From positions 85,367 through 149,366 of IMG/VR virus record IMGVR_UViG_3300017992_000015: DNA of 64,000 nucleotides. The stretch is one strand, 5' to 3'. Below, in pieces: positions 1 through 64,000 of the stretch (within the stretch, counting starts at the first letter, position 1; each line of letters opens with the position of its first letter). Source of the stretch: a virus. The notes beneath the pieces are model-generated. The model did not search any database. It saw only the letters and a program-made list of their open reading frames with translations, and was not told the origin of the DNA. A program made the position numbers and the translations under genes.

Positions 1-53
1 GCACGCCCAACTCCTGTTGGAGGCCGTCGCCTCCGGAGCTGCTGCCCGTTCAT
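1..53 (-). CDS. Possible start of the next gene, cut by the window edge
   Basis: An ATG at 53 is preceded on the minus strand by AGGA with a 5-base gap, 24 bases after the stop of the DUF2997 gene, and the frame stays open to the edge (17 codons, Arg- and Pro-rich). The spacing fits the dense leftward operon. Too little is visible to assign a product, and it may be spurious. Confidence 0.35.
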   Translation of the reverse strand, partial: MNGQQLRRRRPPTGVGR

Positions 54-76
54 CCTCGTCCTGGGACTTATTTCAG

Positions 77-286
77 TTAACCGCCCTTTTGCTCACCCTT
101 GATCTCGATTTCCTCGGGATCTTCGTAAGCCTCTGCGGTGTCGAGGGTTTCTTCAACCTCACCGAACAGGTTCTCGTAACCTTCGGTCAGGGCGCGGCAG
201 CTGCCGCCTTGGACGCCGAAAACTGCGGTCGTTGCTTCTCCCTTGGGAGAGACCGTAATCTCGATGCGGGGTCCGGTGATAGGCAT
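77..286 (-). CDS. DUF2997 small protein
   Basis: A 69-residue protein. After a short N-terminus it reads PRIEITVSPKGEA, then GVQGGSC and a leucine/glycine-rich stretch, the pattern of the DUF2997 family. I chose the ATG at 286 over upstream in-frame starts because TTGGAG lies just before it. In many bacteria DUF2997 proteins are encoded beside DUF1257 and a Ycf46-type AAA+ ATPase, and that exact trio is present here. The molecular role of the family is not established. An AT-rich palindrome (294-321) fills the gap to the DUF1257 gene. The acidic C-terminal tail ends in a Lys/Gly patch. Confidence 0.8.
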   Translation of the reverse strand: MPITGPRIEITVSPKGEATTAVFGVQGGSCRALTEGYENLFGEVEETLDTAEAYEDPEEIEIKGEQKGG

Positions 287-293
287 TTGTTCT

Positions 294-321
294 CCAATCT
301 TGTTCTCGTGAATAAAATTGG
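294..321. repeat. AT-rich palindrome, copy a
   Basis: Twelve-base arms CCAATCTTGTTC and GAATAAAATTGG around a TCGT loop, with one mismatch and one wobble. It fills most of the gap between the DUF1257 stop and the DUF2997 start. It shares the TTC-N4-GAA core and AT-rich arms with elements at 11041, 24282, 42325 and 56944. Confidence 0.6.
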
Positions 322-326
322 CAGGA

Positions 327-749
327 CTAGACGTCCCAGCCATCACCTCCGCCGCCGTCGCCTTCGACCGCGTAGTCACCGCCCCCGATGGGGATGACCA
401 GCTTGATCGAGCCGTCGTCCAGTTTCAGTTCTTCCATCTCGGTAGCGCCTTCGGCTTCCGCCTTGGCTTTGGCAGCTTCGACCCCGTACTGCTGCTTGAG
501 GTTGTCGAGTTCTTTCTCTTTACCCCAAGAGCCGTTGTAGTTGTCGAACGAACATTCCCCAGTGGTCTGATCGATCGTTACAGGGTATCGCCAACCGGGC
601 AGTTGGACTTGGTGGCCGTGCTTGTTGCGCATGCCACCGCCTTTGCCCTTGGCGACGCCCATATATTGTGCGCCGGGAATCTTGTCGCACGCTTTTTTCA
701 AGGCCGCGGCGTCCTTGATAGCGCTTTTGCGTCGAGTCATGTGGCTCAA
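327..749 (-). CDS. DUF1257 (Ycf35-like) protein
   Basis: A 140-residue protein. The N-terminus reads MSHMTRRKSAIKDAAALKKA if translation starts at the TTG at 749. DUF1257/Ycf35 proteins typically begin MSHxT followed by a short helix with LKKA, so this start fits the family. AGGAG lies 7 bases before the TTG but 16 bases before the nearest ATG (740), which also favours TTG. The middle has a Gly/Lys-rich loop and a stretch of beta type (LPGWRYPVTID); the end is acidic and Gly-rich. It starts 11 bases after the AAA+ ATPase gene. Ycf35 has no settled function; co-occurrence with Ycf46 and DUF2997 suggests they work together. Confidence 0.8.
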   Translation of the reverse strand: MSHMTRRKSAIKDAAALKKACDKIPGAQYMGVAKGKGGGMRNKHGHQVQLPGWRYPVTIDQTTGECSFDNYNGSWGKEKELDNLKQQYGVEAAKAKAEAEGATEMEELKLDDGSIKLVIPIGGGDYAVEGDGGGGDGWDV

Positions 750-759
750 TGCAAATCTC

Positions 760-2463
760 CTAGTTGGAGGAGGGGTCTGCAGCCGTGGCGGCTCTCTCGG
801 TGGAGACCTTCCGCGACTTGCGGCCAGTATTGTGAACGCGTTCCCCGTTGACCGGGTAGGTGTTCTCCTGGCAGAATTTTCTGATAGCGGCGACAGCATC
901 TGCGTTGATCTTCGCTACCGGCGTGATTTCTCTCGCAGCGGCAAGAAGCTCTTCGGCAGTCGGACGGATCGCTTCAGCGTCGGGCGGGTCGCCCTTCTTG
1001 CCCGCGTCCTCCCACTTCGACATACGGTCGTCGTAGGCGTCATTGCGAGCGCTGATCACGATCTCTTCCAGCTCTGCGCCGGTGTATTGGTCGGTGCCGG
1101 TCACCACTGTACGCAGTGACTTTCCGTAGTGGGCCGAGTCGCAGTTGCGCCGGTCCAGGTGGATGCTGAGGATCTCGAGCCGCTCGTCTTGGTCCGGCAG
1201 GTCCGTGGACCACACCCGATCGAATCGTCCGGCACGCAGGAGTTCATCGGGAACCCCAGCCGTTCGGTTCATCGTGACCATGACGAACGTACGGGCGTCA
1301 GAATCGGACGCCATGTCCCGCTCGCTCAGCCAGTTGAGGAAGTAGCTCAACACCCGAGACGCCACGCCGCTGTCCGCAGCCTGGTTCTCGTGGGCGCCGC
1401 CGAAAGCCTTGTCGATCTCGTCGATCATGAGCAGGGCGTTCGGCATGGCTGCGACCATTTGGAGGGCAGAACGGATCTTCGCTTCCGATCCGCCGACATA
1501 CTTGTCGAACATGCTGCCGATGTCCATCAGCACCAGGTCCAGCCCAAGCATCTTGGCCGCGGCTTTCGCCACCAGTGTCTTGCCCGTACCCGCAGGCCCG
1601 ATCAGGACCGAGCCCCGTGGGAGCTCCAGCCCGACAGTTTGGGCGTGCTGGGTGTAGGCACGAGCGCGCTTACGCAGCCACGACAAGAAGGTCTTGAAGC
1701 CACCGATCTGATCGGCGTTCGGGATCTTCTCGTGCGGAATGAAGCGCAGACCCTCCACCTTCCGGATCACCTTCGCCTTTTCGGCGGCGATGATGTCCAG
1801 ACACTGCTCGTTGACGCCCCCACTCACAGCACACGCGTACGCAAAGATGCGCTGTGCTTCTTCGGAGGTCGTTCCGAGCATCGAGCGGATGATCTTTTCT
1901 TCCAGCTCTGCATCCACAGTTGTCTTCTTCTTACCTTTATTGCTCCGTGCGGCGGAGCCAACGATGAAGTCGAACACGTCTTTCTTCATCTCGTCGTATC
2001 GCGGGAGCTCGAAGTCGATGACGTCGCAGTACTCCGCAATATCGGCGTGAGGGACTGGCGTGTTGGCCAGTGTGACGATAGGTCGCGTTCTCTTGTCGTT
2101 GCTGAGCGCGTTGTCGATGCAAATCTCCATGAGCGCTCTTCGTAGTTGCAGGTTCTTCTGCCCCTGGCCGTTGAGATACGAGCCAAGATCCTTCATGAGA
2201 ATCAGGCCGTCCCCTGGCAGCTTCTGGGAAGCAGCCTCCTGCAATGCTTGTAACGGGTCGATACACTTCGTATTCCAGCTGGCTCCCGTCACACAGTTCC
2301 AGCTGTACCATCGCAGATCAACAGGCGTCTGCCTGGTATACTCGGCAGCGATCTCTTTCAGGGCTCGCTCTGCGCGGCCCTCGTCGCCAGACAAGTACAC
2401 CCAAATGACAGACGATCCAGAGTCGATCTTCGACATGAAGGACTGAGCGAATTTAGTCGCCAT
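760..2463 (-). CDS. Ycf46-type AAA+ ATPase
   Basis: About 567 residues. The N-terminal ~240 residues resemble the divergent first domain of Ycf46 proteins (KDLGSYLNGQ, then a DFELPRYDE segment). Next come the Ycf46 signature IGGFKTFLSWLRKR, Walker A GPAGTGKT (~290), Walker B LLMIDEIDKAFGG (~345-357), a sensor-1 TMN (~400) and the arginine-finger segment RAGRFDR (~411). The key catalytic residues are present, so it should hydrolyse ATP. Ycf46 proteins are found in cyanobacteria, plastids and other bacteria, with unresolved roles. I prefer the second of two adjacent ATGs (2463 over 2466) because AGGAG then has 5 bases of spacing. It overlaps the end of the upstream gene by 11 bases and leads directly into DUF1257 and DUF2997, forming one cassette. 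Confidence 0.9.
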   Translation of the reverse strand: MATKFAQSFMSKIDSGSSVIWVYLSGDEGRAERALKEIAAEYTRQTPVDLRWYSWNCVTGASWNTKCIDPLQALQEAASQKLPGDGLILMKDLGSYLNGQGQKNLQLRRALMEICIDNALSNDKRTRPIVTLANTPVPHADIAEYCDVIDFELPRYDEMKKDVFDFIVGSAARSNKGKKKTTVDAELEEKIIRSMLGTTSEEAQRIFAYACAVSGGVNEQCLDIIAAEKAKVIRKVEGLRFIPHEKIPNADQIGGFKTFLSWLRKRARAYTQHAQTVGLELPRGSVLIGPAGTGKTLVAKAAAKMLGLDLVLMDIGSMFDKYVGGSEAKIRSALQMVAAMPNALLMIDEIDKAFGGAHENQAADSGVASRVLSYFLNWLSERDMASDSDARTFVMVTMNRTAGVPDELLRAGRFDRVWSTDLPDQDERLEILSIHLDRRNCDSAHYGKSLRTVVTGTDQYTGAELEEIVISARNDAYDDRMSKWEDAGKKGDPPDAEAIRPTAEELLAAAREITPVAKINADAVAAIRKFCQENTYPVNGERVHNTGRKSRKVSTERAATAADPSSN

Positions 2464-3775
2464 CATCTCTCCTGTCTAAACGTACTCCTCTTGGACGTCT
2501 TTCACTTGTAACAGGACCTTGCGGTTCCTCTGCGTCTCCTCCGCGTTCGTCGAAGACGTCTTGCAATGCAGCACGGATCTGACTCCTGCTGCGGTCGAGA
2601 CCGTAGCGATCGGCGAGTACACGTCTGACAGCGCCAAGTGCTTCATCCACATCCGGGTTTTCTTGGCGTTGTAGCGTGCCGTCTCGCGAGATAGCTACGA
2701 ATTCCTCGCTTTGTATTAGGCCGTTGGCTGCGTCGAGCACGTCGTACAGATCCATATCGGCCACTAGGTTGTTCACGCCTCCGGTGGTGTGGGGCCACCC
2801 GTCGAGTCGCGTGATGATGTCCTCAACCCACGCCTGGCGACGGTGCTCCGCCTGGACGACCCCGAGGCAGCCCTCGAGCATCAGTACCAGCGCGCGGCAG
2901 TCGTTGGCGTCGTGGCGTACACGACGCGTCAGGTTGCCGGCAACCCCGTCGATCTCGCAGTTGCGCAGCATATCGCGGATGTCATCCATGGCGCGTGAGC
3001 GCGACGGAAAATCGCGATTGTAGTGACTCTGGAGCGCCGACATGATGAACTCCCGGTTCTGACCCGTCATGTACATCAGCCGGTGCCGAAGGTCCTCGAA
3101 CTGCATCTGAATCAGTCGTTCGAAGCTGTCCTCCGGTGCACGCAGTGCTTCTGCGAGGATTTCCTGCAAATGTGCACGTGCGTTGCGTAGCGCTGCCGTG
3201 TCGTCACGTGACATGTCGGACGATAGCGCGACCGCGGCATCAATCTCGGTTGTCCCTTCAATGCAGGCACGGACGATTCGGTGGATGGGTAGCATGGCGA
3301 GCCAGCTGCGCGCGATCGGACGCATCAGGCGATGCCAACCAGTCTCGCGCATGATCTTGCCGGTATTGACGTGGTATGTCAACGAATCCGGCAGCGCAAC
3401 ATACAGTCGCATCTCCTCGGCCATGCGTCGATGATGATAGCACGCCAGGATGACGTCTCCTACGGTGGCATCCCACTCGTAGTTGCCGTCGCTACTCCTC
3501 GCCGAAACGTATCGTCCACCGTAGTCCGACATAGATGTAGCGGTGTGCGTTACGTGCGACAGCACGCGAACGAACGAGTAGTTGGCGTTGAAGACTACTG
3601 GAGTCGGTGCGCGCCAGGCCTCGTTGCGAATCCAGCTGCGGTCGTTACCAATGGACCGCAGCCGCTCCTGGTCGATGGTCTCGGCGGTTCGGCGCCCGCG
3701 CCTTTGCCGCCGTTCACGTAGGTCTGGTGTGATAGCCGTGTAGTCACTATCAGACGTTTCGGGCATTCTGGGCAT
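2453..3775 (-). CDS. Unknown protein, 440 residues
   Basis: I do not recognise this family. The protein is Arg/Asp-rich, with an Arg-rich N-terminal patch (RERRQRRGRR) that could bind nucleic acid, a mostly helical middle and a charged C-terminus. The ATG at 3775 is preceded by GGAGG with 5-base spacing and starts just after the upstream stop (3802); an in-frame GTG-type start at 3805 would overlap that gene. Its end overlaps the start of the AAA+ ATPase gene by 11 bases, so the two are probably translationally coupled. It could be a partner of the AAA+/DUF1257/DUF2997 cassette, but that is inference from position only. Confidence 0.75.
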   Translation of the reverse strand: MPRMPETSDSDYTAITPDLRERRQRRGRRTAETIDQERLRSIGNDRSWIRNEAWRAPTPVVFNANYSFVRVLSHVTHTATSMSDYGGRYVSARSSDGNYEWDATVGDVILACYHHRRMAEEMRLYVALPDSLTYHVNTGKIMRETGWHRLMRPIARSWLAMLPIHRIVRACIEGTTEIDAAVALSSDMSRDDTAALRNARAHLQEILAEALRAPEDSFERLIQMQFEDLRHRLMYMTGQNREFIMSALQSHYNRDFPSRSRAMDDIRDMLRNCEIDGVAGNLTRRVRHDANDCRALVLMLEGCLGVVQAEHRRQAWVEDIITRLDGWPHTTGGVNNLVADMDLYDVLDAANGLIQSEEFVAISRDGTLQRQENPDVDEALGAVRRVLADRYGLDRSRSQIRAALQDVFDERGGDAEEPQGPVTSERRPRGVRLDRRDDGD

Positions 3776-3801
3776 GCTGTCCTCCGACGGACAGCCAAGA
3801 C

Positions 3802-4515
3802 TCAAATCGGTTTGAGTTTGCTGCCCTCTTCTTCTTTGGATTGAATTGCCCCAAGCATACGCTTAACGGAGTCGGTGGCGTCGCCGTCTCGCAACGGCAG
3901 GGCGTCCAGCGTCTCCAGCAGGCGCCGCAGCCGGGCTTTCACCACGGCGTTGATCTCGTCGGTCTTCTCACGCTCTTTGTCGTAGATCGCGTTGAACATC
4001 GACGGATCGTCTGAGTAGGTCGCCTGCACCTTCTCCCACGTCTGCTCGTTCAAGATGCCGAGCCGCAAGACGTCGGGAGGAGTCATAATGCCCTCTTCAT
4101 CTAGCGTCTTACCGATGTACTCAAGTATCTGATCAGTGAATGGTTCTTCTTCATTCGGATCGGGTGGCCAGATAAGGAGAGATTCAGTAATAGCCCACGC
4201 AATTTCCCCTGCGTCTGCGGGGTCAAACGCATGCGGACTGACGCTACCGTTGTAGAGGGCGTTGCAGAGTCGGATGAAGTCCGGAAGGTTAGTGTAAAAC
4301 CCATCGGTCGTTACGAGTTCCCTCGCTGCCAGGAGCTTGTTGAAAGAAGGCTCCTTAAGCGGGGATCCCAACTCCTCCTGCATCTCCATCCGGATCGTCA
4401 TCGGGTCCCAGTTCAGCCACTCCGGGCCGAGCAGGTCGCTCGCGGCGATCAACAGGACCGTCGCTGATGTCTCCGGGTCGAGAAGGATCTGCTTCATCTG
4501 CTGCGAGAGGGCCAT
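3802..4515 (-). CDS. Unknown protein, 237 residues
   Basis: Not recognised. A soluble, mostly helical, acidic protein with a hydrophobic N-terminal helix (residues 15-30) and a C-terminal charged helix ending KEEEGSKLKP. It starts inside the end of the preceding gene: the 219-residue gene at 4355-5014 stays open 161 bases into this one. The ATG at 4515 has AGGA very close (2 bases) and GGAG 10 bases away, both inside the preceding coding sequence, as expected for coupled translation. Confidence 0.7.
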   Translation of the reverse strand: MALSQQMKQILLDPETSATVLLIAASDLLGPEWLNWDPMTIRMEMQEELGSPLKEPSFNKLLAARELVTTDGFYTNLPDFIRLCNALYNGSVSPHAFDPADAGEIAWAITESLLIWPPDPNEEEPFTDQILEYIGKTLDEEGIMTPPDVLRLGILNEQTWEKVQATYSDDPSMFNAIYDKEREKTDEINAVVKARLRRLLETLDALPLRDGDATDSVKRMLGAIQSKEEEGSKLKPI

Positions 4516-5014
4516 GTTCCTGGTTCTCCATAACTATCCGGCGCCATTCCATCAGCGTCGGTTGGCCGAGGTCATATGATATGCCCTCAAACGTCGGTGG
4601 CATCTGCTCGGTCACGTCACCGTGTTGCAACGTGAAGTGCGTATCCAGTCCACTGATACTGAACCAACGCCGATCGGCCAGCGATAGAAAGCGCGGGGCC
4701 AGATACGGGATGTTCGGATCAGTGTCTAGCATCTTACCGTACTCTCGACCGATCGCCAGCAGCGCGTCGCCGCGCTGTTGCAACAGGGAGATCATCATGT
4801 CCTGGTTGATGATGCCCCTCGGGATGATGTGTCCCGCTGTCCAGACTACGCATGCCTGCTCAAACGGGATCGTCCACGACGGGTCGAGTCCCAGGTAGGG
4901 CGGCATGTCTTCTTCAAACAATCGCACGGCATTCAGGATCGTGGACACAAGCAGCCGCTTCTGATGAAACAGCCGGTTCTGCCCCATAACCTGGCCGACT
5001 CGTAACTCGATCAT
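4355..5014 (-). CDS. Unknown protein, 219 residues, with long 3' overlap
   Basis: Not recognised. Roughly the first 165 residues look like a folded domain (hydrophobic core, MEWRRIVMENQEHG near the end). The last ~54 residues are Asp/Pro/Gly/Arg-rich and are read from DNA that also encodes the start of the next gene in another frame. The tail may therefore be a disordered by-product of a missing early stop. The start overlaps the stop of the upstream gene as ATGA at 5011-5014. A frameshift joining the two genes would have to be +1; I see no convincing slippery sequence. Confidence 0.65.
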   Translation of the reverse strand: MIELRVGQVMGQNRLFHQKRLLVSTILNAVRLFEEDMPPYLGLDPSWTIPFEQACVVWTAGHIIPRGIINQDMMISLLQQRGDALLAIGREYGKMLDTDPNIPYLAPRFLSLADRRWFSISGLDTHFTLQHGDVTEQMPPTFEGISYDLGQPTLMEWRRIVMENQEHGPLAADEADPSRPGDISDGPVDRRERPARPGVAELGPDDDPDGDAGGVGIPA

Positions 5015-5301
5015 GCTCTCTGTGCGAAAAGGAACTCTGCGCGGAAGCCAACGACTTGCGCGTTTGGGTCCAGGGCGTCGGCACCGTCAAGCATTTCGCC
5101 ATCCGTACCGACCGGCCCTACGATTGGGTTGTCCGTCATCCCGCCGCCCGAGAAGCCACGCCGGGATGCTTCCTCCCGTGCCAGCTCCTTGCAGCGTTGA
5201 TGCTCCACCTCGCCCCGGTCCTGGCCATCGATGACGACCTTGAGCTTGTCCATACCCACCCCGCGGACGGGTCCCGATTCTCGTTCGTTGACGACGATCA
5301 T
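5011..5301 (-). CDS. Unknown small protein, 96 residues
   Basis: Not recognised. A charged N-terminal half (DKLKVVIDGQDRGEVEHQ) is followed by a Gly-rich segment (RRGFSGGGM) and an acidic loop. The ATG at 5301 has GGAG with 7 bases of spacing. It is the first gene after the terminator at 5375-5401, so it heads the leftmost transcript seen here; an ATAATACC motif lies about 50 bases upstream (5347-5354). Confidence 0.6.
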   Translation of the reverse strand: MIVVNERESGPVRGVGMDKLKVVIDGQDRGEVEHQRCKELAREEASRRGFSGGGMTDNPIVGPVGTDGEMLDGADALDPNAQVVGFRAEFLFAQRA

Positions 5302-5374
5302 CCTATTTCTCCAGCGTTTCCGGTGCAATCCGACCTCCGGACTGCTGGTATTATGCTACCAAATCCGGATAGCT

Positions 5375-5401
5375 AAAGAAAGGTCGGGCCAATGCCCGGC
5401 C
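5375..5401 (-). terminator. Rho-independent terminator
   Basis: On the minus strand GGCCGGGC, loop ATTG, GCCCGACC is followed immediately by TTTCTTT. One pair is a G-T wobble. It lies 115 bases beyond the stop of the membrane-anchored 323-residue gene and before the 96-residue gene. Confidence 0.7.
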
Positions 5402-5423
5402 AGATCTTACATAAACTTACGAA

Positions 5424-5488
5424 CTTTATAGCGGGAACAAGTGGAACAGGTTTTGGTGACGTCCTGTCCATAGTCCCCGACTATAAAG
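5424..5488 (-). ncRNA. Candidate structured RNA or structured 3' UTR
   Basis: Nested helices on the minus strand: CTTTATAG (5481-5488) pairs with CTATAAAG (5424-5431); inside that GGGGA pairs with TTCCC; inside that ACAGG pairs with CCTGT around a 12-base loop. The middle helix contains a G-U pair on the minus strand that becomes an A-C mismatch on the plus strand, so the fold favours minus-strand RNA, the direction of transcription here. It sits between the 323-residue gene and the terminator at 5375-5401. Function is unknown; it may only protect the 3' end. Confidence 0.4.
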
Positions 5489-5515
5489 TCCGCAGGTCTA
5501 TGTACGATCAGGCCG

Positions 5516-6487
5516 TTAGGTGGGTACCGGAGTTTCCTTTGGCTCCGGCGTGGGGGTGTCCGTATTTCCTGCCAGCGCAAGCTTTGTGCACCTGGCGCAG
5601 AGATCCGGATTCGGGATGCTCTCCGTTGGAGATAGTATTAGGTCGCGCCCGAGTGGCTTCAACTCACCGCATGAGTTTTTCTTAGCCTTCGAGTGCCGAC
5701 CGCACCATTTGCAACGTAGAGGATCGTTATGAGAAGATGTGGGGGGCTTCTCAGGTTCTTGCGGCGGGGATGCCGCAGGGGGTTCCGGGCTTTTGGCTGC
5801 CCGGTCCGCGACTTTCGCAATCTTAGTCTCGGTACTTTGGAGGGACTTCCTGGTCTCGGCGAGCGCAGCTGACGCAGTGGCGAGCCCTTCAGTGAGGGTC
5901 GGGAGCTTCTTGAGCTCCGCCGCCGCTTCGAATAGCTGTCTCTCGAGCTCATCTTTGCCCGTCTCCAACTTACCGATCCGCGATCGCTGTTCGCGGGTTT
6001 CGGAAAGGAGTTCCGAATAGAGAAGAGGTCGCTTTTCTGGCGTCTCAGACGCCAGCACACCGGCCAGTCCGTGGGTGATGAAATCCTCCACGTAGGCCAG
6101 CATGTACTCCAACTGCCGCAACAAGGTGACAGGTGGAGGGTTGTTGGGATCGGCGATCTTGGACATGAGTTCGATCTCGATCTCCGCCATGTCCTGGATG
6201 TCTTTCGTGCCTTTGTCGGTTGCGTAATCACGCAACGCGGCGGTGAGTGTGGTCGAAACTCTGTTGTGCACTCGACTCTTGGTGGCCAAGACGCGCAACT
6301 TTTGTTGTTTCTCCCGATGGCGCTCCAGCAGATGCTGCCAGATGAAAGCGCCTACGGCACCCACGGTGGCCAGAAAGGCAAGGCCGAGCCCACGAAACGC
6401 TGCATCGGTGCAGTAGACGTCAAGCGTCACGATAATCGCTCCAGCAACACCGATAATTGCTGGAATGATCCACTTCCCAAACCTCAT
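5516..6487 (-). CDS. Membrane-anchored coiled-coil protein with zinc-finger-like end
   Basis: A 323-residue protein, family not recognised. Residues ~5-22 and ~33-50 are two hydrophobic segments likely to span the membrane. Then come a charged helical region, a predicted coiled coil (~165-225) and a Pro-rich linker. The C-terminal part has CKWCGRHSKAKKNSC and, further on, CARC, a plausible four-cysteine zinc site. GGAGG lies 7 bases before the ATG. It stands alone between the structured non-coding segment (6488-6928) and a terminator. A role in lysis (holin or spanin-like), or in tethering DNA or ribosomes to the membrane, is conceivable but not shown. Confidence 0.7.
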   Translation of the reverse strand: MRFGKWIIPAIIGVAGAIIVTLDVYCTDAAFRGLGLAFLATVGAVGAFIWQHLLERHREKQQKLRVLATKSRVHNRVSTTLTAALRDYATDKGTKDIQDMAEIEIELMSKIADPNNPPPVTLLRQLEYMLAYVEDFITHGLAGVLASETPEKRPLLYSELLSETREQRSRIGKLETGKDELERQLFEAAAELKKLPTLTEGLATASAALAETRKSLQSTETKIAKVADRAAKSPEPPAASPPQEPEKPPTSSHNDPLRCKWCGRHSKAKKNSCGELKPLGRDLILSPTESIPNPDLCARCTKLALAGNTDTPTPEPKETPVPT

Positions 6488-6551
6488 GGCTGTGCCTCCA
6501 CGGTAAGGATAAGTTGGAAAACCAAGCTGCTTTCGCAGCTCCCTGAAATAT

Positions 6552-6662
6552 TGAGTTGCCCCAGCTCCAATCTGGTCTAAGCCATGCCGGCATCAGGGGC
6601 CGACTAACGGAGAGTAAGACCGTCTCCGGTCCGTCCGACTTCATTCGTCCTGGGGCAACTCA
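6552..6662. ncRNA. Candidate structured RNA closed by a 13-bp stem
   Basis: A perfect 13-base inverted repeat closes an 85-base interior that itself folds: CGGAGA/TCTCCG, or alternatively GACCG-TCTC-CGGTC, plus the self-complementary ATGCCGGCAT (6584-6593). All closing pairs are Watson-Crick, so strand cannot be decided. It lies 65 bases before the start of the membrane-anchored gene, so on the minus strand it would form part of that gene's 5' leader. No tRNA-type T-arm is visible. Confidence 0.4.
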
Positions 6663-6691
6663 CACAACCGGATGGGCCGGATTGTGTACCT

Positions 6692-6725
6692 AAAAAACCG
6701 CGGCGGACGTTGCCAGTCGCCGCGG
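6692..6725 (-). terminator. Rho-independent terminator
   Basis: On the minus strand CCGCGGCG, a 12-base loop, CGCCGCGG, then six T. It lies about 200 bases downstream of the secreted-protein gene and inside the hairpin-dense segment. It would also end any short transcript begun at the ATAATACC motif at 6807-6814, giving an RNA of roughly 110 bases. Confidence 0.75.
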
Positions 6726-6882
6726 CTGGTAGACGCGAAGCTTTAATGCTTCCACTCTCGGCGAAGCCATGAGCGTTGTCTAACCTGTTCTACTATATAA
6801 TGCCCGGGTATTATGTCGTTTTTGACAGGCCCAGCGCCCGTTTTCGACGAGTTTTGGTAGCTAAAAATGGTGGCACCCCTGG

Positions 6883-6902
6883 CCCTCCGCATTCGCGGAG
6901 GG
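6883..6902 (-). terminator. Hairpin, possible terminator of the secreted-protein gene
   Basis: A perfect 8-pair stem CCCTCCGC/GCGGAGGG with an ATTC loop, extendable by CCCTG/CAGGG with an internal loop. On the minus strand it begins 26 bases after the stop of the gene at 6929-7555. A T5 run follows only about 11 bases after the extended stem, so termination would be weak. Confidence 0.4.
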
Positions 6903-6928
6903 CAGCAGGGGGCCATTCGTCGGTTGTA

Positions 6929-7555
6929 TCAGAGCGAGATGCCAAACTTTTTACAGATCCGAGTGATCTTTCCGACGTAAAGTTTGATCTCGATGTCGTC
7001 GACAGGGCAGTGGTTGTGCTGAAGCACGCTGAAGATGCGTTGCTTGTCCACTTCCTTACCTTCGACCAGCCTGGTTTCCGTTGCCTGCATCATGCGCGGA
7101 CCCAGAACCCGCACGGCAGGGTGCATCACGTTGTCAGCCAGGTATGCTGGACCGTCCGGATTCAGCAGCACAATCGCCACCAACTCCGGGAGCTCCTCGT
7201 CCTGACCGCCGTCTGCCGCCAACAGAAGCAGCATCCGGCGCATATCAGCCCAGTCGGCCTGGGAAATCTCGCTCGGACACGCGTCCGGCGTGTAGATCTG
7301 CGCCAGATCGCGCAGAACCGCCTTTCCCTCCGCCGACTGCGCAAAAACACGCAAGCCACGCTTCGAACTCATGGTGGGCATGCGCATCCACTTCTGTGGC
7401 TTCTGATCGATCGTCGGGATGATCGTCCCGACATCATTGACCTGCCCGGGCCAATGGATCGATTTGAGAAAATCCTGCTCCTTCTCCGTCAGCTCGGCCC
7501 CGCAGCACAGCGAACTCAGCAACAGCATCGCGATTGTAGTAACCATAAAACGCAT
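6929..7555 (-). CDS. Probable secreted protein with signal peptide
   Basis: A 208-residue protein. The first ~20 residues are a classical export signal: MRF, a hydrophobic core (TTIAMLLLSSL), then CCGA before ELTEKEQ, which gives a plausible signal-peptidase I site. Two cysteines near the end of the core could instead mark a lipoprotein, but they do not match the usual lipobox. The mature part is helical and not recognised. AAGGA lies 7 bases before the ATG, and that ribosome binding site is inside a perfect palindrome CCTTTCGAAAGG (7563-7574), so it may be masked in the RNA. An exported phage protein could act on the host envelope, superinfection exclusion or lysis. Confidence 0.7.
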   Translation of the reverse strand: MRFMVTTIAMLLLSSLCCGAELTEKEQDFLKSIHWPGQVNDVGTIIPTIDQKPQKWMRMPTMSSKRGLRVFAQSAEGKAVLRDLAQIYTPDACPSEISQADWADMRRMLLLLAADGGQDEELPELVAIVLLNPDGPAYLADNVMHPAVRVLGPRMMQATETRLVEGKEVDKQRIFSVLQHNHCPVDDIEIKLYVGKITRICKKFGISL

Positions 7556-7574
7556 CGTACATCCTTTCGAAAGG

Positions 7575-7608
7575 GGAGCACCTGGCGCTGCCCCGCACCA
7601 GGTGCTCC
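7575..7608. other. Perfect 11-bp GC hairpin without T-tract
   Basis: Arms GGAGCACCTGG and CCAGGTGCTCC around a 12-base loop, directly upstream of the ribosome-binding palindrome of the secreted-protein gene. Without a T run it is not a standard terminator. It could lower read-through or translation, or protect the 3' end of the upstream message. Confidence 0.55.
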
Positions 7609-7626
7609 GGGGTGAGTTGAAACCGA

Positions 7627-7854
7627 CTAGTAGTCCTCGGGAATGGTACCGTGCAGGAAGTTCCTGCTTCCCAGGGGGTCGTCTTGCAGCCACGCTGCTT
7701 CACAGCCAGCGCTGCAGACGTGCACAAATCCCATCGATTGGTGCATCTTCTCGGCCGGTAGCTTGGTACCGCAGCCGACACATTCCTGAAGCTCCTCAGG
7801 GGGAGCCTCTACGGCGTCATCCGTTTGGGTCGCCGTCTCGACAGCTTCAGACAT
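7627..7854 (-). CDS. Small zinc-ribbon-like protein, 75 residues
   Basis: An acidic N-terminus is followed by ECVGCGTKLP and, about 20 residues later, CSAGCEAAW. The CxxC ... CxxxC spacing suggests one bound zinc ion. AAGGAGG lies 7 bases before the ATG. Its start overlaps the end of the 104-residue gene by 46 bases. Possible roles are a small adaptor or an anti-host protein; I do not recognise a family. Confidence 0.65.
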   Translation of the reverse strand: MSEAVETATQTDDAVEAPPEELQECVGCGTKLPAEKMHQSMGFVHVCSAGCEAAWLQDDPLGSRNFLHGTIPEDY

Positions 7855-8123
7855 ATCTCGCCCTCCTTCGTAGCGGGATAGGGGCAGCGAGGTTGCCGCC
7901 CCGTGTTGAAGTGATGCAGGAACAGGCGCTTGACCCGTTCTTGGACACGCTTGTCACCGAGGTCTGGGTGCCCCGGCCACAGCGACAGTTCATTCAGCGT
8001 TGCGCACATACAACACTGTCCGAGCTCTTCCATGAACTCATAGATCATCAGCTTGTGATGGTCGACCTTACGCCAGCACTTGCGTATTGCACCATCGCAG
8101 CTGAGTATCCTTTCCCCATGCAT
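7809..8123 (-). CDS. Unknown protein, 104 residues
   Basis: Not recognised. A basic protein with several Cys and His residues (DHHKLM, CCMCATLNE, LFLHHFN, RCPYP) that could form a metal site. An excellent AAGGAGG sits 6 bases before the ATG at 8123. The C-terminal basic tail (KLSRRRPKRMTP) is read from DNA that also encodes the first residues of the following zinc-ribbon-like protein. Confidence 0.6.
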   Translation of the reverse strand: MHGERILSCDGAIRKCWRKVDHHKLMIYEFMEELGQCCMCATLNELSLWPGHPDLGDKRVQERVKRLFLHHFNTGRQPRCPYPATKEGEICLKLSRRRPKRMTP

Positions 8124-8253
8124 CTCCGTCCTCCTTGGGGGGGGATGAGAGCTTGAAACACCGACGATGGCGAGAACGGCAGCTCCAAACCGCCTCTAGG
8201 CACCGGTAAAGGGGCTCTATGTAATAATGCCCTGAATATGTCGGTTATTCAGC

Positions 8254-8595
8254 TCAGATAACCCGTCGCTGCATGGCGTTGCGGCGATCGCGGTAGTGGA
8301 GCTTTAGAGAGGTGCAGCTAAACAACTCCTTGAGTCGCTGCTGCTGATCGAAGGTAAGGCTCATGATGCACCGCTTGATCTCGTTGTAGTCGACGACCGG
8401 GCTGGTCGCGGCTTTCTGGGCCTGCTTCTTGGCCAGTTTGCTACAACGAGGGCGGCCACAGCCGACCGCCTTCGACTGCGGTATGACATACGGCTTCTCG
8501 TGAGGCGGATCTTTGAAGAACACGAACTCGTGGTACGCCTCAGAGGCAATAGCCTTGTCGATCATCTGCGGTGACAGCAGAAGCGGTGCGCCCAT
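8254..8595 (-). CDS. Unknown protein, 113 residues
   Basis: Not recognised. N-terminal hydrophobic/helical segment, a central CGRPRC pair in a Lys/Arg-rich stretch (SKLAKKQAQKAA), and a basic end. It starts 2 bases after the stop of the upstream gene with no strong ribosome binding site, so it is probably coupled to that gene. The 130 bases between its stop and the next gene hold only a small hairpin, TGAATA/TATTCA, at its own stop codon. Confidence 0.6.
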   Translation of the reverse strand: MGAPLLLSPQMIDKAIASEAYHEFVFFKDPPHEKPYVIPQSKAVGCGRPRCSKLAKKQAQKAATSPVVDYNEIKRCIMSLTFDQQQRLKELFSCTSLKLHYRDRRNAMQRRVI

Positions 8596-8597
8596 GA

Positions 8598-9020
8598 CTA
8601 GCTCGATATGATCGTGACCGGCGGTTGTGCCTCCAGGTTCTCTCCGTCCTTCACCGTTTGGACGAGCTCCTGGACCTGTGTCTGAATGAGCTCCCAGATG
8701 TCGGTGGCCATCGACTCGCTGTCGACCACGACATCCATGTAGCTCAAGCGAAAGCCCGGAGGACTAGTGTCCGGCTCTGGCTCGGTGATAGGAAGCTCGA
8801 GGAGGTCGGGCCACGAGCAAACGCCGGATAGGACGCTGTCGGACACCCCCGTGACCTGGTTGATAGGCTTCCGAAAGTAGCGAAAGATCTCGTCATCGAT
8901 CCCCTCGCCGGCCGAGGCCTCAATTCTGAGACGGAAACCAACATTCCCGTTGATCACGTAGTCCGCCTCAAAGTACGGGGTAAGAGTTATTGATACCTCG
9001 GGACCGAGTGAGCTGGACAT
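8598..9020 (-). CDS. Unknown protein, 140 residues
   Basis: Not recognised. The N-terminal half reads as beta strands (VSITLTPYFEADYVING, then VGFRLRIEAS) and the C-terminal half as a helix (TDIWELIQTQVQELVQTV). AAGGAGG is 6 bases before the ATG. An ATAATACC motif with a TATAAT hexamer lies 36 bases upstream of the start, a possible promoter without a clear -35. Confidence 0.65.
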   Translation of the reverse strand: MSSSLGPEVSITLTPYFEADYVINGNVGFRLRIEASAGEGIDDEIFRYFRKPINQVTGVSDSVLSGVCSWPDLLELPITEPEPDTSPPGFRLSYMDVVVDSESMATDIWELIQTQVQELVQTVKDGENLEAQPPVTIISS

Positions 9021-9055
9021 TCCTAGCCTCCTTGCTGGGCTTCGTGCACGATCTC

Positions 9056-9063
9056 GGTATTAT
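9056..9063 (-). promoter_or_regulatory. TATAATACC motif, possible -10 element
   Basis: On the minus strand GTATAATACC lies 36 bases before the start of the 140-residue gene. The same ATAATACC octamer recurs in gaps at 5347-5354 and 6807-6814. No good -35 hexamer is visible, so if it is a promoter it may serve the phage polymerase. Confidence 0.3.
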
Positions 9064-9071
9064 ACGCACTA

Positions 9072-11042
9072 TCAGCGTCTTTTGGATACCCCGCCTGGCA
9101 CCCAGCCCGGCATCCCCGTATGGACCTCATCCAGCCCCCGCCGCCCGACGGAAGACGAGTGGACGAACCGTTTTCCCTTGTTCCAGTCGGCCGTATGGTA
9201 CCCGGCCTGCCACACCTGCTCCCCGATCATGTAGTCCCCGCCGTTGTGGCCGAACTGCTCGTCGGGGATGCCCGCGGCGTACATAACCTCAGTTGACAAC
9301 GCCCAGAAGGCCCCGCTTGCGAAAAAGACTTTGTTGCCGTTTGGCGCCTCCCGACGGTTCTTCATCTGGAAGTTCCGGCCCTTGTACCACGGGCGGGAGA
9401 CAATCCAGGCCATCTGGGTGGGGTTGAACGTCGAGTACAGCAGGTCGCCAAACATCCGCGCGCCCCGAGGGTACTCGGCGATGATCTTGTGGCCCAGCTT
9501 GTGGAACCACTTCGGGTCCCGGTTGCAGATCGTGTCATCGTCGAACCAGAGGACCCACTTGTCGGTGATCGGGTCCTCCCGATCGTGGAACATCCGGCGC
9601 ATCACCGGGTACTTCTTGTCGTTGGTCGGATTGATGTAGAGCTTGTGGATCTCGCCGCTGGCATGCAGCGCCTCCAGGTAGTGCCGTGTGCCCGGGCAGA
9701 GGGCGTTACCCCCAACTCGGATCTGCACGCGCGCGGGCGCAGTCGTGCGGATGATGCTGTCGAGGCATGCCTTGTGCATATCGTGGTAGTCGCCGTACAT
9801 GAGGACGCACAGCGTCGCATGGCCCCCGAGGAACTCGTGGTCCCAGGGGTCGGCAACGATCGGCTTCTCCGGGTTGTCGCCTTTCATCACTGCGAAGTTG
9901 TGCAGCATGTCGTCTGGCGGCGGTGTCGGCTGCTGCACCTGCGCCATCAGCTCGTCGATCGGGGCGAACAGATCGAGCGTGGTCTTCGGAACCACGGGCT
10001 GCGGTGGCGGGTCGCCGGTCGGCAGCACGATCTTCTCCTGCGGGTTCTGCGAGATGGGCGGCAGGGTTCCGTCTTCGTAATAGGTCATGACAGCCTCTAC
10101 GACATGGTCAACTGTGATCATTTCAAGGCACTTGGGGATCGTCTGGCCGAACCCGTCGGCGACCGGGAGTTTGCAGTACGACCGGCCCTTGTCCGGCTCA
10201 GCCCTGGTCACCTTGTTCTTCCAGCATCCCCGCCCCTTACAACAGTCTAGCAGATCCTGGGTATGTAGGAATCGGTGAGGTGTCACCACATCCTGGGCAT
10301 ATGGTCCGAAGTGTCTTACTCCGGCGACGTTCACATAGGCTTCCCACCACCAGTGCTCCCGCCCCCCGGCGATCACCACGCATGGTTTGTCGAACACCGC
10401 GGCCACGTGCGCCGCAAACGTCACGTGGCAGATCACGCCGTCCGCGTGTTTGATTAGCCATAACATCTCCCTCAGGTTGGTTTGGTCGACTAGATTAACT
10501 ACGTTACTCAGTTCAGGCTGCCAGTTCTGGGGCGGGCCTTTGTGGGTCGCACCGCACTGGACAACCGTGATGCCCCGCTCGCCGAGCTGGTCGACGACCA
10601 TCTGCCAGCGGCGGGACGACCAGATCTTGCACGTGAAGTCGGATTTTCCGCCCGCGATAACAACCCAGTACCGGCCCTGGATCGGCGGGTTGGATTCCTT
10701 CCACGTGTCGATGTACAGGTCACCCTTCGGATAGAGCACGGGCACTTGGAGCTTCTCGCGTCTGAAGAAGTCACGATGAAATGCCGTGATGAAGTGCAGC
10801 TTGTTAGCCGTGATCTGCCGGATGGCCCAGCCGTAGTCGATCTTGATCTGGCGCAGGCCACGCTGCGGCTTGCTGTAGACCCCGGCGACGTGCGGGTTGT
10901 TCTTCCACAGCGTCTTGGCGTGCGTCGCCACGTGGATCTCGTACTTCCCGGGGTATGCCGCCTGGATGTCCCGTGGCAGCGCCGTCATGCAGACGATGTC
11001 GCCTGGGGCGCAGCCGTGTGTGAGGACGATCTTCTCGGACAT
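9072..11042 (-). CDS. Two-domain glycosyltransferase (GT9-like plus GT2-like)
   Basis: A 656-residue protein. The first ~330 residues look like a GT9 heptosyltransferase-type fold: GDIVCMTALPRDIQAAYPG near the start, a glycine-rich VVIAGG segment, and HVTFAAHVAAVFDKPCVVIAGG near the end of the domain. A Pro-rich linker follows. The last ~250 residues look like a GT-A domain, with CVLMYGDYHDMHKACLDSI, the metal-binding WFDDDT and later GGDYMIGEQVW. GT9 enzymes usually add heptose or related sugars to surface polysaccharide. The start at 11042 follows AGGA, but both lie inside a perfect palindrome (11041-11062). It may glycosylate virion proteins or remodel the host surface. Confidence 0.8.
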   Translation of the reverse strand: MSEKIVLTHGCAPGDIVCMTALPRDIQAAYPGKYEIHVATHAKTLWKNNPHVAGVYSKPQRGLRQIKIDYGWAIRQITANKLHFITAFHRDFFRREKLQVPVLYPKGDLYIDTWKESNPPIQGRYWVVIAGGKSDFTCKIWSSRRWQMVVDQLGERGITVVQCGATHKGPPQNWQPELSNVVNLVDQTNLREMLWLIKHADGVICHVTFAAHVAAVFDKPCVVIAGGREHWWWEAYVNVAGVRHFGPYAQDVVTPHRFLHTQDLLDCCKGRGCWKNKVTRAEPDKGRSYCKLPVADGFGQTIPKCLEMITVDHVVEAVMTYYEDGTLPPISQNPQEKIVLPTGDPPPQPVVPKTTLDLFAPIDELMAQVQQPTPPPDDMLHNFAVMKGDNPEKPIVADPWDHEFLGGHATLCVLMYGDYHDMHKACLDSIIRTTAPARVQIRVGGNALCPGTRHYLEALHASGEIHKLYINPTNDKKYPVMRRMFHDREDPITDKWVLWFDDDTICNRDPKWFHKLGHKIIAEYPRGARMFGDLLYSTFNPTQMAWIVSRPWYKGRNFQMKNRREAPNGNKVFFASGAFWALSTEVMYAAGIPDEQFGHNGGDYMIGEQVWQAGYHTADWNKGKRFVHSSSVGRRGLDEVHTGMPGWVPGGVSKRR

Positions 11043-11062
11043 TTTATTCCTGTGAATAAAAT
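11041..11062. repeat. AT-rich palindrome, copy b, over a start codon
   Basis: Perfect 9-base arms ATTTTATTC and GAATAAAAT around a CTGT loop. It fills the entire gap between the stop of the 358-residue gene (11063) and the start of the glycosyltransferase; the ATG (11040-11042) and its AGGA are inside the hairpin. In RNA this could hold back translation. Confidence 0.65.
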
Positions 11063-12139
11063 CTACCACTGCCAGATAGGACAGTGTTCGGTTGCCATCC
11101 GTATCTTGTTGAGGATAGGCTTGTCGCTGACCTGCGTCAAACGACTGGTGACTCCCGGCTCGTCGCCGCGAACGCTCGAGCCGCACGATGTGCACGTGTT
11201 GTCCACTAGATTGGGACACTTGAGGCAGCACTCGTTGTAGATGTAGATCCGCTCCTCGTCGTTCCGCTCCGGCGTGCCGGCGGTGACCCAGTTCTGCATG
11301 GCGAGTACGAACTTGGTCACGTAGTTGGAGGACAACTTGGCGCTCTTCACAGGCGTCCGGGCCATCGGTCCGATCCGCTTCGGCCGGAAGAACGGCAGGT
11401 CGCCGGTGTTGACGATTTCAACGCACACGTCGCCACGTGGTAGCGACACGCCGGACGCCTCCTCTAACCCGTCCAGCTTATGTGCGTTGGCATCGTCGTC
11501 GACTACAGTCATCTGGTTCAAGTGTAGTAGCGTGGGCTCACACCATTCGTACCGGTACGTGGCCAGCTGCGGCAGCGTCTGCAGGCTGTCGGGCAGCTCG
11601 TGCGTGAACTGCGTCGCCTGGTGCGCCCGCCATAGCTTGGACGCGGCTCCGCCGACCAGGTAGAACCGATGCAGCCGTGTCTTCTGGGCGCGCGGCGCCT
11701 CAGTATCCAAGGCGAACCAGGTAGGCCATATCCGCTGGCCCTCTGGCATTGCCGCGCCGCGCGCCGCAACTTCAAAGTCGGACAGCAGTACGCGTGCATC
11801 TGTCTTCAAATAGGGCACCAGGTCCCCGTGAAACACCGCCATGAACCGCTCGGGCTGCGCCAGCGCGTGTTCGATGCACTGGTTGATGAGCAGCGGTACC
11901 CGGTGGGAGATCTGGAAGCCGCCGACGACCTGGGCACCGGTCAGCAACTCGATGCCGAGCTCCTCTGCCTTCACCGGGGTCATCATCTTGGTCCCTGCAG
12001 AGATCCAAGGGTTCGTCCCGAACGGACCCTGCACGGCAACGATGCGTGACACATCGTTCATGTTCTCGCGGATCATCTTCAGCTGCGCCTGCAGCATGTC
12101 TCCGCGGTGCGACAATAGCGTGTAGACAATCGTGGACAT
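11063..12139 (-). CDS. Glycosyltransferase-like protein with C-terminal zinc module
   Basis: A 358-residue protein. The N-terminus (MSTIVYTLLSHRGDMLQAQL, then a hydrophobic IVAVQG) resembles an alpha/beta sugar- or nucleotide-binding fold. The last ~60 residues hold CCLKC, CTSCG and a final HCPIW, like a small zinc module seen at the C-terminus of various phage and bacterial surface-modification proteins. Assignment to a glycosyltransferase rests on this weak pattern and on its neighbour at 9072-11042. The start overlaps the stop of the Cys-rich gene as TAATG. Confidence 0.5.
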   Translation of the reverse strand: MSTIVYTLLSHRGDMLQAQLKMIRENMNDVSRIVAVQGPFGTNPWISAGTKMMTPVKAEELGIELLTGAQVVGGFQISHRVPLLINQCIEHALAQPERFMAVFHGDLVPYLKTDARVLLSDFEVAARGAAMPEGQRIWPTWFALDTEAPRAQKTRLHRFYLVGGAASKLWRAHQATQFTHELPDSLQTLPQLATYRYEWCEPTLLHLNQMTVVDDDANAHKLDGLEEASGVSLPRGDVCVEIVNTGDLPFFRPKRIGPMARTPVKSAKLSSNYVTKFVLAMQNWVTAGTPERNDEERIYIYNECCLKCPNLVDNTCTSCGSSVRGDEPGVTSRLTQVSDKPILNKIRMATEHCPIWQW

Positions 12140-13914
12140 TACGGGAAACTCACACTGACGGTTGGTATCTGGCTCGGACAGTCATCAATGGAAATGTGCA
12201 TCGTGTAGGCGCCGGTCGGCGGGCACCGCGATGCCCCTGACGGCTCGCGCGGCTCGCTCGTCCAGCCCGGCTCCTTGTCGAAGCCGGGCCCACACGACGA
12301 CCCCTGGATGGACACGACCCAGGCGCCGCAGTCACAGGTCAACCAGTACGATGCCTGGATGCACGTGGACGGGAAGTTGGTAGCGAAGTAGTAGCAGTCC
12401 GTGCCCGACCCGGTCTTGGCCAGCGAGATGTTCCCGTTCATCCCACTACAAATGCTGCCGCTCAGCCCCGAGATGCTCAGCGTCGCCGTCGACTGGCAGT
12501 TGCTGCAGTCCGTGAGGCAGTTGCTGCAGCAATCTACCGTGGCGTCACCGCTCCCGGCGCCGTAGTTTGAGTACGAACCGGTTGGCGGATCGCCGATTGC
12601 GACCACGTACATCTGCCAGGCGTACGTGTCATACGGCGTCCCGGGCGGCGTGTCTTGCAGCCACCACGACGGCGAGAACGGATCGTCATCGAAGACGATG
12701 TAGTAGCCCGGCACGTCGCAGCTGGTGTAGTACAGCTGGCCGTTGTACCAGCCGCCCACGTTGTAGATCCCAGTCACGTTCGGCGACATGTTGCCCGTGA
12801 CTTCCAGTCCGGACAGCTCGCAGGCACAGTCGGCGGCGAACGAGGACGACGACGACACCGACACGCTCTCCTGCACCTCGCAGGCGCAGTAATACACGAG
12901 CTCGCCGTAGAACCGTCCCTTGATCGGCGGCGGTCCGGGGTCTTCACCCCCTTCGTACGGCAGCCACTCACCCGGATCGATCTGTGTCGACGTCCCTGGG
13001 AATGGGCATGTTGGGTTGCTGGGGTACGTGATGGCGCACGGATCAGCCGCCTCGTTGCAGGGACACCAGATCCACCCGCCGCAGATCCCGTCGAGCCCGC
13101 AGCCGGCGCCGTCGTCGTTCCAGCCCTCCGGGATCAGCTCGAGATCCATGTCCCACCAGAAGAACGGGAACTCCGGCATGGAGCAGCTGTCCGACGTCTC
13201 CGGTACATACGAGGACATCTCCGTGCTCGTCTCGTCCTGGCAGCAGAAGCCGATGAACACTGTCTCGCCGTAGAACCGGCCGACGATCGGCGGCGGACCG
13301 AGATCCGACGAACCTCCGCGGAAGAGCCATTCGCCAGGCCCCGCGGAATCGCTATCGCAGTTGCCCGGGAACGGGCAGTCACCGATCGAGTTGGACATCT
13401 GGACTTCGCCGCTACATGGACACCATGTCCACGCGCCTTTAGCCCCCGGTCCGGGCGGGTCGTCGGCGAATAGGATATCCGGGACATATCCGCCGGGCGA
13501 GTACGGACCCCAGTCGACGAACCACGGGAACGGCCCGGGCGGCGCGCCGGAGCAGGACCATTCGCCGACGGAGATCTCTGGTTCGTACAAGCTGGTGCTG
13601 CTCTGCTCCGGGTCCGTCGGGCACCGGCAGATCACGACGCCCTCGCCGTAGAACCTCCCGGTGATGCACGGCGGACCGATCGACTCGTCGCCGCAGACAA
13701 ACTCCCAGGTCCCGTCGCCGCCGCACTCCGGCCCGTTGTTCTCCGCAGCCTCACACACCGACGCCTGCATCGAGCAGTGCATCCAGTCCGTATCGCCATC
13801 GCACGGGCACCACCGCCAAACAGCACAGTCCATCGCGACCATGCTGAATTCGGAAGTGCTGATGTGCATGCCGAAATCGAACGTCGGCATCGAGCATGAT
13901 TGTGGTGCGCTCAT
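12139..13914 (-). CDS. Cysteine-rich virion-associated protein with three repeats
   Basis: A 591-residue protein of unknown family, unusually rich in Cys, Trp, Gly, Pro and Ser. Three copies of a ~65-residue unit are visible at about residues 33-98, 162-225 and 281-345. Each starts WxWCPC, often has CPFPG, then GEW or TWEF, and ends with GPPxIxGRFYGE followed by a Cys pair. A Ser run (SVSSSSSF) separates the repeats from a C-terminal part containing CCSNCLTDCSNC. No export signal is obvious. It lies at the end of the baseplate cluster, coupled by TAATG to the genes on both sides, so a tail-tip or adhesion role is likely but inferred. Confidence 0.65.
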   Translation of the reverse strand: MSAPQSCSMPTFDFGMHISTSEFSMVAMDCAVWRWCPCDGDTDWMHCSMQASVCEAAENNGPECGGDGTWEFVCGDESIGPPCITGRFYGEGVVICRCPTDPEQSSTSLYEPEISVGEWSCSGAPPGPFPWFVDWGPYSPGGYVPDILFADDPPGPGAKGAWTWCPCSGEVQMSNSIGDCPFPGNCDSDSAGPGEWLFRGGSSDLGPPPIVGRFYGETVFIGFCCQDETSTEMSSYVPETSDSCSMPEFPFFWWDMDLELIPEGWNDDGAGCGLDGICGGWIWCPCNEAADPCAITYPSNPTCPFPGTSTQIDPGEWLPYEGGEDPGPPPIKGRFYGELVYYCACEVQESVSVSSSSSFAADCACELSGLEVTGNMSPNVTGIYNVGGWYNGQLYYTSCDVPGYYIVFDDDPFSPSWWLQDTPPGTPYDTYAWQMYVVAIGDPPTGSYSNYGAGSGDATVDCCSNCLTDCSNCQSTATLSISGLSGSICSGMNGNISLAKTGSGTDCYYFATNFPSTCIQASYWLTCDCGAWVVSIQGSSCGPGFDKEPGWTSEPREPSGASRCPPTGAYTMHISIDDCPSQIPTVSVSFP

Positions 13915-14897
13915 TACGGCCCCTTGACGGCGTGTACCGACAGCTCCGGCGGCAGGATCTGCCGGAGCAGGTCCAGATCGATGTCGGCGTGCCGCGTCAT
14001 TATCACGATAGCGTTGCTAGTACTGGGCAAGGTAAGTTGGGTAAACTCGCTAATGTCGTCGCCGCGGCCAGGCTCGTAGACGCGGTACTCGGGGACCAGC
14101 TGTTGGCCGCACAGCAGCTCAGAGCCTCTGTGGAGCCCGTACGCGGCCCTCGGCGGCAAACGGTAGACATTGTGGTCCGTGACCACGAACGGCCCTCTAC
14201 GGTCCTCTGAGAGGCTCTGAACGATCTCCTTGGGCTCCTTTACCAATGGGGTGCCCGTCATGATGGCCAGGATGGCATTGAGCTTGGTCAGTGTGAGCCC
14301 TTCGGACAGCGCATCCATGATGGCATTGATAGTATCTTTGTACTCTTGGCTGGTCGACATACGCAATCCCAGCAGGTAACCGAAGTGGTTGTAGAGATAT
14401 TCGTAGTCGTATTCTGCGCGGAAGCCCCACAGCGCGAGGGTGCCGTCCCCATCTTGGGGGATCAGCGGGTTGTCGAAAGGGTTCTTGCGGAAGGTGATGT
14501 ACCCTTTCTCCACATAAAAGTCAGTGCCCGGACAAAGTACTACGCTAGGTTCTATGATCCTGTTCATCAGCAACCGCACGTCGACCGGCCCAGGAAGTTT
14601 TAGCGTTGCGCACCCTAGACTATCGTTGCGCACCCCGCTGCGGTGTAGTTCGAGCAGCGCCCAGTTCTCAGTGTGGTACAGCGGAATGTCGAATCGTGAC
14701 ACACAAGCTGCCGTCTCGCAGAGATTCAGGTACTCTTGCGTAAAATTTTGCAAAACTGTCTGCGCCATATTCTCAACGACTAAGCCGTCGCCGTAAGTCT
14801 TTGTCCACAAAGAGCCTAGGACACCAAGAATTGTGCTTGGGTCGTGAAAAATACGGGGGTTGTGTGGGGCACCGCTCGGGCTTATGTAAGTGCTCAT
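13914..14897 (-). CDS. Probable baseplate or tail structural protein
   Basis: A 327-residue protein, not firmly recognised. It has Tyr/Phe/Leu-rich core segments (YDYEYLYNHFGYLLGLRM) typical of virion proteins and directly follows the J-like wedge gene, where myoviruses often encode another wedge or tail-tip component. The ATG at 14897 has no good ribosome binding site; AAGGGGG is about 17 bases away. The first codons (ATG AGC then ACTTACATAAGC) share 13 bases with a stretch of the upstream gap at about 15013-15025. Confidence 0.55.
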   Translation of the reverse strand: MSTYISPSGAPHNPRIFHDPSTILGVLGSLWTKTYGDGLVVENMAQTVLQNFTQEYLNLCETAACVSRFDIPLYHTENWALLELHRSGVRNDSLGCATLKLPGPVDVRLLMNRIIEPSVVLCPGTDFYVEKGYITFRKNPFDNPLIPQDGDGTLALWGFRAEYDYEYLYNHFGYLLGLRMSTSQEYKDTINAIMDALSEGLTLTKLNAILAIMTGTPLVKEPKEIVQSLSEDRRGPFVVTDHNVYRLPPRAAYGLHRGSELLCGQQLVPEYRVYEPGRGDDISEFTQLTLPSTSNAIVIMTRHADIDLDLLRQILPPELSVHAVKGP

Positions 14898-15060
14898 AGG
14901 ATATACACTACACCCCCTTTGCGTTACACAAAATTCTAAGTCGTTGGCCTGCTTTGAGTTGCGTGTACGGCATTTGTACGTACAGGGGTATGGGGGTAAC
15001 GTCCGAGGGGCCGCTTATGTAAGTGGGCAGTTATTCATAAAAGTCTTTAACTATCTCGCG
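14898..15060. other. 163-base gap with duplicated start sequence
   Basis: The segment between the J-like gene and the 327-residue gene. On the minus strand it contains CACTTACATAAGC, which recurs at the start of the downstream gene, and a TGTACGTACA palindrome. TTGTGT followed 18 bases later by TGTATA is a weak promoter candidate. No open reading frame is convincing. Confidence 0.35.
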
Positions 15061-16590
15061 CTAACGGTAGTAGTCGATTCGGACTGACTCTGGCTCGCAA
15101 AACATGGCGATCGTCTTGTCGTTTCGCGTGGCCGTCAGGATGTCAGACACGTCAACGAGGGTGTCGTCGTCTCCGTCCAAGTGCTTCACAACTCCATCCA
15201 CGGAGACGTCCTCGAGCTTCACGTTGGGTGGCAGCATTGGGCCGAGCTTGGCCACGATGTCGTTCACAAATAGCTTACCACTAATGCCCTGCGAATTCAC
15301 GAGGTTGGCGACCTCAGACTTGAGAGCGATCTCCAAGTGATCCGTGACGACGTCGTGCGTCTTGTACAGGCTGATGTAGACGGTGACGAAGCACGGTATC
15401 GGCGCGCGGATCAGCACGTCGGCAGCCGGCGGCCGGATATCCGGGTGGTCGATGTGTCTCTGGATCTGGTCAAGCCACGGCATCATCAGCGCCTGGCAGG
15501 TGTACTGCAGATCCTCCGGCGGGTTGGGGTCCTTGAACTTGATCTGCCCACGCTGGTAGCACGTGTAGACGGCGTCCCTGGTAGCCAGAACGGTCGTGCC
15601 GTTCCGCCCGCCTGCGTGCTCGTCGATGAGGCGTATGTCTTTGCGGATTGGGATGTGGGGCTCCTGCAGGCCTTGGCTGAGCTGCCGCAAGTTCTGGATG
15701 CGGTAGTAGCCCGGGGCGTCCGACGCGTCGATGTTGATGGCGTAGAGGTTGTCCGGCCCGATCTCCTTCGCTGTCTTCAGCAGGTGCCGCACCACAGGGT
15801 ATTTGGCCGACCTGACGTAGATGTCAATCTTCCCGCCGTGCCCGCCGTCCCTGGTCATCTCCTTGTCGTTGGCGCCGACCACGGACACATCCTCTACCGT
15901 GCTGCAGTCGTGGTTGATGCCGCGGATTAGCGATGTAATTGTCTGGCGGTTAGCGAACCCAGGCGGGGCCGCACGGGTTTTCAGCTGCTGGGCCAGGTCA
16001 GCAGTGCTCGCTGCCGACTCACCGCCCTCGAAGTCCTCGATCGCCCACGCCTCGACGAAGCCGGTCGGCGGATGCAGCGGGGCCAGCTTGGTGTTGGCGC
16101 GCAGCTTGCTGCCCGGGCCTGGGTGCATTGCGTGGACGTTGATGTCGTAGATCCAGCGGTTGTTGTCGACAGGCACCGGTTCGACCTCTGTGTGCACGTC
16201 CACTTCGAAGTGGTTGCCGCCGCTGATCCAGCGGTTGTCTTTGGAGAAGATCTGCCGGTCTGGGCGGTCGAAGACTACCAGCACGCGGCCAGAAGCGAAG
16301 CCGGCCGGGTCCCGCTGGATGCCGAAGCTGTTCAACCATCCGTCGGTGACCTCCCGGTAGGTGCGGGAGGGGTCCTCTTCGACCAGCGCCAGGCTCAGCG
16401 ATCGGCGGAACCGCTCGATCATCTCCAGATTCGCAGCATGCATAACGGCATGCATACCGGTCACCAGCTCTCCGAGCATGCCCCGGTCCAGCTCCATGTC
16501 CGGATAGCGCTCCTGGAGGAACTGTTGGGCGAATTCACGCGCTTTGTCGACGGTCTCCGGCGGGAGATCGTTCAGATGCGGGAGTTCCAT
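15061..16590 (-). CDS. Baseplate wedge protein, J-like
   Basis: A 509-residue protein. The segment REVTDGWLNSFGIQRDPAG, followed by a beta-rich GRVLVVFD region, and the C-terminal part with VTVYISLYKT, then GKLFVNDIVAKLG, match the general architecture of phage baseplate J-type wedge proteins. These form the ring of the baseplate in contractile tails. I start it at 16590 because AAGGAAG lies 4 bases before that ATG; upstream in-frame starts would overlap the previous gene. It follows two small genes, as J usually follows W/gp25-type genes. Confidence 0.75.
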   Translation of the reverse strand: MELPHLNDLPPETVDKAREFAQQFLQERYPDMELDRGMLGELVTGMHAVMHAANLEMIERFRRSLSLALVEEDPSRTYREVTDGWLNSFGIQRDPAGFASGRVLVVFDRPDRQIFSKDNRWISGGNHFEVDVHTEVEPVPVDNNRWIYDINVHAMHPGPGSKLRANTKLAPLHPPTGFVEAWAIEDFEGGESAASTADLAQQLKTRAAPPGFANRQTITSLIRGINHDCSTVEDVSVVGANDKEMTRDGGHGGKIDIYVRSAKYPVVRHLLKTAKEIGPDNLYAINIDASDAPGYYRIQNLRQLSQGLQEPHIPIRKDIRLIDEHAGGRNGTTVLATRDAVYTCYQRGQIKFKDPNPPEDLQYTCQALMMPWLDQIQRHIDHPDIRPPAADVLIRAPIPCFVTVYISLYKTHDVVTDHLEIALKSEVANLVNSQGISGKLFVNDIVAKLGPMLPPNVKLEDVSVDGVVKHLDGDDDTLVDVSDILTATRNDKTIAMFCEPESVRIDYYR

Positions 16591-16600
16591 TGTGCTTCCT

Positions 16601-17020
16601 TTATACTGCAATCGGTAAGACGATATCCATCTGGTCCACGTGACTCTCGATGGTGATGTGCAGATGCATTTGTCCTGGCATCAGCTCGATCTTGTTGAGC
16701 GTCGAGTCCTTGTAGAGCTCGTCCGGCGGATCGGTCGGCCGCTGCTCGCTCTCCAACGCGCCGCGTACCATAGCCCTGGACAGCGCGAAGCCGCCCACCA
16801 CGTCCATCTCTGACCGCATCATACCCTTTCGGAGCTGCGGCATAAAGTAGGTGCCGTACGGGATCCGACGATGCTTGTACAGCTTGGAGTCCGGGTCCTG
16901 CAGGAAAGCGATCAGCCAGCGCTGTACCAGCTTCCTGATGCCGGAGATCGGCACGCCGGTCAGTCCGGCCGCGGTCACCATGCCGTCGGGCTCGACGTGC
17001 CAGAGCTCAATGTCATACAT
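16601..17020 (-). CDS. Small baseplate protein, possibly gp25-like by position
   Basis: A 139-residue protein. It has a helix-rich start (ISGIRKLVQRWLIAFLQDP), a basic middle, and a beta-type end (MHLHITIESHVDQMDIVLPI). AGGAG lies 6 bases before the ATG. It directly precedes the J-like gene, the position of W/gp25 wedge genes in many contractile-tail phages. Sequence similarity to gp25 is not evident by eye, so this is a positional guess. Confidence 0.5.
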   Translation of the reverse strand: MYDIELWHVEPDGMVTAAGLTGVPISGIRKLVQRWLIAFLQDPDSKLYKHRRIPYGTYFMPQLRKGMMRSEMDVVGGFALSRAMVRGALESEQRPTDPPDELYKDSTLNKIELMPGQMHLHITIESHVDQMDIVLPIAV

Positions 17021-17029
17021 CCTGCACTC

Positions 17030-17449
17030 CTACGACTTGAACGTGTCATCCACGTGCTTCCAGACAGAGCCCTTGTGGACGCCATCGGCAATGCCGTGGG
17101 CCTTCTTGCGCCCGGCCAGGTGGGAGAACGGGCGGCAGGCGGTGCGGTGGCGCTCGCGGAAGGCCCGCTCCATCATACCCATGTAACAGATCTGCATGTT
17201 GGTGCCCATGACCACCCGGACATGGTCCTCGCCGCTGCCATTGTACTCAGCAGCGTAGTTTGCATTCAGTGTGCTGCGGTCGAACCCGTCCTCCAGCGAC
17301 TGGATGTCGGTCGGATCGTGCGAGCTTGCGTTGGTGGGGATCATCCACAGACGCTGCGTACCGTCCTGGGTCAGATACTTGTGCGTCTTGTCCGCAAAGC
17401 TCTGCATGTCGTCCATCAGCTGCGTGAAGTTGGTGTCGGGCGTTGCCAT
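17030..17449 (-). CDS. Unknown protein, 139 residues
   Basis: Not recognised. A helical N-terminus (TQLMDDMQSFADKTHKYL), a central polar part, and a basic His-rich C-terminus (RERHRTACRPFSHLAGRKK). AGGTG lies 5 bases before the ATG. It sits between the sigma-like gene and the wedge genes and is probably a small baseplate component. Confidence 0.55.
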   Translation of the reverse strand: MATPDTNFTQLMDDMQSFADKTHKYLTQDGTQRLWMIPTNASSHDPTDIQSLEDGFDRSTLNANYAAEYNGSGEDHVRVVMGTNMQICYMGMMERAFRERHRTACRPFSHLAGRKKAHGIADGVHKGSVWKHVDDTFKS

Positions 17450-17489
17450 GAGATCACCTGTAAGTCGTAATATTTGTCGAGTTAAGCGC

Positions 17490-18230
17490 CTAGATCATGT
17501 CTAACTCGTCACGTTTGTCGAGTTTGGCCTGGATCTGCGCCATCCGGTGGCTGACTGCCGCCGGGCTGATCTTGAGCATCCTGGCGACCTGGCTGGGCTT
17601 GTGCGGCTTGTGGCCATGCATCCCCAGCACACGCTCCATGATGTACTGGTTGGTCTCGTCGATGTCGTCGTAGACCAGCTCCAGCCACGCACTGTCGTCC
17701 TCCACCATCGGCTTGACGCTCGGATCGTACCCGCCGCCACCCTCCTCAGTCATCTGGGTGATCGTGCTGGCCGCCATCGGCCGGGTGCCGCTGCGGATGT
17801 ACTCAAGCCGCTTGACCGACAGGCCGGTGAAGTTCGCCAGCTCCTTGTCCGACGGCGGACGACCGAGGTCATCCTCGAGCTCCTTGTACGCGGCCTCCGT
17901 CTGCATCTGGTCGAGCGCCACCTGCTCCGGCATCCGTACGATCTGCCGCTGCTGCGCGGCGGTCCGGCGGAGACGCTGCAGCCGCGTCATCAGGTGCGAT
18001 GTCAGCGGGGCCTTGCTGGGGTCGTATGTGCCCATTGCCTCGATGGCCATCTTCTTGGCCTGGGATTTCAGCGTGACACTGGAGGCCGACGGACCGCCGT
18101 AGGCACGCATCGCCGAGTCGAGCACCGGGTTTACGGCCTTAAGCATGGCGCCGGTGTTGGTTTTGCTCGGGTCGGCCATCCAGTTGTTGTAGGCGTCCTG
18201 GTATTCTGGTTCGAGCAGGTTCTTTGGCAT
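17490..18230 (-). CDS. Sigma-70-like transcription factor
   Basis: A 246-residue protein with the layout of a sigma-70 family factor. Residues ~25-95 look like region 2, with YDPSKAPLTSHLMTRLQRLR resembling the YDPxKGxxFxTY segment. Residues ~105-150 look like region 3, with LEDDLGRPPSDKELANFTGL. Residues ~190-240 look like region 4, with a helix-turn-helix PSQVARMLKISPAAVSHRM. Sigma factors direct RNA polymerase to promoters. I start it at 18230, where GGAG is 7 bases upstream and the stop of the hub gene overlaps as TAATG. The gene sits inside the baseplate operon. With the phage beta-prime halves it may direct late transcription. Confidence 0.75.
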   Translation of the reverse strand: MPKNLLEPEYQDAYNNWMADPSKTNTGAMLKAVNPVLDSAMRAYGGPSASSVTLKSQAKKMAIEAMGTYDPSKAPLTSHLMTRLQRLRRTAAQQRQIVRMPEQVALDQMQTEAAYKELEDDLGRPPSDKELANFTGLSVKRLEYIRSGTRPMAASTITQMTEEGGGGYDPSVKPMVEDDSAWLELVYDDIDETNQYIMERVLGMHGHKPHKPSQVARMLKISPAAVSHRMAQIQAKLDKRDELDMI

Positions 18231-19885
18231 TATTCTTCTCCAATTTCTGGACATTCAGCGCCCAGTTCCAGATTGTAATCGCCGATGAACTTGTTGACGT
18301 ACAGCGGATGCCGCGGCACGCTGAAGTTCGGGCTGTCGAACTCGGTCTGTGTGCGGATATGCGCCAGGCGGAATGCAGAATAGCACTTCTGCTGCTGCGC
18401 CTGGAAGAAGTGGCTGGTTCGAACCACGGAACCGTACCGCGCCTCGCCCGGATCGTTGTACGCTCCCGCGGTGCCTTCCATCTTGATCGTCGTACCCGGC
18501 GCAATGTCGAACCGGACCGGCCCGGAGATGTCGCCGTAGCGGTTCTTGAGCAGCTCCGTCACGTACATGCTGTGCGCGAGGCGGTTCAGCAGCGTCTCCG
18601 TGTCCGCCTTGATGATCTTCGGATCCTGACTCGACGGTGCCGCGCCGTTGCCGGGGTGGTTGAAGGCGTTGCCGCGAGTCTTGCCGGCCCCGATCGCCTG
18701 CGAGTCGGCTGAGAAGATGCACGGGATGATGTAGTTCGTGGCCCAGGTCGGCGCCTGCCGCATGATGACAATGCCGTCCTCGCGGCCGACGTACTGTCCG
18801 CCAATCGTGAGGTTCACGTTCTCGCCCTGCTTGCCGCGGGCGTCGGAGCCCGCCCGCAATCCACGTCCGCCGAAGAGGCCGACCGAGCGGGTGGCGCGCG
18901 GCAGGTGGGCATTCATATCCTGCGTGGCCATGTCTCGTGCCAGGATCGTGTAGCCGAGACCGTACGGGTCCCAGAACTCATTCAGCCCCGGGATGAACGG
19001 GACGATCTTGGCCTTCGTCGGGTACGGGATCAGCGCGAACATGTAGTTCGGCGCCAGCGACCCGATGATCTTGTCCCAGAATGTGGTATTGGCCATCGCC
19101 ATCAGCGTGTTGCCCACTGACGACGGGGTCAGCGTCGACACGGCGATGTCGTCGGCGATGGCGAGGGCCGCCTGGTTCCCGTCCAGCCCAGCGTCGTCGA
19201 ACTCAAGTGGCCCGTCGATGATGTTGAGTGCGTCCTGTGCCTCGCCACCGTTACCGTCGTTGCCAACGTTGCCGCCCAGCGCCAGGAACTGCACCCGATT
19301 GATACGATCCTGAGCTGCCAGCTCCAGGAACCACGGCTTCAAGGCGTCTCCCCACATGTCATTGGTGAGGTTCGCGGCTGTCACCACGGCCTGCGCTGCG
19401 GTGCGGCCGTTGAAATGGCCAAGCCCGCCGCCGCCCGGGTCCAGGATGATTCTGGAGTTGAAGATGAACTGCGTCGGGTTCAATGGGTTGCTCGTCTCGC
19501 TCATGGTCGACGAGAACGAGAGGGCAGACAGCCAGTGCGTGCCCTCGATCGTCATGGCGTAGCTGCTGTACGTCTTCCGGTAGCCCACGCCCGTCACCCA
19601 GCCGCAGAAGATCAGGTACGTACCCACAGGGATGATCGCCGTCTGGTCGCCGCTGATGAACGTCACCTGGATGTAGACCTTCAGCGGGATCTGCAGCATC
19701 TCCTGGTTGTCGACGGTGTGTGTCGTTGCCGGAGGGTGGGGAGGCAAGACATAGTACCCCACAGGCAAGACGGCGGTGCAGCTGGGGATGCGGTTCATCT
19801 CATACGAACACGCAAACTGGTTCAGCTCCACGATCGTTCCGCCGATGTCCGCCCAGAGGCGGAACCGCATTGAGGCATAAGACAT
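18230..19885 (-). CDS. Probable baseplate hub protein
   Basis: A 551-residue protein. The N-terminal ~130 residues form a beta-rich domain (FRLWADIGGTIVELNQFACS, later GTYLIFCGWVTGVGY), typical of gpD/gp27-type hub proteins that sit at the tube end. The middle is polar with long loops; the end is rich in Asn, Pro and Tyr. The position after the tape measure and two small genes and before the wedge genes supports a hub role. GGGAG precedes the ATG and the start overlaps the previous stop as TAATG. Confidence 0.6.
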   Translation of the reverse strand: MSYASMRFRLWADIGGTIVELNQFACSYEMNRIPSCTAVLPVGYYVLPPHPPATTHTVDNQEMLQIPLKVYIQVTFISGDQTAIIPVGTYLIFCGWVTGVGYRKTYSSYAMTIEGTHWLSALSFSSTMSETSNPLNPTQFIFNSRIILDPGGGGLGHFNGRTAAQAVVTAANLTNDMWGDALKPWFLELAAQDRINRVQFLALGGNVGNDGNGGEAQDALNIIDGPLEFDDAGLDGNQAALAIADDIAVSTLTPSSVGNTLMAMANTTFWDKIIGSLAPNYMFALIPYPTKAKIVPFIPGLNEFWDPYGLGYTILARDMATQDMNAHLPRATRSVGLFGGRGLRAGSDARGKQGENVNLTIGGQYVGREDGIVIMRQAPTWATNYIIPCIFSADSQAIGAGKTRGNAFNHPGNGAAPSSQDPKIIKADTETLLNRLAHSMYVTELLKNRYGDISGPVRFDIAPGTTIKMEGTAGAYNDPGEARYGSVVRTSHFFQAQQQKCYSAFRLAHIRTQTEFDSPNFSVPRHPLYVNKFIGDYNLELGAECPEIGEE

Positions 19886-20376
19886 TAGCTTTTCTCCCTC
19901 AGTTCATCCATGCGGTACGCCAGCGCCAGTGTGATGCCTGCGACCTTGTACGGGAAGAAACACATCTCCTTCCAGAAGTAGTGGAACGTATCGTACGGCG
20001 ACAAACGCGGCGAACCAAACAGCTCGTCGATCTCGTCGGGCGACAGGTTCATCGCGAACACCAGGTCCTGGAGGTCTCCGAGCGTCGCCAGTCGACGAAG
20101 CTGCAGCGCTTCCCCTCGCGGCTCGTAGCTGATCCGCTTGTCCTTGTCCAAGACGAAGTATTCCAGGTCCGGACACGAGTGGTACAGCGCCATCAGCTGT
20201 GCCAGCCGGTAGTTCTTGGCAGCTCTGTCGCTGGTCGGGAACAGGATGCCGTAGACACGTGCCAACACAGGTGGCAGTGCGAGCGTACGGGACTCCTCGG
20301 GGACGTACTCCTCGTACGGACCGTCGAGCGCGGCCGCCGGTTCATTCAGCAGCAATGTACGTACGTGGTTTATCAT
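19885..20376 (-). CDS. Probable baseplate or tail protein, 163 residues
   Basis: Not firmly recognised. A helical protein with Leu/Pro-rich segments (RTLALPPVLARVYGILFP), aromatic clusters (DTFHYFWKEMCFFPYK) and an acidic loop. The ATG at 20376 overlaps the upstream stop as ATGA and lacks a strong ribosome binding site, so translation is probably coupled. It lies between the tape measure block and the hub gene. Confidence 0.6.
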   Translation of the reverse strand: MINHVRTLLLNEPAAALDGPYEEYVPEESRTLALPPVLARVYGILFPTSDRAAKNYRLAQLMALYHSCPDLEYFVLDKDKRISYEPRGEALQLRRLATLGDLQDLVFAMNLSPDEIDELFGSPRLSPYDTFHYFWKEMCFFPYKVAGITLALAYRMDELREKS

Positions 20377-20825
20377 TGCGTGATGGTCTTCAGTTTGAAT
20401 GTGAATTGCCCGATGCCGGACCGCGGGTTGTTGGCGGTGAAGTTCGCCGCGATGACGAACGCCCATGCAGCCCACCCGGCCATGTTGACCACGACGGGCG
20501 TGCCGGTCACCGAGATCGCGTACGTGTTGTAGTACTCGATGGCCTTGTTCATGCCGTGCGGTCCTGCGTTTGGGCAGTCTCCGGCCAGCGCCATCCCGTT
20601 GACGACGAAGTCACCCATCTTCTCGCCGAAGACGTAGACGTAGGTGAAGTTCCGCAGCGTCAGGAGGAACTGGAAGTTGCCCATTGTGTTGCCTGCGACT
20701 CCGGTCAGCACACAGTGCGTAGCCGGGAAGCCCGTCCAGCCGCCCAGCGAGAACTGCATCGGTGCGGCCTTCGGGTCAGACACGACGCCGGGTACGCCGA
20801 CGTATGATGGAAATATGTATGCCAT
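20373..20825 (-). CDS. Probable tail protein, 150 residues
   Basis: A beta-rich protein with repeating aromatic strands (FQFLLTLRNFTYVYVFGEKM, later WAAWAFVIAANF) and conserved-looking loops. It begins 5 bases after the tape measure stop. I use the ATG at 20825 with AGGG 7 bases upstream; the longer open frame is a shadow of the tape measure end. It may be a tube-end or baseplate hub component. Confidence 0.6.
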   Translation of the reverse strand: MAYIFPSYVGVPGVVSDPKAAPMQFSLGGWTGFPATHCVLTGVAGNTMGNFQFLLTLRNFTYVYVFGEKMGDFVVNGMALAGDCPNAGPHGMNKAIEYYNTYAISVTGTPVVVNMAGWAAWAFVIAANFTANNPRSGIGQFTFKLKTITQ

Positions 20826-20829
20826 GTTA

Positions 20830-23331
20830 TTACCCTGGGTTCGTTGCTGAATCCAAGTTTTGACCTTCAGTAGAACCTGTGTCAACGTCCTCGTTGTCGT
20901 TGACAACCGTGTTGACCTGGTTGACGACTTCAACCTGCGTGACGCCCTTACCAGCCTCGCCGCCGCCGACAGCCCCGCCGTCCTGTGAGGTATCGTCCTG
21001 CTGCGAGACAGGTTTTATAGTGGAGTCGTCACCGCCCTCGCCGGTGAAAAAGCCTTTGGCTGCAGCCTCACGATTCGCCGCTTCGCTTCGAGCGATCGCC
21101 GCGTCGCGCTCTTGCTTGTCCATCTTTGCGACTTCTTCCTTACCGAAGATCCGTTCGGCGTCCTTACGGAGGTCGGCTTGTCGCTTGTCTTCTGCACTCT
21201 GGAAACCCTCAGACTTTGCTTCCAGCTCTTCGATGCGCTTTCGCGACCGCTCCGCGCGCGACCGCGCGAACTTCAGCTCGCCGACACCTTCAGCTTCACC
21301 CTCGGCAATGGCAGCCTCGAGGCCTTCCAGCTTCTTGCGTTCGTCACGCAGCTCCATGTCGATCTTCTTCTTTTCGTCCTTGACCTTCTCCTTCGTGTCC
21401 TTCTTGGATTCCTTATCCTCGCTCTTCTCGATGTCACCGATGATCGCCTGGATCTTCTCCTGATCGACGCCGAGTCCGCCGAGCAGCTTGGCGATGATCG
21501 TCGCGGCCGACGTGTCACCGCCCTTGATCGCGTCGACGACGCGTTCGAGCGGCTGGTCTTGTCCGACCGCTGCCGTACGCGCTTCGGCTTCGGCCTTACG
21601 CTTGGCGATGGCCTGCTGCTCCTGCACTCGATCGAGGATCTGCTCGTTGTTCAGCAGCGCCGCCTCGCCGAAGCTGGAGAAGCCGAACTGCTGGGCAGTA
21701 CGAGTGGCTTCGCTCAGCGCCAGTGAGGACGCCGTCCGGGCATCACTGTCGCTGAAGCCCAACTCCTTGAGTCGTGCGGTGGCCTCTGCCTGCACTTCCT
21801 CCCGCGACTGGCCGGCACTCTCTCGGATTGCATCCGACACGACGGCACCGGCCTGCATGGCCAGTTGACCAGACAGCCCGCGCTTGCCGCCGACGGCGCT
21901 CAGGGTGTTGGCGATGTTCCGTGTCAGGGACTGCTTAATATCCACGTCCCACTGCTGGTTCCGGGCGGACTGTGCCACCTTGTCGCCGTACCGCATGAGG
22001 TTGTCCTCACGCTGGTTGCGGATGATGGCCGCCACTTTCGGGTCGACGCCGCTGTTCACGAGCATCTCGCGGAAGTCGCCCTCCTCCATGTACCGATAGT
22101 TGCCCTTCATCAGCTCTTCGTACTTCGCCTTGGCTTGGCCGGAGAGCATGCCTTCCTCGCCCATACGCATGAGCGCAGCCATCTGGTCGGCAACCGGGCT
22201 GTTGGCAGCCTGTGCTGTCAGCAGCGCGTCCTTCTGCATGAGCTGGGCCTTACTAGTACGCGACTCCATCAGCGCCTGCCCGCCGAGCTGCCCGGCGACA
22301 GCACCCATCGCCAGCGCGTGTTGCCCTGCGATGACACCAGAGCTGATGTCGCCGCCCTGTTCGAGCGACCGCTGGCCCGCCATCTGCTGCAGCCCGATCG
22401 CTTTGCCGAACGCGCCGGGGTCGTCACCGTAGCCAGCACGTGCCAGCTGCTTGAACTGCCGCACTTGCATACCGAGATCGCCGAGCTCCTCGCGGCTCGT
22501 ACCGCTCAGCGTCACCAGGTTCAGCGCCTGGAACTGCTGCGAGGTCGTCAGACCCGGACCAAACACGTCACGGATGGCGCTGATCGGCGAGGTGATCTGC
22601 TGTGCGAACTGGTTGAGTGACTGCGCGTCCTGGTTGAAGTCGCCTTCCAGCAGGTTCCCCGGGCCGAGACCCTGACGCTGCGCTTCGGCGATGATGGATC
22701 CAGTCTGCCCGATCCCGAAACCGTGTGTCGCCTGCGGTCGACGGACCTGGTTGCCTGCCGCATCGTGGAACAGGCTGCGGTACACGTTCTGGGTCAGGTT
22801 CTGCACACGCATCTGCGTGTCCATCATGCTGACACCGGTACCGGGCATGTTCGGAGCAGCCATCTGTGGGCGGAACATGCCGCCCAGCTGCTGCGCGAAC
22901 TGCATCTGACCCATGCCGGGGCCAAGGGCATCAGCCAGCCCAGGCGCCGCCATACTTGCGAACGGCAGGATCTGCCCAGCAATCTGGCCGATCTGTTGGC
23001 TCTGCTGCGCGAACCCAGGCGTACCGTGCCCGGCCAGCATCCCGCTCATGCCGAGCCCGCCGAGCAAGCCCCGCACGTCTGCCGCGGCACCGCTCGCACC
23101 GATCGTACTGGAGAGCCCCATCTGCATCCGCTGGAACTGTTGAGCTTCCAGCGTGTTCATGAAGCTCTGGTTGGGCATGAACTGGCCCATCTGCATGCCA
23201 GGCGCTAGCATGCCCGCCCCGAACTGCGCGCCCATACCGATCAGCGGATTCATACCGGGAAACAGATTCGGCGAACCGAACGGTGACATGTACGGCGGCT
23301 GAAACCCCGGTGCTTGATACCCCATGGACAT
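20830..23331 (-). CDS. Tape measure protein
   Basis: An 833-residue protein placed directly after the frameshifting chaperone genes, the standard place for a tape measure. The first ~330 residues are Gly/Met/Gln/Ala-rich and helical. The middle is a long helical stretch, and residues ~640-760 form a charged coiled coil (repeated KKD/KEK patterns). The end is acidic. Tape measure proteins set tail length at about 0.15 nm per residue, so this one would fit a tail of roughly 125 nm. Its ATG overlaps the stop of the chaperone extension frame as TAATG. Confidence 0.8.
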   Translation of the reverse strand: MSMGYQAPGFQPPYMSPFGSPNLFPGMNPLIGMGAQFGAGMLAPGMQMGQFMPNQSFMNTLEAQQFQRMQMGLSSTIGASGAAADVRGLLGGLGMSGMLAGHGTPGFAQQSQQIGQIAGQILPFASMAAPGLADALGPGMGQMQFAQQLGGMFRPQMAAPNMPGTGVSMMDTQMRVQNLTQNVYRSLFHDAAGNQVRRPQATHGFGIGQTGSIIAEAQRQGLGPGNLLEGDFNQDAQSLNQFAQQITSPISAIRDVFGPGLTTSQQFQALNLVTLSGTSREELGDLGMQVRQFKQLARAGYGDDPGAFGKAIGLQQMAGQRSLEQGGDISSGVIAGQHALAMGAVAGQLGGQALMESRTSKAQLMQKDALLTAQAANSPVADQMAALMRMGEEGMLSGQAKAKYEELMKGNYRYMEEGDFREMLVNSGVDPKVAAIIRNQREDNLMRYGDKVAQSARNQQWDVDIKQSLTRNIANTLSAVGGKRGLSGQLAMQAGAVVSDAIRESAGQSREEVQAEATARLKELGFSDSDARTASSLALSEATRTAQQFGFSSFGEAALLNNEQILDRVQEQQAIAKRKAEAEARTAAVGQDQPLERVVDAIKGGDTSAATIIAKLLGGLGVDQEKIQAIIGDIEKSEDKESKKDTKEKVKDEKKKIDMELRDERKKLEGLEAAIAEGEAEGVGELKFARSRAERSRKRIEELEAKSEGFQSAEDKRQADLRKDAERIFGKEEVAKMDKQERDAAIARSEAANREAAAKGFFTGEGGDDSTIKPVSQQDDTSQDGGAVGGGEAGKGVTQVEVVNQVNTVVNDNEDVDTGSTEGQNLDSATNPG

Positions 23332-23747
23332 TACTTAGTCCTCCAGTGCTGGATCAGGCGCTGCATCTCCGCCTGGTAAGTAGGATCGTTCGGATCGCCC
23401 CAGGTTTCGATGTAGCGGTCACGCATTTCCTTCAACGTCTCCTTTACGTCCTCGGGTCCAACTTTAAGCCAGGGCGCGAGCTTACGACACAGCCGGGACC
23501 GCAGCATCTCTGCTGAGTCCCAGTGCATCTCGAGCGTATCCCTATGCGTCAGGTAACTCAGTACGGCCAGGTTGAACTGGAACTTGTGCTCCGCCAACTT
23601 GGCTGACACCTGTCTTCCAACGTAATCGATGACTACTCTAAGCTTCCGCCACCACCAGGGATCTCGTAGATCGGCCTGTCGGAAATCGATCATGCCTTCA
23701 CAGGCCGCCTGAATCATCAAACAGGCTACGCGATCCCGGAGAAAAAA
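23331..23747 (-). CDS. Tail assembly chaperone extension frame (T part of G-T fusion)
   Basis: The frame is -1 to the upstream chaperone gene and is open from the slippery site (23741-23747) to its stop, with no stop between. Read through the shift, the junction is DFF then LRDRVACLMIQAACEG. The ~130-residue extension is charged and helical with Trp clusters (LRDPWWWRKLRVV). No convincing independent start exists; the first candidate start codon is TTG at 23720. In lambda and many other tailed phages the G-T fusion recruits tail tube protein to the tape measure. It ends on the tape measure start. Confidence 0.75.
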   Translation of the reverse strand, partial: FFLRDRVACLMIQAACEGMIDFRQADLRDPWWWRKLRVVIDYVGRQVSAKLAEHKFQFNLAVLSYLTHRDTLEMHWDSAEMLRSRLCRKLAPWLKVGPEDVKETLKEMRDRYIETWGDPNDPTYQAEMQRLIQHWRTK

Positions 23748-24973
23748 TCCGGGTCTTCCGCCTTCGCCTCAAGCGTTGCCAGGGTGCCGAGGAACTCGGC
23801 CCAGGCGTTGTAGATCACCTTCCGGAGGCTGTCCGTGGTGAACACCTCGTTGTGCAGGTAGTCGTCCATTGCAGCCACCGGAGTGGCGAAGTTCTCTTCA
23901 TCATACTCGAGCGCTCCGATCTCCGGGAACTCAAGCTCCGTGTGGCCCTGCCGGGCGATGACAGCAATGCCAGCAGCCAGCTTGTACCGCTCGATTTCCC
24001 GGCTGTACTGGACGAGGTTCACGATCTTGTCGGCCTGCAGGTCGATGTCGGCCTGTTGGATCGCTGTGTCGACCTCGCGCGGCTTCAGTGCCCGGAACAC
24101 CACCTTGATCTTCCCGCCGAACAACGAGTACTCCTTCGTGAACCTGTGCTCACCGCCGAGAATGCAGGCCACGAAGGCGATTTTGTCGGCGTCCGTCGGC
24201 TCGTTCAGGTCCGTGTTCAGATCGAACGAGCAGCGCGGGCAGATCACGGCGTAATCCTCGGGCACCGCGCCGCCGGCCTCCGAATTTTCTTCACGTGAAT
24301 AAATTTCAGGCTCCGGATCCGACGGAACCTCGGGTTTTGCGGGCTTTTGCTTCAGCGAGAAGCCCGGCTTGCTCCGATCGCCGAGGTCGTCGGTGATGGT
24401 GAGCTTGCCCTGCTGCTGCGCTGCCGCCTGCCGTGCGTGCTGCACTGCAGCAAAGCCGCCGGGCGCGCTGGCCACGGACGCTGGCATGGCGTTGGCCGCG
24501 GCTTCGGCGCTCTTCTGCGACTTGGCGGCGGCCAGCTGTACCTGCAGCTCCTGCATCTCGAGCATCCGCGCAGCCAGCGCTTGCTGCTCCGCTTCGGGCA
24601 GCTCCTCGATCGGGACTGGCTCGGGCATCTTGATAGGCGGCGTGCGCGGATCTACCGGCGTCAACCCGGCCAGGTCGGAGGCCTCCTGCTCGATCTGCGC
24701 GGCCTGCGCTGCCAGCCTGCGGCCGACTGCGGTAGTGGACAGGTCCGGGACTGGATCGCCAGCTTGGTGGCCGGCGTGCGCCAGCAGGACACGTTCGTCC
24801 TCTGTGAGGTCTTCAGCTCCGCGCACGGCATCCACCGGCAGTTTGCCGAGGATCTTGCCGGGGCGTTGCGGAGGCATCTCCGCGCCGACGGAAGCAGCAG
24901 CGGCAGCCTGGGCCTTACGCTGCTCGGCAGTGGGCGGGAGCGGGAAACGTCGTCGTGGGGTGTCTTTGGCCAT
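23726..24973 (-). CDS. Tail assembly chaperone (G protein)
   Basis: A 415-residue protein, long for this role. The N-terminal ~230 residues are a low-complexity Ala/Pro/Gln-rich, probably disordered arm. The C-terminal ~185 residues form the likely chaperone domain, beginning VICPRCSFDL, which with a later Cys may bind a metal. It ends DPDFFSGIA just after the slippery TTTTTTC. The position between tube/spike and tape measure genes and the overlapping -1 frame are the classical signature of the gpG/gpGT pair. A copy of the AT-rich palindrome (24282-24307) lies inside the linker. AAAGGA precedes the ATG. Confidence 0.7.
   Translation of the reverse strand: MAKDTPRRRFPLPPTAEQRKAQAAAAASVGAEMPPQRPGKILGKLPVDAVRGAEDLTEDERVLLAHAGHQAGDPVPDLSTTAVGRRLAAQAAQIEQEASDLAGLTPVDPRTPPIKMPEPVPIEELPEAEQQALAARMLEMQELQVQLAAAKSQKSAEAAANAMPASVASAPGGFAAVQHARQAAAQQQGKLTITDDLGDRSKPGFSLKQKPAKPEVPSDPEPEIYSREENSEAGGAVPEDYAVICPRCSFDLNTDLNEPTDADKIAFVACILGGEHRFTKEYSLFGGKIKVVFRALKPREVDTAIQQADIDLQADKIVNLVQYSREIERYKLAAGIAVIARQGHTELEFPEIGALEYDEENFATPVAAMDDYLHNEVFTTDSLRKVIYNAWAEFLGTLATLEAKAEDPDFFSGIA
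23741..23747 (-). promoter_or_regulatory. Programmed -1 ribosomal frameshift site
   Basis: On the minus strand the codons read GAT TTT TTC TCC, so T-TTT-TTC is a canonical X-XXY-YYZ slippery heptamer in the correct zero frame, four codons before the chaperone stop codon. The -1 frame is the open frame of the extension gene. This arrangement before the tape measure is conserved in many tailed phages. Confidence 0.85.
24282..24307. repeat. AT-rich palindrome, copy c, inside a gene
   Basis: GAATTTTCTTC, loop ACGT, GAATAAATTTC. Imperfect arms but the same TTC-N4-GAA core and A/T flanks as the copies at 294, 11041, 42325 and 56944. It is the only copy within a coding sequence, in a linker of the tail chaperone gene, where it encodes IYSREENSE. 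Confidence 0.45.
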
Positions 24974-24982
24974 GATTTTCCT

Positions 24983-27790
24983 TTACTTTCCGATGATTAG
25001 GTAGTTACCGTCGAGCTTCACGTCGTTGAGGCTGTTGAGCGTAACCGGCGACTCGTACGTGCTTCCTCGGTCCGCTGCCTGCCCGGTGCTCATGTTGTAC
25101 AGCTTCAGATCGTGCTGCAACCATGTCCGGCTGCCGCTTCCGGTCTCTTGGAACCGATCGCGACCCGGGAACGGGTAGGTTTCATCGCTCGTGATATCGC
25201 CGTGTGCTTGGTTTGCCTCAACGTAGTTCTCGGTCCAGGTCTGCGTGCCCGAGCTGCCACCGAGCCGGGCCATCTGTTGCCAGCGGGATTCGTACAGGAA
25301 GAACCCATCCGACTTGTAGTCTTCCTCGGTCCGCAAGTGGACCCACACGCTGGAGATCACATCATTTTTACCAGGTCGTGAGGTCCCGTACCACATACGG
25401 GTCATATCTTTGGCGTAGCTGCTGACGCCCCAGGCGATCAGCGCGATCTCGTACTGGTGCCCTTGGTCGATGGCGTCCGAGATGTTCCCGGCGCTCGCCG
25501 TGGTCAGCTTACCGACCAGACCGCCTGACGTCGAATAGTGGTGGCCTTCCGGTGTCAGGAAGTCGCCCTTGGCCAGGTGCGACCCATACGACAGCAGGTC
25601 GCCGTCGGTGTACACGTCGCCGCCGAGCGTGACCCCGTCCTCGGTGAAGAAGTGCACCGTGCTGCCAGCCGTATCCGGGAAGATATGGGCCACAGCGCAG
25701 TGGACGAAGTGCTTCACGAAGTTGGAGCGCGTGACGATATCACCCTTGCCGTAGGCGTCGAGCGTGATGTCGCCGACCTTCGGCAGCGGGTCTTCGGCCG
25801 TACCCGAGTCGCCAGCCGACTTGGAGTCGACAGCCGGACCTCGCGTACGCAGGTAGATGCTCTCCGCCCAGCCGATGATCTCAGTACCCAGCGCCTTGAA
25901 GATGATCCCGTTGGCCTCAACGTCTTCGCCGGTGTTGTTGTAGAAGTCGTATTTCGGCGGACCGTCCGCGCGGCATTCGATGATGACGCCGCCCTGACTC
26001 TCGCCGGTGGCCTCGCTGTTGCCAGCCAAGATCCAGCAGTTCTTCTCGGCCTTGATGCGCACGTCCTTCTCGTTGGCCGTGACATCCACACAGTTCCAGG
26101 CGCGCCAGCAGATGTCACGACCACCCCACCCAATAAGGTTACGGCCCGAGGACATGAAAATATCGCCCGGCGCGTCGATGAAGATGCAGCCGTTCGACAT
26201 CCGGATCTCAGAGCCCCAACCGTCGCCTAGCAGCACGCCGCCTTCCTCTAACAGCGTGAGATAGGCTGTGCTGTGGTAAATGTTCTTGGTGTTGTCCGAC
26301 CGGTGATCCAGCGTGTACGAGTTATACGACGGGTCGCCGAGATACCATGAGGTGTCCACGTTGAGATCGCCCCAGGTCGGAATCTCCTGGTTCGTCGAGA
26401 TGTGGTCGTATCCCGACTCTTCTGGGTAGTAGTAGTCGTCACTGTGGTAATGGAACGGGTGCGCGCTGCTCCAGTTGAACAGGTATGCGTGGTGATCCAT
26501 GACGGTGGCGGCCGCGGACATGGCGAACTCGCCGGACGCGACGGTCGGCAGCGGCTGCATCTTGTGGGCGGAGCCCGAGCCGTACTGCGACGAGGCCTTG
26601 TACGTCGACGGCTGGTCGCCAGCGTAGTGCGTCACATCCCTGATGCGCTTCGGCACCGGGAGGATCGGGCGCTTGGCGATGGTGATGCCGGAGGCCGTAC
26701 GCACCGACCAGTGGCCCGCCATGTCGATGTTCTGTTCGTGCAGACCGATCGGCTCGTAGTCCTGGTCGCTGTAGAGCATCTGGTAGTCTGTGCCGGTCTG
26801 CAGCGGCGCACACATCATCTTCTTCTGGCCCTGGCCGAGGTAGCCAGCGTACTCGCGGAACCGGTGGAACGGCTGCAGATCGTCGTTGTCCGGCTCGAAC
26901 CTGGCGTAGTAGGGCGCCGTGTTCTGTGTGACGTCGGCGGAACGCTCCTGCAGGACGCTGGAGTCGGGACCCTGGAGCTGGCCCATGTGTTCCCACGGGT
27001 ACGTGGCGATGCCCTTGTACCACATGTGCTCGCCTTCGTCGTCGTACGACTCGAGCTCGGATCCGCTTGTCCACCGCTGGAAGTTCTGCCCTGACAGACG
27101 GACGAGGCCGTCCCAGTAGAACATCCACAGCCCGGACCACTCGTCGGCACGCATGAACGCCATGTACGGGTCCATGTGGAGCATCAGCCCGGTCTCCATC
27201 GATCGGTTGAACTCACCGATCTCCAGGCTGTCAAACGGGGTGCGGCCGGCATAGTCGGTGACGCCGCCGTTCAGGGACATGGGACCCTGGAACCCGCCAA
27301 GCAGGAAGACTTCGTGGAAGCCGGTCTCTACGTTGAGCCCGGTGTTGGAACCCTGTGAGATCACGTCGCCGTAGAACAGCCGCGGATCGTACATGTACAT
27401 CGGTTCGATGGCGACGATCAGGCCGGTCGGGTCGTTCTTCTGTTGGACGTACCGGACGTGCGTACCGGCGATGAGGGTGTCGGCGTCGTAGGAGCCCATC
27501 GGAGAGACGGTGCCACGCATACCGAGCGAGCAGTCGATGACAGGCCCGCCGTTCTCGGGTTGGACACGGTAGCAGCGGACGCTGGGCAGCGCGTCGATGA
27601 CGAAGCCGTACTGTACCGTGCTGGAGGCAGCCAGGTCGGTGTTGTGCGCAGTGATCGCACCGGCAGGGTCAGACACCGGGTTTTGTCCGGCGGCGGAGCC
27701 TGGCTGCAGACGAGAATTCCAGTCCAGGTTACGCGCAAGGCGGGCGAGCCCGTCCATTGCGGTCCTGATCTTCTTGAATGGTGATGGCAT
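24983..27790 (-). CDS. Large beta-rich tail or baseplate spike-like protein
   Basis: A 935-residue protein, not firmly recognised. It is encoded between the tube and the chaperones. The N-terminal ~130 residues include a beta-barrel-like stretch (LGMRGTVSPMGSYDADTLIA). Residues ~520-720 have a repeating glycine and valine pattern (GDIFMSSG, then VRIKAEKNCWILAG, then GDITLDAYGKGDIV) like the beta-helix of gp5/VgrG-type spikes. The remainder is rich in Tyr, Trp, Asp and Ser. It could be a spike, a tail-associated enzyme or a side fibre. The ribosome binding site is weak (GGAT, 6 bases). Confidence 0.5.
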   Translation of the reverse strand: MPSPFKKIRTAMDGLARLARNLDWNSRLQPGSAAGQNPVSDPAGAITAHNTDLAASSTVQYGFVIDALPSVRCYRVQPENGGPVIDCSLGMRGTVSPMGSYDADTLIAGTHVRYVQQKNDPTGLIVAIEPMYMYDPRLFYGDVISQGSNTGLNVETGFHEVFLLGGFQGPMSLNGGVTDYAGRTPFDSLEIGEFNRSMETGLMLHMDPYMAFMRADEWSGLWMFYWDGLVRLSGQNFQRWTSGSELESYDDEGEHMWYKGIATYPWEHMGQLQGPDSSVLQERSADVTQNTAPYYARFEPDNDDLQPFHRFREYAGYLGQGQKKMMCAPLQTGTDYQMLYSDQDYEPIGLHEQNIDMAGHWSVRTASGITIAKRPILPVPKRIRDVTHYAGDQPSTYKASSQYGSGSAHKMQPLPTVASGEFAMSAAATVMDHHAYLFNWSSAHPFHYHSDDYYYPEESGYDHISTNQEIPTWGDLNVDTSWYLGDPSYNSYTLDHRSDNTKNIYHSTAYLTLLEEGGVLLGDGWGSEIRMSNGCIFIDAPGDIFMSSGRNLIGWGGRDICWRAWNCVDVTANEKDVRIKAEKNCWILAGNSEATGESQGGVIIECRADGPPKYDFYNNTGEDVEANGIIFKALGTEIIGWAESIYLRTRGPAVDSKSAGDSGTAEDPLPKVGDITLDAYGKGDIVTRSNFVKHFVHCAVAHIFPDTAGSTVHFFTEDGVTLGGDVYTDGDLLSYGSHLAKGDFLTPEGHHYSTSGGLVGKLTTASAGNISDAIDQGHQYEIALIAWGVSSYAKDMTRMWYGTSRPGKNDVISSVWVHLRTEEDYKSDGFFLYESRWQQMARLGGSSGTQTWTENYVEANQAHGDITSDETYPFPGRDRFQETGSGSRTWLQHDLKLYNMSTGQAADRGSTYESPVTLNSLNDVKLDGNYLIIGK

Positions 27791-27823
27791 TGTCTTATCC
27801 GGTTATGGGCTGAGTACGCCCTA

Positions 27824-27849
27824 GGGGGCCCGGCTGATGCCGGGCCCCC
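27824..27849. other. Perfect 11-bp GC hairpin after the tube gene
   Basis: Arms GGGGGCCCGGC and GCCGGGCCCCC around a TGAT loop, 18 bases beyond the stop of the tail tube gene. On the minus strand TAGGGCG follows, so there is no T run. It could stabilise the abundant tube message or reduce transcription into the next gene. Confidence 0.6.
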
Positions 27850-27866
27850 AATACCAATGCTGATCA

Positions 27867-28343
27867 CTACGGTGCTGGTGCGGCTACTCCGTAGGTCAGC
27901 CAGAGGAACAACAGTGTCAGCGATTCGTTGACAACCATGTCCTGCGCCGTCACCGCCCCACCGTAGCCGACGATGACCACGGAGTTCATGACGATCGTCA
28001 CCGTATCACCGGTGTCGCCACCGGAGGCGCAGTTCGCCTGGGCGGTAAACGTCAGGGTGTTGGTGTCGGCGTTACACACGTCGCCGTAGGTTTCGTAGAA
28101 TGCTTCAGCAAGCGCGGCAGGTCCCATGACCCGCTGCACGGTTGCCTGCCCTTGGGTTCGACCGGCAACGAGATACACGTCGCTCGACGCGACCTCGTAC
28201 AATCGTGTGACGTTCTGCTGGTATTGCCATTGCACGCTTTGAGCGAGCAAGCCAGCGCCGAATTCGTCGAATGCCAGCGAGGCCCCGTCAGCAGAGAACG
28301 CACCACCAAAGGTGACTTCACGGGAGAAAATGTCTTGAGCCAT
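27867..28343 (-). CDS. Tail tube protein
   Basis: A 158-residue protein placed directly after the sheath gene, the usual sheath-tube order. It is beta-rich (SREVTFGGAFSADGASLAFD, later TVTIVMNSVVIVGYGGAV), with a long central loop, and its length fits gp19-type tube proteins that stack into the inner tail tube. GGAGG lies 9 bases before the ATG. A strong GC hairpin follows. Assignment rests on position, size and pattern. Confidence 0.75.
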   Translation of the reverse strand: MAQDIFSREVTFGGAFSADGASLAFDEFGAGLLAQSVQWQYQQNVTRLYEVASSDVYLVAGRTQGQATVQRVMGPAALAEAFYETYGDVCNADTNTLTFTAQANCASGGDTGDTVTIVMNSVVIVGYGGAVTAQDMVVNESLTLLFLWLTYGVAAPAP

Positions 28344-28386
28344 TGGCTTTAACCTCCATGTTGGTCAAGTTCGCCAATCCTGGCGA

Positions 28387-30384
28387 TTATACGATAATCT
28401 GCTGGTACACCTCGACATTACCAGCGGTGATCCCACGTTCCTGTGGTACCGGTACCACGAGACGTAGGCTCAACACAAGTCGGTTGCTCAGGAAAGCGTG
28501 TCGACGGACGACGCGAACCGTCTTGTCGATCAGCTGCCTGCCCACCCGCGGTGATCTCGTCACGCACATAGCGTTGAGTTGACCGTGCGCCTTGGCGATG
28601 ACATGATGCTGGATCTGGCCCGCGCCATGCGCTTTACCGATGGTCGACCTCAACTCATCTCGCAGCGCTCCACAGATACAATCCAGGTTGGTGACCACCG
28701 CCTCATCGTGTTGCGATGGATCACCGTACGCTGCTGTCGTCAAGCCTCGTAGAGAGCGGGCGACACCGTCGTCGGCGCTGACCACCCACACTCCAAAGTC
28801 TGTCAACATCTCGAGCTGCTCCTCCGTGAACAGCTCGTCGGTCCTTGGCAATTCGTCGATGCCGGCTAGCTCTACGCCGGCCAAACTTTGGTGCGGCGCG
28901 CAGCCGGACCGGAGTCCGGCGAGCGCTGCGCACACGTACATTCCGTCGAATGCTACCCCGCCACCAATGGCACGGTCCGGCCACACGGCACGGACGCGTT
29001 TGCTGCCATACTCTTTGGCCTTCGCGGCGACCCGCGCGGCCATTGCGTCTGAATCCAATGTCCTCCAGACTTCGACCGGGTGGGCGAAGTCAGACGGTTG
29101 GATGCCCTGGCTATCCTGGACAACCACCGCGTCCTCGTTCAGGACTGCGTGGATGACATATTCAATATACCCATTTTCGCCGACGTTGTAACGCAGGATA
29201 TCGCCCGGTTGGACCCCCAGCGACAGGAATTGCGCATTTCCCTCCTGAACGTCCACCAGGAAGGCCCCACCACCGGGCTGCTCCCGGACCACGGCCTTCA
29301 GCGGCGCCCCGTCCACGCTGTTCGAGGCGTCCGCCACAGCCACGGTAGCGCGCGCCTGCAGCGGGAGCCACGTGACACACTCCCGGCCCGTGGCGGCCTG
29401 GGAACGGTCGTCTACGAGCTGTATCACGGCCTCCTGGACTGCCGGATCGGTGGTCATCGGCACGACGCTGTAGAACCGGAACTTTCCAGCACGCCGGAGG
29501 GTCTCAACCCAGGATGCCGGATCGTCCGGGTCCGGCACGGCGATGAATTTGACAGCAGTGATATTAGAGTGCAGCTTCGCCATTTTCACACCGAACTTCA
29601 GCGGGTTGGCCGGCGACTCCTGTCCGGGGATCAGATCGAGATCCTCGCCATCCGCCAGGGCGTAGACGGTGTCTGCAAACTCGCTACGCCAGGCCTTGTA
29701 CTGGATGTAGAGGTCGGCCTCCACGATCGGGAGCGGGTGCGGCTCACCGTCGTCGATCCAACCGCTGTCGGCCAGATAGATGCCGCCGCCAACGACGACG
29801 TGGTCGGCGCGGGCGCACCAGTTGTCGACCTGGCCGTCGAACGCTTCGACCGGGATCTCGATGTCGTGCCGTACGACACAGGCGCGGAACCGCATCTTCG
29901 CAGGATCCGCGGCCCGCATCGGCGCTGGCAGGTTTCGGCTAAGAACCAGGGCGTAGTAGTCTCCGTCTTTGGCATGCCCCAGCACCTTGGCGCTGAAGTG
30001 CAGATCGTCCAGCTTGACATCGATGACGGCGCCGACAACGCAGTCTTCCATGAGGCACTCGTCCTCGGTGACCAGGCGATCGTAATGTTCCTGGTCCGGC
30101 GTGAATCCGCCGTATGCCTGGTGGATCTGCAGGTAGACGTTGTCGGCGTACAGCCGGACGCTCCGCTGGTCGATGACGCTGTTCTCGGGGCGGTACGGGT
30201 ACGGGTATTCCGTACCGTTGTCGCAGTCGTACTTGCCGATGCCGATCAGGGCACGCTCGTCTTCCACAGAATAGCGATAGAGTTGGGCGTTCCCGCCCAC
30301 GATGAGGGCCTGCTGGCGGTCGAGCATGTCGGCACCGACGGCCTTGGCCTCGCTGTGGACCAGCTCCCGTGACAAACTGAACAT
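28387..30384 (-). CDS. Contractile tail sheath protein
   Basis: A 665-residue protein. The C-terminal half carries sheath features: YSVVPMTTDPAVQEAVIQLV, then AALAGLRSGCAPHQSLAG, then LTDFGVWVVSADDGVARSLR and a final domain with strand patterns like those of other sheaths. The N-terminal half is a variable decoration-type region. Sheath proteins contract to drive the tube through the envelope, so this is a myovirus-type phage. GGGAG lies 6 bases before the ATG at 30384 (a TTG at 30387 is less likely). A palindrome GATTAT-CGT-ATAATC spans its stop codon. Confidence 0.8.
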   Translation of the reverse strand: MFSLSRELVHSEAKAVGADMLDRQQALIVGGNAQLYRYSVEDERALIGIGKYDCDNGTEYPYPYRPENSVIDQRSVRLYADNVYLQIHQAYGGFTPDQEHYDRLVTEDECLMEDCVVGAVIDVKLDDLHFSAKVLGHAKDGDYYALVLSRNLPAPMRAADPAKMRFRACVVRHDIEIPVEAFDGQVDNWCARADHVVVGGGIYLADSGWIDDGEPHPLPIVEADLYIQYKAWRSEFADTVYALADGEDLDLIPGQESPANPLKFGVKMAKLHSNITAVKFIAVPDPDDPASWVETLRRAGKFRFYSVVPMTTDPAVQEAVIQLVDDRSQAATGRECVTWLPLQARATVAVADASNSVDGAPLKAVVREQPGGGAFLVDVQEGNAQFLSLGVQPGDILRYNVGENGYIEYVIHAVLNEDAVVVQDSQGIQPSDFAHPVEVWRTLDSDAMAARVAAKAKEYGSKRVRAVWPDRAIGGGVAFDGMYVCAALAGLRSGCAPHQSLAGVELAGIDELPRTDELFTEEQLEMLTDFGVWVVSADDGVARSLRGLTTAAYGDPSQHDEAVVTNLDCICGALRDELRSTIGKAHGAGQIQHHVIAKAHGQLNAMCVTRSPRVGRQLIDKTVRVVRRHAFLSNRLVLSLRLVVPVPQERGITAGNVEVYQQIIV

Positions 30385-30396
30385 CAATCTCTCCCT

Positions 30397-31026
30397 TTAC
30401 CCGTAGTATGTCTCGAAGATTTGCGACAGCCGCAGGTCGGTGATGTTGGGACCCCATGGTCGGATGGCCCAGTTCTCCTGCCAACCGTACGCGACGGTGA
30501 TCGGGCAGGCGTAGGCCTTGCTGGTCTCCTCGATCATCGAGAGTTCGCCAACCTGCAGCAACTCGAACTTCATCAGGTTGAAGTACTGCCGGAATATCGG
30601 TCCGAAGTGCATCAGGAATCGATAGGTCTCGGCCACAAGGATCTCGCACTCCCCTCCTTCCGGGGAGACGGCGAAGATCGTGTGGCTGCCCCGCCACAGC
30701 TTGGTGTATGTAGGGCGTCCGTCCTCGGTCGTGCCCGACTGGCTGTCGAACGTGAAGCGTTTCGTATGCTCCCAGGAGTTCCGCTTGACCAGCAGGGCCG
30801 GGCGGCGCTGGGTCATCTCCGGCGTCCAGACCGTCGCGTCCTCGATCATGACGCGGGTGGCGCAGGCCTCGGAGTCCCACAACCGATCACGGAAGATGGC
30901 GTGCTCGATGTTGTCCGAGTCCGAGAAATGCTCACGCAGCCAGGTGAGGAACAGGCTAGTCATGATCTGGGGCGTGGGCCCCAGCGCGCACAACGTATCA
31001 GGAGTTGAGGTCCAATCTTCCGGCAT
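30397..31026 (-). CDS. Probable tail completion or neck protein
   Basis: A 209-residue protein, not recognised. It has mixed helix and strand pattern with aromatic residues (FRQYFNLMKFELLQVG, then WAIRPWGPNITDLRL). I start it at 31026 because AGGA lies 8 bases upstream; an in-frame ATG at 31053 has no binding site. It overlaps the end of the 61-residue gene by 29 bases. Myoviruses often encode tail-terminator or neck proteins just before the sheath, which fits but does not prove the role. Confidence 0.55.
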   Translation of the reverse strand: MPEDWTSTPDTLCALGPTPQIMTSLFLTWLREHFSDSDNIEHAIFRDRLWDSEACATRVMIEDATVWTPEMTQRRPALLVKRNSWEHTKRFTFDSQSGTTEDGRPTYTKLWRGSHTIFAVSPEGGECEILVAETYRFLMHFGPIFRQYFNLMKFELLQVGELSMIEETSKAYACPITVAYGWQENWAIRPWGPNITDLRLSQIFETYYG

Positions 31027-31183
31027 TTGCTCGTTCCTGTTTGGATAGCTCATCGTCGAAGATGTCGATGAGATATTGCGGCGGTTTCCAGCGTCTGATG
31101 CTTATCGGCAGCAGGAACGGGTTGCGCGGGGCCTCTTCCGGCTCTTGCGGCTGCAGTTTCTCAGGCGCGCCTTGTACTGGCAT
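30998..31183 (-). CDS. Small protein, 61 residues
   Basis: Pro/Glu-rich N-terminus (KLQPQEPEEAPRNPF) followed by a helical part (YLIDIFDDELSKQERANAG). GAGGGG lies 5 bases before the ATG, and the start overlaps the previous stop as TAATG. Not recognised; its position between structural genes suggests a small virion or assembly factor. Confidence 0.6.
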   Translation of the reverse strand: MPVQGAPEKLQPQEPEEAPRNPFLLPISIRRWKPPQYLIDIFDDELSKQERANAGRLDLNS

Positions 31184-32001
31184 TAGTTCCCCTCCTCTGG
31201 ATCCACATCGTACAGCACGTCACCAAATTCTACCAGCCGAAGCTCGGCTTGTACAATCAGGGGGACGCGTCGCAACTCCGCCACCCCGCGGACGGAGTTG
31301 ACGACGTACCTTCGGTCACTATCTGCTTCGATCCAGACGTCGTTCCGTTTTACCGGGGGAATTCCAATGAACCGCCCCACGATGACGTTGTCATTGACGG
31401 TGCCGCGCTGGCTACGCTTGGTGTCCTCGTTCTCGGGGGCGCACTCGAACAGCGTATCCTCCACAGCTTTCCAGTATCCGTCGACCTTGCCGGTGCCCTT
31501 GCACGCAAGACAGTCCGAGTTGATGATGCCGCCCGTGATGGGGTGGACACACTCTGTGCATACAGCATTGTGGATCCTGCGTTTCATGAGGTAGCCGGGG
31601 AACTTCTCGAGCTGCCTGGATTGCAGGCGGAACCGGCGCATCATGGCCCGGGCCAGCAGCCACTGGCGCTTGGTCATGTTGCCGTACGTCTGGGCCACCT
31701 CGGACGTGTACGTCTCCTCGCTGGTCGTCAGGACCACGCGGTAGGCCGCCCGCAGGCCCTTGCCGCACTCCCGTTGCTCATCGTCGATGGCGTAGAACTG
31801 GTTGACGACAGGCGCACCGACATCCTCCCAGTCGTCCGGCTCGTCCCAGTTGGGGTTCGCCTGGAGCTGGAACGAATGCGGCTCTGGCCAGAGGAAATCG
31901 TCGCGGAGCTCCCACGTGACACGCGCTACGCCGGAGCGCAGGGCATAGTCCACGTAGATGCGATCGAACGGCTCGCCGTAGTTGTCACGAGTTCTGGGCA
32001 T
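31183..32001 (-). CDS. Structural protein with zinc-ribbon-like insert
   Basis: A 272-residue protein. The N-terminal ~125 residues are strand-rich with several Trp and Asp. In the middle CTECVHPITGGIINSDC and, three residues on, CKGTGK form a CxxC ... CxxC pair. The C-terminal ~90 residues are again strands (DRRYVVNSVRGVAELRRVP). Zinc-ribbon inserts of this type occur in head-tail connector and tail proteins of several phages. GGAG lies 8 bases before the ATG; the start overlaps the HNH gene stop as TAATG. Confidence 0.55.
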   Translation of the reverse strand: MPRTRDNYGEPFDRIYVDYALRSGVARVTWELRDDFLWPEPHSFQLQANPNWDEPDDWEDVGAPVVNQFYAIDDEQRECGKGLRAAYRVVLTTSEETYTSEVAQTYGNMTKRQWLLARAMMRRFRLQSRQLEKFPGYLMKRRIHNAVCTECVHPITGGIINSDCLACKGTGKVDGYWKAVEDTLFECAPENEDTKRSQRGTVNDNVIVGRFIGIPPVKRNDVWIEADSDRRYVVNSVRGVAELRRVPLIVQAELRLVEFGDVLYDVDPEEGN

Positions 32002-32450
32002 TATGCCTGCTCCAGGTAGTTGGCGGCTTTACGCAGGGTGTCTGGATTGTCTTGGGACCGTCCGAGCATGTTGTTGCAGTTGTTACACAAAAGGCCGCGG
32101 ATCTTTCCGGTCGCATGGTCGTGATCCACAGCAAGACGTTTCACTTTACCGCGCAGGGTAGCCGTCTCCGTGTTACCGCAGATGGCACACACGCCAGCCT
32201 GTTTCTCCAAGAGCTCGTCGTAGTTGTCTATACCGTACCGGCGTTTGCGTTCGTTTGCGCTGCACCGCGCCCGGTATTCTGGCGTATTGCCATGTTTTGC
32301 TCGCCATTCGCGCTCATGCACGCGGCAGCACTTACGGCAGTAATTGTGCAGCCCGTCGCTGCTGCCACGGCTCTTGTTGAACTCCGTCAGCGGCTTCGAC
32401 TCCTTGCACTTGCTACAGCGTTTCGTCTTGGTCTTACCAGCGGTAGCCAT
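32001..32450 (-). CDS. Endonuclease VII-like HNH protein
   Basis: About 149 residues from the ATG at 32450. Two N-terminal CxxC pairs ([10 protein letters not shown] and [11 protein letters not shown]) probably hold zinc. A second pair (CAICG) is followed by [19 protein letters not shown], the HNH core of the recombination endonuclease VII family. Such enzymes cut branched DNA during packaging or act as free-standing mobile nucleases. It lies between two structural genes and overlaps the upstream gene by 17 bases. A second relative sits at 50951-51418. An in-frame ATG at 32465 is possible. Confidence 0.8.
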
Positions 32451-33507
32451 AACCTGCCCTTCCATATCCGTAGCCGTATCCGTAGCCCGCACCAAACGCG
32501 CTGAAGCACTTGGACATGTTGATGGAGGCCTTCTGATGCATCACGAGCGATCGGAACTTCTGGAACCGTTCCTTCCAGGCCTGGTTGTAGTCGCGGGCCT
32601 TGGCCTTGTCGTCGAGCGATACCCCACCGGCGCTGTACTGCAGCTTGTTCCGGCGGTAATGCTCCTCGGCCAGCTCGAACAGGTAGTGGTGGATGCCGGC
32701 CAGCCAGATCTCCCTGAACGGGAAGTTCTTGGTGGAGTACGTGGCCCCGAGGATCGGCGGAGGCTGGTTGTTCCAGAAGGTGACTGTCCTCACGGCGGCG
32801 AAGCAGATCTCCGTCAGGTCGAAGTCGAAGTTGTCGATCAGCTCGTTCATGAGCGGGTCGGCGTCACGGAGGCCCAGCCGCACGTCGTCGATGGTCGGCG
32901 GGCCTACCTGCGGGTTCTGCTGCGGATTGTGCCATGCGCTGTGGCCGACGTACAGGTAGACCTCGTACAGCCACACCGGACAGGCATCGGTATCGGTGTC
33001 CGGGTCCACGCCCGGCTCGAAGATGCCGAAGTTCACCAGATAGATGCCGGTCTTCGTGTAGATCTGTTCCGGGACCTCCACACGCACGATGCCCTTCTCG
33101 GCATCGAAGATCACGGCCTCGTTCTGGTAGAGGTTCTTGTCGATCAGTGAGGCCTCCCGCCAGCGGACCTTGACGACAGGCAACTCGATGGCACAGGACG
33201 ATTCGTGGCTGTGACTCAGGCTGCACTCCGGGTCGATCAGCGGGCCTTCAATGAACATGAAGGTATCCCAGTCGTTCCAGCCGAAGTTCTCCCAGTCTTG
33301 CTCGCCGACGTTCTGGTTGGTGTCGGGCTCGGTCGCGATCGTCAGATCCTCGAGGTTGATCGGATAGCCCTCGCGCAGCAGGGTTACCTGCAGCATCCCG
33401 CACGTTCCCTGATCCATGGCGATTGCTCGCTTCTTGCGAGTGAGCAGCTCGTCATAGGCTGTAGAGATAACCGGAGAGCGAACATTGATTGCGTCTGACC
33501 GCGCCAT
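32434..33507 (-). CDS. Probable tail or neck structural protein
   Basis: A 357-residue protein, not recognised. It has an acidic strand-rich middle ([20 protein letters not shown]), an aromatic helical part ([20 protein letters not shown]) and a striking C-terminal Gly/Tyr tail ([19 protein letters not shown]). Such Gly-Tyr tails are flexible and may anchor or pack in the virion. AAGGAG is 7 bases before the ATG. Confidence 0.6.
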
Positions 33508-33518
33508 GATGGGGCTCC

Positions 33519-33917
33519 TTAGGTGGCACCCAGCTGGGTGCGTACTGAGTTGAGCTGGTTCTGCAGTCCCGTCGGGTCCTGACCCTCTTCCAGCGCATCG
33601 ATCTCTTCCAACAGCTGTTTCTCGATCACCAGCTTGTTGAGCAGATCGCCGAGCGAGTTGACCACCGCCTGAATCGCCGAGCAGCGGTCCATTTCAGCGG
33701 CAAGGCTGGGAATGTTGATGATGACGTTGTCGTTGGCCCGACTGTTCGCGAACTCCTTGGTGTCCCAGTTGTACGGCCGCAGCTCAGCACGGACCAACTT
33801 GTCACCGTTGGGCAGGGCCTTCACGGTAAATCGATCGAGCTCTAGGTCGGTGTAATCCTTCTCCACCGCTGACGGCGTGGTGTACGTTGCGCGGGACGTG
33901 ATGCGTGGCATTGCCAT
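33519..33917 (-). CDS. Unknown protein, 132 residues
   Basis: Not recognised. A strand-type N-terminus (DLELDRFTVKALPNGDKLVR) followed by a long amphipathic helix (SLGDLLNKLVIEKQLLEEID). AGGAG lies 8 bases before the ATG. It is probably a small structural or assembly component of the tail-fibre to sheath interval. Confidence 0.55.
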   Translation of the reverse strand: MAMPRITSRATYTTPSAVEKDYTDLELDRFTVKALPNGDKLVRAELRPYNWDTKEFANSRANDNVIINIPSLAAEMDRCSAIQAVVNSLGDLLNKLVIEKQLLEEIDALEEGQDPTGLQNQLNSVRTQLGAT

Positions 33918-33928
33918 TTTGTGGTCTC

Positions 33929-34567
33929 CTACAGGCCAAACGAGTAGCCGAATGTCTGGATGTCCTCTTCGAAGAGGCGGTCCACCATCTTCCGTGTTTT
34001 CGCGTCGTAGTATTCAGTATACCGTGGATGGCCGGAGGTATTAAGGCGAGGCATCTCCTGCTTTGGGAGGCCTAAATGGTCCCATACCGGGTCCATTCCA
34101 ACGGCGATTTCCTCCAGCTTTATGATCCGGTTCGGTCGCATGTTCCCCTGGCGGTCCTTGACAAACTGCACCTGGGGCAGGGTCAAGTGGTACCACGCCG
34201 ACTTCAACTCACTCGGGTCCGCGTCCGCGTAGATCCCGTCGAACTGGTTCTTGTGTGGCAGCTCCTGCAGCACGCGTCGCAGCGTCTTGTTCTTGAGCAG
34301 CGTGCAGAATCGCCAGGCGGAGACCACTCTCGCCCACGGGTTGCGGACAACGGCGAACGACCACGTGTTCCGCACGGATGCATAATCGTAGTACGAATTG
34401 CCGTTCGGTCCCGTCAGGATCGCCACCTCGTTCTTGAGGTGGTTCAGATTGTCGATGCCGGCACACTGGACCTTCTTGAGGTTCCGCGCCTGCATACCGT
34501 TCTCTCGAAGCACATGGAGGAACGAGGTCGCTCCGCACTTCGGTACTCTTACCCAGATAATCGGCAT
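33929..34567 (-). CDS. Sulfotransferase-family protein
   Basis: A 212-residue protein. The N-terminus MPIIWVRVPKCGATSFLHVL resembles the 5'-phosphosulfate loop of Sulfotransfer_2-type enzymes (normally PKtaGTS), with Cys-Gly-Ala in place of the usual residues. AVVRNPWARVVSAW at about 72-85 resembles the 3'-phosphate-binding RxPxxRxxSxY segment. The C-terminus (EYYDAKTRKMVDRLFEEDI, then QTFGYSF) is also typical. These enzymes move a sulfate from PAPS to sugars or other acceptors. AAGGAAG precedes the ATG at 34567; the longer frame upstream is a shadow. Position among tail genes suggests it modifies virion glycans or host surface sugars. The catalytic residues should be checked. Confidence 0.75.
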   Translation of the reverse strand: MPIIWVRVPKCGATSFLHVLRENGMQARNLKKVQCAGIDNLNHLKNEVAILTGPNGNSYYDYASVRNTWSFAVVRNPWARVVSAWRFCTLLKNKTLRRVLQELPHKNQFDGIYADADPSELKSAWYHLTLPQVQFVKDRQGNMRPNRIIKLEEIAVGMDPVWDHLGLPKQEMPRLNTSGHPRYTEYYDAKTRKMVDRLFEEDIQTFGYSFGL

Positions 34568-34577
34568 CACTCTTCCT

Positions 34578-35390
34578 TTAGAACGTACTCGTCGGACGGA
34601 ACGTACGCAGACGCAGAATATGCGTGTGCGACCCGGCACCTGCTGGGTAATACGCCCAGACGCGGAGACGGGATACCTCGATTGACTGTGCAGGGTCCAA
34701 CTCAATAGCCAGCGTGTTGTTGGTTTGCATCCAGTTGCCCTTATACGGGTAGAGATACCCGTCGAAGAACCGCACACCGCCGCCCATCGCCTTCGGGATA
34801 TTTGGTGCCACGATAACGTAGACTTGGTGCTCCCACTTGTTGGCGTCGTTCGGCAGGCTGTCGTCGACCCAGAGTGTGCCGCCCTGGATCTCGTAGACGG
34901 TCTTTGTCGGCGTTGCTTCCTGATCGTCCGGATGGAAGTCCAGGATAGTCAGGCAGGCGTTGCTGTCCGCGTCGGTCTGATCGGCACAGAGCTCGTAGCC
35001 GCCAGCTCCGTCGTCCTTGTAGACGCCCACCACGGTTACTTCGCCCCACCCAATGCGGACGTTATCGGCCATATTGACCTTCATGTCCTCGAACGACTCG
35101 TCGCCCATCTTGGCGGTGATGATTTTGATATCACGGTCACACATCCGGTAGCCGGTACGTCCTGGCGCTACGACAACGCGGACAGGATCGTGATCCTCTT
35201 TGTCGACGGTGTTCTCAACCTCGACCTGGCCTTTGTGGATGGTCTCCACGATGGAGACGCTGTCGGCTGTGATTGTGTGCCCGGCATCGTGTTGACACTG
35301 CGTAGGCGCGACGTCGCGGAGCTGATCCTCCACGATGTGCAGCTGCTCTGTCTCGCAGTAGTAGCTGTAGCGATTCCATTTCTTGGCCAT
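34578..35390 (-). CDS. Structural protein, paralogue of the 167-residue neighbour
   Basis: A 270-residue protein. Its N-terminus (KKWNRYSYYCETEQLHIVED, then APTQCQHDAGHTI) is clearly related to the next gene upstream (35401-35904), which has YSYDCETCNIVEE and APTECVNDSGHTV at equivalent positions. The rest is strand-rich, ending in an Arg/Thr-rich strand. AGGAG is 7 bases before the ATG. A duplicated fibre-attachment or appendage protein is a reasonable guess. Confidence 0.6.
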   Translation of the reverse strand: MAKKWNRYSYYCETEQLHIVEDQLRDVAPTQCQHDAGHTITADSVSIVETIHKGQVEVENTVDKEDHDPVRVVVAPGRTGYRMCDRDIKIITAKMGDESFEDMKVNMADNVRIGWGEVTVVGVYKDDGAGGYELCADQTDADSNACLTILDFHPDDQEATPTKTVYEIQGGTLWVDDSLPNDANKWEHQVYVIVAPNIPKAMGGGVRFFDGYLYPYKGNWMQTNNTLAIELDPAQSIEVSRLRVWAYYPAGAGSHTHILRLRTFRPTSTF

Positions 35391-35400
35391 TGGGCTGCTC

Positions 35401-35904
35401 CTAGTAGATCATGGCGGAGTAGATCCGCAGAATGTCGGACGCGTCTGTTACCTGCACCTGCACCTCCATGATCGAATTCTGGGTCGGCTGATTGGCCGGC
35501 GGGTCCTTTTTGGTTTGGTAGCCTTCCTCGGACCATCCTTTGAAAAATAGGTTGTTGTTCTCGCCGATGTTACGGACACGCACACGGGCGGTACCGGCAG
35601 TGCCAATCTTGTCCACAACGACCCACAGGTAGTGCCGCTCACCGTCGTCGATGTCGTAGCGGAACGACCCGACAGTGACCCAGTCGGTACTCTGTGTCTC
35701 GTACCATGGGTTGGTGCCGTCGGAGAAGTTGAGCGTCACATAGGGCAACACGTCGCGGGAGCCCACGATCTTCAGCGTGGTCCAATCCACTGTGTGGCCG
35801 GAATCGTTGACACATTCCGTAGGCGCACCGTCTTTGTCCTCTCGCCATTCCTCGACGATGTTGCACGTCTCACAGTCATATGAGTAGCAATGTTCGTGGG
35901 CCAT
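35401..35904 (-). CDS. Structural protein, 167 residues, paralogue pair
   Basis: Starts MAHEHCYSYDCETCNIVEEW at 35904, with AGGTG 5 bases upstream; the longer open frame reads through the previous gene. The first ~50 residues match those of the 270-residue gene downstream; the C-terminal ~110 residues are a beta-sandwich-like domain (HYLWVVVDKIGTAGTARVRV) similar in style to the ends of the fibre proteins. Cys pairs near the start may bind metal. Confidence 0.6.
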   Translation of the reverse strand: MAHEHCYSYDCETCNIVEEWREDKDGAPTECVNDSGHTVDWTTLKIVGSRDVLPYVTLNFSDGTNPWYETQSTDWVTVGSFRYDIDDGERHYLWVVVDKIGTAGTARVRVRNIGENNNLFFKGWSEEGYQTKKDPPANQPTQNSIMEVQVQVTDASDILRIYSAMIY

Positions 35905-35912
35905 TAAGTCAC

Positions 35913-36815
35913 CTACGTCGAGTTTTGCCGGAACCGTACCGAGTGGCACCGGGCTGTCTTCACGCCGCCGCCTGTGCTCTTACGCATCTGGATCTCGAAC
36001 ACGGCATTGCTGGATGGCAGGTTGTTGATGGTTGTGGTCTCTTCCAAGTGGATCGTATCATCCGTCCATGTGATCGTCGCGATCACCTGGCTGTTGGTCA
36101 CGTCGTAGATCCGAAGTTCAGCCGTGCCGGACGTACCGTTGCGGCTGACCACTGCGGTGATCTTATCGAGTACGGCGTTGGCTCCGTCGTACGGTAGGTT
36201 AGCCACTGAGGTCCACGTCACCTGGTTGACCTCGAAGTACGGCGTATTCTGCCCTGCCGTCGTCACGACCATCAGGTCAAGGTTCTCGATCTCGTCGAGC
36301 GAGTGCGAGTGCCCAGACAACAGCGGAGCAAATGCGATCCTGCCGGAAGCCGCATGGGCAAACAGCACGAAGGCAACCTTCTGCTGTTTGCTGGGCGCAG
36401 CAGGTGGTGTCTTGGTAAGGCCGCCGCCTGCCGCCACGTACAGCACGTCGCCCGCGACGAAGCCCGATGTGTTGATGTCTTCCAGCTCGCCAATGACAGA
36501 CGCATGCCCAGTGGTCGAGTCTGTCATCTCCTCGTCCACGATCATGCGTGCCGGCATCGTAGCCGGATCGCTGGCGTCAGATGCCTCGACAAGCATGACC
36601 ATATTGACGGCATCCCAGCCAACGAAATAGCACGGCGTCCCCTTTGTCAGGGTGCCGGCGGTGCTCTTGCGAGCCCCCATCCTGGTCGTCAGCATTCGCG
36701 CATTGGTAGCGTCCAGTTGCGGCTGGATGTAGTCATTCAGCCCGCCCAGCCACGACAGCTCCTGCGCAGTGACGCCAGGGAGGTTCTTATCGAGTTGGAA
36801 GTATTTCTCAGCCAT
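35913..36815 (-). CDS. Short tail-fibre-like protein, 300 residues
   Basis: Strand-rich with a collagen-free fibre look: QLDKNLPGVTAQELSWLGGL at the start recalls the N-terminus of the larger fibres (the LTxxEIxYLxGV pattern). GDVLYVAAGGGLT in the middle and a C-terminal domain with ATITWTDDTIHLEETTTINN follow, similar to the terminal domains of its neighbours. GAGGGG precedes the ATG. It belongs to the same fibre array. Confidence 0.65.
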   Translation of the reverse strand: MAEKYFQLDKNLPGVTAQELSWLGGLNDYIQPQLDATNARMLTTRMGARKSTAGTLTKGTPCYFVGWDAVNMVMLVEASDASDPATMPARMIVDEEMTDSTTGHASVIGELEDINTSGFVAGDVLYVAAGGGLTKTPPAAPSKQQKVAFVLFAHAASGRIAFAPLLSGHSHSLDEIENLDLMVVTTAGQNTPYFEVNQVTWTSVANLPYDGANAVLDKITAVVSRNGTSGTAELRIYDVTNSQVIATITWTDDTIHLEETTTINNLPSSNAVFEIQMRKSTGGGVKTARCHSVRFRQNST

Positions 36816-36829
36816 CGGCCCCTCGGTTC

Positions 36830-37153
36830 TTAGACGTCGGTGACCGTACCCGCAGTACCGTCGTATTCCGGCGTCTCAGCCTTCAGGTACTCGTACGCCT
36901 TGACCACTTCGCTCTTGTCGACGAGCGCGACGGCAGCGTTACCGAAGTACGTGGTGTAGTCGGTACCCTTCACGCGGCACGCGAAGGAGCCAACCGGCGC
37001 CTTGTCGTCGGTCTTGGCCTGTGCGTCCTTGAAGATCGAGACGGAGATGACCATGGACTCGGCATCCCGCGTATTTCGCAGGTTCGTGATCTTGTGGTAC
37101 GCCGAGGCGTGGGTGCTCCCACACTCGTCGTCGAAAGTACGTTGCATACTCAT
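36830..37153 (-). CDS. Unknown protein, 107 residues
   Basis: Not recognised. Strand-rich (MVISVSIFKDAQAKTDDKAP, then GSFACRVKGTDYTTYFGNAA), ending acidic. AGGAG lies 8 bases before the ATG. Embedded in the fibre array, so it may be a fibre chaperone, connector or small appendage. Confidence 0.55.
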   Translation of the reverse strand: MSMQRTFDDECGSTHASAYHKITNLRNTRDAESMVISVSIFKDAQAKTDDKAPVGSFACRVKGTDYTTYFGNAAVALVDKSEVVKAYEYLKAETPEYDGTAGTVTDV

Positions 37154-37164
37154 TCTTGATTCTC

Positions 37165-38208
37165 CTATGTATTCCAGCGTAGCTGTACGGTTTTCAGGTG
37201 ACAGACCCAGCGTACCACATCACTGGCAGCGCCGCTATCTGAAACCTGGATGAGCAGCGCCCGGTTGGTCCCGTCAACGGCTGCCTGTGCGTTGAAATTG
37301 GTGTCGCTCTCGTGAATAACGCTTGTGGACTGGCCCAGGATCGACATCGTGCCGTTGTCGCATTCAACGCAGCCAGTGATCTTGTAGCTGAACGTCTTGC
37401 CCAGACCGCTGGTGGCTCCGACGAGCATAGCCTCGAACGTCCAGATGGTGTTGCCGTTGACCGCCGTATCCAGTACCGCCAGATGCGTGGTATCTGTACC
37501 GTTGAGGTACAAATCAAACCAGGCTGTCGATGAGTGCGTCACAGATCGCGACAGCATCATCTCGCCGAACTGGTTGTCCCCGCGGTCGAAGAACTGGCCA
37601 TTGGCGAAGCATCGCTCTGTGTACCGCATGGCCTGTGCTTCGAGTCCGTGTGCGACGCCGTACGGAGCATTGGCATGTACCCAGCAGTCGTCGCCGCCAA
37701 TGACCACGCCATAGTTGGCTTGGCACTGGTTGTCGAGGCCGCCGACCACGCTGCCGTACTGGCCGCTCACCAAGCCGTTGTAGCCGCCGCCGATGAACCC
37801 GTAGATGTTCGAGACTTGGTTGGAGTAGCCGCCGCAGACGACCGCATGTGTCGCTCCGGCCTGGTTCTCCTGTCCGCCGCCGATGAAGCCCCACGGCTGT
37901 GTAATCCAGTTGTCCTGGCCGCCTACGATGGACGAGCGTGCGCCGCCGGAGTCGATCTGGTTGGAGTCTCCGCCGACAATGACCGAGTAAATGGCGCCCG
38001 CTACGTCGTCGGCAGCGTCGCGGAACGTCTGTAGGTCGACCGAGTTTTCACCACGGGCGTTGCCGGTGGTCGCACCCTCGTTACCGGCACGTATATTGTA
38101 TGTGTTGCCGTCGGTGCCCTGGACGATGCCTTCGCCGAAGTTGATCAGCGAACCCTCGGAGCCGATGGCCTCGATCGTGTTGGCTGTATGGTTGAGTTCA
38201 ACTGTCAT
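37165..38208 (-). CDS. Tail fibre/adhesin with YadA-head-like repeats
   Basis: A 347-residue protein. The N-terminus (MTVELNHTANTIEAIG) is shared with the next fibre gene. A VQGTDGNTYNIRAGNEG module leads into GNARGENSVDLQT, then ~7 repeats of the type IVGGxxNxI (SVIVGGDSNQID, SSIVGGQDNWIT, GFIGGGQENQAG), like the left-handed beta-roll of trimeric adhesin heads. The C-terminal ~150 residues are the beta domain seen in all five fibres (ending near VVRWVCHLKTVQL). The start overlaps the previous stop as TAATG. Confidence 0.75.
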   Translation of the reverse strand: MTVELNHTANTIEAIGSEGSLINFGEGIVQGTDGNTYNIRAGNEGATTGNARGENSVDLQTFRDAADDVAGAIYSVIVGGDSNQIDSGGARSSIVGGQDNWITQPWGFIGGGQENQAGATHAVVCGGYSNQVSNIYGFIGGGYNGLVSGQYGSVVGGLDNQCQANYGVVIGGDDCWVHANAPYGVAHGLEAQAMRYTERCFANGQFFDRGDNQFGEMMLSRSVTHSSTAWFDLYLNGTDTTHLAVLDTAVNGNTIWTFEAMLVGATSGLGKTFSYKITGCVECDNGTMSILGQSTSVIHESDTNFNAQAAVDGTNRALLIQVSDSGAASDVVRWVCHLKTVQLRWNT

Positions 38209-40529
38209 TAGTAGATCACCTCAACTGTGCGTACGTGAGCTACCCATCGCATGGAATCGGCTGGCGCTGCGCCAGCCACAGAGCGACGCACCTGGATACT
38301 GAGCGCGTCATAGGTAGTATTTGCTACTACTTGGCACTCATACAGCGTATCGTCGCTGTTGTCGATGACGTCGACAACCGCGTTCTTCAGTGTCATCGTT
38401 CCGCCGACGTTCTTGATGGCACCGGTGACACGCCAGTGGATTGTCTTGCTCTGCGCGTCGTTGGACCCGACAACGATCCCGTCGAATGTCCAGGTGGCGT
38501 TGGCTTTCAACACCATCCCGTTTGAACCTGTAAGATTGGCACCGCTAGGCGTCAGGTCGTACCAGGAATTGTTAATGTGATTCAACGCACGCCGAATAGT
38601 GTATTCGCTGGTCTGTGCATCGCCAGTGGCTGCAAAGCGCCCGGAAGCCCTCGCTCGCTGCCCGTAGTTGTAAGCGTCGCCGTAATAACCGCTCACCTGT
38701 GAGTAATCGGCACCAGACGAAATTGTGCAGTTGCTGCCAAGCACGTAACTGTGGTCGGCGGTGGTGATCGTGTTTTGCAGGCCACCCAGGATAACGGCGT
38801 AGTTCGAGCCGGTGTTGATGACATTGGTGTGCCCGCCAGCGACGACGCAGTACAACGCGTTGACGATGTGATCCGTACCGGAGCCGATGAACGTATAGTC
38901 GCCGCCAGTCTGGATCTCGTTGTCCAGCCCACCACCAATGACGCCATAATCAGCGTTGATGAGGTTCTGAGAGCCGCTGCCGATGAAGCAGTTGAAGGAG
39001 GCGTGCGTCGTTCCGATAGCGTTGGTCGCACCGGCGCAGATGGCATTTCGGTCGCTACCGACGCCGCCGATCGTGTTGCTGCTGCCGCAGCCGATGAAGT
39101 TGTAATCAGACTGGGCCGTCGTGATTACGTTGCTCTGCCCGCCGCAGATCGTATTGGAGTTGCCTGCGAAGATGTCGTTGCTAGACCCGCCGAGGATGCT
39201 GCATTGCCCGCCAGTGCCTACGTCATTCACGTTGCCGAAACAAACACCGTAGATAGAGGCACAGTCGTTCGTGTTTCCCGCGACGAGGGCACCATTGGCA
39301 GTCGCCGTGCAGTTGATGCCGTTGATGACCGTCGAATAGAAGGCCGAGAGCTGGTTGTTGTTGCCTTGCAGGATCAGCCCGTAGTCTCCCGAGCCCGTCA
39401 GATCATGCGAGAAGCCGTTCAGAACCGTGTTGAAGGAGCCCGTCGATGTCGCGACGATATTGCTGCCGTTGCCGATGAAACCGTAAGTCGCCGAGTCCAA
39501 GTTGCCGTTGTAGCCGCCGCAGATCACGTTGTAGTTGCCATCAGCTTTGTTGAGCTGCCCGCTGGCTATGAGACAGTAATCCGAAGCCGCTGTCGTCACG
39601 CCAATCTGGTTGACCTCTCCGCTGACGATGGCGTTGAACTCGCCTGTTGTCGCAGAGATGGTGTTCGTGCTGCCGCCGAGAATAACATGGTAACCCGCCA
39701 GCGAAGACGCAGCGATGTAGTTGGCATAGCCGCCCAGAATCGAGCTGTAGCTCTCGTCGACACGGTTGCGAGCACCGCCGACGATGACCGAATACGTCGC
39801 CGAGGCTACCTGCGTTGCCAGGGCACGGTCAGTCTGGAGGTCGACCGAGTTTTCACCACGGGCGTTACCTGCGACCGTGCCTTCGTTGGCTGCTTGGATG
39901 TCGTAGGTCGCGTCCGATCCTTGGACCGTGCCGCCACCGCCGCCAGCCAACGCATCGAGCTGTGACTGGATGTTGGACGTCGCGCCGTCCAGGTACGACA
40001 CCTCCGTCGGCGAGATCGTTGTCGGACCTGCCGCGGTGATGTTGTTGCTGTTCATGTCCAAGTCACCGCCCAACTGCGGGGTGGTGTCGGCGACGACCTG
40101 CGGAGCCGCCCAGCTAAGACCACCCGCGCCGTTGGACGTTGGGACTTGGTTCGCTGCTCCGGTGCTGGCTCCTATGTTGAACGTGTGTCCGTTCACGTCC
40201 AAGTCAGCACCGAGCTGAGGAGTAGTATCTTCCACGACGTTCTCAAGGTAGCTTCCGAGGTCAGTGATGTCCGACTCCGTGTGCGTATGCACGGTCGGAG
40301 CCTTACCATTCAGCTGTGTCTGGATGGCTGATGTGACGCCGGACAGGTAGCCCATCTCCGTAGGCGTGACGCCCTCGATATTGTTGCCGTTCATATCGAG
40401 ATCGCCGCCGAGTTGGGGCGTAGTGTCTTCGACCAGGTTGTTGATTCCCAACCCGGTGAAGTTCACCAGCGTACCGGCTGTGCCGATCGCTTCGATCTGA
40501 TTCGTTCTGTTGTTATAGTGCAGGGACAT
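38208..40529 (-). CDS. Tail fibre/adhesin, 773 residues
   Basis: The N-terminus is the same as in the 347-residue fibre (NRTNQIEAIGTAGTLVNF). Then come repeated spacer units (VEDTTPQLGGDLDMNGN, then TEMGYLSGVTSAIQTQLNGK, TESDITDLGSYLE), the GNARGENSVDLQT module, and a long array of YadA-head-like repeats (IVGGARNRVD, ILGGYANYIA, ILGGSTNTIS and more). It ends with the shared beta domain (NVGGTMTLKNAVVDVI, then MRWVAHVRTVEV). The architecture suggests a trimeric fibre with a beta-roll head for host recognition. AAGGG precedes the ATG. Confidence 0.8.
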   Translation of the reverse strand: MSLHYNNRTNQIEAIGTAGTLVNFTGLGINNLVEDTTPQLGGDLDMNGNNIEGVTPTEMGYLSGVTSAIQTQLNGKAPTVHTHTESDITDLGSYLENVVEDTTPQLGADLDVNGHTFNIGASTGAANQVPTSNGAGGLSWAAPQVVADTTPQLGGDLDMNSNNITAAGPTTISPTEVSYLDGATSNIQSQLDALAGGGGGTVQGSDATYDIQAANEGTVAGNARGENSVDLQTDRALATQVASATYSVIVGGARNRVDESYSSILGGYANYIAASSLAGYHVILGGSTNTISATTGEFNAIVSGEVNQIGVTTAASDYCLIASGQLNKADGNYNVICGGYNGNLDSATYGFIGNGSNIVATSTGSFNTVLNGFSHDLTGSGDYGLILQGNNNQLSAFYSTVINGINCTATANGALVAGNTNDCASIYGVCFGNVNDVGTGGQCSILGGSSNDIFAGNSNTICGGQSNVITTAQSDYNFIGCGSSNTIGGVGSDRNAICAGATNAIGTTHASFNCFIGSGSQNLINADYGVIGGGLDNEIQTGGDYTFIGSGTDHIVNALYCVVAGGHTNVINTGSNYAVILGGLQNTITTADHSYVLGSNCTISSGADYSQVSGYYGDAYNYGQRARASGRFAATGDAQTSEYTIRRALNHINNSWYDLTPSGANLTGSNGMVLKANATWTFDGIVVGSNDAQSKTIHWRVTGAIKNVGGTMTLKNAVVDVIDNSDDTLYECQVVANTTYDALSIQVRRSVAGAAPADSMRWVAHVRTVEVIY

Positions 40530-40531
40530 GT

Positions 40532-42313
40532 TTAGCCCTTAACCTGAGTAAGTTCTACTCGAGCCACGAATCTGACTGTCTTGCCTGCCTCACCCTTGCC
40601 GCGGATGTACAGCCGATAGTTGACTGCCCAGATGGTTGCATCGGCGTCCCACGTGCCCGCGGAGTCATCGGCAATGACCGTCTTGCTGACGGAGCCGATA
40701 AGCGACGGGTAGCTGACACCGGCAGGCCGACGCACGGCGTAGCTGAACTCCCACGCGGCACCCTCGCCGTCTACGTCTGTCCGACGCGCAACGACGTAGA
40801 CCTTCACCAGCCACGTCGTACTTTCCGGGATGACGAGCGTCGTGTTCGTGCCGGGAGTCTGGCCGCGGTATGCCAGTTCCGTGAGCGTTGCTGTGGTCAC
40901 ATCCTTCATCAGGATGTGTGTACTCCCTTGTGCTACGCCGCTGGCTGTGCCGTTGCCGTAGTGCAGCCCCTCGTGATCGCTGCGGCCGTAGTAGCCCAGT
41001 ACGATCGAGTGCGGCGACGAAGCTACGTTCAGGTACCCGGATACGAGAGCGTAGTTGGAGCTGTCGATGACCGAGTTGCCGTTGCCGCCGAGGACAGTGG
41101 CGTAATCGCCGCTGGTGATGTCGTTGTTGTACCCGCCGAGGATCGCACAGTAGTCCTGCAGTGCGACGATCTCATTGAGCTGTCCGCCAACGATACTCGA
41201 AGCGGTGATTGCTGCAGCGCCGGCCGAGCCCACGATGTTGTCGTGTCCCCCGACGATGACGCAGCCGCTCGCTGTGCCTCGCAGGAGGTTGGTGTCGCCG
41301 CCACCGAGGAAACTATACTGAGCGTTCTCGACAAGGGTATTTGCAAGACCGCCGCCGAGGAAGTTGTAGTCGCCGCCGCAGTAGTTGCTATTTCCGCCAA
41401 CGAGTACTGAGTAGATGGTGCCAAGCGAGCTGGCATCATCCATGTCGTTGCTAAAACCTCCAACGATCACATTGTGTCCGCCCGTCGAGTTGACGTGCGT
41501 CAGGTTGATCGTGTTCTGCCGGCCGCTGAAGATGGCACAGTGCGACGTGTAGCCGCCGCTGATCGTATTCTCTTGGCCGCCACCGATAACTGCGTGCGGT
41601 CCGCCGCTGATCGTGTGGTCTTGGCCGCCCAGGATGCTCTGGTAATCGCCCGTACCGGAGATGTCACTCGAGAAGCCGAGTACGACACAGTAAGCATTGC
41701 CCGCTGCTGTCGTATTGCTTCCGCACGCAACAAGCCCGCCACCGCCGGCTACCGTATGATTGAGGCCGCCAACCAGATTGCGGTTGCCAGATACAGTGTT
41801 CGTATCGCCGCCGATAAGGTTGTGCGTGCCGGAGACGGTGAGGGCGTAGCCGCCGAGAGCCGCGCTATAGTCGCCAGAGGCAGTATTGCGGCCTCCGCCA
41901 ACAATAACTGAGCCGGTGCCTGATGCAACTTGCGTTACTGCATTGCGATCAGTCTGGAGGTCGACCGAATTCTCGCCGCGGGCGTTGCCTGCGGTAGCGC
42001 CCTCGTCGGCCGCCTGGATATCGTAAGTCTCATCGACACCTTGGGTTGTTCCGCCGGCGTAATCCCAGGACGCACCGCCAGCGCCGTCAGAGACGACGGC
42101 CTGGCCAGCTAGCCCGGTGCCGCCACTGATCGAGAAGGTGTTGCCGTTGAGGTCGAGGTCACCACCCAACTGAGGAGTGGTGTCCTCGACCACGTTGGCA
42201 AGCTTTCCGTTGATCTGAGTCTGGATGGCGGAGGTAACACCGGACAGGTAGCTAATCTCTTCCGCCGTGACCAGTGTAAATCCATCATCCAGATTCCATG
42301 AGCGTTCAGCCAT
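40532..42313 (-). CDS. Tail fibre/adhesin, 593 residues
   Basis: Starts MAERSWNLDDGFTLVTAEEI, then one spacer unit (VEDTTPQLGGDLDLNGN), the GNARGENSVDLQT module and a long run of YadA-head-like repeats (SAALGGYALTVSG, LIGGDTNTVSG, VIGGGQENTISG). The C-terminal domain differs somewhat from that of its upstream neighbour but ends alike (VRFVARVELTQV). Unlike most genes here it has no recognisable ribosome binding site. An AT-rich palindrome (42325-42349) lies 12 bases upstream of its ATG, so its initiation may be unusual. Confidence 0.75.
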   Translation of the reverse strand: MAERSWNLDDGFTLVTAEEISYLSGVTSAIQTQINGKLANVVEDTTPQLGGDLDLNGNTFSISGGTGLAGQAVVSDGAGGASWDYAGGTTQGVDETYDIQAADEGATAGNARGENSVDLQTDRNAVTQVASGTGSVIVGGGRNTASGDYSAALGGYALTVSGTHNLIGGDTNTVSGNRNLVGGLNHTVAGGGGLVACGSNTTAAGNAYCVVLGFSSDISGTGDYQSILGGQDHTISGGPHAVIGGGQENTISGGYTSHCAIFSGRQNTINLTHVNSTGGHNVIVGGFSNDMDDASSLGTIYSVLVGGNSNYCGGDYNFLGGGLANTLVENAQYSFLGGGDTNLLRGTASGCVIVGGHDNIVGSAGAAAITASSIVGGQLNEIVALQDYCAILGGYNNDITSGDYATVLGGNGNSVIDSSNYALVSGYLNVASSPHSIVLGYYGRSDHEGLHYGNGTASGVAQGSTHILMKDVTTATLTELAYRGQTPGTNTTLVIPESTTWLVKVYVVARRTDVDGEGAAWEFSYAVRRPAGVSYPSLIGSVSKTVIADDSAGTWDADATIWAVNYRLYIRGKGEAGKTVRFVARVELTQVKG

Positions 42314-42324
42314 GTTTAGGACCG

Positions 42325-42349
42325 AATTTTGTTCTTAGGAACAAATTTT
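42325..42349. repeat. AT-rich palindrome, copy d
   Basis: TTTGTTC, loop TTAG, GAACAAA, flanked by AATT and TTTT. It starts inside the stop codon of the 770-residue fibre gene and ends 12 bases before the ATG of the 593-residue fibre gene, filling most of that gap. Confidence 0.55.
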
Positions 42350-44660
42350 AGCCAGTCGTCGACACCAGCCGGATGAAGGCCACCCAGTTGATGTTCTTCG
42401 CCGCCTGACCGGTAACCTCGATCTTCAACGATCCATTGGTCGTATCGGCCGACACGTCCGCATCCCACTGCGCCGTGTCCTCGATACGGTCTTTGCTCAC
42501 GCCATCGACCAGAGCTGTCGACGCGGCGTTGGTCTGGCGATCGATCACGCCGGCGAAGCGGTAGCCGGCCGACTCGCCGTCGACGTCCGTCCGGCGACCC
42601 ACGACGTAGACCTCGAACAGCGAGGTTGTGTCGTTCGGCAGGACGATCCGGTCGTCCGTTCCGTCAAGGAACAGCTCGGTGACCGTGGCGTCGGTCGTTT
42701 GGTTACGCGCGACCAGGGTGATGGTCTGTGCGTCGCCGGGGCTCGAGAACGCCCCACCAGCCTGGGCTCGCCCAGCATACAGGTCTGCCAGCGCGGCTTC
42801 GCCGCCAGCGAACGAGTTGATGGCCGTCGCCTTGTTGTCCGAACCGCCGAGCAACGAAGCGCCAACACCGCTGGCAACCTCGTCCGCGTTCGTGCGGCTG
42901 GTCTGCAAGTCGACCGAGTCCTCACCGCGGGCATTACCGTCGGGCGAGCCGTCGAGCCTCGCCTGGATGTCCCGAGTACCGTCGGTACCCTGAACCGTAC
43001 CAGAGTCGCCACCGGACTGATCTGCCCAGCTCATGCCGCCAACACCGTCCGAGACCAGAACTTGCTGATCCGCACCAGTGCCGGTGCCGTCATTGATCGA
43101 GTTGCCATTCAAGGCAAGGTCGCCACCGAGCTGCGGCGTGGTGTCTTCCACGACGTTCTCGAGGTACGACCCGAGGTCGGTGATGTCGGCTTCGGTGTGG
43201 GTGTGGCTCGTCGGAGCCTTACCGTTGAGCTGCGTTTGGATCGAGCTCGTGACGCCCGAGACGTAACCGATCTCTGTCGCGGTGACGCCCTCGATGTTGA
43301 ACGTCGACATGTCGAGGTTCCCGCCGAGGGTCGGCGACGTGTCGTGCGAAATGTCCAACGCGATCCATTCGGCGCTTCCGCCGGCAGCCGTCGCATTGAG
43401 GTAGGTGTTGGCCGCACCTGTCGAATCCGCGTTGTCCTGGATAGCCTGGTCCGCGAGGTCGAGCGTGCCGCCGAGTTCCGGCGTGGTGTCCTCGGACAGG
43501 TTCTTCAGGTACTGCGGGTGGTCGTCGTCGCCGAGACCGCCCAGGTTACCGTGGTCGACCGTTGCACCGATCTTGACCCAATCACCACCTGGGTGTGCGG
43601 CGTTGTAGACCTTTTGGGTATCCTCGGTTTCGTCCCAGCACGCCCAGCCTTCTTCCGGCGTACCGTAATCCCAGCTCGAGCCGTTCCACTCGGCGATCTT
43701 CTCGGCTGCGCTATCCGTCGACCACTGCCCGGTGGGCGTGTCGCCGACGATGTAACGATCGCCAGTCGTTGGCGATGCGGGCGGATCGTTCTGCTCGGCG
43801 ATGACCGGCTCCTGCCAGAACAGACCACCAGCGATTCCGTCGATCTGATCCTGGATGTTACTCGACGCGTTGTTCAAGTACGACATCTCTGTCGGCGAAA
43901 TCAGCGTTCCACCGGCATTGATGTTGTTGCCGTTCATGTCCAGGTCGCCGCCGAGTTGCGGAGACGTGTCATGCGAGATGTCCAGGGCTTGCCATGCGAC
44001 ACTTCCGCCAGCACCGGTCGCGTTGAGGTACTGGTTGGCAGTACCAGTCGACGCAGCGTTGTCTTGGAGGGCGTTGGAGTTGAAGTCCAACGTTCCGCCG
44101 AGCTGCGGCGTGGTGTCTTCGACCACGTTCTCCAGGTACGAACCCAGATCCGTGATGTCCGATTCCGTGTGCGTATGGCTCGCATTGGCCTTGCCGTTCA
44201 GCTGCGTCTGGATGTTCGACGTAACGCCGTCCAGATAGCTCACCTCAGTCGAGGAGATGGTCGTCGGACCCGCGGCAGTAATATCCTGCCCGTTCAGGTC
44301 AAGCGTGCCACCCAAGGTCGGCGACGTGTCCCAGCTGATGTCCAGCGAGGAGTACGACATCGTGCCGTCACCGTTCGAGATGACGAGCTGGTTGGCCGTA
44401 CCAGTTCCACCACTGATGGAGATGGCGCTGCCGTTCAAGTCGAGGTCGCCGCCCAACTGGGGCGTGGTATCCTCAACGAGGTTTTCCAGGTAGTTGCCCA
44501 AGTCCGTAATGTCGGACTCGGTGTGGGTGTGTGAAACCGGAGCCTTGCCGTCCAACTGCGTCTGGATATTCCCGGTAAGGTTCCGAAGATAGTCGAATTC
44601 CTGCGGCGTAACGCCAATCGGGAAATTCGCTGCATCGTAGGTGAAGGTCTTCTCAGCCAT
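42348..44660 (-). CDS. Tail fibre, 770 residues, with repeated spacer units
   Basis: Contains the most spacer units of the five: THTESDITDLGSYLENVVED is followed by TPQLGG and DLDLNG type strands several times, with TEVSYLDGVTSNIQTQLNGK between. In the middle is a ~100-residue module with GDRYIVGDTPTGQW and IAEWNGSSWDYGTPEEGWAC, similar to a module in the next fibre (44690-46408). It has the GNARGEDSVDLQT module but only a short head region. The shared beta domain ends it (NINWVAFIRLVSTTG). AAGGAG lies 9 bases before the ATG. Confidence 0.8.
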   Translation of the reverse strand: MAEKTFTYDAANFPIGVTPQEFDYLRNLTGNIQTQLDGKAPVSHTHTESDITDLGNYLENLVEDTTPQLGGDLDLNGSAISISGGTGTANQLVISNGDGTMSYSSLDISWDTSPTLGGTLDLNGQDITAAGPTTISSTEVSYLDGVTSNIQTQLNGKANASHTHTESDITDLGSYLENVVEDTTPQLGGTLDFNSNALQDNAASTGTANQYLNATGAGGSVAWQALDISHDTSPQLGGDLDMNGNNINAGGTLISPTEMSYLNNASSNIQDQIDGIAGGLFWQEPVIAEQNDPPASPTTGDRYIVGDTPTGQWSTDSAAEKIAEWNGSSWDYGTPEEGWACWDETEDTQKVYNAAHPGGDWVKIGATVDHGNLGGLGDDDHPQYLKNLSEDTTPELGGTLDLADQAIQDNADSTGAANTYLNATAAGGSAEWIALDISHDTSPTLGGNLDMSTFNIEGVTATEIGYVSGVTSSIQTQLNGKAPTSHTHTEADITDLGSYLENVVEDTTPQLGGDLALNGNSINDGTGTGADQQVLVSDGVGGMSWADQSGGDSGTVQGTDGTRDIQARLDGSPDGNARGEDSVDLQTSRTNADEVASGVGASLLGGSDNKATAINSFAGGEAALADLYAGRAQAGGAFSSPGDAQTITLVARNQTTDATVTELFLDGTDDRIVLPNDTTSLFEVYVVGRRTDVDGESAGYRFAGVIDRQTNAASTALVDGVSKDRIEDTAQWDADVSADTTNGSLKIEVTGQAAKNINWVAFIRLVSTTG

Positions 44661-44689
44661 TAGAGTGATCTCCTTATCAAGGCTCTATG

Positions 44690-46408
44690 TTATGCGGTAA
44701 CCTCGACGGTACGCACAAAGGCCACCCATCGGATGTTCTTACCGACTTCTCCAGTTACTTCAATCTCGAGCGCGCCGTTGACCGTGTCGGCGGTCACGTC
44801 GGCGTCCCAAGCGGACACATCTTTATGAACTTCCTTGCCCACCCCGGCGACCAATGCGGTCGACGCGAGCGTGCCCCTCTGGTCGATTGCGCCGCGAAAC
44901 ATGAACGACGCCGACTCTTCAACTAGCGAACTGACGTTCCGGCCGACGATCAGGATCTCGAACATCCACGTCGTGTAGTTGTCGAGAACTGGCTTCGCCG
45001 ACGTCCCGTCGAGTGTGAGGATGACGGGGGATGCGTTGGTGGTGGTGCCGCGCATCACATAGGTACTGGCCTGCGCGTCACCGTTGACAGCGAAACTGCC
45101 CGCAGCCTGCGCGACCTGCCCGTACCGCTTAGCAACAGCCTGCTTACCTGCCAGTGTAGCAGAATTCTGCCCACTTGCGGTATTGCTGTCTCCGGCGAGC
45201 GTAGCTGCGCCCGCACCAGACGCCACTTCCGTGGCTCCCGTTCTGATCGTTTGCAGGTCAACCGACGACTCGCCGCGGGCGTTGCCACCCACACCGACAC
45301 CGGTGTTCGCCGACCGGATATTGTACGAATTGCCGTCGGTGCCCTGGACCGTGCCGCCCGAACCGGACGGAGTCAACCAGGACAACCCGCCGACGCCGTC
45401 GGACGTTGGGACCTGTCCGCTGAGTCCAGTGCTTCCACTGATGCTGAACGAATTGCCGTTCACATCGAGGTCGCCGCCCAGCTGCGGAGTCGCATCGTCG
45501 AGGACGTCCTGCATGTACTGCGGATGATCGTCATCGAGCAGCCCGGACAGCGAGCCGTGGTCCGTAGTCCCGCCGATGTCGACCCACGCCGCGCCGTTGT
45601 ACGTCTGTTGCTTGTCCTGGACCTGGTTCCACACCGCCCAACCGTCGGTCGGCGTGTAGAAGTCCCAGCCAGAGCCGTTCCATTCCGCAATGTCGTCTGC
45701 ACGGCCCGCCCACGCACCGGTTGGCGACGAACCGACGATGTATCGGTCACCGACTAGCGGCCCGCCGGGCGGCGTCGACAGCTGGTCAATCACAGGATCA
45801 CGCCAGGTCAAGCCCACGGACAAGCTATTGATCTGATCCTGGATGTTTGACGTAACACCGTCGAGGTAACTGATCTCAGTCGACGTGATCGTCGTTGGCC
45901 CGGCGGCGATGATGCTGTTGCCGTCCAACGTGAGGTTGCCGCCGAGTGTCGGCGCCAGGTCTTCGACGAGTGCCGTAAGGTAGTCGCCGAGGTCCGTGAT
46001 GTCAGCTTCTGTGTGCGTGTGCGTGACATTCGCTTTGCCGGCAAGCAGAATGTCTACTTCTGTTTCTGTGTAGTAGAGATCGTTGTGGTTGTGCGGATCG
46101 TCGGCTTTGCCTGCGAGCAGCGCGTCGACTTCCGTCTCAGTGTAGTAACGATCGTCGTGGATGTGCCCGACGTCAGACTTGCCGAGCAGGAGCGTGTCAA
46201 CTTCTGACTGTAGATAATAGAGAGAGTTGTGGTCGTGGACAGCTTCAGCCGCCCCGATCATCACGGTGGTGATGCCGTGCGGATTACCAGTCGTGTCGTC
46301 GACGTGGTCGGCTGACTTTATGAAGTTGAGATTGAGGGCTTGACCCGCGGAGTCCTCCGGGACCCCGTCGAAGATCCAGTAGCCCTTGTAGAGTGTACCA
46401 CCAGGCAT
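44690..46408 (-). CDS. Tail fibre, 572 residues, first gene of the tail operon
   Basis: N-terminal LYKGYWIFDGVPEDSAGQAL may attach to the baseplate. Residues ~55-130 have three His-rich turns (GHIHDDRYYTETEVDALLAG, DPHNHNDLYYTETEV, THTHTEADI), typical of metal-binding long tail fibre repeats. Then come spacer units, the GDRYIVGSSPTGAW / IAEWNGSGWDFYTPTDGWAV module, the GNARGESSVDLQT module and the shared beta domain (NIRWVAFVRTVEV). AAGGAGG precedes the ATG. It is the first gene after a promoter and terminator pair. Confidence 0.85.
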   Translation of the reverse strand: MPGGTLYKGYWIFDGVPEDSAGQALNLNFIKSADHVDDTTGNPHGITTVMIGAAEAVHDHNSLYYLQSEVDTLLLGKSDVGHIHDDRYYTETEVDALLAGKADDPHNHNDLYYTETEVDILLAGKANVTHTHTEADITDLGDYLTALVEDLAPTLGGNLTLDGNSIIAAGPTTITSTEISYLDGVTSNIQDQINSLSVGLTWRDPVIDQLSTPPGGPLVGDRYIVGSSPTGAWAGRADDIAEWNGSGWDFYTPTDGWAVWNQVQDKQQTYNGAAWVDIGGTTDHGSLSGLLDDDHPQYMQDVLDDATPQLGGDLDVNGNSFSISGSTGLSGQVPTSDGVGGLSWLTPSGSGGTVQGTDGNSYNIRSANTGVGVGGNARGESSVDLQTIRTGATEVASGAGAATLAGDSNTASGQNSATLAGKQAVAKRYGQVAQAAGSFAVNGDAQASTYVMRGTTTNASPVILTLDGTSAKPVLDNYTTWMFEILIVGRNVSSLVEESASFMFRGAIDQRGTLASTALVAGVGKEVHKDVSAWDADVTADTVNGALEIEVTGEVGKNIRWVAFVRTVEVTA

Positions 46409-46440
46409 CTGAGCCTCCTTGCTTACACCATGGTAATTAC

Positions 46441-46469
46441 AGTATAGAGGAGCGGCCCTCGGTGGCCAA
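46441..46469 (-). promoter_or_regulatory. Sigma-70-type promoter for the tail operon
   Basis: On the minus strand TTGGCC (46464-46469), a 17-base spacer and TATACT (46441-46446), with the start of the first tail-fibre gene about 33 bases downstream. Matches to consensus are 4 of 6 and 5 of 6. It lies just after the terminator at 46478-46510, as expected for a new transcription unit. Confidence 0.6.
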
Positions 46470-46477
46470 GCCTAATG

Positions 46478-46510
46478 AAAAAGGCGGCGGAGAAGGGGTC
46501 CTCCGCCGCC
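46478..46510 (-). terminator. Rho-independent terminator of the head operon
   Basis: On the minus strand GGCGGCGGAG, loop GACCCCTT, CTCCGCCGCC, then TTTTT. A perfect 10-pair stem, 31 bases beyond the stop of the 120-residue gene. It divides the head module from the tail module. Confidence 0.9.
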
Positions 46511-46541
46511 CTTTAAGCGCTATGCCTACTGCAAGCAGGGT

Positions 46542-46904
46542 CTAGCACGAGATCGCTTCCGAGCTGTAAGCGCCCCAGCACGGATCAGCGGCAGCAAAGC
46601 TGCCATTGTCCAGCGTGAGGATCTTGGTCTCGTCGAGCGTATCGTCGAACAGATGCACTGCCGGCGTGTTGACGACGACAAGGTAGTCGTTGTCCAACGC
46701 GTACTCCAGGGAGCGACGCTCTCGCTCATTCGGCGTAAACCGCGTGAGCCAGTGTTGAATGTCGCCCCAGACCGCAAGTTCTTCGCCACAGGCCATCCGC
46801 TTTCCGTGCGGAGGCAAGAAGCCGTAGAACTTCTCGGACGCAGCGATGTTGCGAACCGTACTGTAAAGACAGGCGGTCGCCGGATTGGCTTCATTGATGG
46901 CCAT
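46542..46904 (-). CDS. Unknown protein, 120 residues, end of head operon
   Basis: Not recognised. Mixed helix and strand, with several Cys (TACLY, MACGEE, ADPCWG, ending SC) and an acidic strand-rich end (YLVVVNTPAVHLFDD). It lies last before the terminator, two genes after the capsid protein, a place where small head-completion proteins are often encoded. AGGGA lies about 8 bases before the ATG. Confidence 0.6.
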   Translation of the reverse strand: MAINEANPATACLYSTVRNIAASEKFYGFLPPHGKRMACGEELAVWGDIQHWLTRFTPNERERRSLEYALDNDYLVVVNTPAVHLFDDTLDETKILTLDNGSFAAADPCWGAYSSEAISC

Positions 46905-46973
46905 TTGTCACATCCCTGTATATGCAAAGGGTTTGTTGGTAAAGGTCAAGCGACTCGGTGGTCGCCCCGGCTG

Positions 46974-47366
46974 CTACTCTGCGGCCGGTTGCTCGTCGGC
47001 AAGTTCGCCGCCCGACACGGTGTGCGCGTAAATCAGCGCAGCGTTTCGAGCGAGTTCACTCTCTCCGACGAGTTGGTCTGCGGACTGCTTGACGTAGTCG
47101 TCCACATTCGGAGCCGATTGCGGGGCGAAGCGTTGCAGCATGTCCGTCAAGAACGGGTTCTCGGCGGAAGCTTGCTTCACTTGGCCTTGCTGCGCAGCTT
47201 CGGCAAGCACGGCGCCGAGTTGAAGCAGCTGCTTCGCTTCTGCGTCGTTCCGAGGCTCCACACCGTGGGCTGCCAGCTTCTCGAAGAAAGCCGGAACGTG
47301 GATCCGGTCAAGCATATAGGACTGAGCCTGGAGGGCTTGGTCCTGAGTCGGAAGATTGGTACTCAT
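46974..47366 (-). CDS. Unknown helical protein, 130 residues
   Basis: A helical, acidic protein (QALQAQSYMLDRIHVPAFFE, then AKQLLQLGAVLAEAAQQG). Not recognised. It follows the capsid gene across a 98-base gap that contains a strong GC hairpin. It may be a head assembly or head-tail joining factor. The ribosome binding site is weak. Confidence 0.6.
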   Translation of the reverse strand: MSTNLPTQDQALQAQSYMLDRIHVPAFFEKLAAHGVEPRNDAEAKQLLQLGAVLAEAAQQGQVKQASAENPFLTDMLQRFAPQSAPNVDDYVKQSADQLVGESELARNAALIYAHTVSGGELADEQPAAE

Positions 47367-47412
47367 TTGTTTTCCGTTCCGGATTGGGGTTCAAGGTTGA
47401 TCCACAGGTCCC

Positions 47413-47443
47413 GCCTCCCGGGGTTTACAAAGCCCCGGGAGGC
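47413..47443. other. Perfect 11-bp GC hairpin after the major capsid gene
   Basis: Arms GCCTCCCGGGG and CCCCGGGAGGC around a 9-base loop, 21 bases beyond the capsid stop. On the minus strand GGGACC follows, so there is no T run. Its place after the most highly expressed gene suggests message stabilisation or partial attenuation. Confidence 0.65.
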
Positions 47444-47464
47444 AAGCCACGGAAAGGGATTCGA

Positions 47465-48391
47465 CTACGCGAAGTCGGCACGTGCGAGACCGCCCGTATG
47501 ACCGATGCTTCCGCCACAGGTTTCGTAGGCGAAGAACTCGATCATGAAGGCTTCCCGCTTGATGTGCATCGTGGTGTCTTCCAGAAGATACGACTTGCCG
47601 ATGAACCGAGGGTCACCGAACATGTAGAACGTATCGTCGGGAACGAGGTCACGTTTGATCGTGACGACCCACTTGACACCCATCAGGTCGATCTCCGACC
47701 AGCCGTTCTTCAAGAAGTCGCCCGAGAGGTCGCCGCCGGCCTCGTCGTAGCCCCACTTGAGGATTTCACGGATGGTGACGTTGTTCACCAGGACCGTGTT
47801 GACCTCGAGGTGCGACGGGGTCTTCGGCATGATCTTCAGGGCTTCTTGAGTGGTGTCACGCGAGATCCCACCGAAGATGGTTTCCCACTGGATGACTCCA
47901 CTGGTCGGGACGATGGCATTCGCACCAACGAGGGCGGTGTTCACGGCGGTGAGGAACTTGGAGTCCTCTTCCGCGAGCATGTCCTTGATGGCGTTGTCCG
48001 AAAGGACTTGCCGAATATCCATCTGCCATGTTCTCAGTTCGTCAATGTCCTTGACGAAACGCGGCGTCACGATCCGGTCGAACATCACGCGGTAGCGAGG
48101 ACCGCGGATGTACACGTTGATCGGCAACGTGGCGAAAGGGATGGAGATGGCGGCCGGCGAACCGGGTTCTTTGTCCACCACGACCACGGGCTTGTCCGTG
48201 TCGACTTGACGATCGAGATCGTCGTTCGCAACCTGGACAGGCGGGATGATCTTGCGGTAGAAACCATCTTCGCGGACTCGTACGCGGGTGAATTCGTTCA
48301 CCGCGTCGAGCGCGTTCTTTTCCATCCCCGGCGTCTCGAGCTGAGCAAACAGCTCTTCGTTCAGGACTTGGACGCTAGAGGGACTGGACAT
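47465..48391 (-). CDS. Major capsid protein (HK97-type)
   Basis: A 308-residue protein. The N-terminal helix and strand (SVQVLNEELFAQLETPGMEK, then REDGFYRKIIPPVQV), the YIRGPRYRVMFDRIVTPRF segment and the long spine-helix-like WQMDIRQVLSDNAIKDMLA fit HK97-fold capsid proteins of jumbo and T4-like phages. The C-terminal part has IREILKWGYDE and WVVTIKRDLVP, with a strand-rich end. AAGGAGG lies 6 bases before the ATG at 48391. It follows protease, scaffold and decoration genes, the standard head order. Confidence 0.8.
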   Translation of the reverse strand: MSSPSSVQVLNEELFAQLETPGMEKNALDAVNEFTRVRVREDGFYRKIIPPVQVANDDLDRQVDTDKPVVVVDKEPGSPAAISIPFATLPINVYIRGPRYRVMFDRIVTPRFVKDIDELRTWQMDIRQVLSDNAIKDMLAEEDSKFLTAVNTALVGANAIVPTSGVIQWETIFGGISRDTTQEALKIMPKTPSHLEVNTVLVNNVTIREILKWGYDEAGGDLSGDFLKNGWSEIDLMGVKWVVTIKRDLVPDDTFYMFGDPRFIGKSYLLEDTTMHIKREAFMIEFFAYETCGGSIGHTGGLARADFA

Positions 48392-48477
48392 CAGTTTCCT
48401 CCTTGCAATGGTAAATCGCCGCATCCTCGCGGCGCTGGGTTGTCAGTTACGAAAACGGACTCCCTTCGAGCCTAACC

Positions 48478-49059
48478 CTAGACGATCGGGGCAGCAGGCA
48501 GGAAGTAGGTCCAGAACGAAAGCACGGTGACGCCGTGGGCGTTTTCGCCGACGGGGCTCGTCGCGGCGGCCGACTGATTGTCGCCCTGCACGTGCCACGA
48601 GGCGATACCGCAAATCCAGTCGGTGTACTGAAGAGCGCCGACGTTGGTCAGGATGCCATCGGCATCCCCGGTCAGCGGATCATTCGGTGCGTACACCTGT
48701 TGATCGTCGAACTCCGTGGTTTGGAGTTCATAGCCACCGGTGGCGACCAGACCGGACATTACGCCAGTCGGGGCGACAGCCCACCAGTGATCGACGTCCG
48801 TGACGGGACTGGTCCCGTTGTTGTAGACGTCGGGGTGGTCCTTCCCGTTCCACAGGAAGATCGGCATCTGCGTGCCGTCACCACCCAGCTCAAACTCACC
48901 GTCCACGTTGATGTGCGCCACGCGGCCCGCGGGGACCTCGGTCGCACTGTCAAGCAGCGAAGCGGCCAGCTTGGCAGATTTGTCGAGTGCAGACAAGTGG
49001 AACCAGCCCTTGAGCGTGTCCAAAGCCTGTTCGAACATTTGAGGCACTTGACCAGGCAT
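48478..49059 (-). CDS. Possible head decoration protein
   Basis: A 193-residue protein. A helical start (PQMFEQALDTLKGWFHLSAL) is followed by a strand-rich part with many Gly/Asp (INVDGEFELGGDGTQMPIFL) and an aromatic end (WHVQGDNQSAAATSP, then VLSFWTYFLP). Its place directly upstream of the capsid gene suggests a decoration or scaffold-associated protein. GGAGG lies 6 bases before the ATG at 49059; an upstream TTG (49077) overlaps the binding site and is unlikely. Confidence 0.55.
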   Translation of the reverse strand: MPGQVPQMFEQALDTLKGWFHLSALDKSAKLAASLLDSATEVPAGRVAHINVDGEFELGGDGTQMPIFLWNGKDHPDVYNNGTSPVTDVDHWWAVAPTGVMSGLVATGGYELQTTEFDDQQVYAPNDPLTGDADGILTNVGALQYTDWICGIASWHVQGDNQSAAATSPVGENAHGVTVLSFWTYFLPAAPIV

Positions 49060-49130
49060 TCTTAACCTCCGTGTCAAGATTTGTATGCCAGCCTTGCGGA
49101 CTGACGTTGGTTACAGGGTGAACTACTCAG

Positions 49131-49538
49131 TTACTGGCTGAGCAGTCGGTCGCGAAACGCACGACCTGCATCCGTCTCGTCGAAGTCAGCCACACGGCTG
49201 CCTGTCGCTCCACGGGCGCTAGCAGTCTTCTCTTGGCCGACCGGGGTGCCAATCGAGGAAACCTCTTCGGCGGTCCGGTGCTTGGCCAGGTCGCGGATGA
49301 ACGTCAGACACGCGGCGTGGCCCGTTTCCGGGTCGCCGAGGGCTGCCGCCACCTTCTCACTCTGATCACCGTAGATGCGCTCGTTGTCGACGCACGCGGC
49401 AACAGCTTCCGGAAGCGCTTCCTTGACTTGTGCTTCCTTGGCTTGATCGGCAGCGACCTTTTCTTGGAACCGCTTGCTAATCTCGTTGCTCGCACGCAGA
49501 GCCGCGAGGACCTTTGGTGCGTTCGAGTTGGTGCTCAT
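49131..49538 (-). CDS. Unknown helical protein, 135 residues
   Basis: Ala/Lys/Glu-rich helices (KVLAALRASNEISKRFQEKV, then AKEAQVKEALPEAVAACV) and a polar end. Not recognised. GGAGG lies 6 bases before the ATG. It lies between the probable scaffold and decoration genes and may be a small internal head or scaffold-associated protein. Confidence 0.6.
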   Translation of the reverse strand: MSTNSNAPKVLAALRASNEISKRFQEKVAADQAKEAQVKEALPEAVAACVDNERIYGDQSEKVAAALGDPETGHAACLTFIRDLAKHRTAEEVSSIGTPVGQEKTASARGATGSRVADFDETDAGRAFRDRLLSQ

Positions 49539-49600
49539 GTTAAACCTCCGGGTTCACAAAACCGCATCGCCTCGCGGCGACAACAGGATTTTTGGTGAAA

Positions 49601-50851
49601 CTACTTTTGGCTGCGTCGATACAGTTCGGTGACGAAGCCCTTCATGTAGTCCCTGACCTTACGTTCGTCCGAGCCTTGCTTCGCTTCTTCGAAGTAGAAG
49701 CGGCCCGAGCTCTTGTGGTCGTGGACTGCGGCTGCGATCTTGGCCCCTTCGGGACCAGCGGCAGCAAGTGCAGCGGGATCGATGCCGGCTTCCATCAGGG
49801 CCATAGCCAACTGTTGGATAGCCGCTTCATCAGGCATGCCGCCCATTTCCGGCGGAGGTCCGCCTTCAAGGCCGCCCATCTCCGGCGGCATCCCGCCTTC
49901 GAGACCGGGCTCCATGCCAGGCTCCATGCCCGGTTCCATGCCAGCTTCCGGGGGAAGCTCGCCACCGAGACCTTCTTCAGGGCCGCCGCCGCCCATGGCA
50001 GCCAGAAGTTCCTCAGCGCCTTCTTCACCACCTTCTTCACCTTCGGGCGGCGCTTCGGTAGGGTCCGAGCCGTTGTCCTCCCCTTCTTCGGCTCCGCCGG
50101 TGGGATCTTCAAGCGCAGCGGTGTCTTCTTCCGCTTGCTTCAAGAGCTCGAGGTCGTGGTAGACCTGAGCCGCGACGAGATCGGCTTGGTGATAGGCTTG
50201 CTTGACGATGTTCTGGACAACGCCCGAAGCAATCTTCTCCATCTCGTCGCCAGCGTCAGAGGCGTCCGACGCTACCTTCTCACCAGCACGCGCAGCCGCA
50301 TTGGCGTCGCCAGCCGGAGCAGGAGTGTCGCCGTCCCAGAGACCGTTGGCAACATCCGCGAGGATGTCATCGCCAAGGTCCTTGGCGCACTTGCAGAGAT
50401 CGTCGTCACCAAGTTCGGCGAGCTTGTCGGCGGAGTACTTCTCGCCGTAGTCGCCCTTGGCCGGATGGCTCGTGCCACCCTGGTCGCCTTCCCGCTTGTC
50501 GCCCTGAAGCGTACCCTTGTAGTCCTCCTCGGTCGAAGGATCTTGGCCGGTCGGCTTCGCGGCATCGACGCCCTGTCCGAGCTGCACGTCTTCGGCCTTG
50601 GGGGCCGAGCCTTCGGTGAGCTCAGGCTTCTTGTTCGTCGTGTCGGGAATGTCCTCTTTCACTTTCCGCTCGTTGTCAGCGGATTGGAAACCTTCCACGG
50701 GATCCTGTTCGTTGTCGTCCGGCTTCTTGGACGGGTGCGAGGTAGGACCCTCATAGCCACCTGGGTCGTCCATCGCGGACTTGTCGGCGGCCGTCTTTTC
50801 CGCACCGATCTCGTTGACGAGGTCAGTGACGTTGTCGAATAGGCTAGGCAT
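49601..50851 (-). CDS. Probable scaffold or internal head protein
   Basis: A 416-residue, strongly acidic, low-complexity protein rich in Glu, Asp, Gly, Pro and Met, with a repeat PGMEPGMEPG and EMGGLEGGPPPEMGG in the last third. Two short helical parts (IVKQAYHQADLVAAQVYHDL and the C-terminal RKVRDYMKGFVTELYRRSQK) could contact other proteins. An acidic, disordered protein between the protease and capsid genes is typical of scaffolds. GGAGG is 6 bases before the ATG. Confidence 0.6.
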   Translation of the reverse strand: MPSLFDNVTDLVNEIGAEKTAADKSAMDDPGGYEGPTSHPSKKPDDNEQDPVEGFQSADNERKVKEDIPDTTNKKPELTEGSAPKAEDVQLGQGVDAAKPTGQDPSTEEDYKGTLQGDKREGDQGGTSHPAKGDYGEKYSADKLAELGDDDLCKCAKDLGDDILADVANGLWDGDTPAPAGDANAAARAGEKVASDASDAGDEMEKIASGVVQNIVKQAYHQADLVAAQVYHDLELLKQAEEDTAALEDPTGGAEEGEDNGSDPTEAPPEGEEGGEEGAEELLAAMGGGGPEEGLGGELPPEAGMEPGMEPGMEPGLEGGMPPEMGGLEGGPPPEMGGMPDEAAIQQLAMALMEAGIDPAALAAAGPEGAKIAAAVHDHKSSGRFYFEEAKQGSDERKVRDYMKGFVTELYRRSQK

Positions 50852-50950
50852 CTTTGTCCTCCATGACTTGGTAGGGTCTCTGCCTTGGCAGTGTTAAACC
50901 CGTCAGGTATTCATTGTGGACTAATTGAAGCAGTGCAGTCAATACGGACT

Positions 50951-51418
50951 TCACTGCTTAACGTACAAATTTTCCGCCGGAGCGGGTTCGGCCACCTCCT
51001 CAAGGTAGGTGGCGGCCTTTTTCAGCCGGCCGGGATCGTCTCGAAAGCACCCCAGGCCGCGATTACAGGAATTACATAGTAGTCCCCGTATTTCTGCTGT
51101 TTCGTGGTCGTGATCAACGACGAGTGGTAGTACCTTACCACCCCTGCGTTGCGTCTCTGGTTGGCCGCAGATGGCACAGACACCGCCCTGATCTGCCGCC
51201 ATTTTATCGTAATCAGCTACACGGAGCCCATATCTACGTAAATTTAAACGCCGCTCCGCTGCTAACGTACGTGTTGGGTCTGCCTGCCGCCACACTTTTT
51301 TATAAGCGTTGCGGCACTGTTTGCATTGACCCGCGTGCCCGTCTCTGCACTGTTTATTTTTCGTAAACGCCTGTAGTGGCTTGGTTTTACGGCATGTATT
51401 GCACTGTTTCTCTGTCAT
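50951..51418 (-). CDS. Endonuclease VII-like HNH protein, second copy
   Basis: A 155-residue protein built like the gene at 32001-32450: two N-terminal CxxC pairs (CNTCRKTKPL, CKQCRNAYKKVW), then CAICG and VDHDHETAEIRGLLCNSCN, the endonuclease VII HNH core. The two copies differ enough to be separate acquisitions or an old duplication. It begins 1 base after the protease stop, with GAGG inside the protease end, and a 12-pair hairpin (50928-50959) overlaps its own stop. As a free-standing HNH gene in a head operon it could be a mobile element. Confidence 0.8.
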   Translation of the reverse strand: MTEKQCNTCRKTKPLQAFTKNKQCRDGHAGQCKQCRNAYKKVWRQADPTRTLAAERRLNLRRYGLRVADYDKMAADQGGVCAICGQPETQRRGGKVLPLVVDHDHETAEIRGLLCNSCNRGLGCFRDDPGRLKKAATYLEEVAEPAPAENLYVKQ

Positions 51419-51419
51419 C

Positions 51420-52928
51420 TTACCTCACAAAGTTTGATCTGACGGCCATCTCCTGCATGAATGCGGCGTCTGGATCAGCCGCATGGGCTTGGAGGAAGCC
51501 AAGCTGGTACAAGGCGTACTGCTTGGCCAGCTCCTCAGCACTGTCGACCATAGCTATCTTGGTCATCGACCGACGGGGGTCAGGCGCCTTCGGCTGCCGC
51601 AAAACGGACAGTTGGAGCCGCTCGATGACGCGGTCGCGAGCCAGCGACCATTCGCCGGCGTGTTTCAGCACCCAATGCCTGACGCGTTTTGGCGCTGGAC
51701 CACCGGGCAAATAGGGGTTCTGACGGAGGTCCTCTTCGAGCCTCGGATCAGATGCCAGACGATTGTACACGCCTGGCAAGCGGTCCGCAACGGCGTCCGC
51801 TGCGGCTGCTGTTTTGGTGTTGTGTTCGCCGGTCAGCATGGCGATGAACGAATCAACAGGAAGCATGCACTTCTCTGCTGCCAGTGCTGTCACGACGTGG
51901 GCCAGCTTGTACGGACCCTTGCGGACGTCAGGAGCGTCGATCCGGAGCGGTTGCACAACCGGCTGGCACGCACGATCTTGCGCAATGGGGCTCCCGTCGA
52001 CCTCCAGTGCGTTCTCTTGCTGGATCAGGTAGTTTGCCACCTTGAGTTGTCCAACGACACGCGGGTCACTCCAGGGGCCGTCTGTGAGGATCCAGAGAGG
52101 CGGGGTAACCCCAAGTCGCTCCGCAAGCGCTGCAGCACTTTGCTCAGATCCGTAGGTGTCTGCGGCGGCTTTGAGCATTTCTTGGTAGTCTTCTGCTGCA
52201 GCACATTTACCAAGCGTGTAAGCGATGCGATCTGCCGGGCGAAAGACCTTCGAGATGTCGAAGAAGCATGGATCTGGGTTGTCGACATGGAGCGTATGTC
52301 CGTCATCGAAAGTCTTGGCGAGGTTATCTCTGCATCCGCCATATTTGCACATCTCCGGTCCACAGTATTCTTTGCGGCTCTTGGCATGGTTGCCACAGCC
52401 AGAACAGACGTCATGGCTGACACGGCAGGCCATCGACACCGGGATGTCTTCGCCTCGTGCCAGTTTCTCGAGCTCTTCGTCAGCGACAAGCCCGCCGTTG
52501 CGATCGGCAGCTTCCTTGGTGCCGTTGAGCGCAACGATCAGCTCCACGCGCCGCATATCGCCATTATACGCGGAAGCTTTGATGATACCACGTCCCTTGG
52601 AGACGTCCTTGTTCTGATGATCGCGGTACCAGCGGGCGAATTTCTGGAAAGTCGGGTGATATGCCTGCAAGACCTCCTCACGGAAGCCGTCGCCGTTGCG
52701 GTTGGCTCCGTAGTACTCTTGGGCACCGACGGCTAGCAAGTGGACAGGGACCTCCCCAGGGCCAAGCTGCATGCTGGCCACCTTGTCGATGAACTGCACC
52801 GACGCGCGTTTCACGAACTCATCCATATCAGATCCACGGAGCCTGCCGTCGCGGCCCGTCTTGATCTGCTGTGCCACCGGAGCGTGAAAGTCGTACGATC
52901 CAGGAGTCAAAAGTTTCGTGAGTGCCAT
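51420..52928 (-). CDS. Probable prohead protease with Cys-rich insert
   Basis: A 502-residue protein. The segment VPVHLLAVGAQEYYGANRNG, then a histidine in WYRDHQNKD and, further on, IKASAYNGDMRRVELIV fit the pattern of serine-type prohead proteases, with candidate His and Ser. Residues ~170-205 form a dense Cys cluster (CRVSHDVCSGCG, then YCGPEMCKYGGC) that probably binds zinc, unusual for this family. The C-terminal half is helical. Its position upstream of the scaffold and capsid genes fits. The catalytic assignment is by eye and should be tested. AGGA is 7 bases before the ATG. Confidence 0.6.
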   Translation of the reverse strand: MALTKLLTPGSYDFHAPVAQQIKTGRDGRLRGSDMDEFVKRASVQFIDKVASMQLGPGEVPVHLLAVGAQEYYGANRNGDGFREEVLQAYHPTFQKFARWYRDHQNKDVSKGRGIIKASAYNGDMRRVELIVALNGTKEAADRNGGLVADEELEKLARGEDIPVSMACRVSHDVCSGCGNHAKSRKEYCGPEMCKYGGCRDNLAKTFDDGHTLHVDNPDPCFFDISKVFRPADRIAYTLGKCAAAEDYQEMLKAAADTYGSEQSAAALAERLGVTPPLWILTDGPWSDPRVVGQLKVANYLIQQENALEVDGSPIAQDRACQPVVQPLRIDAPDVRKGPYKLAHVVTALAAEKCMLPVDSFIAMLTGEHNTKTAAAADAVADRLPGVYNRLASDPRLEEDLRQNPYLPGGPAPKRVRHWVLKHAGEWSLARDRVIERLQLSVLRQPKAPDPRRSMTKIAMVDSAEELAKQYALYQLGFLQAHAADPDAAFMQEMAVRSNFVR

Positions 52929-52940
52929 GGTGGGTTCCTG

Positions 52941-54320
52941 TTATTGAAGCGATTCGTTGGCTTTACGTTCTGCCTCAGCCAGCCGCTGCGTAATCGACGT
53001 GGGTCCGCCGCGGAGGCCCTGCATCGCAGCGTCCACGACCGGCGGCAATGCGGCCAGACCGAGCGACGCGGCGCCACGCATACGTTTGCTGGGGCCCTTG
53101 GAGGCCCGACGCTGTGCCTGTGCCCGGGCCATGTCCATCTGATCCGTTCCGCGGAATTTCCTGAGCAGCGAATCTTTCTTGTCGCCCGCGGTCAGCTGCT
53201 TTGCGCCCTCGCTCAGCCGCCGCCACTCCTTGTTCTTGAGACGCTCAGCATCCCGGATCTTCTTAAACTCCTGTTGGGCCTCATAAAGCTGTTGCTGGAT
53301 CTGTGGGCTCGGCGGTTGTGCACCAGTCTTCAGCTGCTGGTCGATCTGTTTTTGGATCTGCCGCACCTTTTTGGCGGCCTGCGCAGAATCAGCCATCCGT
53401 TGTGGTCGAGAGTCTTCGAGGTTCTTCAGCTGCTTCTTGTGCTTACGCCACCGCTTGTTTACGGCATCGTGCGTACCTTCTCGCAGCATAACCTTGTCTG
53501 CTTCTGCAGGACTCAGACCGAGATGCTTCATCACGTCACGGCCCTGTTGAAACGCCGGCGCGTCTGTGGGCACACGGCCTTTGATACGTTGAATGGCCTC
53601 GAGCTTGTTCAAAATCGGCACCTTGTCGAGCCACGGCAGCGAAGCGCCAACAGCTGACGCAACCGGAGTCACAGCGTCGTCAGGCGTGAAGACGTCTGTG
53701 GCTGCTTCTAGCGGCTGCATGTTACGCCAATCCCACCCCCACTCGCCACTCTCCGGGTCGGCAGTAACACCGCCACGGCGTAGCGCCCATTCACGCCCGC
53801 TCATCGGCTCGCCGATGCCTGGCTCGCTCTCAAAGCGCGGACGCGCGGCTTCGCGGTTGACCAAATGCTCACGCGCGGCTTCAGTCGTAGCTTTATTCAT
53901 CACGTCTTGGGACTCTGCGTGGCGACCGTGCTGCCCGCGGTAAAGCGCACTGCCGAGGCCGGCACCTACGCCGCCGAGGAGACCGCCGGTCAGCGTACGG
54001 CCAACCCAGTCCCCGCGACGTCGCCGCGGTTGAAACAGCGTGCTCAGCGCGCCGAGCCCAGCGCCACCAGCCGTACCGATGGCAATGTTGCGCAGATTCG
54101 GATATTGGTTGACCTTATCGAGGACACTCTTGCCTGCCGCGGTAATCCCGCGTTCAGCCGCCCAGTCGCCGACCCGCCCGGCCTGTTGGCCCAGCCAGTC
54201 TTTGGCGCCCGACGCAGCATCCCCGATACCCTGCTTGAGTTCAGCAAGGCTGAGTGCCTCCTTGACGAGTGCATGGCCCTCGTCATAACTCATCTCATTG
54301 AAGTCTACGTCGGGTAGCAC
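52941..54320 (-). CDS. Probable virion protein with glycine-rich hydrophobic segments
   Basis: A 459-residue protein starting at GTG (54320) with AAGGAG 7 bases upstream. Residues ~75-90 (IAIGTAGGAGLGALST) and ~105-125 (TLTGGLLGGVGAGLGSALY) are Gly-rich hydrophobic stretches separated by RRRRGD, resembling membrane-active or packing helices. The C-terminal half is a charged coiled coil (KQLKNLEDSR, then IQQQLYEAQQEFKKIRDAER). Not recognised; probably injected or internal. Confidence 0.6.
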   Translation of the reverse strand: MLPDVDFNEMSYDEGHALVKEALSLAELKQGIGDAASGAKDWLGQQAGRVGDWAAERGITAAGKSVLDKVNQYPNLRNIAIGTAGGAGLGALSTLFQPRRRRGDWVGRTLTGGLLGGVGAGLGSALYRGQHGRHAESQDVMNKATTEAAREHLVNREAARPRFESEPGIGEPMSGREWALRRGGVTADPESGEWGWDWRNMQPLEAATDVFTPDDAVTPVASAVGASLPWLDKVPILNKLEAIQRIKGRVPTDAPAFQQGRDVMKHLGLSPAEADKVMLREGTHDAVNKRWRKHKKQLKNLEDSRPQRMADSAQAAKKVRQIQKQIDQQLKTGAQPPSPQIQQQLYEAQQEFKKIRDAERLKNKEWRRLSEGAKQLTAGDKKDSLLRKFRGTDQMDMARAQAQRRASKGPSKRMRGAASLGLAALPPVVDAAMQGLRGGPTSITQRLAEAERKANESLQ

Positions 54321-54331
54321 GGTAATGCTCC

Positions 54332-55993
54332 TTACGGATTGGGCTTGGGCTTTCTGAGCGCGTCGAGCTGCTTCTTCTGCTCAGCAAGTTGCTTCTTCTG
54401 CTCAGTAATTAGATCTCGATTCTCCCGATCCTGTCCCGGCGTCAAGTGCTGGAACGACGGGCGCATCGCGCTGCTGACGTCAGACGGCAGCACCGGCATT
54501 TGCGCACCGGTCGGCAGCGGGTTCGGCGGGCCGAGCTCGCGGGACACACCCATACGGCCGACGTTGGCCAGCTGTTGCGGCATGTCGCGGTCGGCGACCT
54601 GTCCCTCGATCTTGAGCGCCTGCTCGACGTCGAACGGGTCGATCGCCGATGCCTGCTCCAGGTACTTGCGGATCAGGCCCTGGGCCATCACCCGGTGCTG
54701 CATGGCGCGCGGCGCGACCTCGGCCAGGTGGTTGTAGGCGTCGATCACGTCGGAGTGGTCGTAGCCGCTGATGACCGGGTCGGCGGACATCATCTCGTGG
54801 ATCATGGCCTGGGCACGGATGGCTCGCAGGTGGTCTTCGTGGCCCGGATCGGCAATCGACTTGAGGTGCTTCTGGATCAGCTCCTCGCGCGTCTCCGGGG
54901 CGTACTTCTCAGCAAGACCCTTTGCGGTACCGCCCAACGCGCCAGCCATTGTCAGACCCATGAACGACGCAGACTTAGTCTGCGATTGATTGTCCCATAC
55001 TGAGCCTGTGATCACGTTTGGACGGTCCGGTGCAAAAGGGCGCAGAGTCTCCGCGCGCTTCTCCGGGAGAGCGGCTTCGAAGTCGGCCAGGGCCTTCTTG
55101 GTGTCGTTGAAGCGGGCGATCGCGTCGACAGCGGACTTGATCAGCGAGTAGGGCGCCTCGTCCCAGTCGACATCGTGGGTCACCTGGGATGGTTGGGCGT
55201 ACGCCTGCTTGAACATCACGGTGGACTTCTCGACCAGGCCGCGGCCCGTCTGTCCGTAGCGTGCTCCGGCATTGGCCCAGACCTCGTTGATCGGGCGGCT
55301 GTCAAACCGGCGGAAGTAGTTGGCCAGCTTCTCGACGCCGTTCGTCACGTCGTACGCCGATTTGATCGCAGCGTCCTTGCGCTGCTGGTGCTCGCGCCGG
55401 AGATCGTGCATGGCCGACAGGGCCTTCTTCTCCTGGCGGTACGGGTATGCCGGGTACGCTGCCTCTTTTTCCTCTGCCTCTTCTTCGGCAGCTTCTTCTT
55501 CGGCGGACTCCCTTTCGACCTCCACTTCGCCGTCTTCGATCTCAACTTCGATGACGCCGCCTCCTGGCGCCTTGGTCTCGATCTCCAGCTCTTCGGCGGA
55601 CTTCACCAGCGACACAGTGCGCGCAGCCTCTGCCCGGCGCTTGAGCCAGCCAGCAGGCGACATGTTGTAGTCGTCCGAGATGGACACACCGTGGGCTTCC
55701 TCGGCAGCCGTCTTGACCTCCGACGGGAACATCCGTTCAAGGATCTTCCTACCGTCAGCCAGCGGGAACGCCGCAGCCTTTTCGGTGAGCGTCTCGTGTT
55801 CGCGGATATGGCCGAGGCTTCGGCCGTTGTTGAACGCCCGCACCATGAGATTGACATGGCCAGCCGGCAGTTTTGCGGCGGTCGCAACCTTAACAATCGC
55901 ATCGTCCGGATTCGTTCCGGAGTTGGTCAAATCTGTGACCTTTGCGAGAGCGTTGCTGATCCGCTGCTCACTCTCCTTCGTGAGCCTTTGCAT
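54332..55993 (-). CDS. Large probable virion protein with acidic linker
   Basis: A 553-residue protein, not recognised. Residues ~1-130 are helical, followed by a Glu-rich linker (EEEAAEEEAEEKEAA). A long helical region follows, with a short hydrophobic stretch near ~350 (SFMGLTMAGALGGTAKG), and the protein ends in a Lys/Gln coiled coil (EQKKQLAEQKKQLDALRK). I start it at the ATG at 55993, where GGAG is 9 bases away; a TTG at 56020 would overlap the upstream gene by 53 bases. It is probably an internal head protein. Confidence 0.6.
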   Translation of the reverse strand: MQRLTKESEQRISNALAKVTDLTNSGTNPDDAIVKVATAAKLPAGHVNLMVRAFNNGRSLGHIREHETLTEKAAAFPLADGRKILERMFPSEVKTAAEEAHGVSISDDYNMSPAGWLKRRAEAARTVSLVKSAEELEIETKAPGGGVIEVEIEDGEVEVERESAEEEAAEEEAEEKEAAYPAYPYRQEKKALSAMHDLRREHQQRKDAAIKSAYDVTNGVEKLANYFRRFDSRPINEVWANAGARYGQTGRGLVEKSTVMFKQAYAQPSQVTHDVDWDEAPYSLIKSAVDAIARFNDTKKALADFEAALPEKRAETLRPFAPDRPNVITGSVWDNQSQTKSASFMGLTMAGALGGTAKGLAEKYAPETREELIQKHLKSIADPGHEDHLRAIRAQAMIHEMMSADPVISGYDHSDVIDAYNHLAEVAPRAMQHRVMAQGLIRKYLEQASAIDPFDVEQALKIEGQVADRDMPQQLANVGRMGVSRELGPPNPLPTGAQMPVLPSDVSSAMRPSFQHLTPGQDRENRDLITEQKKQLAEQKKQLDALRKPKPNP

Positions 55994-56933
55994 TTTGGTC
56001 ATCTCCGTCTGGGTATCCAATGTCGGTGGTAAGATATTCCAAGCCTTCCGGCTCGATGCCCATCGAGAGCATCATCAACTCGTGTGATCGCAGGGTCATA
56101 CCATCCTTCTCGAACTCGGTGGAACGACCAATCATCTTCGGCGAGACGCCTTCGATGTACTTGATCCACGGGATGCAGTTCTGCATCGCCTGGACGTTCT
56201 CAGCCATCAGCTCGCTGCCGCCACCCGCCGCACCAGCCTGTTGCTCGAGTGCGGCCATGTTGTGGAACATGTTCAGGATGCCTTCGGCAGTGTAGCCGTT
56301 GATCTGGATGGTACGCGCGGCCACGTTGGCCTTCACTTTGATCACTTCCTTCGTGTCGTCGCCCCAATGCGCTGAGACCTGACTTGGGGTCTCCGGGCGC
56401 GTCGGCGCGTTGAACTTGTAGATAAAGGCGTCCAAGACTAGCGGGCCGCAGTGGTATCCAAACAGCTTCCACAGCAAATCGTATTGCCGCTCCGCAAGGC
56501 CGGTCTGCACAGCTTTGCCGACAATGATGTGGGTGATCAAGCCTGGATGATCAATACGACTCATCACATCGAAGAAGGCCTCCTCGTAGCGCTTGATCAC
56601 ATCCACGTCTTCGTGGATCTTCTGACCAATGCTTTCGAAGGACTCACGGGCCAACAGGCGAGCCTCGAGCTCCCATCGAGTCTCAGTGGGGGTTTCGTTG
56701 GCATCGTAAATCAAATAGGCCGAAAACAGCACGGGATCGGCATCCAGCGCCGCGAGCCGGTCTTCGTCCGTCTCACAGCGGTCCAGGAGTCGGCGGAACT
56801 TCGTCAGCTCCCTTACGATGCTGTCATCCCGTCCAGCGATGAGGCGCGAGCCGTTGGCGAGTTCGCCAGCCCGCTGCCACCGCCAGTCTGCGGGACGCCT
56901 CTTGTTATCGGGTCTGTTTACCAGAATCGACAT
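55968..56933 (-). CDS. Unknown protein, 321 residues, with possible HTH
   Basis: Not recognised. A basic, Arg/Trp-rich start (NKRRPADWRWQRAGE) and a segment near residue ~115 (ESFESIGQKIHEDVDVIKRY) that could form a helix-turn-helix, reminiscent of small terminase or sigma-type DNA-binding domains. The rest is helical. GAGGTG precedes the ATG, and the AT-rich palindrome (56944-56969) fills the gap before it. A packaging or portal-associated role is possible but not shown. Confidence 0.5.
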   Translation of the reverse strand: MSILVNRPDNKRRPADWRWQRAGELANGSRLIAGRDDSIVRELTKFRRLLDRCETDEDRLAALDADPVLFSAYLIYDANETPTETRWELEARLLARESFESIGQKIHEDVDVIKRYEEAFFDVMSRIDHPGLITHIIVGKAVQTGLAERQYDLLWKLFGYHCGPLVLDAFIYKFNAPTRPETPSQVSAHWGDDTKEVIKVKANVAARTIQINGYTAEGILNMFHNMAALEQQAGAAGGGSELMAENVQAMQNCIPWIKYIEGVSPKMIGRSTEFEKDGMTLRSHELMMLSMGIEPEGLEYLTTDIGYPDGDDQNAKAHEGE

Positions 56934-56943
56934 CTACACCTCT

Positions 56944-56969
56944 GAATTTTATTCACGAGAATAATTTTC
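56944..56969. repeat. AT-rich palindrome, copy e
   Basis: GAATTTTATTC, loop ACGA, GAATAATTTTC. The inner 6 pairs are perfect, the outer ends pair with an internal loop. It fills the gap between the stop of the 152-residue gene and the start of the 321-residue gene, 11 bases before the ATG. Confidence 0.55.
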
Positions 56970-57427
56970 TAGTCCTCGTTGCCTACTTCCCCGGTGATCG
57001 CAACTTCCCAGTTGGTATCCTGGCCGTCATCGTCGACGGTCAGCTGCAGGTAGACCGCGCGGTCCGGGACCGAGTACGAGCCCACCCGATTGCGGTATGC
57101 GTACCCCGTGGGGCTGTAGAACTCCAGCGATTCGCCCGCGGCCTTGGCCGGGAGCTGGTCGTCGGGGATGATCTTGGCCGTGTTGAAGCAGATCGGGTCG
57201 ATTTCTGCCGAGTGCGACGCTTCGGGGCCCAGCTCGCAGACAGCCCGATCGAGCAGCCTGACGCTGTAGCCTACCTGGACCGGGTCATCGGCGACCTGGC
57301 AGACTTGTAGACGCTTGATCGAACCCTCTTGCGGGTACCCAATACGGAAGCACATCGAGGTCTCACCGGCTGGCATGACCAGTGCTTCGCCGTTCGCGAC
57401 GGACAGTTCTCTCTTGTAGATATGCAT
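56969..57427 (-). CDS. Probable virion protein, 152 residues
   Basis: Strand-rich (HIYKRELSVANGEALVMPAG, later YSVPDRAVYLQLTVDDDGQD) with a small beta-sandwich look. AAGGT lies 6 bases before the ATG. Not recognised; between two large probable head proteins, so a head-surface or joining role is plausible. Confidence 0.6.
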   Translation of the reverse strand: MHIYKRELSVANGEALVMPAGETSMCFRIGYPQEGSIKRLQVCQVADDPVQVGYSVRLLDRAVCELGPEASHSAEIDPICFNTAKIIPDDQLPAKAAGESLEFYSPTGYAYRNRVGSYSVPDRAVYLQLTVDDDGQDTNWEVAITGEVGNED

Positions 57428-57441
57428 GTGGCTACCTTTGC

Positions 57442-59814
57442 TTAGACCTCACCCTCGCCGAAGTCGACGTCGACTCCCTCGTCCGGGTAGGGCTCGATTG
57501 TTTTCTGCTTGAGTTCCAGGGTCACGTCACCCAGGCTCTCGAACGAGTTGCGCATGGCATCTTCCAGCTCGGGCAGATTGTTGCTGCCGTATCTGTCCTC
57601 AAATTTGTCGTGATGCCAGTACATGTTGAACAGCAGCCGGCCCATGCTGTCCAGACCCTTCATCAGGTCCGGCAGGTGCCGATCGATCAGAGTCTCGTTC
57701 TGCGAGCCCTTGAGCAGGTTCGACAGGAGCGAAGTGTCGAGCACTTCCTTCTGGCCTGTCTGGGCTGCTTCCATGAGTTGCTGCCCCATCATCGGCTCGG
57801 GCGGCTCGGCCATCTGCCCGCGCTGGCGGCGTCCGCCACGCAGGTCGTCGACCGGGTACTCCTCTTCCATGCCGTAGTTGGTCGGCAGGCCGGAGCCCAT
57901 GATGAAGTCGGTGGACTCGTACTGTTCCGGGATCGCCGGAGCCGACGGGGCGCTGGAGAGCAGATCGTACGGCTGGGCGTACTTGATCCGGTACTTCACG
58001 CCTCGCTGCAGCTGGGCGTTCTTCAACACGTCCTTAGCGGTCTTCTCGGCGCATCCGTAGTCGCGGACGAGCGAGATGAGCGCAGCCTTGGGCGTCGAGT
58101 GCCTGCCGTTGACGATCGCTTCGGTGCCGTTGTTGAAGACTTCCAGCGCGCTGGACGTCTTGTAGATGCCCAGCTGGAGGTCGACGTGGTCGCCTGGCAC
58201 AAGCGCGGGCGGGTCGCTCGAGTCCGCGCACGGGTTGCAGCACCCGGGGATGCTGTCGCCGTCCTCGTCCTTCGGCGGGTCGGCAATCTTCAGTGCCTTG
58301 GCGCCGGGCGGTACGAGCAGCTCGTCCAACCGCGACACGAGCTTGTGGCCCTTGATGCGGTTCAGCACAATCTGTTCGACGCTGCTGGTGTTGTCCCACT
58401 CGTAGTGGCCGTGGCTCGGCGACGGGATCAGCTTGTCGGCCCGACGCCGGACGTTACCGTAATGACGCCAGCGGACCTTGTACCGCTTTTCCTCGCCCTC
58501 GGAGGGCAGAGTGTCCTCGACCTCGAACACGCTCGTACCGTGTCCGGTCGTGGTGAGCAGCGCATAGGTCGCTCCGACCTGCAGGCTGTCCGCGTTCGGC
58601 AGTCCGTTGAACCAGTCGTTGTAGTCGCTACCGGAGTACTTCTCGATGACGTAGATGTCGCCGGGGTGCACTTCGGTATAGGCCTTCTTGTCGCCGCCGA
58701 CCCGTACCAGGACGCCGTTCGGCTTGCGGCCACGCGGGCCGTGCGGGGCGTGGATGTACAGGCACTTCTCGAAGGAGTCCGGCTTGCAGAGGACGTCGTA
58801 GTGTCCAGTCTCGTCCGGGTTCTGGAGCGTCATCGGCTCCTGGACCTTGTAGACCTTCGACTTGTCGTAGCGGTCGTCCTTGATGTAGACGCCGTCGCGT
58901 TGCAGTTGCTCGGCCTGCTTTTCGGTCAGCCCCCTGCGGCATGCTTTCGTGCCGTTGTATGTCCAAATGCGGAGGCTGCCAGTGTTGATCGGATCGGCTT
59001 CTTTCGCTTGGTCCATCGCGGACTTCTCGCGGAAGATGCTACCACCGACTTGGATGTCTCGTTTCTTGCGCGGCGGTTCCGTCGGACAGACGGTGCTGGC
59101 GGTCTTGGCAACGCCGATCGCTTCGTCGACAAGCTCCCGACCGTAGTTTTCGACGATCGGGCGAGCCAGCTGCGGCGTGGAGTCAAGGACCTGGAGGAAC
59201 CGCGTAGCGACCGCGGCACTGGCCTTGATCAGCTCCGGCGCTTTCGGCTCACGCTTAGCGACGCGACCGAGCGCGTGCATGAGGCCGGGCATACCGGCGT
59301 CGAGCCATTGATCCGACGCGTACTTGTTCGGTGATTCGCGGAACTGGTCGAGCGATGGGCGACTGACGCCGAGCATGCTCAGGTTGCGTGTGACCTCTTC
59401 GCCGATGACGTTCGGCTTGCGGTTCAGCACGTAGTTGACCCAGTTCTCTTTGAGGGGAACGAACGTGTCGCTCTCCTTGAGGTACATGAGCTCGTGCCCG
59501 CGGAGTTCGCCGTTCAGGAAGAACACCGGAGCATAAATGAGTTGCGGCCCCACCTTGAAGCCAAAGACACCGACAGCCCGATCGTTGTCCTCATTTTTCT
59601 CGAGAAGCTGGAAGCCCAGCATGAAGTCGAGCAGCTGTGGAGCCTTGTCTTTGAGGTAGGCGTGTGCCAAGTTGCTGAAGGCACTCTCGAAGCTCTGGCT
59701 GTCGCCGGATTCTCCACCCATGTCCGCCTGTTTGAGAAAGTCGGAGCGTTGGAGCGAGCGGCAGACACCGCGCCAGTAGCTTACCCCACCCATCTGTCGT
59801 AGGTTTGTACTCAT
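57442..59814 (-). CDS. Large probable virion protein, 790 residues
   Basis: Not recognised. Residues ~40-260 are helical with aromatic patches (DFMLGFQLLEKNEDNDRAVG), ~260-490 are strand-rich with charged loops (GVLVRVGGDKKAYTEVHPGD, then YIHAPHGPRGRKPNG), and ~500-700 include a CCNPCADS cluster. The protein ends in helices and an acidic tail. It is the first gene of the head module. Its size and place suggest a portal-associated or internal head protein, but no portal signature is visible. AGGA lies 9 bases before the ATG. Confidence 0.55.
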   Translation of the reverse strand: MSTNLRQMGGVSYWRGVCRSLQRSDFLKQADMGGESGDSQSFESAFSNLAHAYLKDKAPQLLDFMLGFQLLEKNEDNDRAVGVFGFKVGPQLIYAPVFFLNGELRGHELMYLKESDTFVPLKENWVNYVLNRKPNVIGEEVTRNLSMLGVSRPSLDQFRESPNKYASDQWLDAGMPGLMHALGRVAKREPKAPELIKASAAVATRFLQVLDSTPQLARPIVENYGRELVDEAIGVAKTASTVCPTEPPRKKRDIQVGGSIFREKSAMDQAKEADPINTGSLRIWTYNGTKACRRGLTEKQAEQLQRDGVYIKDDRYDKSKVYKVQEPMTLQNPDETGHYDVLCKPDSFEKCLYIHAPHGPRGRKPNGVLVRVGGDKKAYTEVHPGDIYVIEKYSGSDYNDWFNGLPNADSLQVGATYALLTTTGHGTSVFEVEDTLPSEGEEKRYKVRWRHYGNVRRRADKLIPSPSHGHYEWDNTSSVEQIVLNRIKGHKLVSRLDELLVPPGAKALKIADPPKDEDGDSIPGCCNPCADSSDPPALVPGDHVDLQLGIYKTSSALEVFNNGTEAIVNGRHSTPKAALISLVRDYGCAEKTAKDVLKNAQLQRGVKYRIKYAQPYDLLSSAPSAPAIPEQYESTDFIMGSGLPTNYGMEEEYPVDDLRGGRRQRGQMAEPPEPMMGQQLMEAAQTGQKEVLDTSLLSNLLKGSQNETLIDRHLPDLMKGLDSMGRLLFNMYWHHDKFEDRYGSNNLPELEDAMRNSFESLGDVTLELKQKTIEPYPDEGVDVDFGEGEV

Positions 59815-59904
59815 GTGCAGACGTCCTTGTCAATGGGAGCGACCCAGGTTCCGTCCTAAGATATGCTTTATATCCTACTGGATCTGACTGCAATACTGCA
59901 ATGT

Positions 59905-61791
59905 CTAGGTTTTTGGAGGCTTCAGTACGCTCTGAGGCCAGTTCTTGGCAAAATCTTCTCCGGCGGCCAGCGACGGTACGAAGCTGGTGCTCTTTGTGTC
60001 CGAGACGGCACCGCGATGGACCGCGGACATCAGGTTCTTCTTCTGATCACTTCCTAGGAAGCGGACGAGCGGGTCCGGGTCGTGTCCGACCGAAGCCTGC
60101 GCCCGGACCATGTACGGTCGAAAAGGCGGAGCTTCGTCGTGGACATCGATGTTCTTGACACCGAACTCGTCCAAAACTGGTAGCATTGACGGCTTAATCT
60201 GGGTGCCGACCGTGTAGTGCAGCACCGGGCTCTCCAGGTACTTGCCGACGCCCAGTTTGGGGGCTACGGAACGCATCCCGTCACGGGGTTGCCACCCGGC
60301 CTCGAGCTGCTGGTACGGGATCACATCGCCGGGGACGTGATCGTCGTCCTCGTCGGTCATCTCGACGTGGTCGATCAGGCTCCGAGACAGCAGTTCGATG
60401 TTCCTGCGATTGGCATACATCTTACCGGCACGGTACGCATCGGCAAAGATGTCGATGAAGTAGCGCCGACCCTCGCCGATGCCCTTGTGCTTGACGATTT
60501 CGGACGGATTCGGGATGCCGTCGCTGATCACGTCGCCGGCTTCGACGTTGTCGCCACGCTTCACCTTGAGGCCGAACCCGGGCAAAACGAAGTGCCGCTC
60601 GCCGCTGATGGTCACGTACTGGCCACCGGCGGGCGCTTCTGTGATATCGGTCACTTTTCCGTCCATTTGGGCGTGCGCAGCGCCACCTTTGAACGTTTTT
60701 GGCACCTGCACGAGCTGATTGACGTGCTGGAAGCCCGTCACGGACTGTGTTTCGCCCTTCACGCCGCCGGAGTGCTTCGAACTCAGGGCACCCTGTGTGA
60801 GCTTCTCAGAGAGCGCCTGTGCGGCTGCGATGCCAACCATGTCTCCAACCGGGGGCAGGTCTCCGCGCTCGCGTACGCCCACGTCACGGGCGTATACGCC
60901 GCTTGACGGGCCGGCGACCGTCGGAGAACGCACAAGGATGCGTTCCATGCCCTGATCGGCCAAATCTTCAAGGATTTTGGGCGTCAGAACTGTATTTCGC
61001 TTGTATCCGCCCATATCTGAGGCCAAAAGTGCCCCTTCGTTGTCCGGATCGTCGGTTTTGACCGGCAAACCACGCAAAACACGGCTCTTTTTGGCCGTTT
61101 TGTCCTCTTCAGCGTCGTCGGCGAGCACCATGAGCCGATGAGTGAGCTGATTCAGCTGTTTCGAGAAGTATCCGACGTCCATCGTGGCAAATTTCTCGTC
61201 GATGATGCCTTTCCGGGCTCCGTACGTGCCCGCCCAGTACGAAGCGGGGTCGAGACCCTCGCCGTAGCTCTGTTGCACCGGAAACGGGATCGTGTGGTCG
61301 TGGTGGTCGACGTAGAGCATGTCGCCGCCGATCAAACGCTTCAGGGTCATTTTGTTGCCTCGGGCACCCGATGCGACCTGGTCGGCGAGCGGGTTGCCCA
61401 GCTCTTTGGCGTCAGCGTACACGCCATCGAGCAGCTTCTCGTGCTCGGCGGCGGTCGCCTCGATGATCTTGGCTTCCTTCTTGTCCTCGTCCCAGTTGTC
61501 CTTCGACATGATCTCGCGGATGCGCCGGTTCAGGCGCTGGCGAGACGCCAGTACGGACTTGGTCGGACGCAGGTGCTCGATGCTGAACGACTGACCGCCG
61601 GTTGTATACGCCGCGTCACGGCCGACATCGGCGAGCTTCTTCGAGATCTCGCGGTACTTGTCCGGATCCTTCTCTGCGATCTCACGGAGCAACTTCTTGA
61701 CGCCCTTACCGTCCAAGGTGCGTGTGTAGTCACGCATCTCTTTCGGCAGGGCCTCGTTGACCAGCAGTTGTCCAATGGTCGTCTTAAGCAT
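59905..61791 (-). CDS. rpoC: RNA polymerase beta-prime subunit, C-terminal half
   Basis: A 628-residue protein matching the second half of bacterial beta-prime. It opens TTIGQLLVNEALPKEMRD, equivalent to the segment after the active site. SGARGNKMTLKRLIGGDMLY and EGLDPASYWAGTYGARKGII correspond to the F-loop and bridge-helix region, and VGIAAAQALSEKLTQGALSS with HSGG is the trigger-loop/switch-type region (VGIIAAQSIGEPGTQLT in bacteria). A C-terminal KVKRGDNVEAGDVISDG fits the end of beta-prime. The zinc-binding Cys cluster of host beta-prime is absent. It starts 1084 bases after the N-terminal half, with a small gene overlapping its start by 8 bases. Confidence 0.9.
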   Translation of the reverse strand: MLKTTIGQLLVNEALPKEMRDYTRTLDGKGVKKLLREIAEKDPDKYREISKKLADVGRDAAYTTGGQSFSIEHLRPTKSVLASRQRLNRRIREIMSKDNWDEDKKEAKIIEATAAEHEKLLDGVYADAKELGNPLADQVASGARGNKMTLKRLIGGDMLYVDHHDHTIPFPVQQSYGEGLDPASYWAGTYGARKGIIDEKFATMDVGYFSKQLNQLTHRLMVLADDAEEDKTAKKSRVLRGLPVKTDDPDNEGALLASDMGGYKRNTVLTPKILEDLADQGMERILVRSPTVAGPSSGVYARDVGVRERGDLPPVGDMVGIAAAQALSEKLTQGALSSKHSGGVKGETQSVTGFQHVNQLVQVPKTFKGGAAHAQMDGKVTDITEAPAGGQYVTISGERHFVLPGFGLKVKRGDNVEAGDVISDGIPNPSEIVKHKGIGEGRRYFIDIFADAYRAGKMYANRRNIELLSRSLIDHVEMTDEDDDHVPGDVIPYQQLEAGWQPRDGMRSVAPKLGVGKYLESPVLHYTVGTQIKPSMLPVLDEFGVKNIDVHDEAPPFRPYMVRAQASVGHDPDPLVRFLGSDQKKNLMSAVHRGAVSDTKSTSFVPSLAAGEDFAKNWPQSVLKPPKT

Positions 61792-62071
61792 GCGGAGGAT
61801 CCTCGCCAGGCTTCCAGAGGCGGCTGCCCTTAGGCGGCGCCGCGAAGGAATCCTTGTCGATATGATCGCTGATGACGGTCTCGTTGATGCCCAACTGAGA
61901 GAGCATCTTGTTCATGACCTCGTCGCCGTCGCCGCGATCGATGATGTACTGGTGCCCTGGAGTCGGTTCCAGGGCCACAGCAATGACGCCGTTGATTGGG
62001 CACCGCAGTACAACGCGAGTCGCTTCGATGCGCTGCGGATTGCCCAACTTGTTGTGGAGTTCAACAATCAT
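61784..62071 (-). CDS. Unknown small protein, 95 residues
   Basis: Strand-rich (IVELHNKLGNPQRIEATRVV, then GHQYIIDRGDGDEVMNKML), charged, ending in a Pro-rich tail. Its stop overlaps the start of the beta-prime C-terminal gene, so the two are coupled. Not recognised; a polymerase-associated factor is possible by position. Confidence 0.6.
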   Translation of the reverse strand: MIVELHNKLGNPQRIEATRVVLRCPINGVIAVALEPTPGHQYIIDRGDGDEVMNKMLSQLGINETVISDHIDKDSFAAPPKGSRLWKPGEDPPHA

Positions 62072-62073
62072 GA

Positions 62074-62760
62074 TTACCTACGGTGCAGGCTTCGGGACAT
62101 GGCGGAGATCGCATCGAGCCGCAACTGCGACGCGTCCTCTCGCTCCCCGTCGACTGGACCGCGGAACATCGACAACGCATCGGCTCCTGCTTTCTCAGGC
62201 CCGGACGGGGCTTCAATCGGGCTGACGGGCGCGTTCCCGCCGATACCCGGCAACGCCGGTCCGCCGCCGCCACCCTCGGGCGGGGCACCTTCGGCGCCGG
62301 CTCCGAGCGGCGCGCTCTGCGGCATCTGGCCTTGAGCGACCATCGCCACAGCACCGTCGTCCAGAATGTCGGGAGGCATGTCGATGCCCGTGTGCTTCAT
62401 CATGTGGGTCAAGAGCTTCCGAACGCGGGAGAGCTCCATGTAGATGAAGGTAGGATCGATCTTGGGCTTTCCACCGGCTCCTGGGGCTCCACCAGCTGCA
62501 GGCGCAGGGGCAGCGGCTGGCGGTGCTCCCGCCATTGCAGCCGGGTCCATCGGCGGGGCGGCTCCTGCCATCGCCGGGTCCATCGGCGGTGCTCCGCCTC
62601 CTGCCATCGGATCCATCGGCGGAGCTCCTCCGGGCGGCATCGCTCCCGGCGGCATTCCGCCCGCCGCCGGATCACCTGGTACGAAAGCCTTTTTCTCGTT
62701 CTCACCGGCCAACCTCCATTCGGCAAGATCGAAAAGCATCGGGTTCATTTCGTGGGACAT
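62074..62760 (-). CDS. Pro/Ala/Gly/Met-rich protein
   Basis: A 228-residue low-complexity protein with repeats of APPMDP and MPPG in the first third, a short helical middle (TFIYMELSRVRKLLTHMMKH) and a Gly/Pro-rich end. Probably largely disordered. GGAG lies 8 bases before the ATG. It sits between the two beta-prime halves, followed by the 95-residue gene, and could be a linker-like or assembly factor for the split polymerase, or an unrelated insertion. Confidence 0.6.
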   Translation of the reverse strand: MSHEMNPMLFDLAEWRLAGENEKKAFVPGDPAAGGMPPGAMPPGGAPPMDPMAGGGAPPMDPAMAGAAPPMDPAAMAGAPPAAAPAPAAGGAPGAGGKPKIDPTFIYMELSRVRKLLTHMMKHTGIDMPPDILDDGAVAMVAQGQMPQSAPLGAGAEGAPPEGGGGGPALPGIGGNAPVSPIEAPSGPEKAGADALSMFRGPVDGEREDASQLRLDAISAMSRSLHRR

Positions 62761-62831
62761 TAGTGCGACTCCGTTCGTTGTTCATGTGACACTACTAGTA
62801 GCTTACAGGGGTTGCGTTGATTCTACAATCC

Positions 62832-62852
62832 AAAACGACGACGCAGTCGTCG
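62832..62852 (-). terminator. Possible terminator after the beta-prime N-terminal gene
   Basis: On the minus strand CGACGAC, loop TGC, GTCGTCG, followed by TTTT. It lies 23 bases beyond the stop of the N-terminal half and before the Pro/Ala-rich gene, so transcription of the C-terminal half may depend on read-through or a nearby promoter. Confidence 0.5.
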
Positions 62853-62874
62853 CGCGAATTTTTTGCTAGTGTTG

Positions 62875-64000
62875 CTAGCGTCCTTCGCGAATCTCGATTC
62901 GTTGACCTACGCCAATCTCTCCGCGCTTGTAAGCCTTGATCGCGTCGAGCTTCGAGTTGAAGACTCGGACGGGCTTCTTCTTGTCGTTCCGCGTCGTCGC
63001 CTCCCACAATCCACCGACGTACTCCATCGACGGGGCGTGGATGACTTCGAAGTCGCTGACCGCGAACAGGTTCTTCGACGGCAGGAGTTTCTCCTGCGCC
63101 TCCTGCACGGCTTCGTCGGTCGACGGCAGGTGAAACTGCATGGCGTCGCCGTCAAAGTCGGCATTGAAGCCTTTCACGATCAGTGGCGGAATCTGCAAGG
63201 TGTTTGCGGACGTGAGTTGTGGCCAGAACGCCATGACCCCGAACCGGTGCAACACCGGGGCTCGGTTGATCACGACAGGACGGGATTTCATCTCGGATTG
63301 CAGCTCACGCATAGCTGTATCGGTACGGTCTTTGACGGCCTCCATCGCCTTGATCTTGCTCATGCCGCGGCGGACCAGTCGACGGACGACGAACGGCTGA
63401 TACAGCGTCCACGCCTTGTCGGCCGGGATTCCTACCTGGTCCATGTCGAGGTTGGGATCTGGCGAAATAGCAGCACGGCCCACGAGATCCACGGTGGACC
63501 CGAGAAGCTTGCGCTGCACGGTGCCGAACTTCGGGCTGGTCCCGAAGACGTGCTTCAGGATGCCCTTGACCGGTTGTGATTTGTTCTCTGGGCGAATGGG
63601 ATCGCCAAGGCCTGTGACACCCTTGAAGGCGTCGTAGACCGCTAGCCGCTCGTCGGACACGTCATCCGTCATGCGGGTGAGTTGTTTCAGGTTGTCGTTC
63701 GCGTCGAACAGCTCCTTGTAGAGGAAGTTCGCGTCGTCGACGAGCCGGCCACCGGACCCCATCATGGAGACCGGGCGGAACATCGGCGGCAGCACCGGGA
63801 CTCGATCCATCATCCAGTCCTTCGGGTGCTGCCCGAGCTTCTTCGCTGACTTGAGGAACTGCAGTCGACGGATCGCCTTGTCGCGGTAGGTCTTCTTACC
63901 GCTGCTCATCTCGGCGCGGGCTCGCTCGATCTCCTTGTCGAGGTTGATGTCCTCGAGCACTTTGGCGAGCCCCTTGGGGCCAGTGAGTCCTTCGCGCCCT
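62875..64000 (-). CDS. rpoC: RNA polymerase beta-prime subunit, N-terminal part (partial)
   Basis: The frame continues past the window edge (GLTGPKGLAKVLEDINLDKE at the edge), so this is the C-terminal 374 residues of a longer protein; a GTG at 63960 is not the start. WMMDRVPVLPPMFRP and NRAPVLHRFGVMAFWPQL are classic beta-prime segments. NADFDGDAM (63139-63165) is the universally conserved active-site motif whose three Asp residues hold the catalytic magnesium. It stops soon afterwards, where host beta-prime continues; the remainder is encoded at 59905-61791. The activity should be intact. The beta subunit is not in this window. Confidence 0.95.
   Translation of the reverse strand, partial: GREGLTGPKGLAKVLEDINLDKEIERARAEMSSGKKTYRDKAIRRLQFLKSAKKLGQHPKDWMMDRVPVLPPMFRPVSMMGSGGRLVDDANFLYKELFDANDNLKQLTRMTDDVSDERLAVYDAFKGVTGLGDPIRPENKSQPVKGILKHVFGTSPKFGTVQRKLLGSTVDLVGRAAISPDPNLDMDQVGIPADKAWTLYQPFVVRRLVRRGMSKIKAMEAVKDRTDTAMRELQSEMKSRPVVINRAPVLHRFGVMAFWPQLTSANTLQIPPLIVKGFNADFDGDAMQFHLPSTDEAVQEAQEKLLPSKNLFAVSDFEVIHAPSMEYVGGLWEATTRNDKKKPVRVFNSKLDAIKAYKRGEIGVGQRIEIREGR

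Follow-up and report, generated by a model that had tools for sequence, protein, structure and literature searches.

Polymerase genes at the end of the window

The window, by which we mean the whole 64,000-nucleotide stretch of phage DNA that was analyzed, ends in four genes on the minus strand, arranged in the order fusion, gp228, gp95 and C-half. The first, of which only the 3' part lies in the window (62875-64000), is a single open frame that joins the beta subunit of RNA polymerase to the N-terminal half of beta-prime, and the last (59905-61791; 628 aa) is a separate gene for the C-terminal half of beta-prime. The initial annotation had described a phage-encoded beta-prime of bacterial type that was split into separate genes with two others between them, and Pfam and PDB matches, as well as the phage clade in our trees, bear this out. 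It had taken the upstream gene for a beta-prime gene, which is incorrect; inspection of the flanking sequence, as it had proposed, revealed a beta subunit fused to the beta-prime N-half in a 1457-aa open reading frame (minus strand of L003, 5242-9615; G000:148241-152614). The fusion had been missed because the beta part lay outside the window.

The fusion opens with beta, aligned from near the N-terminus to the C-terminus of Escherichia coli beta, and continues into beta-prime; the last quarter, within the window, reaches from the beta-prime clamp coil to shortly beyond the catalytic barrel. Pfam assigned Rpb2_6 (E 2e-54), Rpb2_3 and RNA_pol_Rpb1_2 (E 2e-26) to this protein, with a match to Rpb1_1 below the cut-off, and the N-half matched beta-prime chains in the PDB (E 4e-57) in a search run on L009, a record from another sample that is 99-100% identical to that of the window. 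The C-half, which was also placed in an alignment of 28 sequences, matched Rpb1_5 (E 2e-20) and PDB beta-prime chains (E 8e-37). Given these Pfam and PDB E-values (4e-57 to 2e-20), chance matches are excluded. A predicted model of residues 560-1457 of the L009 fusion, with a pTM of only 0.49, matched both a beta-prime chain (9dvs_D, E 2e-29) and a beta chain (8i23_C, E 1e-27). The end of the fusion and the start of the C-half occupy adjacent alignment columns at about residues 568/569 of E. coli beta-prime. Identity to E. coli is only 25.2% over 1992 aligned columns, which does not support the suggestion that the sequence is close to the bacterial form. Judged from its sequence, nearly the whole core of a bacterial-type RNA polymerase is encoded at the locus, as two polypeptides with redrawn chain boundaries.

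The catalytic aspartate motif of the beta-prime double-psi barrel, NADFDGDAM, is intact in the N-part (63139-63165, minus strand), as originally read, and equivalents of D460, D462 and D464 are present in all seven phage sequences compared. Moreover, the window protein retains the equivalents of beta E813, D814, K1065, K1073 and R1106 and of beta-prime R425, D460, D462, D464, R780, T790, Q929 and H936 (E. coli numbering), which we take to be active-centre positions. Alignment to E. coli placed both the bridge helix (ARKG...; 61147-61224, minus strand) and the trigger loop (60757-60834, minus strand) in the separate C-terminal gene, in agreement with the initial annotation. R193, T203 and G207 of the bridge helix and H340 of the trigger loop (the His936 equivalent) are invariant across the 28 aligned sequences; the Arg933 equivalent is Ser. 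Thus, the hallmarks of the bacterial-type two-barrel enzymes (DxDxD, two basic beta residues, bridge helix and trigger loop) are present, and the catalytic residues, the loss of which had been raised as a reason to doubt the assignment, are kept in both halves. Other elements are lost, which counts against the explanation proposed below: none of the seven phage sequences compared has the first beta-prime Zn ribbon, and two of them, the window protein and L011, have also lost the second Zn cluster. At 12 positions that presumably form the rifampicin pocket, only two residues are identical to E. coli, and the polymerase would probably be insensitive to this drug.

The two intervening genes are gp228 (62074-62760, minus strand), which encodes a protein rich in Pro and Ala that is conserved in an N-terminal stretch and in one helix-like stretch at its centre, and gp95 (61784-62071, minus strand), which encodes a small, beta-rich protein. 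The start of gp95 is 3 bases past the last base of gp228, and its end overlaps the start of the C-half by 8 bases. Iterated profiles place the gp228 family between the halves in 72 of 79 loci and the gp95 family in 58 of 79; neither protein had a Pfam or PHROGs match, and we found no relatives of either in stretches resembling Salmonella phage Arash. The AlphaFold2 model of gp95 (pLDDT 86.9, pTM 0.64) matched no PDB fold at E ≤ 0.001, and we rejected its identity as omega or another known subunit. Both proteins may be partners of the polymerase, as the initial annotation suggested. The terminator-like hairpin reported between the halves does exist, followed by a T-rich tail, in the gap between the fusion and gp228 (62835-62853, minus strand, in a scan for terminator-like sites), but it is probably incidental. 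It folds no better than shuffled sequence (z -0.74; 49 of 200 shuffles equally good), 11 such sites were observed in 57300-64000 versus 6.5 ± 2.5, and no hairpin was seen by eye in the matching gap of four near relatives (L010, L011, L023 and L086). We therefore rejected a meaningful terminator.

Distribution of the layout and its descent

Among 134 non-redundant loci of the family, 70 have the two-chain layout (7 of these with beta interrupted or cut), 37 encode beta and beta-prime as a single chain, for the most part about 2,050 aa long, and in 13 beta-prime contains an additional break. A frame matching both beta and the beta-prime N-half was found in 79 of 79 loci, in 8 of which beta itself occupies two or more frames, and none of 77 bacterial loci had a fusion of the two subunits. 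The break after the catalytic barrel is a single site, with frames ending at HMM positions 1470-1473 and beginning at 1461-1478. When the C-half alone was used as query in viral_contigs, the only relative among 10 stretches was a near-identical record, and single-sequence queries for the single-chain relatives retrieved only themselves and one 99% copy. The single-chain relatives were found with an alignment as query, and the best 80 of 302 were kept.

The occurrence of single chains in 37 of the 134 loci, as well as the Hint and/or LAGLIDADG domains that lie inside the polymerase genes of some relatives, might indicate that the two halves are joined again once transcribed or translated, by a trans-spliced intron or a split intein, and function as one chain. 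We consider this very unlikely, since the break is without intein-sized extra sequence, its flanking columns are adjacent, and two unrelated genes separate the halves. A split intein at the break was rejected, as no sequence for one is present there. Moreover, the two proteins have separate entries in the Arash virion table (PMC10585845), although peptides alone are no proof.

In trees built without mReC sequences, archaea or NCLDV, the phage sequences form a clade apart from bacteria (support 100/99 or 100/100). The initial annotation had envisaged that the halves might prove to be a recent host-derived fragment; the trees reject this. Indeed, apart from the break into two genes, nothing favours a host-derived or decaying fragment, and with a separate clade, a break conserved at one site and retained catalytic residues, we regard its probability as negligible. 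The branch that sets the whole family apart from Cobetia phage Carin-5 had an SH value of 0.62 with FastTree, 1.0 with a smaller row set, and support of 100/100 in a more careful tree. One single-chain sequence, L071, falls inside the split clade on a long branch and its placement is unsure; the AU test of the split rows as a clade without L071 gave P = 0.102 with one row set and 0.0375 with another.

A history that we put forward tentatively, as conceivable though somewhat short of probable, is that a single widespread lineage of phages adapted the bacterial polymerase for packaging in the head. Beta and beta-prime would first have been welded into a chain of about 2,050 aa with both barrels, the clamp, the bridge helix and the trigger loop, and this chain would then have broken once, at a fixed point shortly past the catalytic barrel, on the branch leading to the window phage and Arash. 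Later breaks, inteins and possibly re-fusion in L071 would have followed; the enzyme would be free of alpha and omega, and gp95 and gp228 would be lineage-specific loading or assembly factors.

Head genes, virion proteins and sigma

The polymerase genes of the window adjoin genes for head proteins related to those of Arash, all on the minus strand. The gene next after the C-half, gp790 (57442-59814), belongs to the family of Gp218 (profile E 2e-118), a detected virion protein of Arash (PMC10585845), and this one profile family is found in 62 of 79 loci and in 14 of 30 Arash-like stretches. It is followed by relatives of the hypothetical protein Gp219, which adjoins Gp218 in Arash (55968-56933; shared profile family, with a weak single BLAST match, E 0.007), and of the structural proteins Gp220 (54332-56020; profile E 2e-27, single BLAST E 0.002) and Gp222 (51420-52928; 38% over 216 aa, E 2e-33), and by a probable major capsid protein (47465-48424), which matches Gp226, annotated as such in Arash (29.5% over 312 aa, E 3e-39). 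The order of these five is the same in both phages, weak as the Gp219 match is. Farther on lies the gene for a tail sheath protein of a contractile tail (28387-30387; PHROG 279, E 7e-7). The phage's own portal gene (minus strand of L008, 823-2820; profile E 4e-100) is at the opposite end of the record, and its TerL belongs to PF05876. Of 32 non-redundant single-chain loci for which 3 kb or more was available, 29 have a portal relative upstream of the polymerase. Thus, the place of the polymerase among head genes is conserved.

Arash shares the fusion (Gp206, 1525 aa), the separate C-half (Gp216) and the head-gene neighbours with the window phage, although the two fusions are only about 32% identical. 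The Arash genes are annotated 'subunit beta', and no word starting with 'fus' occurs in the main text of the Arash paper (PMC10585845). Vibrio phage D69 likewise has the fusion, the C-half and the head-gene neighbours, with the genes annotated as hypothetical, and Vibrio phages D181 and D148 have the same layout, except that the fusion is in two pieces that flank a homing endonuclease. In the published virion proteome of Arash, the fusion has 3516 spectra, the highest of all proteins, compared to 1333 for the capsid protein Gp226, 1210 for the C-half, 877 for the portal protein Gp204 and 467 for the sigma factor Gp10 (PMC10585845).

The best explanation of the whole, which we consider probable, is that the window phage carries a simplified bacterial-type polymerase of two chains, packaged in the virion for early transcription. 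The first chain (1457 aa) comprises beta, a short connector and beta-prime to the end of the catalytic barrel, so that both double-psi barrels of the active site are on one chain. The second (628 aa) supplies the remainder of beta-prime, with the bridge helix, the trigger loop and the downstream part. We propose that loading of the enzyme into the virion accounts for the position of its genes in the head cluster, and that the enzyme enters the cell with the DNA and transcribes early genes without host polymerase. Since particles of the cultured relative carry both proteins, the phage is likely to deliver a transcription machine of its own to the cell; presence in virions was shown by others for Arash, and packaging in the window phage and early transcription are inferred.

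We considered two other readings of the Arash data. In one, the two-chain polymerase works, but as an enzyme synthesized after infection to serve middle or late genes, and what was detected of it in Arash particles is carry-over. The Arash authors noted that abundant enzymes could be carried over from infection, and the 116 proteins they detected include ribonucleotide reductases and RNA ligases (PMC10585845). Moreover, the whole record of the window phage encodes a single RNA_pol_Rpb1_2 protein, giving no sign of a phiKZ-like pair of virion and non-virion enzymes. Against this, the fusion yields more spectra than the capsid protein (PMC10585845; counts not corrected for length), and portal and head genes surround the polymerase in Arash, in the window and in most single-chain loci, whereas the separate-subunit polymerase of Cobetia phage Carin-5 adjoins a sigma factor and DNA polymerase I. 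We therefore view production after infection as a minority possibility. In the other reading, the fusion is a catalytically dead structural head protein, in keeping with its high abundance in Arash particles (PMC10585845); retention of the barrel catalytic residues and the trigger-loop His across divergent members makes this very improbable. Thus, we favour a packaged, active polymerase.

Such an enzyme may function without alpha and omega, in which case the fusion would replace part of the assembly role that alpha (and omega) have in bacteria. Models for these subunits (PF01000, PF01193 and PF01192) had no match in G000, although they matched 13, 13 and 14 of 14 control genomes, respectively; the absence is weak evidence because this linear record may lack part of the genome. 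PF01000 likewise matched none of the 22 relatives searched, whose records may also be incomplete.

Dependence on sigma is the weakest step of the proposed explanation. The phage encodes a sigma70-like protein of 280 aa with regions 2 and 4 elsewhere in its genome, and this protein may guide the polymerase to promoters. Sigma region 2 was found in all 6 Arash-like records searched and in 4 of 6 records with a single-chain polymerase, but in none of 10 relatives from the window clade. The phage's own sigma had no match among 13 near relatives in a search run without a positive control, and region 4 gave a weak match in 7 of these 13, above the cut-off in one. It is hardly similar to the Arash virion sigma Gp10 (best E 7). 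Of the surfaces that we assume to bind sigma, the flap tip is shortened and the clamp-helix region is present but has lost R275.

Relation to other polymerases

Tailed phages with bacterial-type beta and beta-prime, the mReC phages, were already described from metagenomes, with IMG/VR among the sources (Weinheimer and Aylward 2020, PMC7481178). Like the window phage, they have alignable subunits that form a clade separate from bacteria and lie near phage hallmark genes (PMC7481178), and the two sets are likely the same. The mReC marker terminase PF03237 was not found in the window phage, with matches in 6 of 14 control genomes, and Pfam terminase matches were reported for only 17 of 31 mReC phages (marker families: capsid PF07068; terminase PF03237 or VOG01069; PMC7481178). 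The marker capsid PF07068 was found neither in the window phage nor in 22 relatives, and no control genome matched it either. The mReC paper refers to subunits beta and beta-prime; the word 'split' is absent from its main text, where 'fused' and 'fusion' each appear a single time, in connection with crAssphage (PMC7481178). Phages with such polymerases are published, and we found no printed report of the fusion-plus-split layout in open-licence PMC literature, mReC supplements excluded.

The phiKZ/AR9-type polymerases are also multisubunit enzymes with a virion form, a beta-prime broken past the catalytic barrel and neither alpha nor omega (PMC7598289, PMC7824862). In contrast to the window enzyme, they have beta in two or three pieces and beta-prime in two, with no link between the subunits, giving at least 4-5 chains; no sigma is reported there, and there are usually two enzymes per phage (PMC7598289, PMC7824862). 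The window phage has a whole beta joined to beta-prime, and the initial annotation was right to set it apart from that group. The crAss-like phi14:2 gp66 and P23-45 gp96/gp64 have both barrels on one chain and include virion polymerases (PMC10770324). According to the same source, P23-45 gp96 has no clamp, and diverse single-subunit polymerases of phages form a second clade with little similarity to cellular enzymes (PMC10770324).

Cyanobacterial and plastid RpoC1-RpoC2 are likewise broken past the catalytic barrel, with beta separate. Cyanobacterial gamma residue 555 corresponds to residue 430 of the 437-residue query and gamma continues to 625, such that its break lies some 60-70 residues beyond that of the phages; because the sites differ, we rejected a transfer from cyanobacteria on the basis of the split. 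Helicobacter and Wolbachia have cellular RpoB-RpoC fusions with a full-length beta-prime, along with alpha and omega, and share the joining of beta to beta-prime with the window phage.

Surveys that count matches to 'beta' and 'beta-prime' profiles can miss that both are one protein. The family provides natural single-chain and two-chain cores, apparently with no need of alpha, and Arash, which is in culture, would allow a polymerase from virions that still aligns with the bacterial enzyme to be purified and tested. A bacterial-type polymerase can evidently keep its active centre when the boundaries of its large subunits are redrawn, and if beta and beta-prime were indeed welded into one chain, these phages would come nearer than anything else in nature to a single-chain bacterial RNA polymerase.

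Fusion gene and active centre

The phage record is linear (161,817 bases), and the window covers its bases 85367-149366. The initial annotation had described an N-terminal beta-prime gene at the right end of the window; its beta-prime part held, but its boundary did not, since the frame continues outside the window. The whole fusion gene is a single open frame of 1457 amino acids (L003:5242-9615, minus strand, on a stretch of the same record), in which beta domains come first (Pfam Rpb2_6, E 2e-54; Rpb2_3, E 5e-7) and beta-prime domains follow, Rpb1_1 with a sub-threshold match and Rpb1_2 with E 2e-26. Alignment to E. coli places a short connector between the C-terminal end of beta and the N-terminal region of beta-prime, with the first Zn ribbon of beta-prime absent and the C-terminus of the fusion near beta-prime residue 568. 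The C-half (628 aa), separated from the fusion by the genes gp228 and gp95, begins at the very next alignment column, and holds both the bridge helix and the trigger loop. We also noted by eye, upstream of the polymerase, a putative papain-like cysteine protease-like sequence (L003:13505-14404, minus strand).

Equivalents of E. coli beta residues E813, D814, K1065, K1073 and R1106 and of beta-prime residues R425, D460, D462, D464, R780, T790, Q929 and H936 are retained in the aligned phage polymerase; the equivalent of trigger-loop R933 is serine. The second Zn cluster is gone in the window phage and its relative L011, and is present in the cultured Salmonella phage Arash, Vibrio phage D69 and three single-chain relatives. 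A predicted model of fusion residues 560-1457 (pLDDT 73.8, pTM 0.49), made with the near-identical sequence of L009 from another sample, had as its best beta-prime match in structure comparison the cyanobacterial chain 9dvs_D (E 2e-29), and also resembled beta chains (best, 8i23_C, E 1e-27).

The predicted gp95 structure (pLDDT 86.9) is a small, beta-rich fold containing a single helix and had no PDB match at E<=0.001; gp228 is rich in Pro and Ala, and one stretch near its centre is conserved. Gene position makes both candidate polymerase partners or loading factors; iterated profiles found neither family in Arash-like stretches.

Chain layouts and their possible order of appearance

We scanned viral contigs with the fusion as query, and the best 80 of 86 relatives represented 79 distinct loci, all of which (79/79) have a frame matching beta and the N-terminal part of beta-prime together. 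The C-half occupies its own frame in 73, shares the fusion frame in three (L060, L071, L078) and was not seen in three; beta is spread over more than one frame in eight. The gene order fusion, gp228, gp95, C-half, gp790 is conserved among these loci, with profile families for gp228 in 72, gp95 in 58 and gp790 in 62, counts affected by stretches that stop short of the gene. Matches to gp228 sit at the expected place, although the protein is of low complexity.

Later scans added 27 Arash-like loci and many single-chain loci (best 80 of 302). From the resulting 193 stretches, some of which repeat a contig and which include Arash, D69 and a single MAG contig, filtering by shared 12-mers left 134. 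Fusion plus separate C-half accounts for 63/134, and four more have this layout with beta interrupted or lacking its start; beta is interrupted in three further loci (L058, L059, L072), and in nine the fusion is present with the C-half missing from the stretch or merely begun. One chain carries both subunits in 37 (L060/L209, L204, L078, L071, most of L210-L248, L258, L260 and L264), ranging from 1,903 (contig-cut) to 3,010 aa and mostly 2,030-2,130, and in three a chain spans the break site but is cut by the contig. Eight have an additional break 100-130 residues into beta-prime (C-half seen in six), five break or end at that site with the remainder wholly or partly missing (in L189 the contig extends another 6.6 kb and lacks it), and two are otherwise cut. 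Because the queries came from the same family, the census is silent on the frequency of other layouts. At the main break, fusion frames stop at HMM position 1470-1473 and C-half frames start at 1461-1478. In the Arash-like subclade L187-L202, the additional break inside beta-prime yields three polypeptides. The 80 bacterial control loci, E. coli together with L097-L175 (the top-ranked among the matches listed), included 77 with both genes, and in none of these did one frame span the two.

Several polymerase genes carry insertions: intein-like LAGLIDADG and Hint domains (L075:16818-22295), intein-like LAGLIDADG domains (L068:11066-16033, L260:6947-15976), more than 300 additional residues without Pfam match (L043, L023) and a 2H phosphoesterase-like stretch (L062). 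In a 183-kb contig of a bacterial bin (L096; JAFQXE010000002.1, Thermoguttaceae MAG), the phage fusion recurs with 48% identity; the contig is probably phage-derived and possibly points to a Planctomycetota host.

In trees under a site-heterogeneous model, with archaea and NCLDV left out, the polymerase family (16 rows) stood apart from bacteria (7 rows) plus Cobetia phage Carin-5 (support 100/99), and the window clade had 100/100. With more single chains, the split rows and single-chain L071, a long branch, formed one group (100/99) nested among single chains; L209 and L210 were outermost, and the branch joining the remaining rows was weak (82/72). With a root on the bacterial side, the tree has the single chain as the earlier form and a single, later break. 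Grouping the split rows without L071 was only marginally rejected (p-AU 0.0375; 0.102 with an earlier row set). FastTree on 89 rows gave 0.996 for split rows plus L071 and only 0.62 for the whole family versus Carin-5.

Kinship with known polymerases and proposed use in the virion

Such polymerases have their published home in the mReC phages, for which beta and beta-prime subunits are named and whose main text applies "fused" or "fusion" to crAssphage only (PMC7481178). Candidates in that survey needed a profile hit of 800 aa or more and NADxDGD (PMC7481178); by our reading, one fused protein could count twice under these rules. The mReC terminase marker (PF03237) was not encountered in the window phage, and the capsid marker (PF07068) matched neither its record nor 22 relatives, nor any control genome. 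Unlike the window phage, Carin-5 has whole beta and beta-prime as two genes, and Rhizobium RHph_TM30 and Vibrio Va2 have beta-prime as one gene. In phiKZ-type polymerases, beta-prime is likewise interrupted behind the barrel, but beta is divided as well (PMC7598289, PMC7824862), and diverse phage single-subunit two-barrel polymerases are assigned to another clade (PMC10770324). Large-subunit fusions are reported to recur in evolution (PMC7281927). We found no published report of a fusion with separate C-half in searches of open-licence PMC papers. The best PHROG matches of the halves, 24349 and 25354, lack annotation; with lengths of 1191 and 1216, these families look like whole beta and whole beta-prime as separate proteins. 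The layout of the window phage's polymerase and its kinship to an already known kind of phage polymerase are well supported.

Among the genes of the record is one for a sigma70-like protein of 280 aa, with matches to region 4 (E 4e-10) and region 2 (E 2e-7). Region 2 matches occur in 6/6 Arash-like and 4/6 single-chain records and in 0/10 of the window clade, which speaks against sigma dependence being general in the family. So do the lack of any relative of this sigma in 13 records, in a search run without positive control, and the weakness of region 4 (a weak match in 7/13, above cut-off in one). A sigma role for the polymerase is weakly supported. No alpha model matched the record, PF01000 was found in 0/22 relatives, and no omega was found in the record.

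Arash and D69 share the layout of the window phage at ~32% identity, and Vibrio phages D181 and D148 have the fusion in two pieces with a homing endonuclease between. No virion protein of Arash was detected more often than its fusion, Gp206, with 3516 spectra and 128 unique peptides; the C-half Gp216 gave 1210 spectra, the capsid protein 1333 and sigma factor Gp10 467, none length-corrected, and the authors also weigh carry-over (PMC10585845). Window genes after the C-half parallel Arash Gp218, Gp219 (weakly), Gp220, Gp222 and capsid Gp226, with order kept. An Endonuclease VII lies between head genes (window 50951-51418, minus strand; PHROG 2633, E 4e-39). The portal gene is at the opposite end of the record; among non-redundant loci of the single-chain clade with 3 kb or more present, 29 of 32 have a portal relative upstream of the polymerase. 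Elsewhere in the record are a gpA-family terminase large-subunit ATPase (PF05876; L005:16456-18339, plus strand; G000:61823-63706 in whole-record numbering), distant from the head genes, and an NAD-dependent DNA ligase with adenylation, OB and BRCT domains (L005:9338-11617, minus strand). We regard use of the polymerase in the virion as moderately supported, and the polymerase of this family is probably packaged in the head and used for early transcription.
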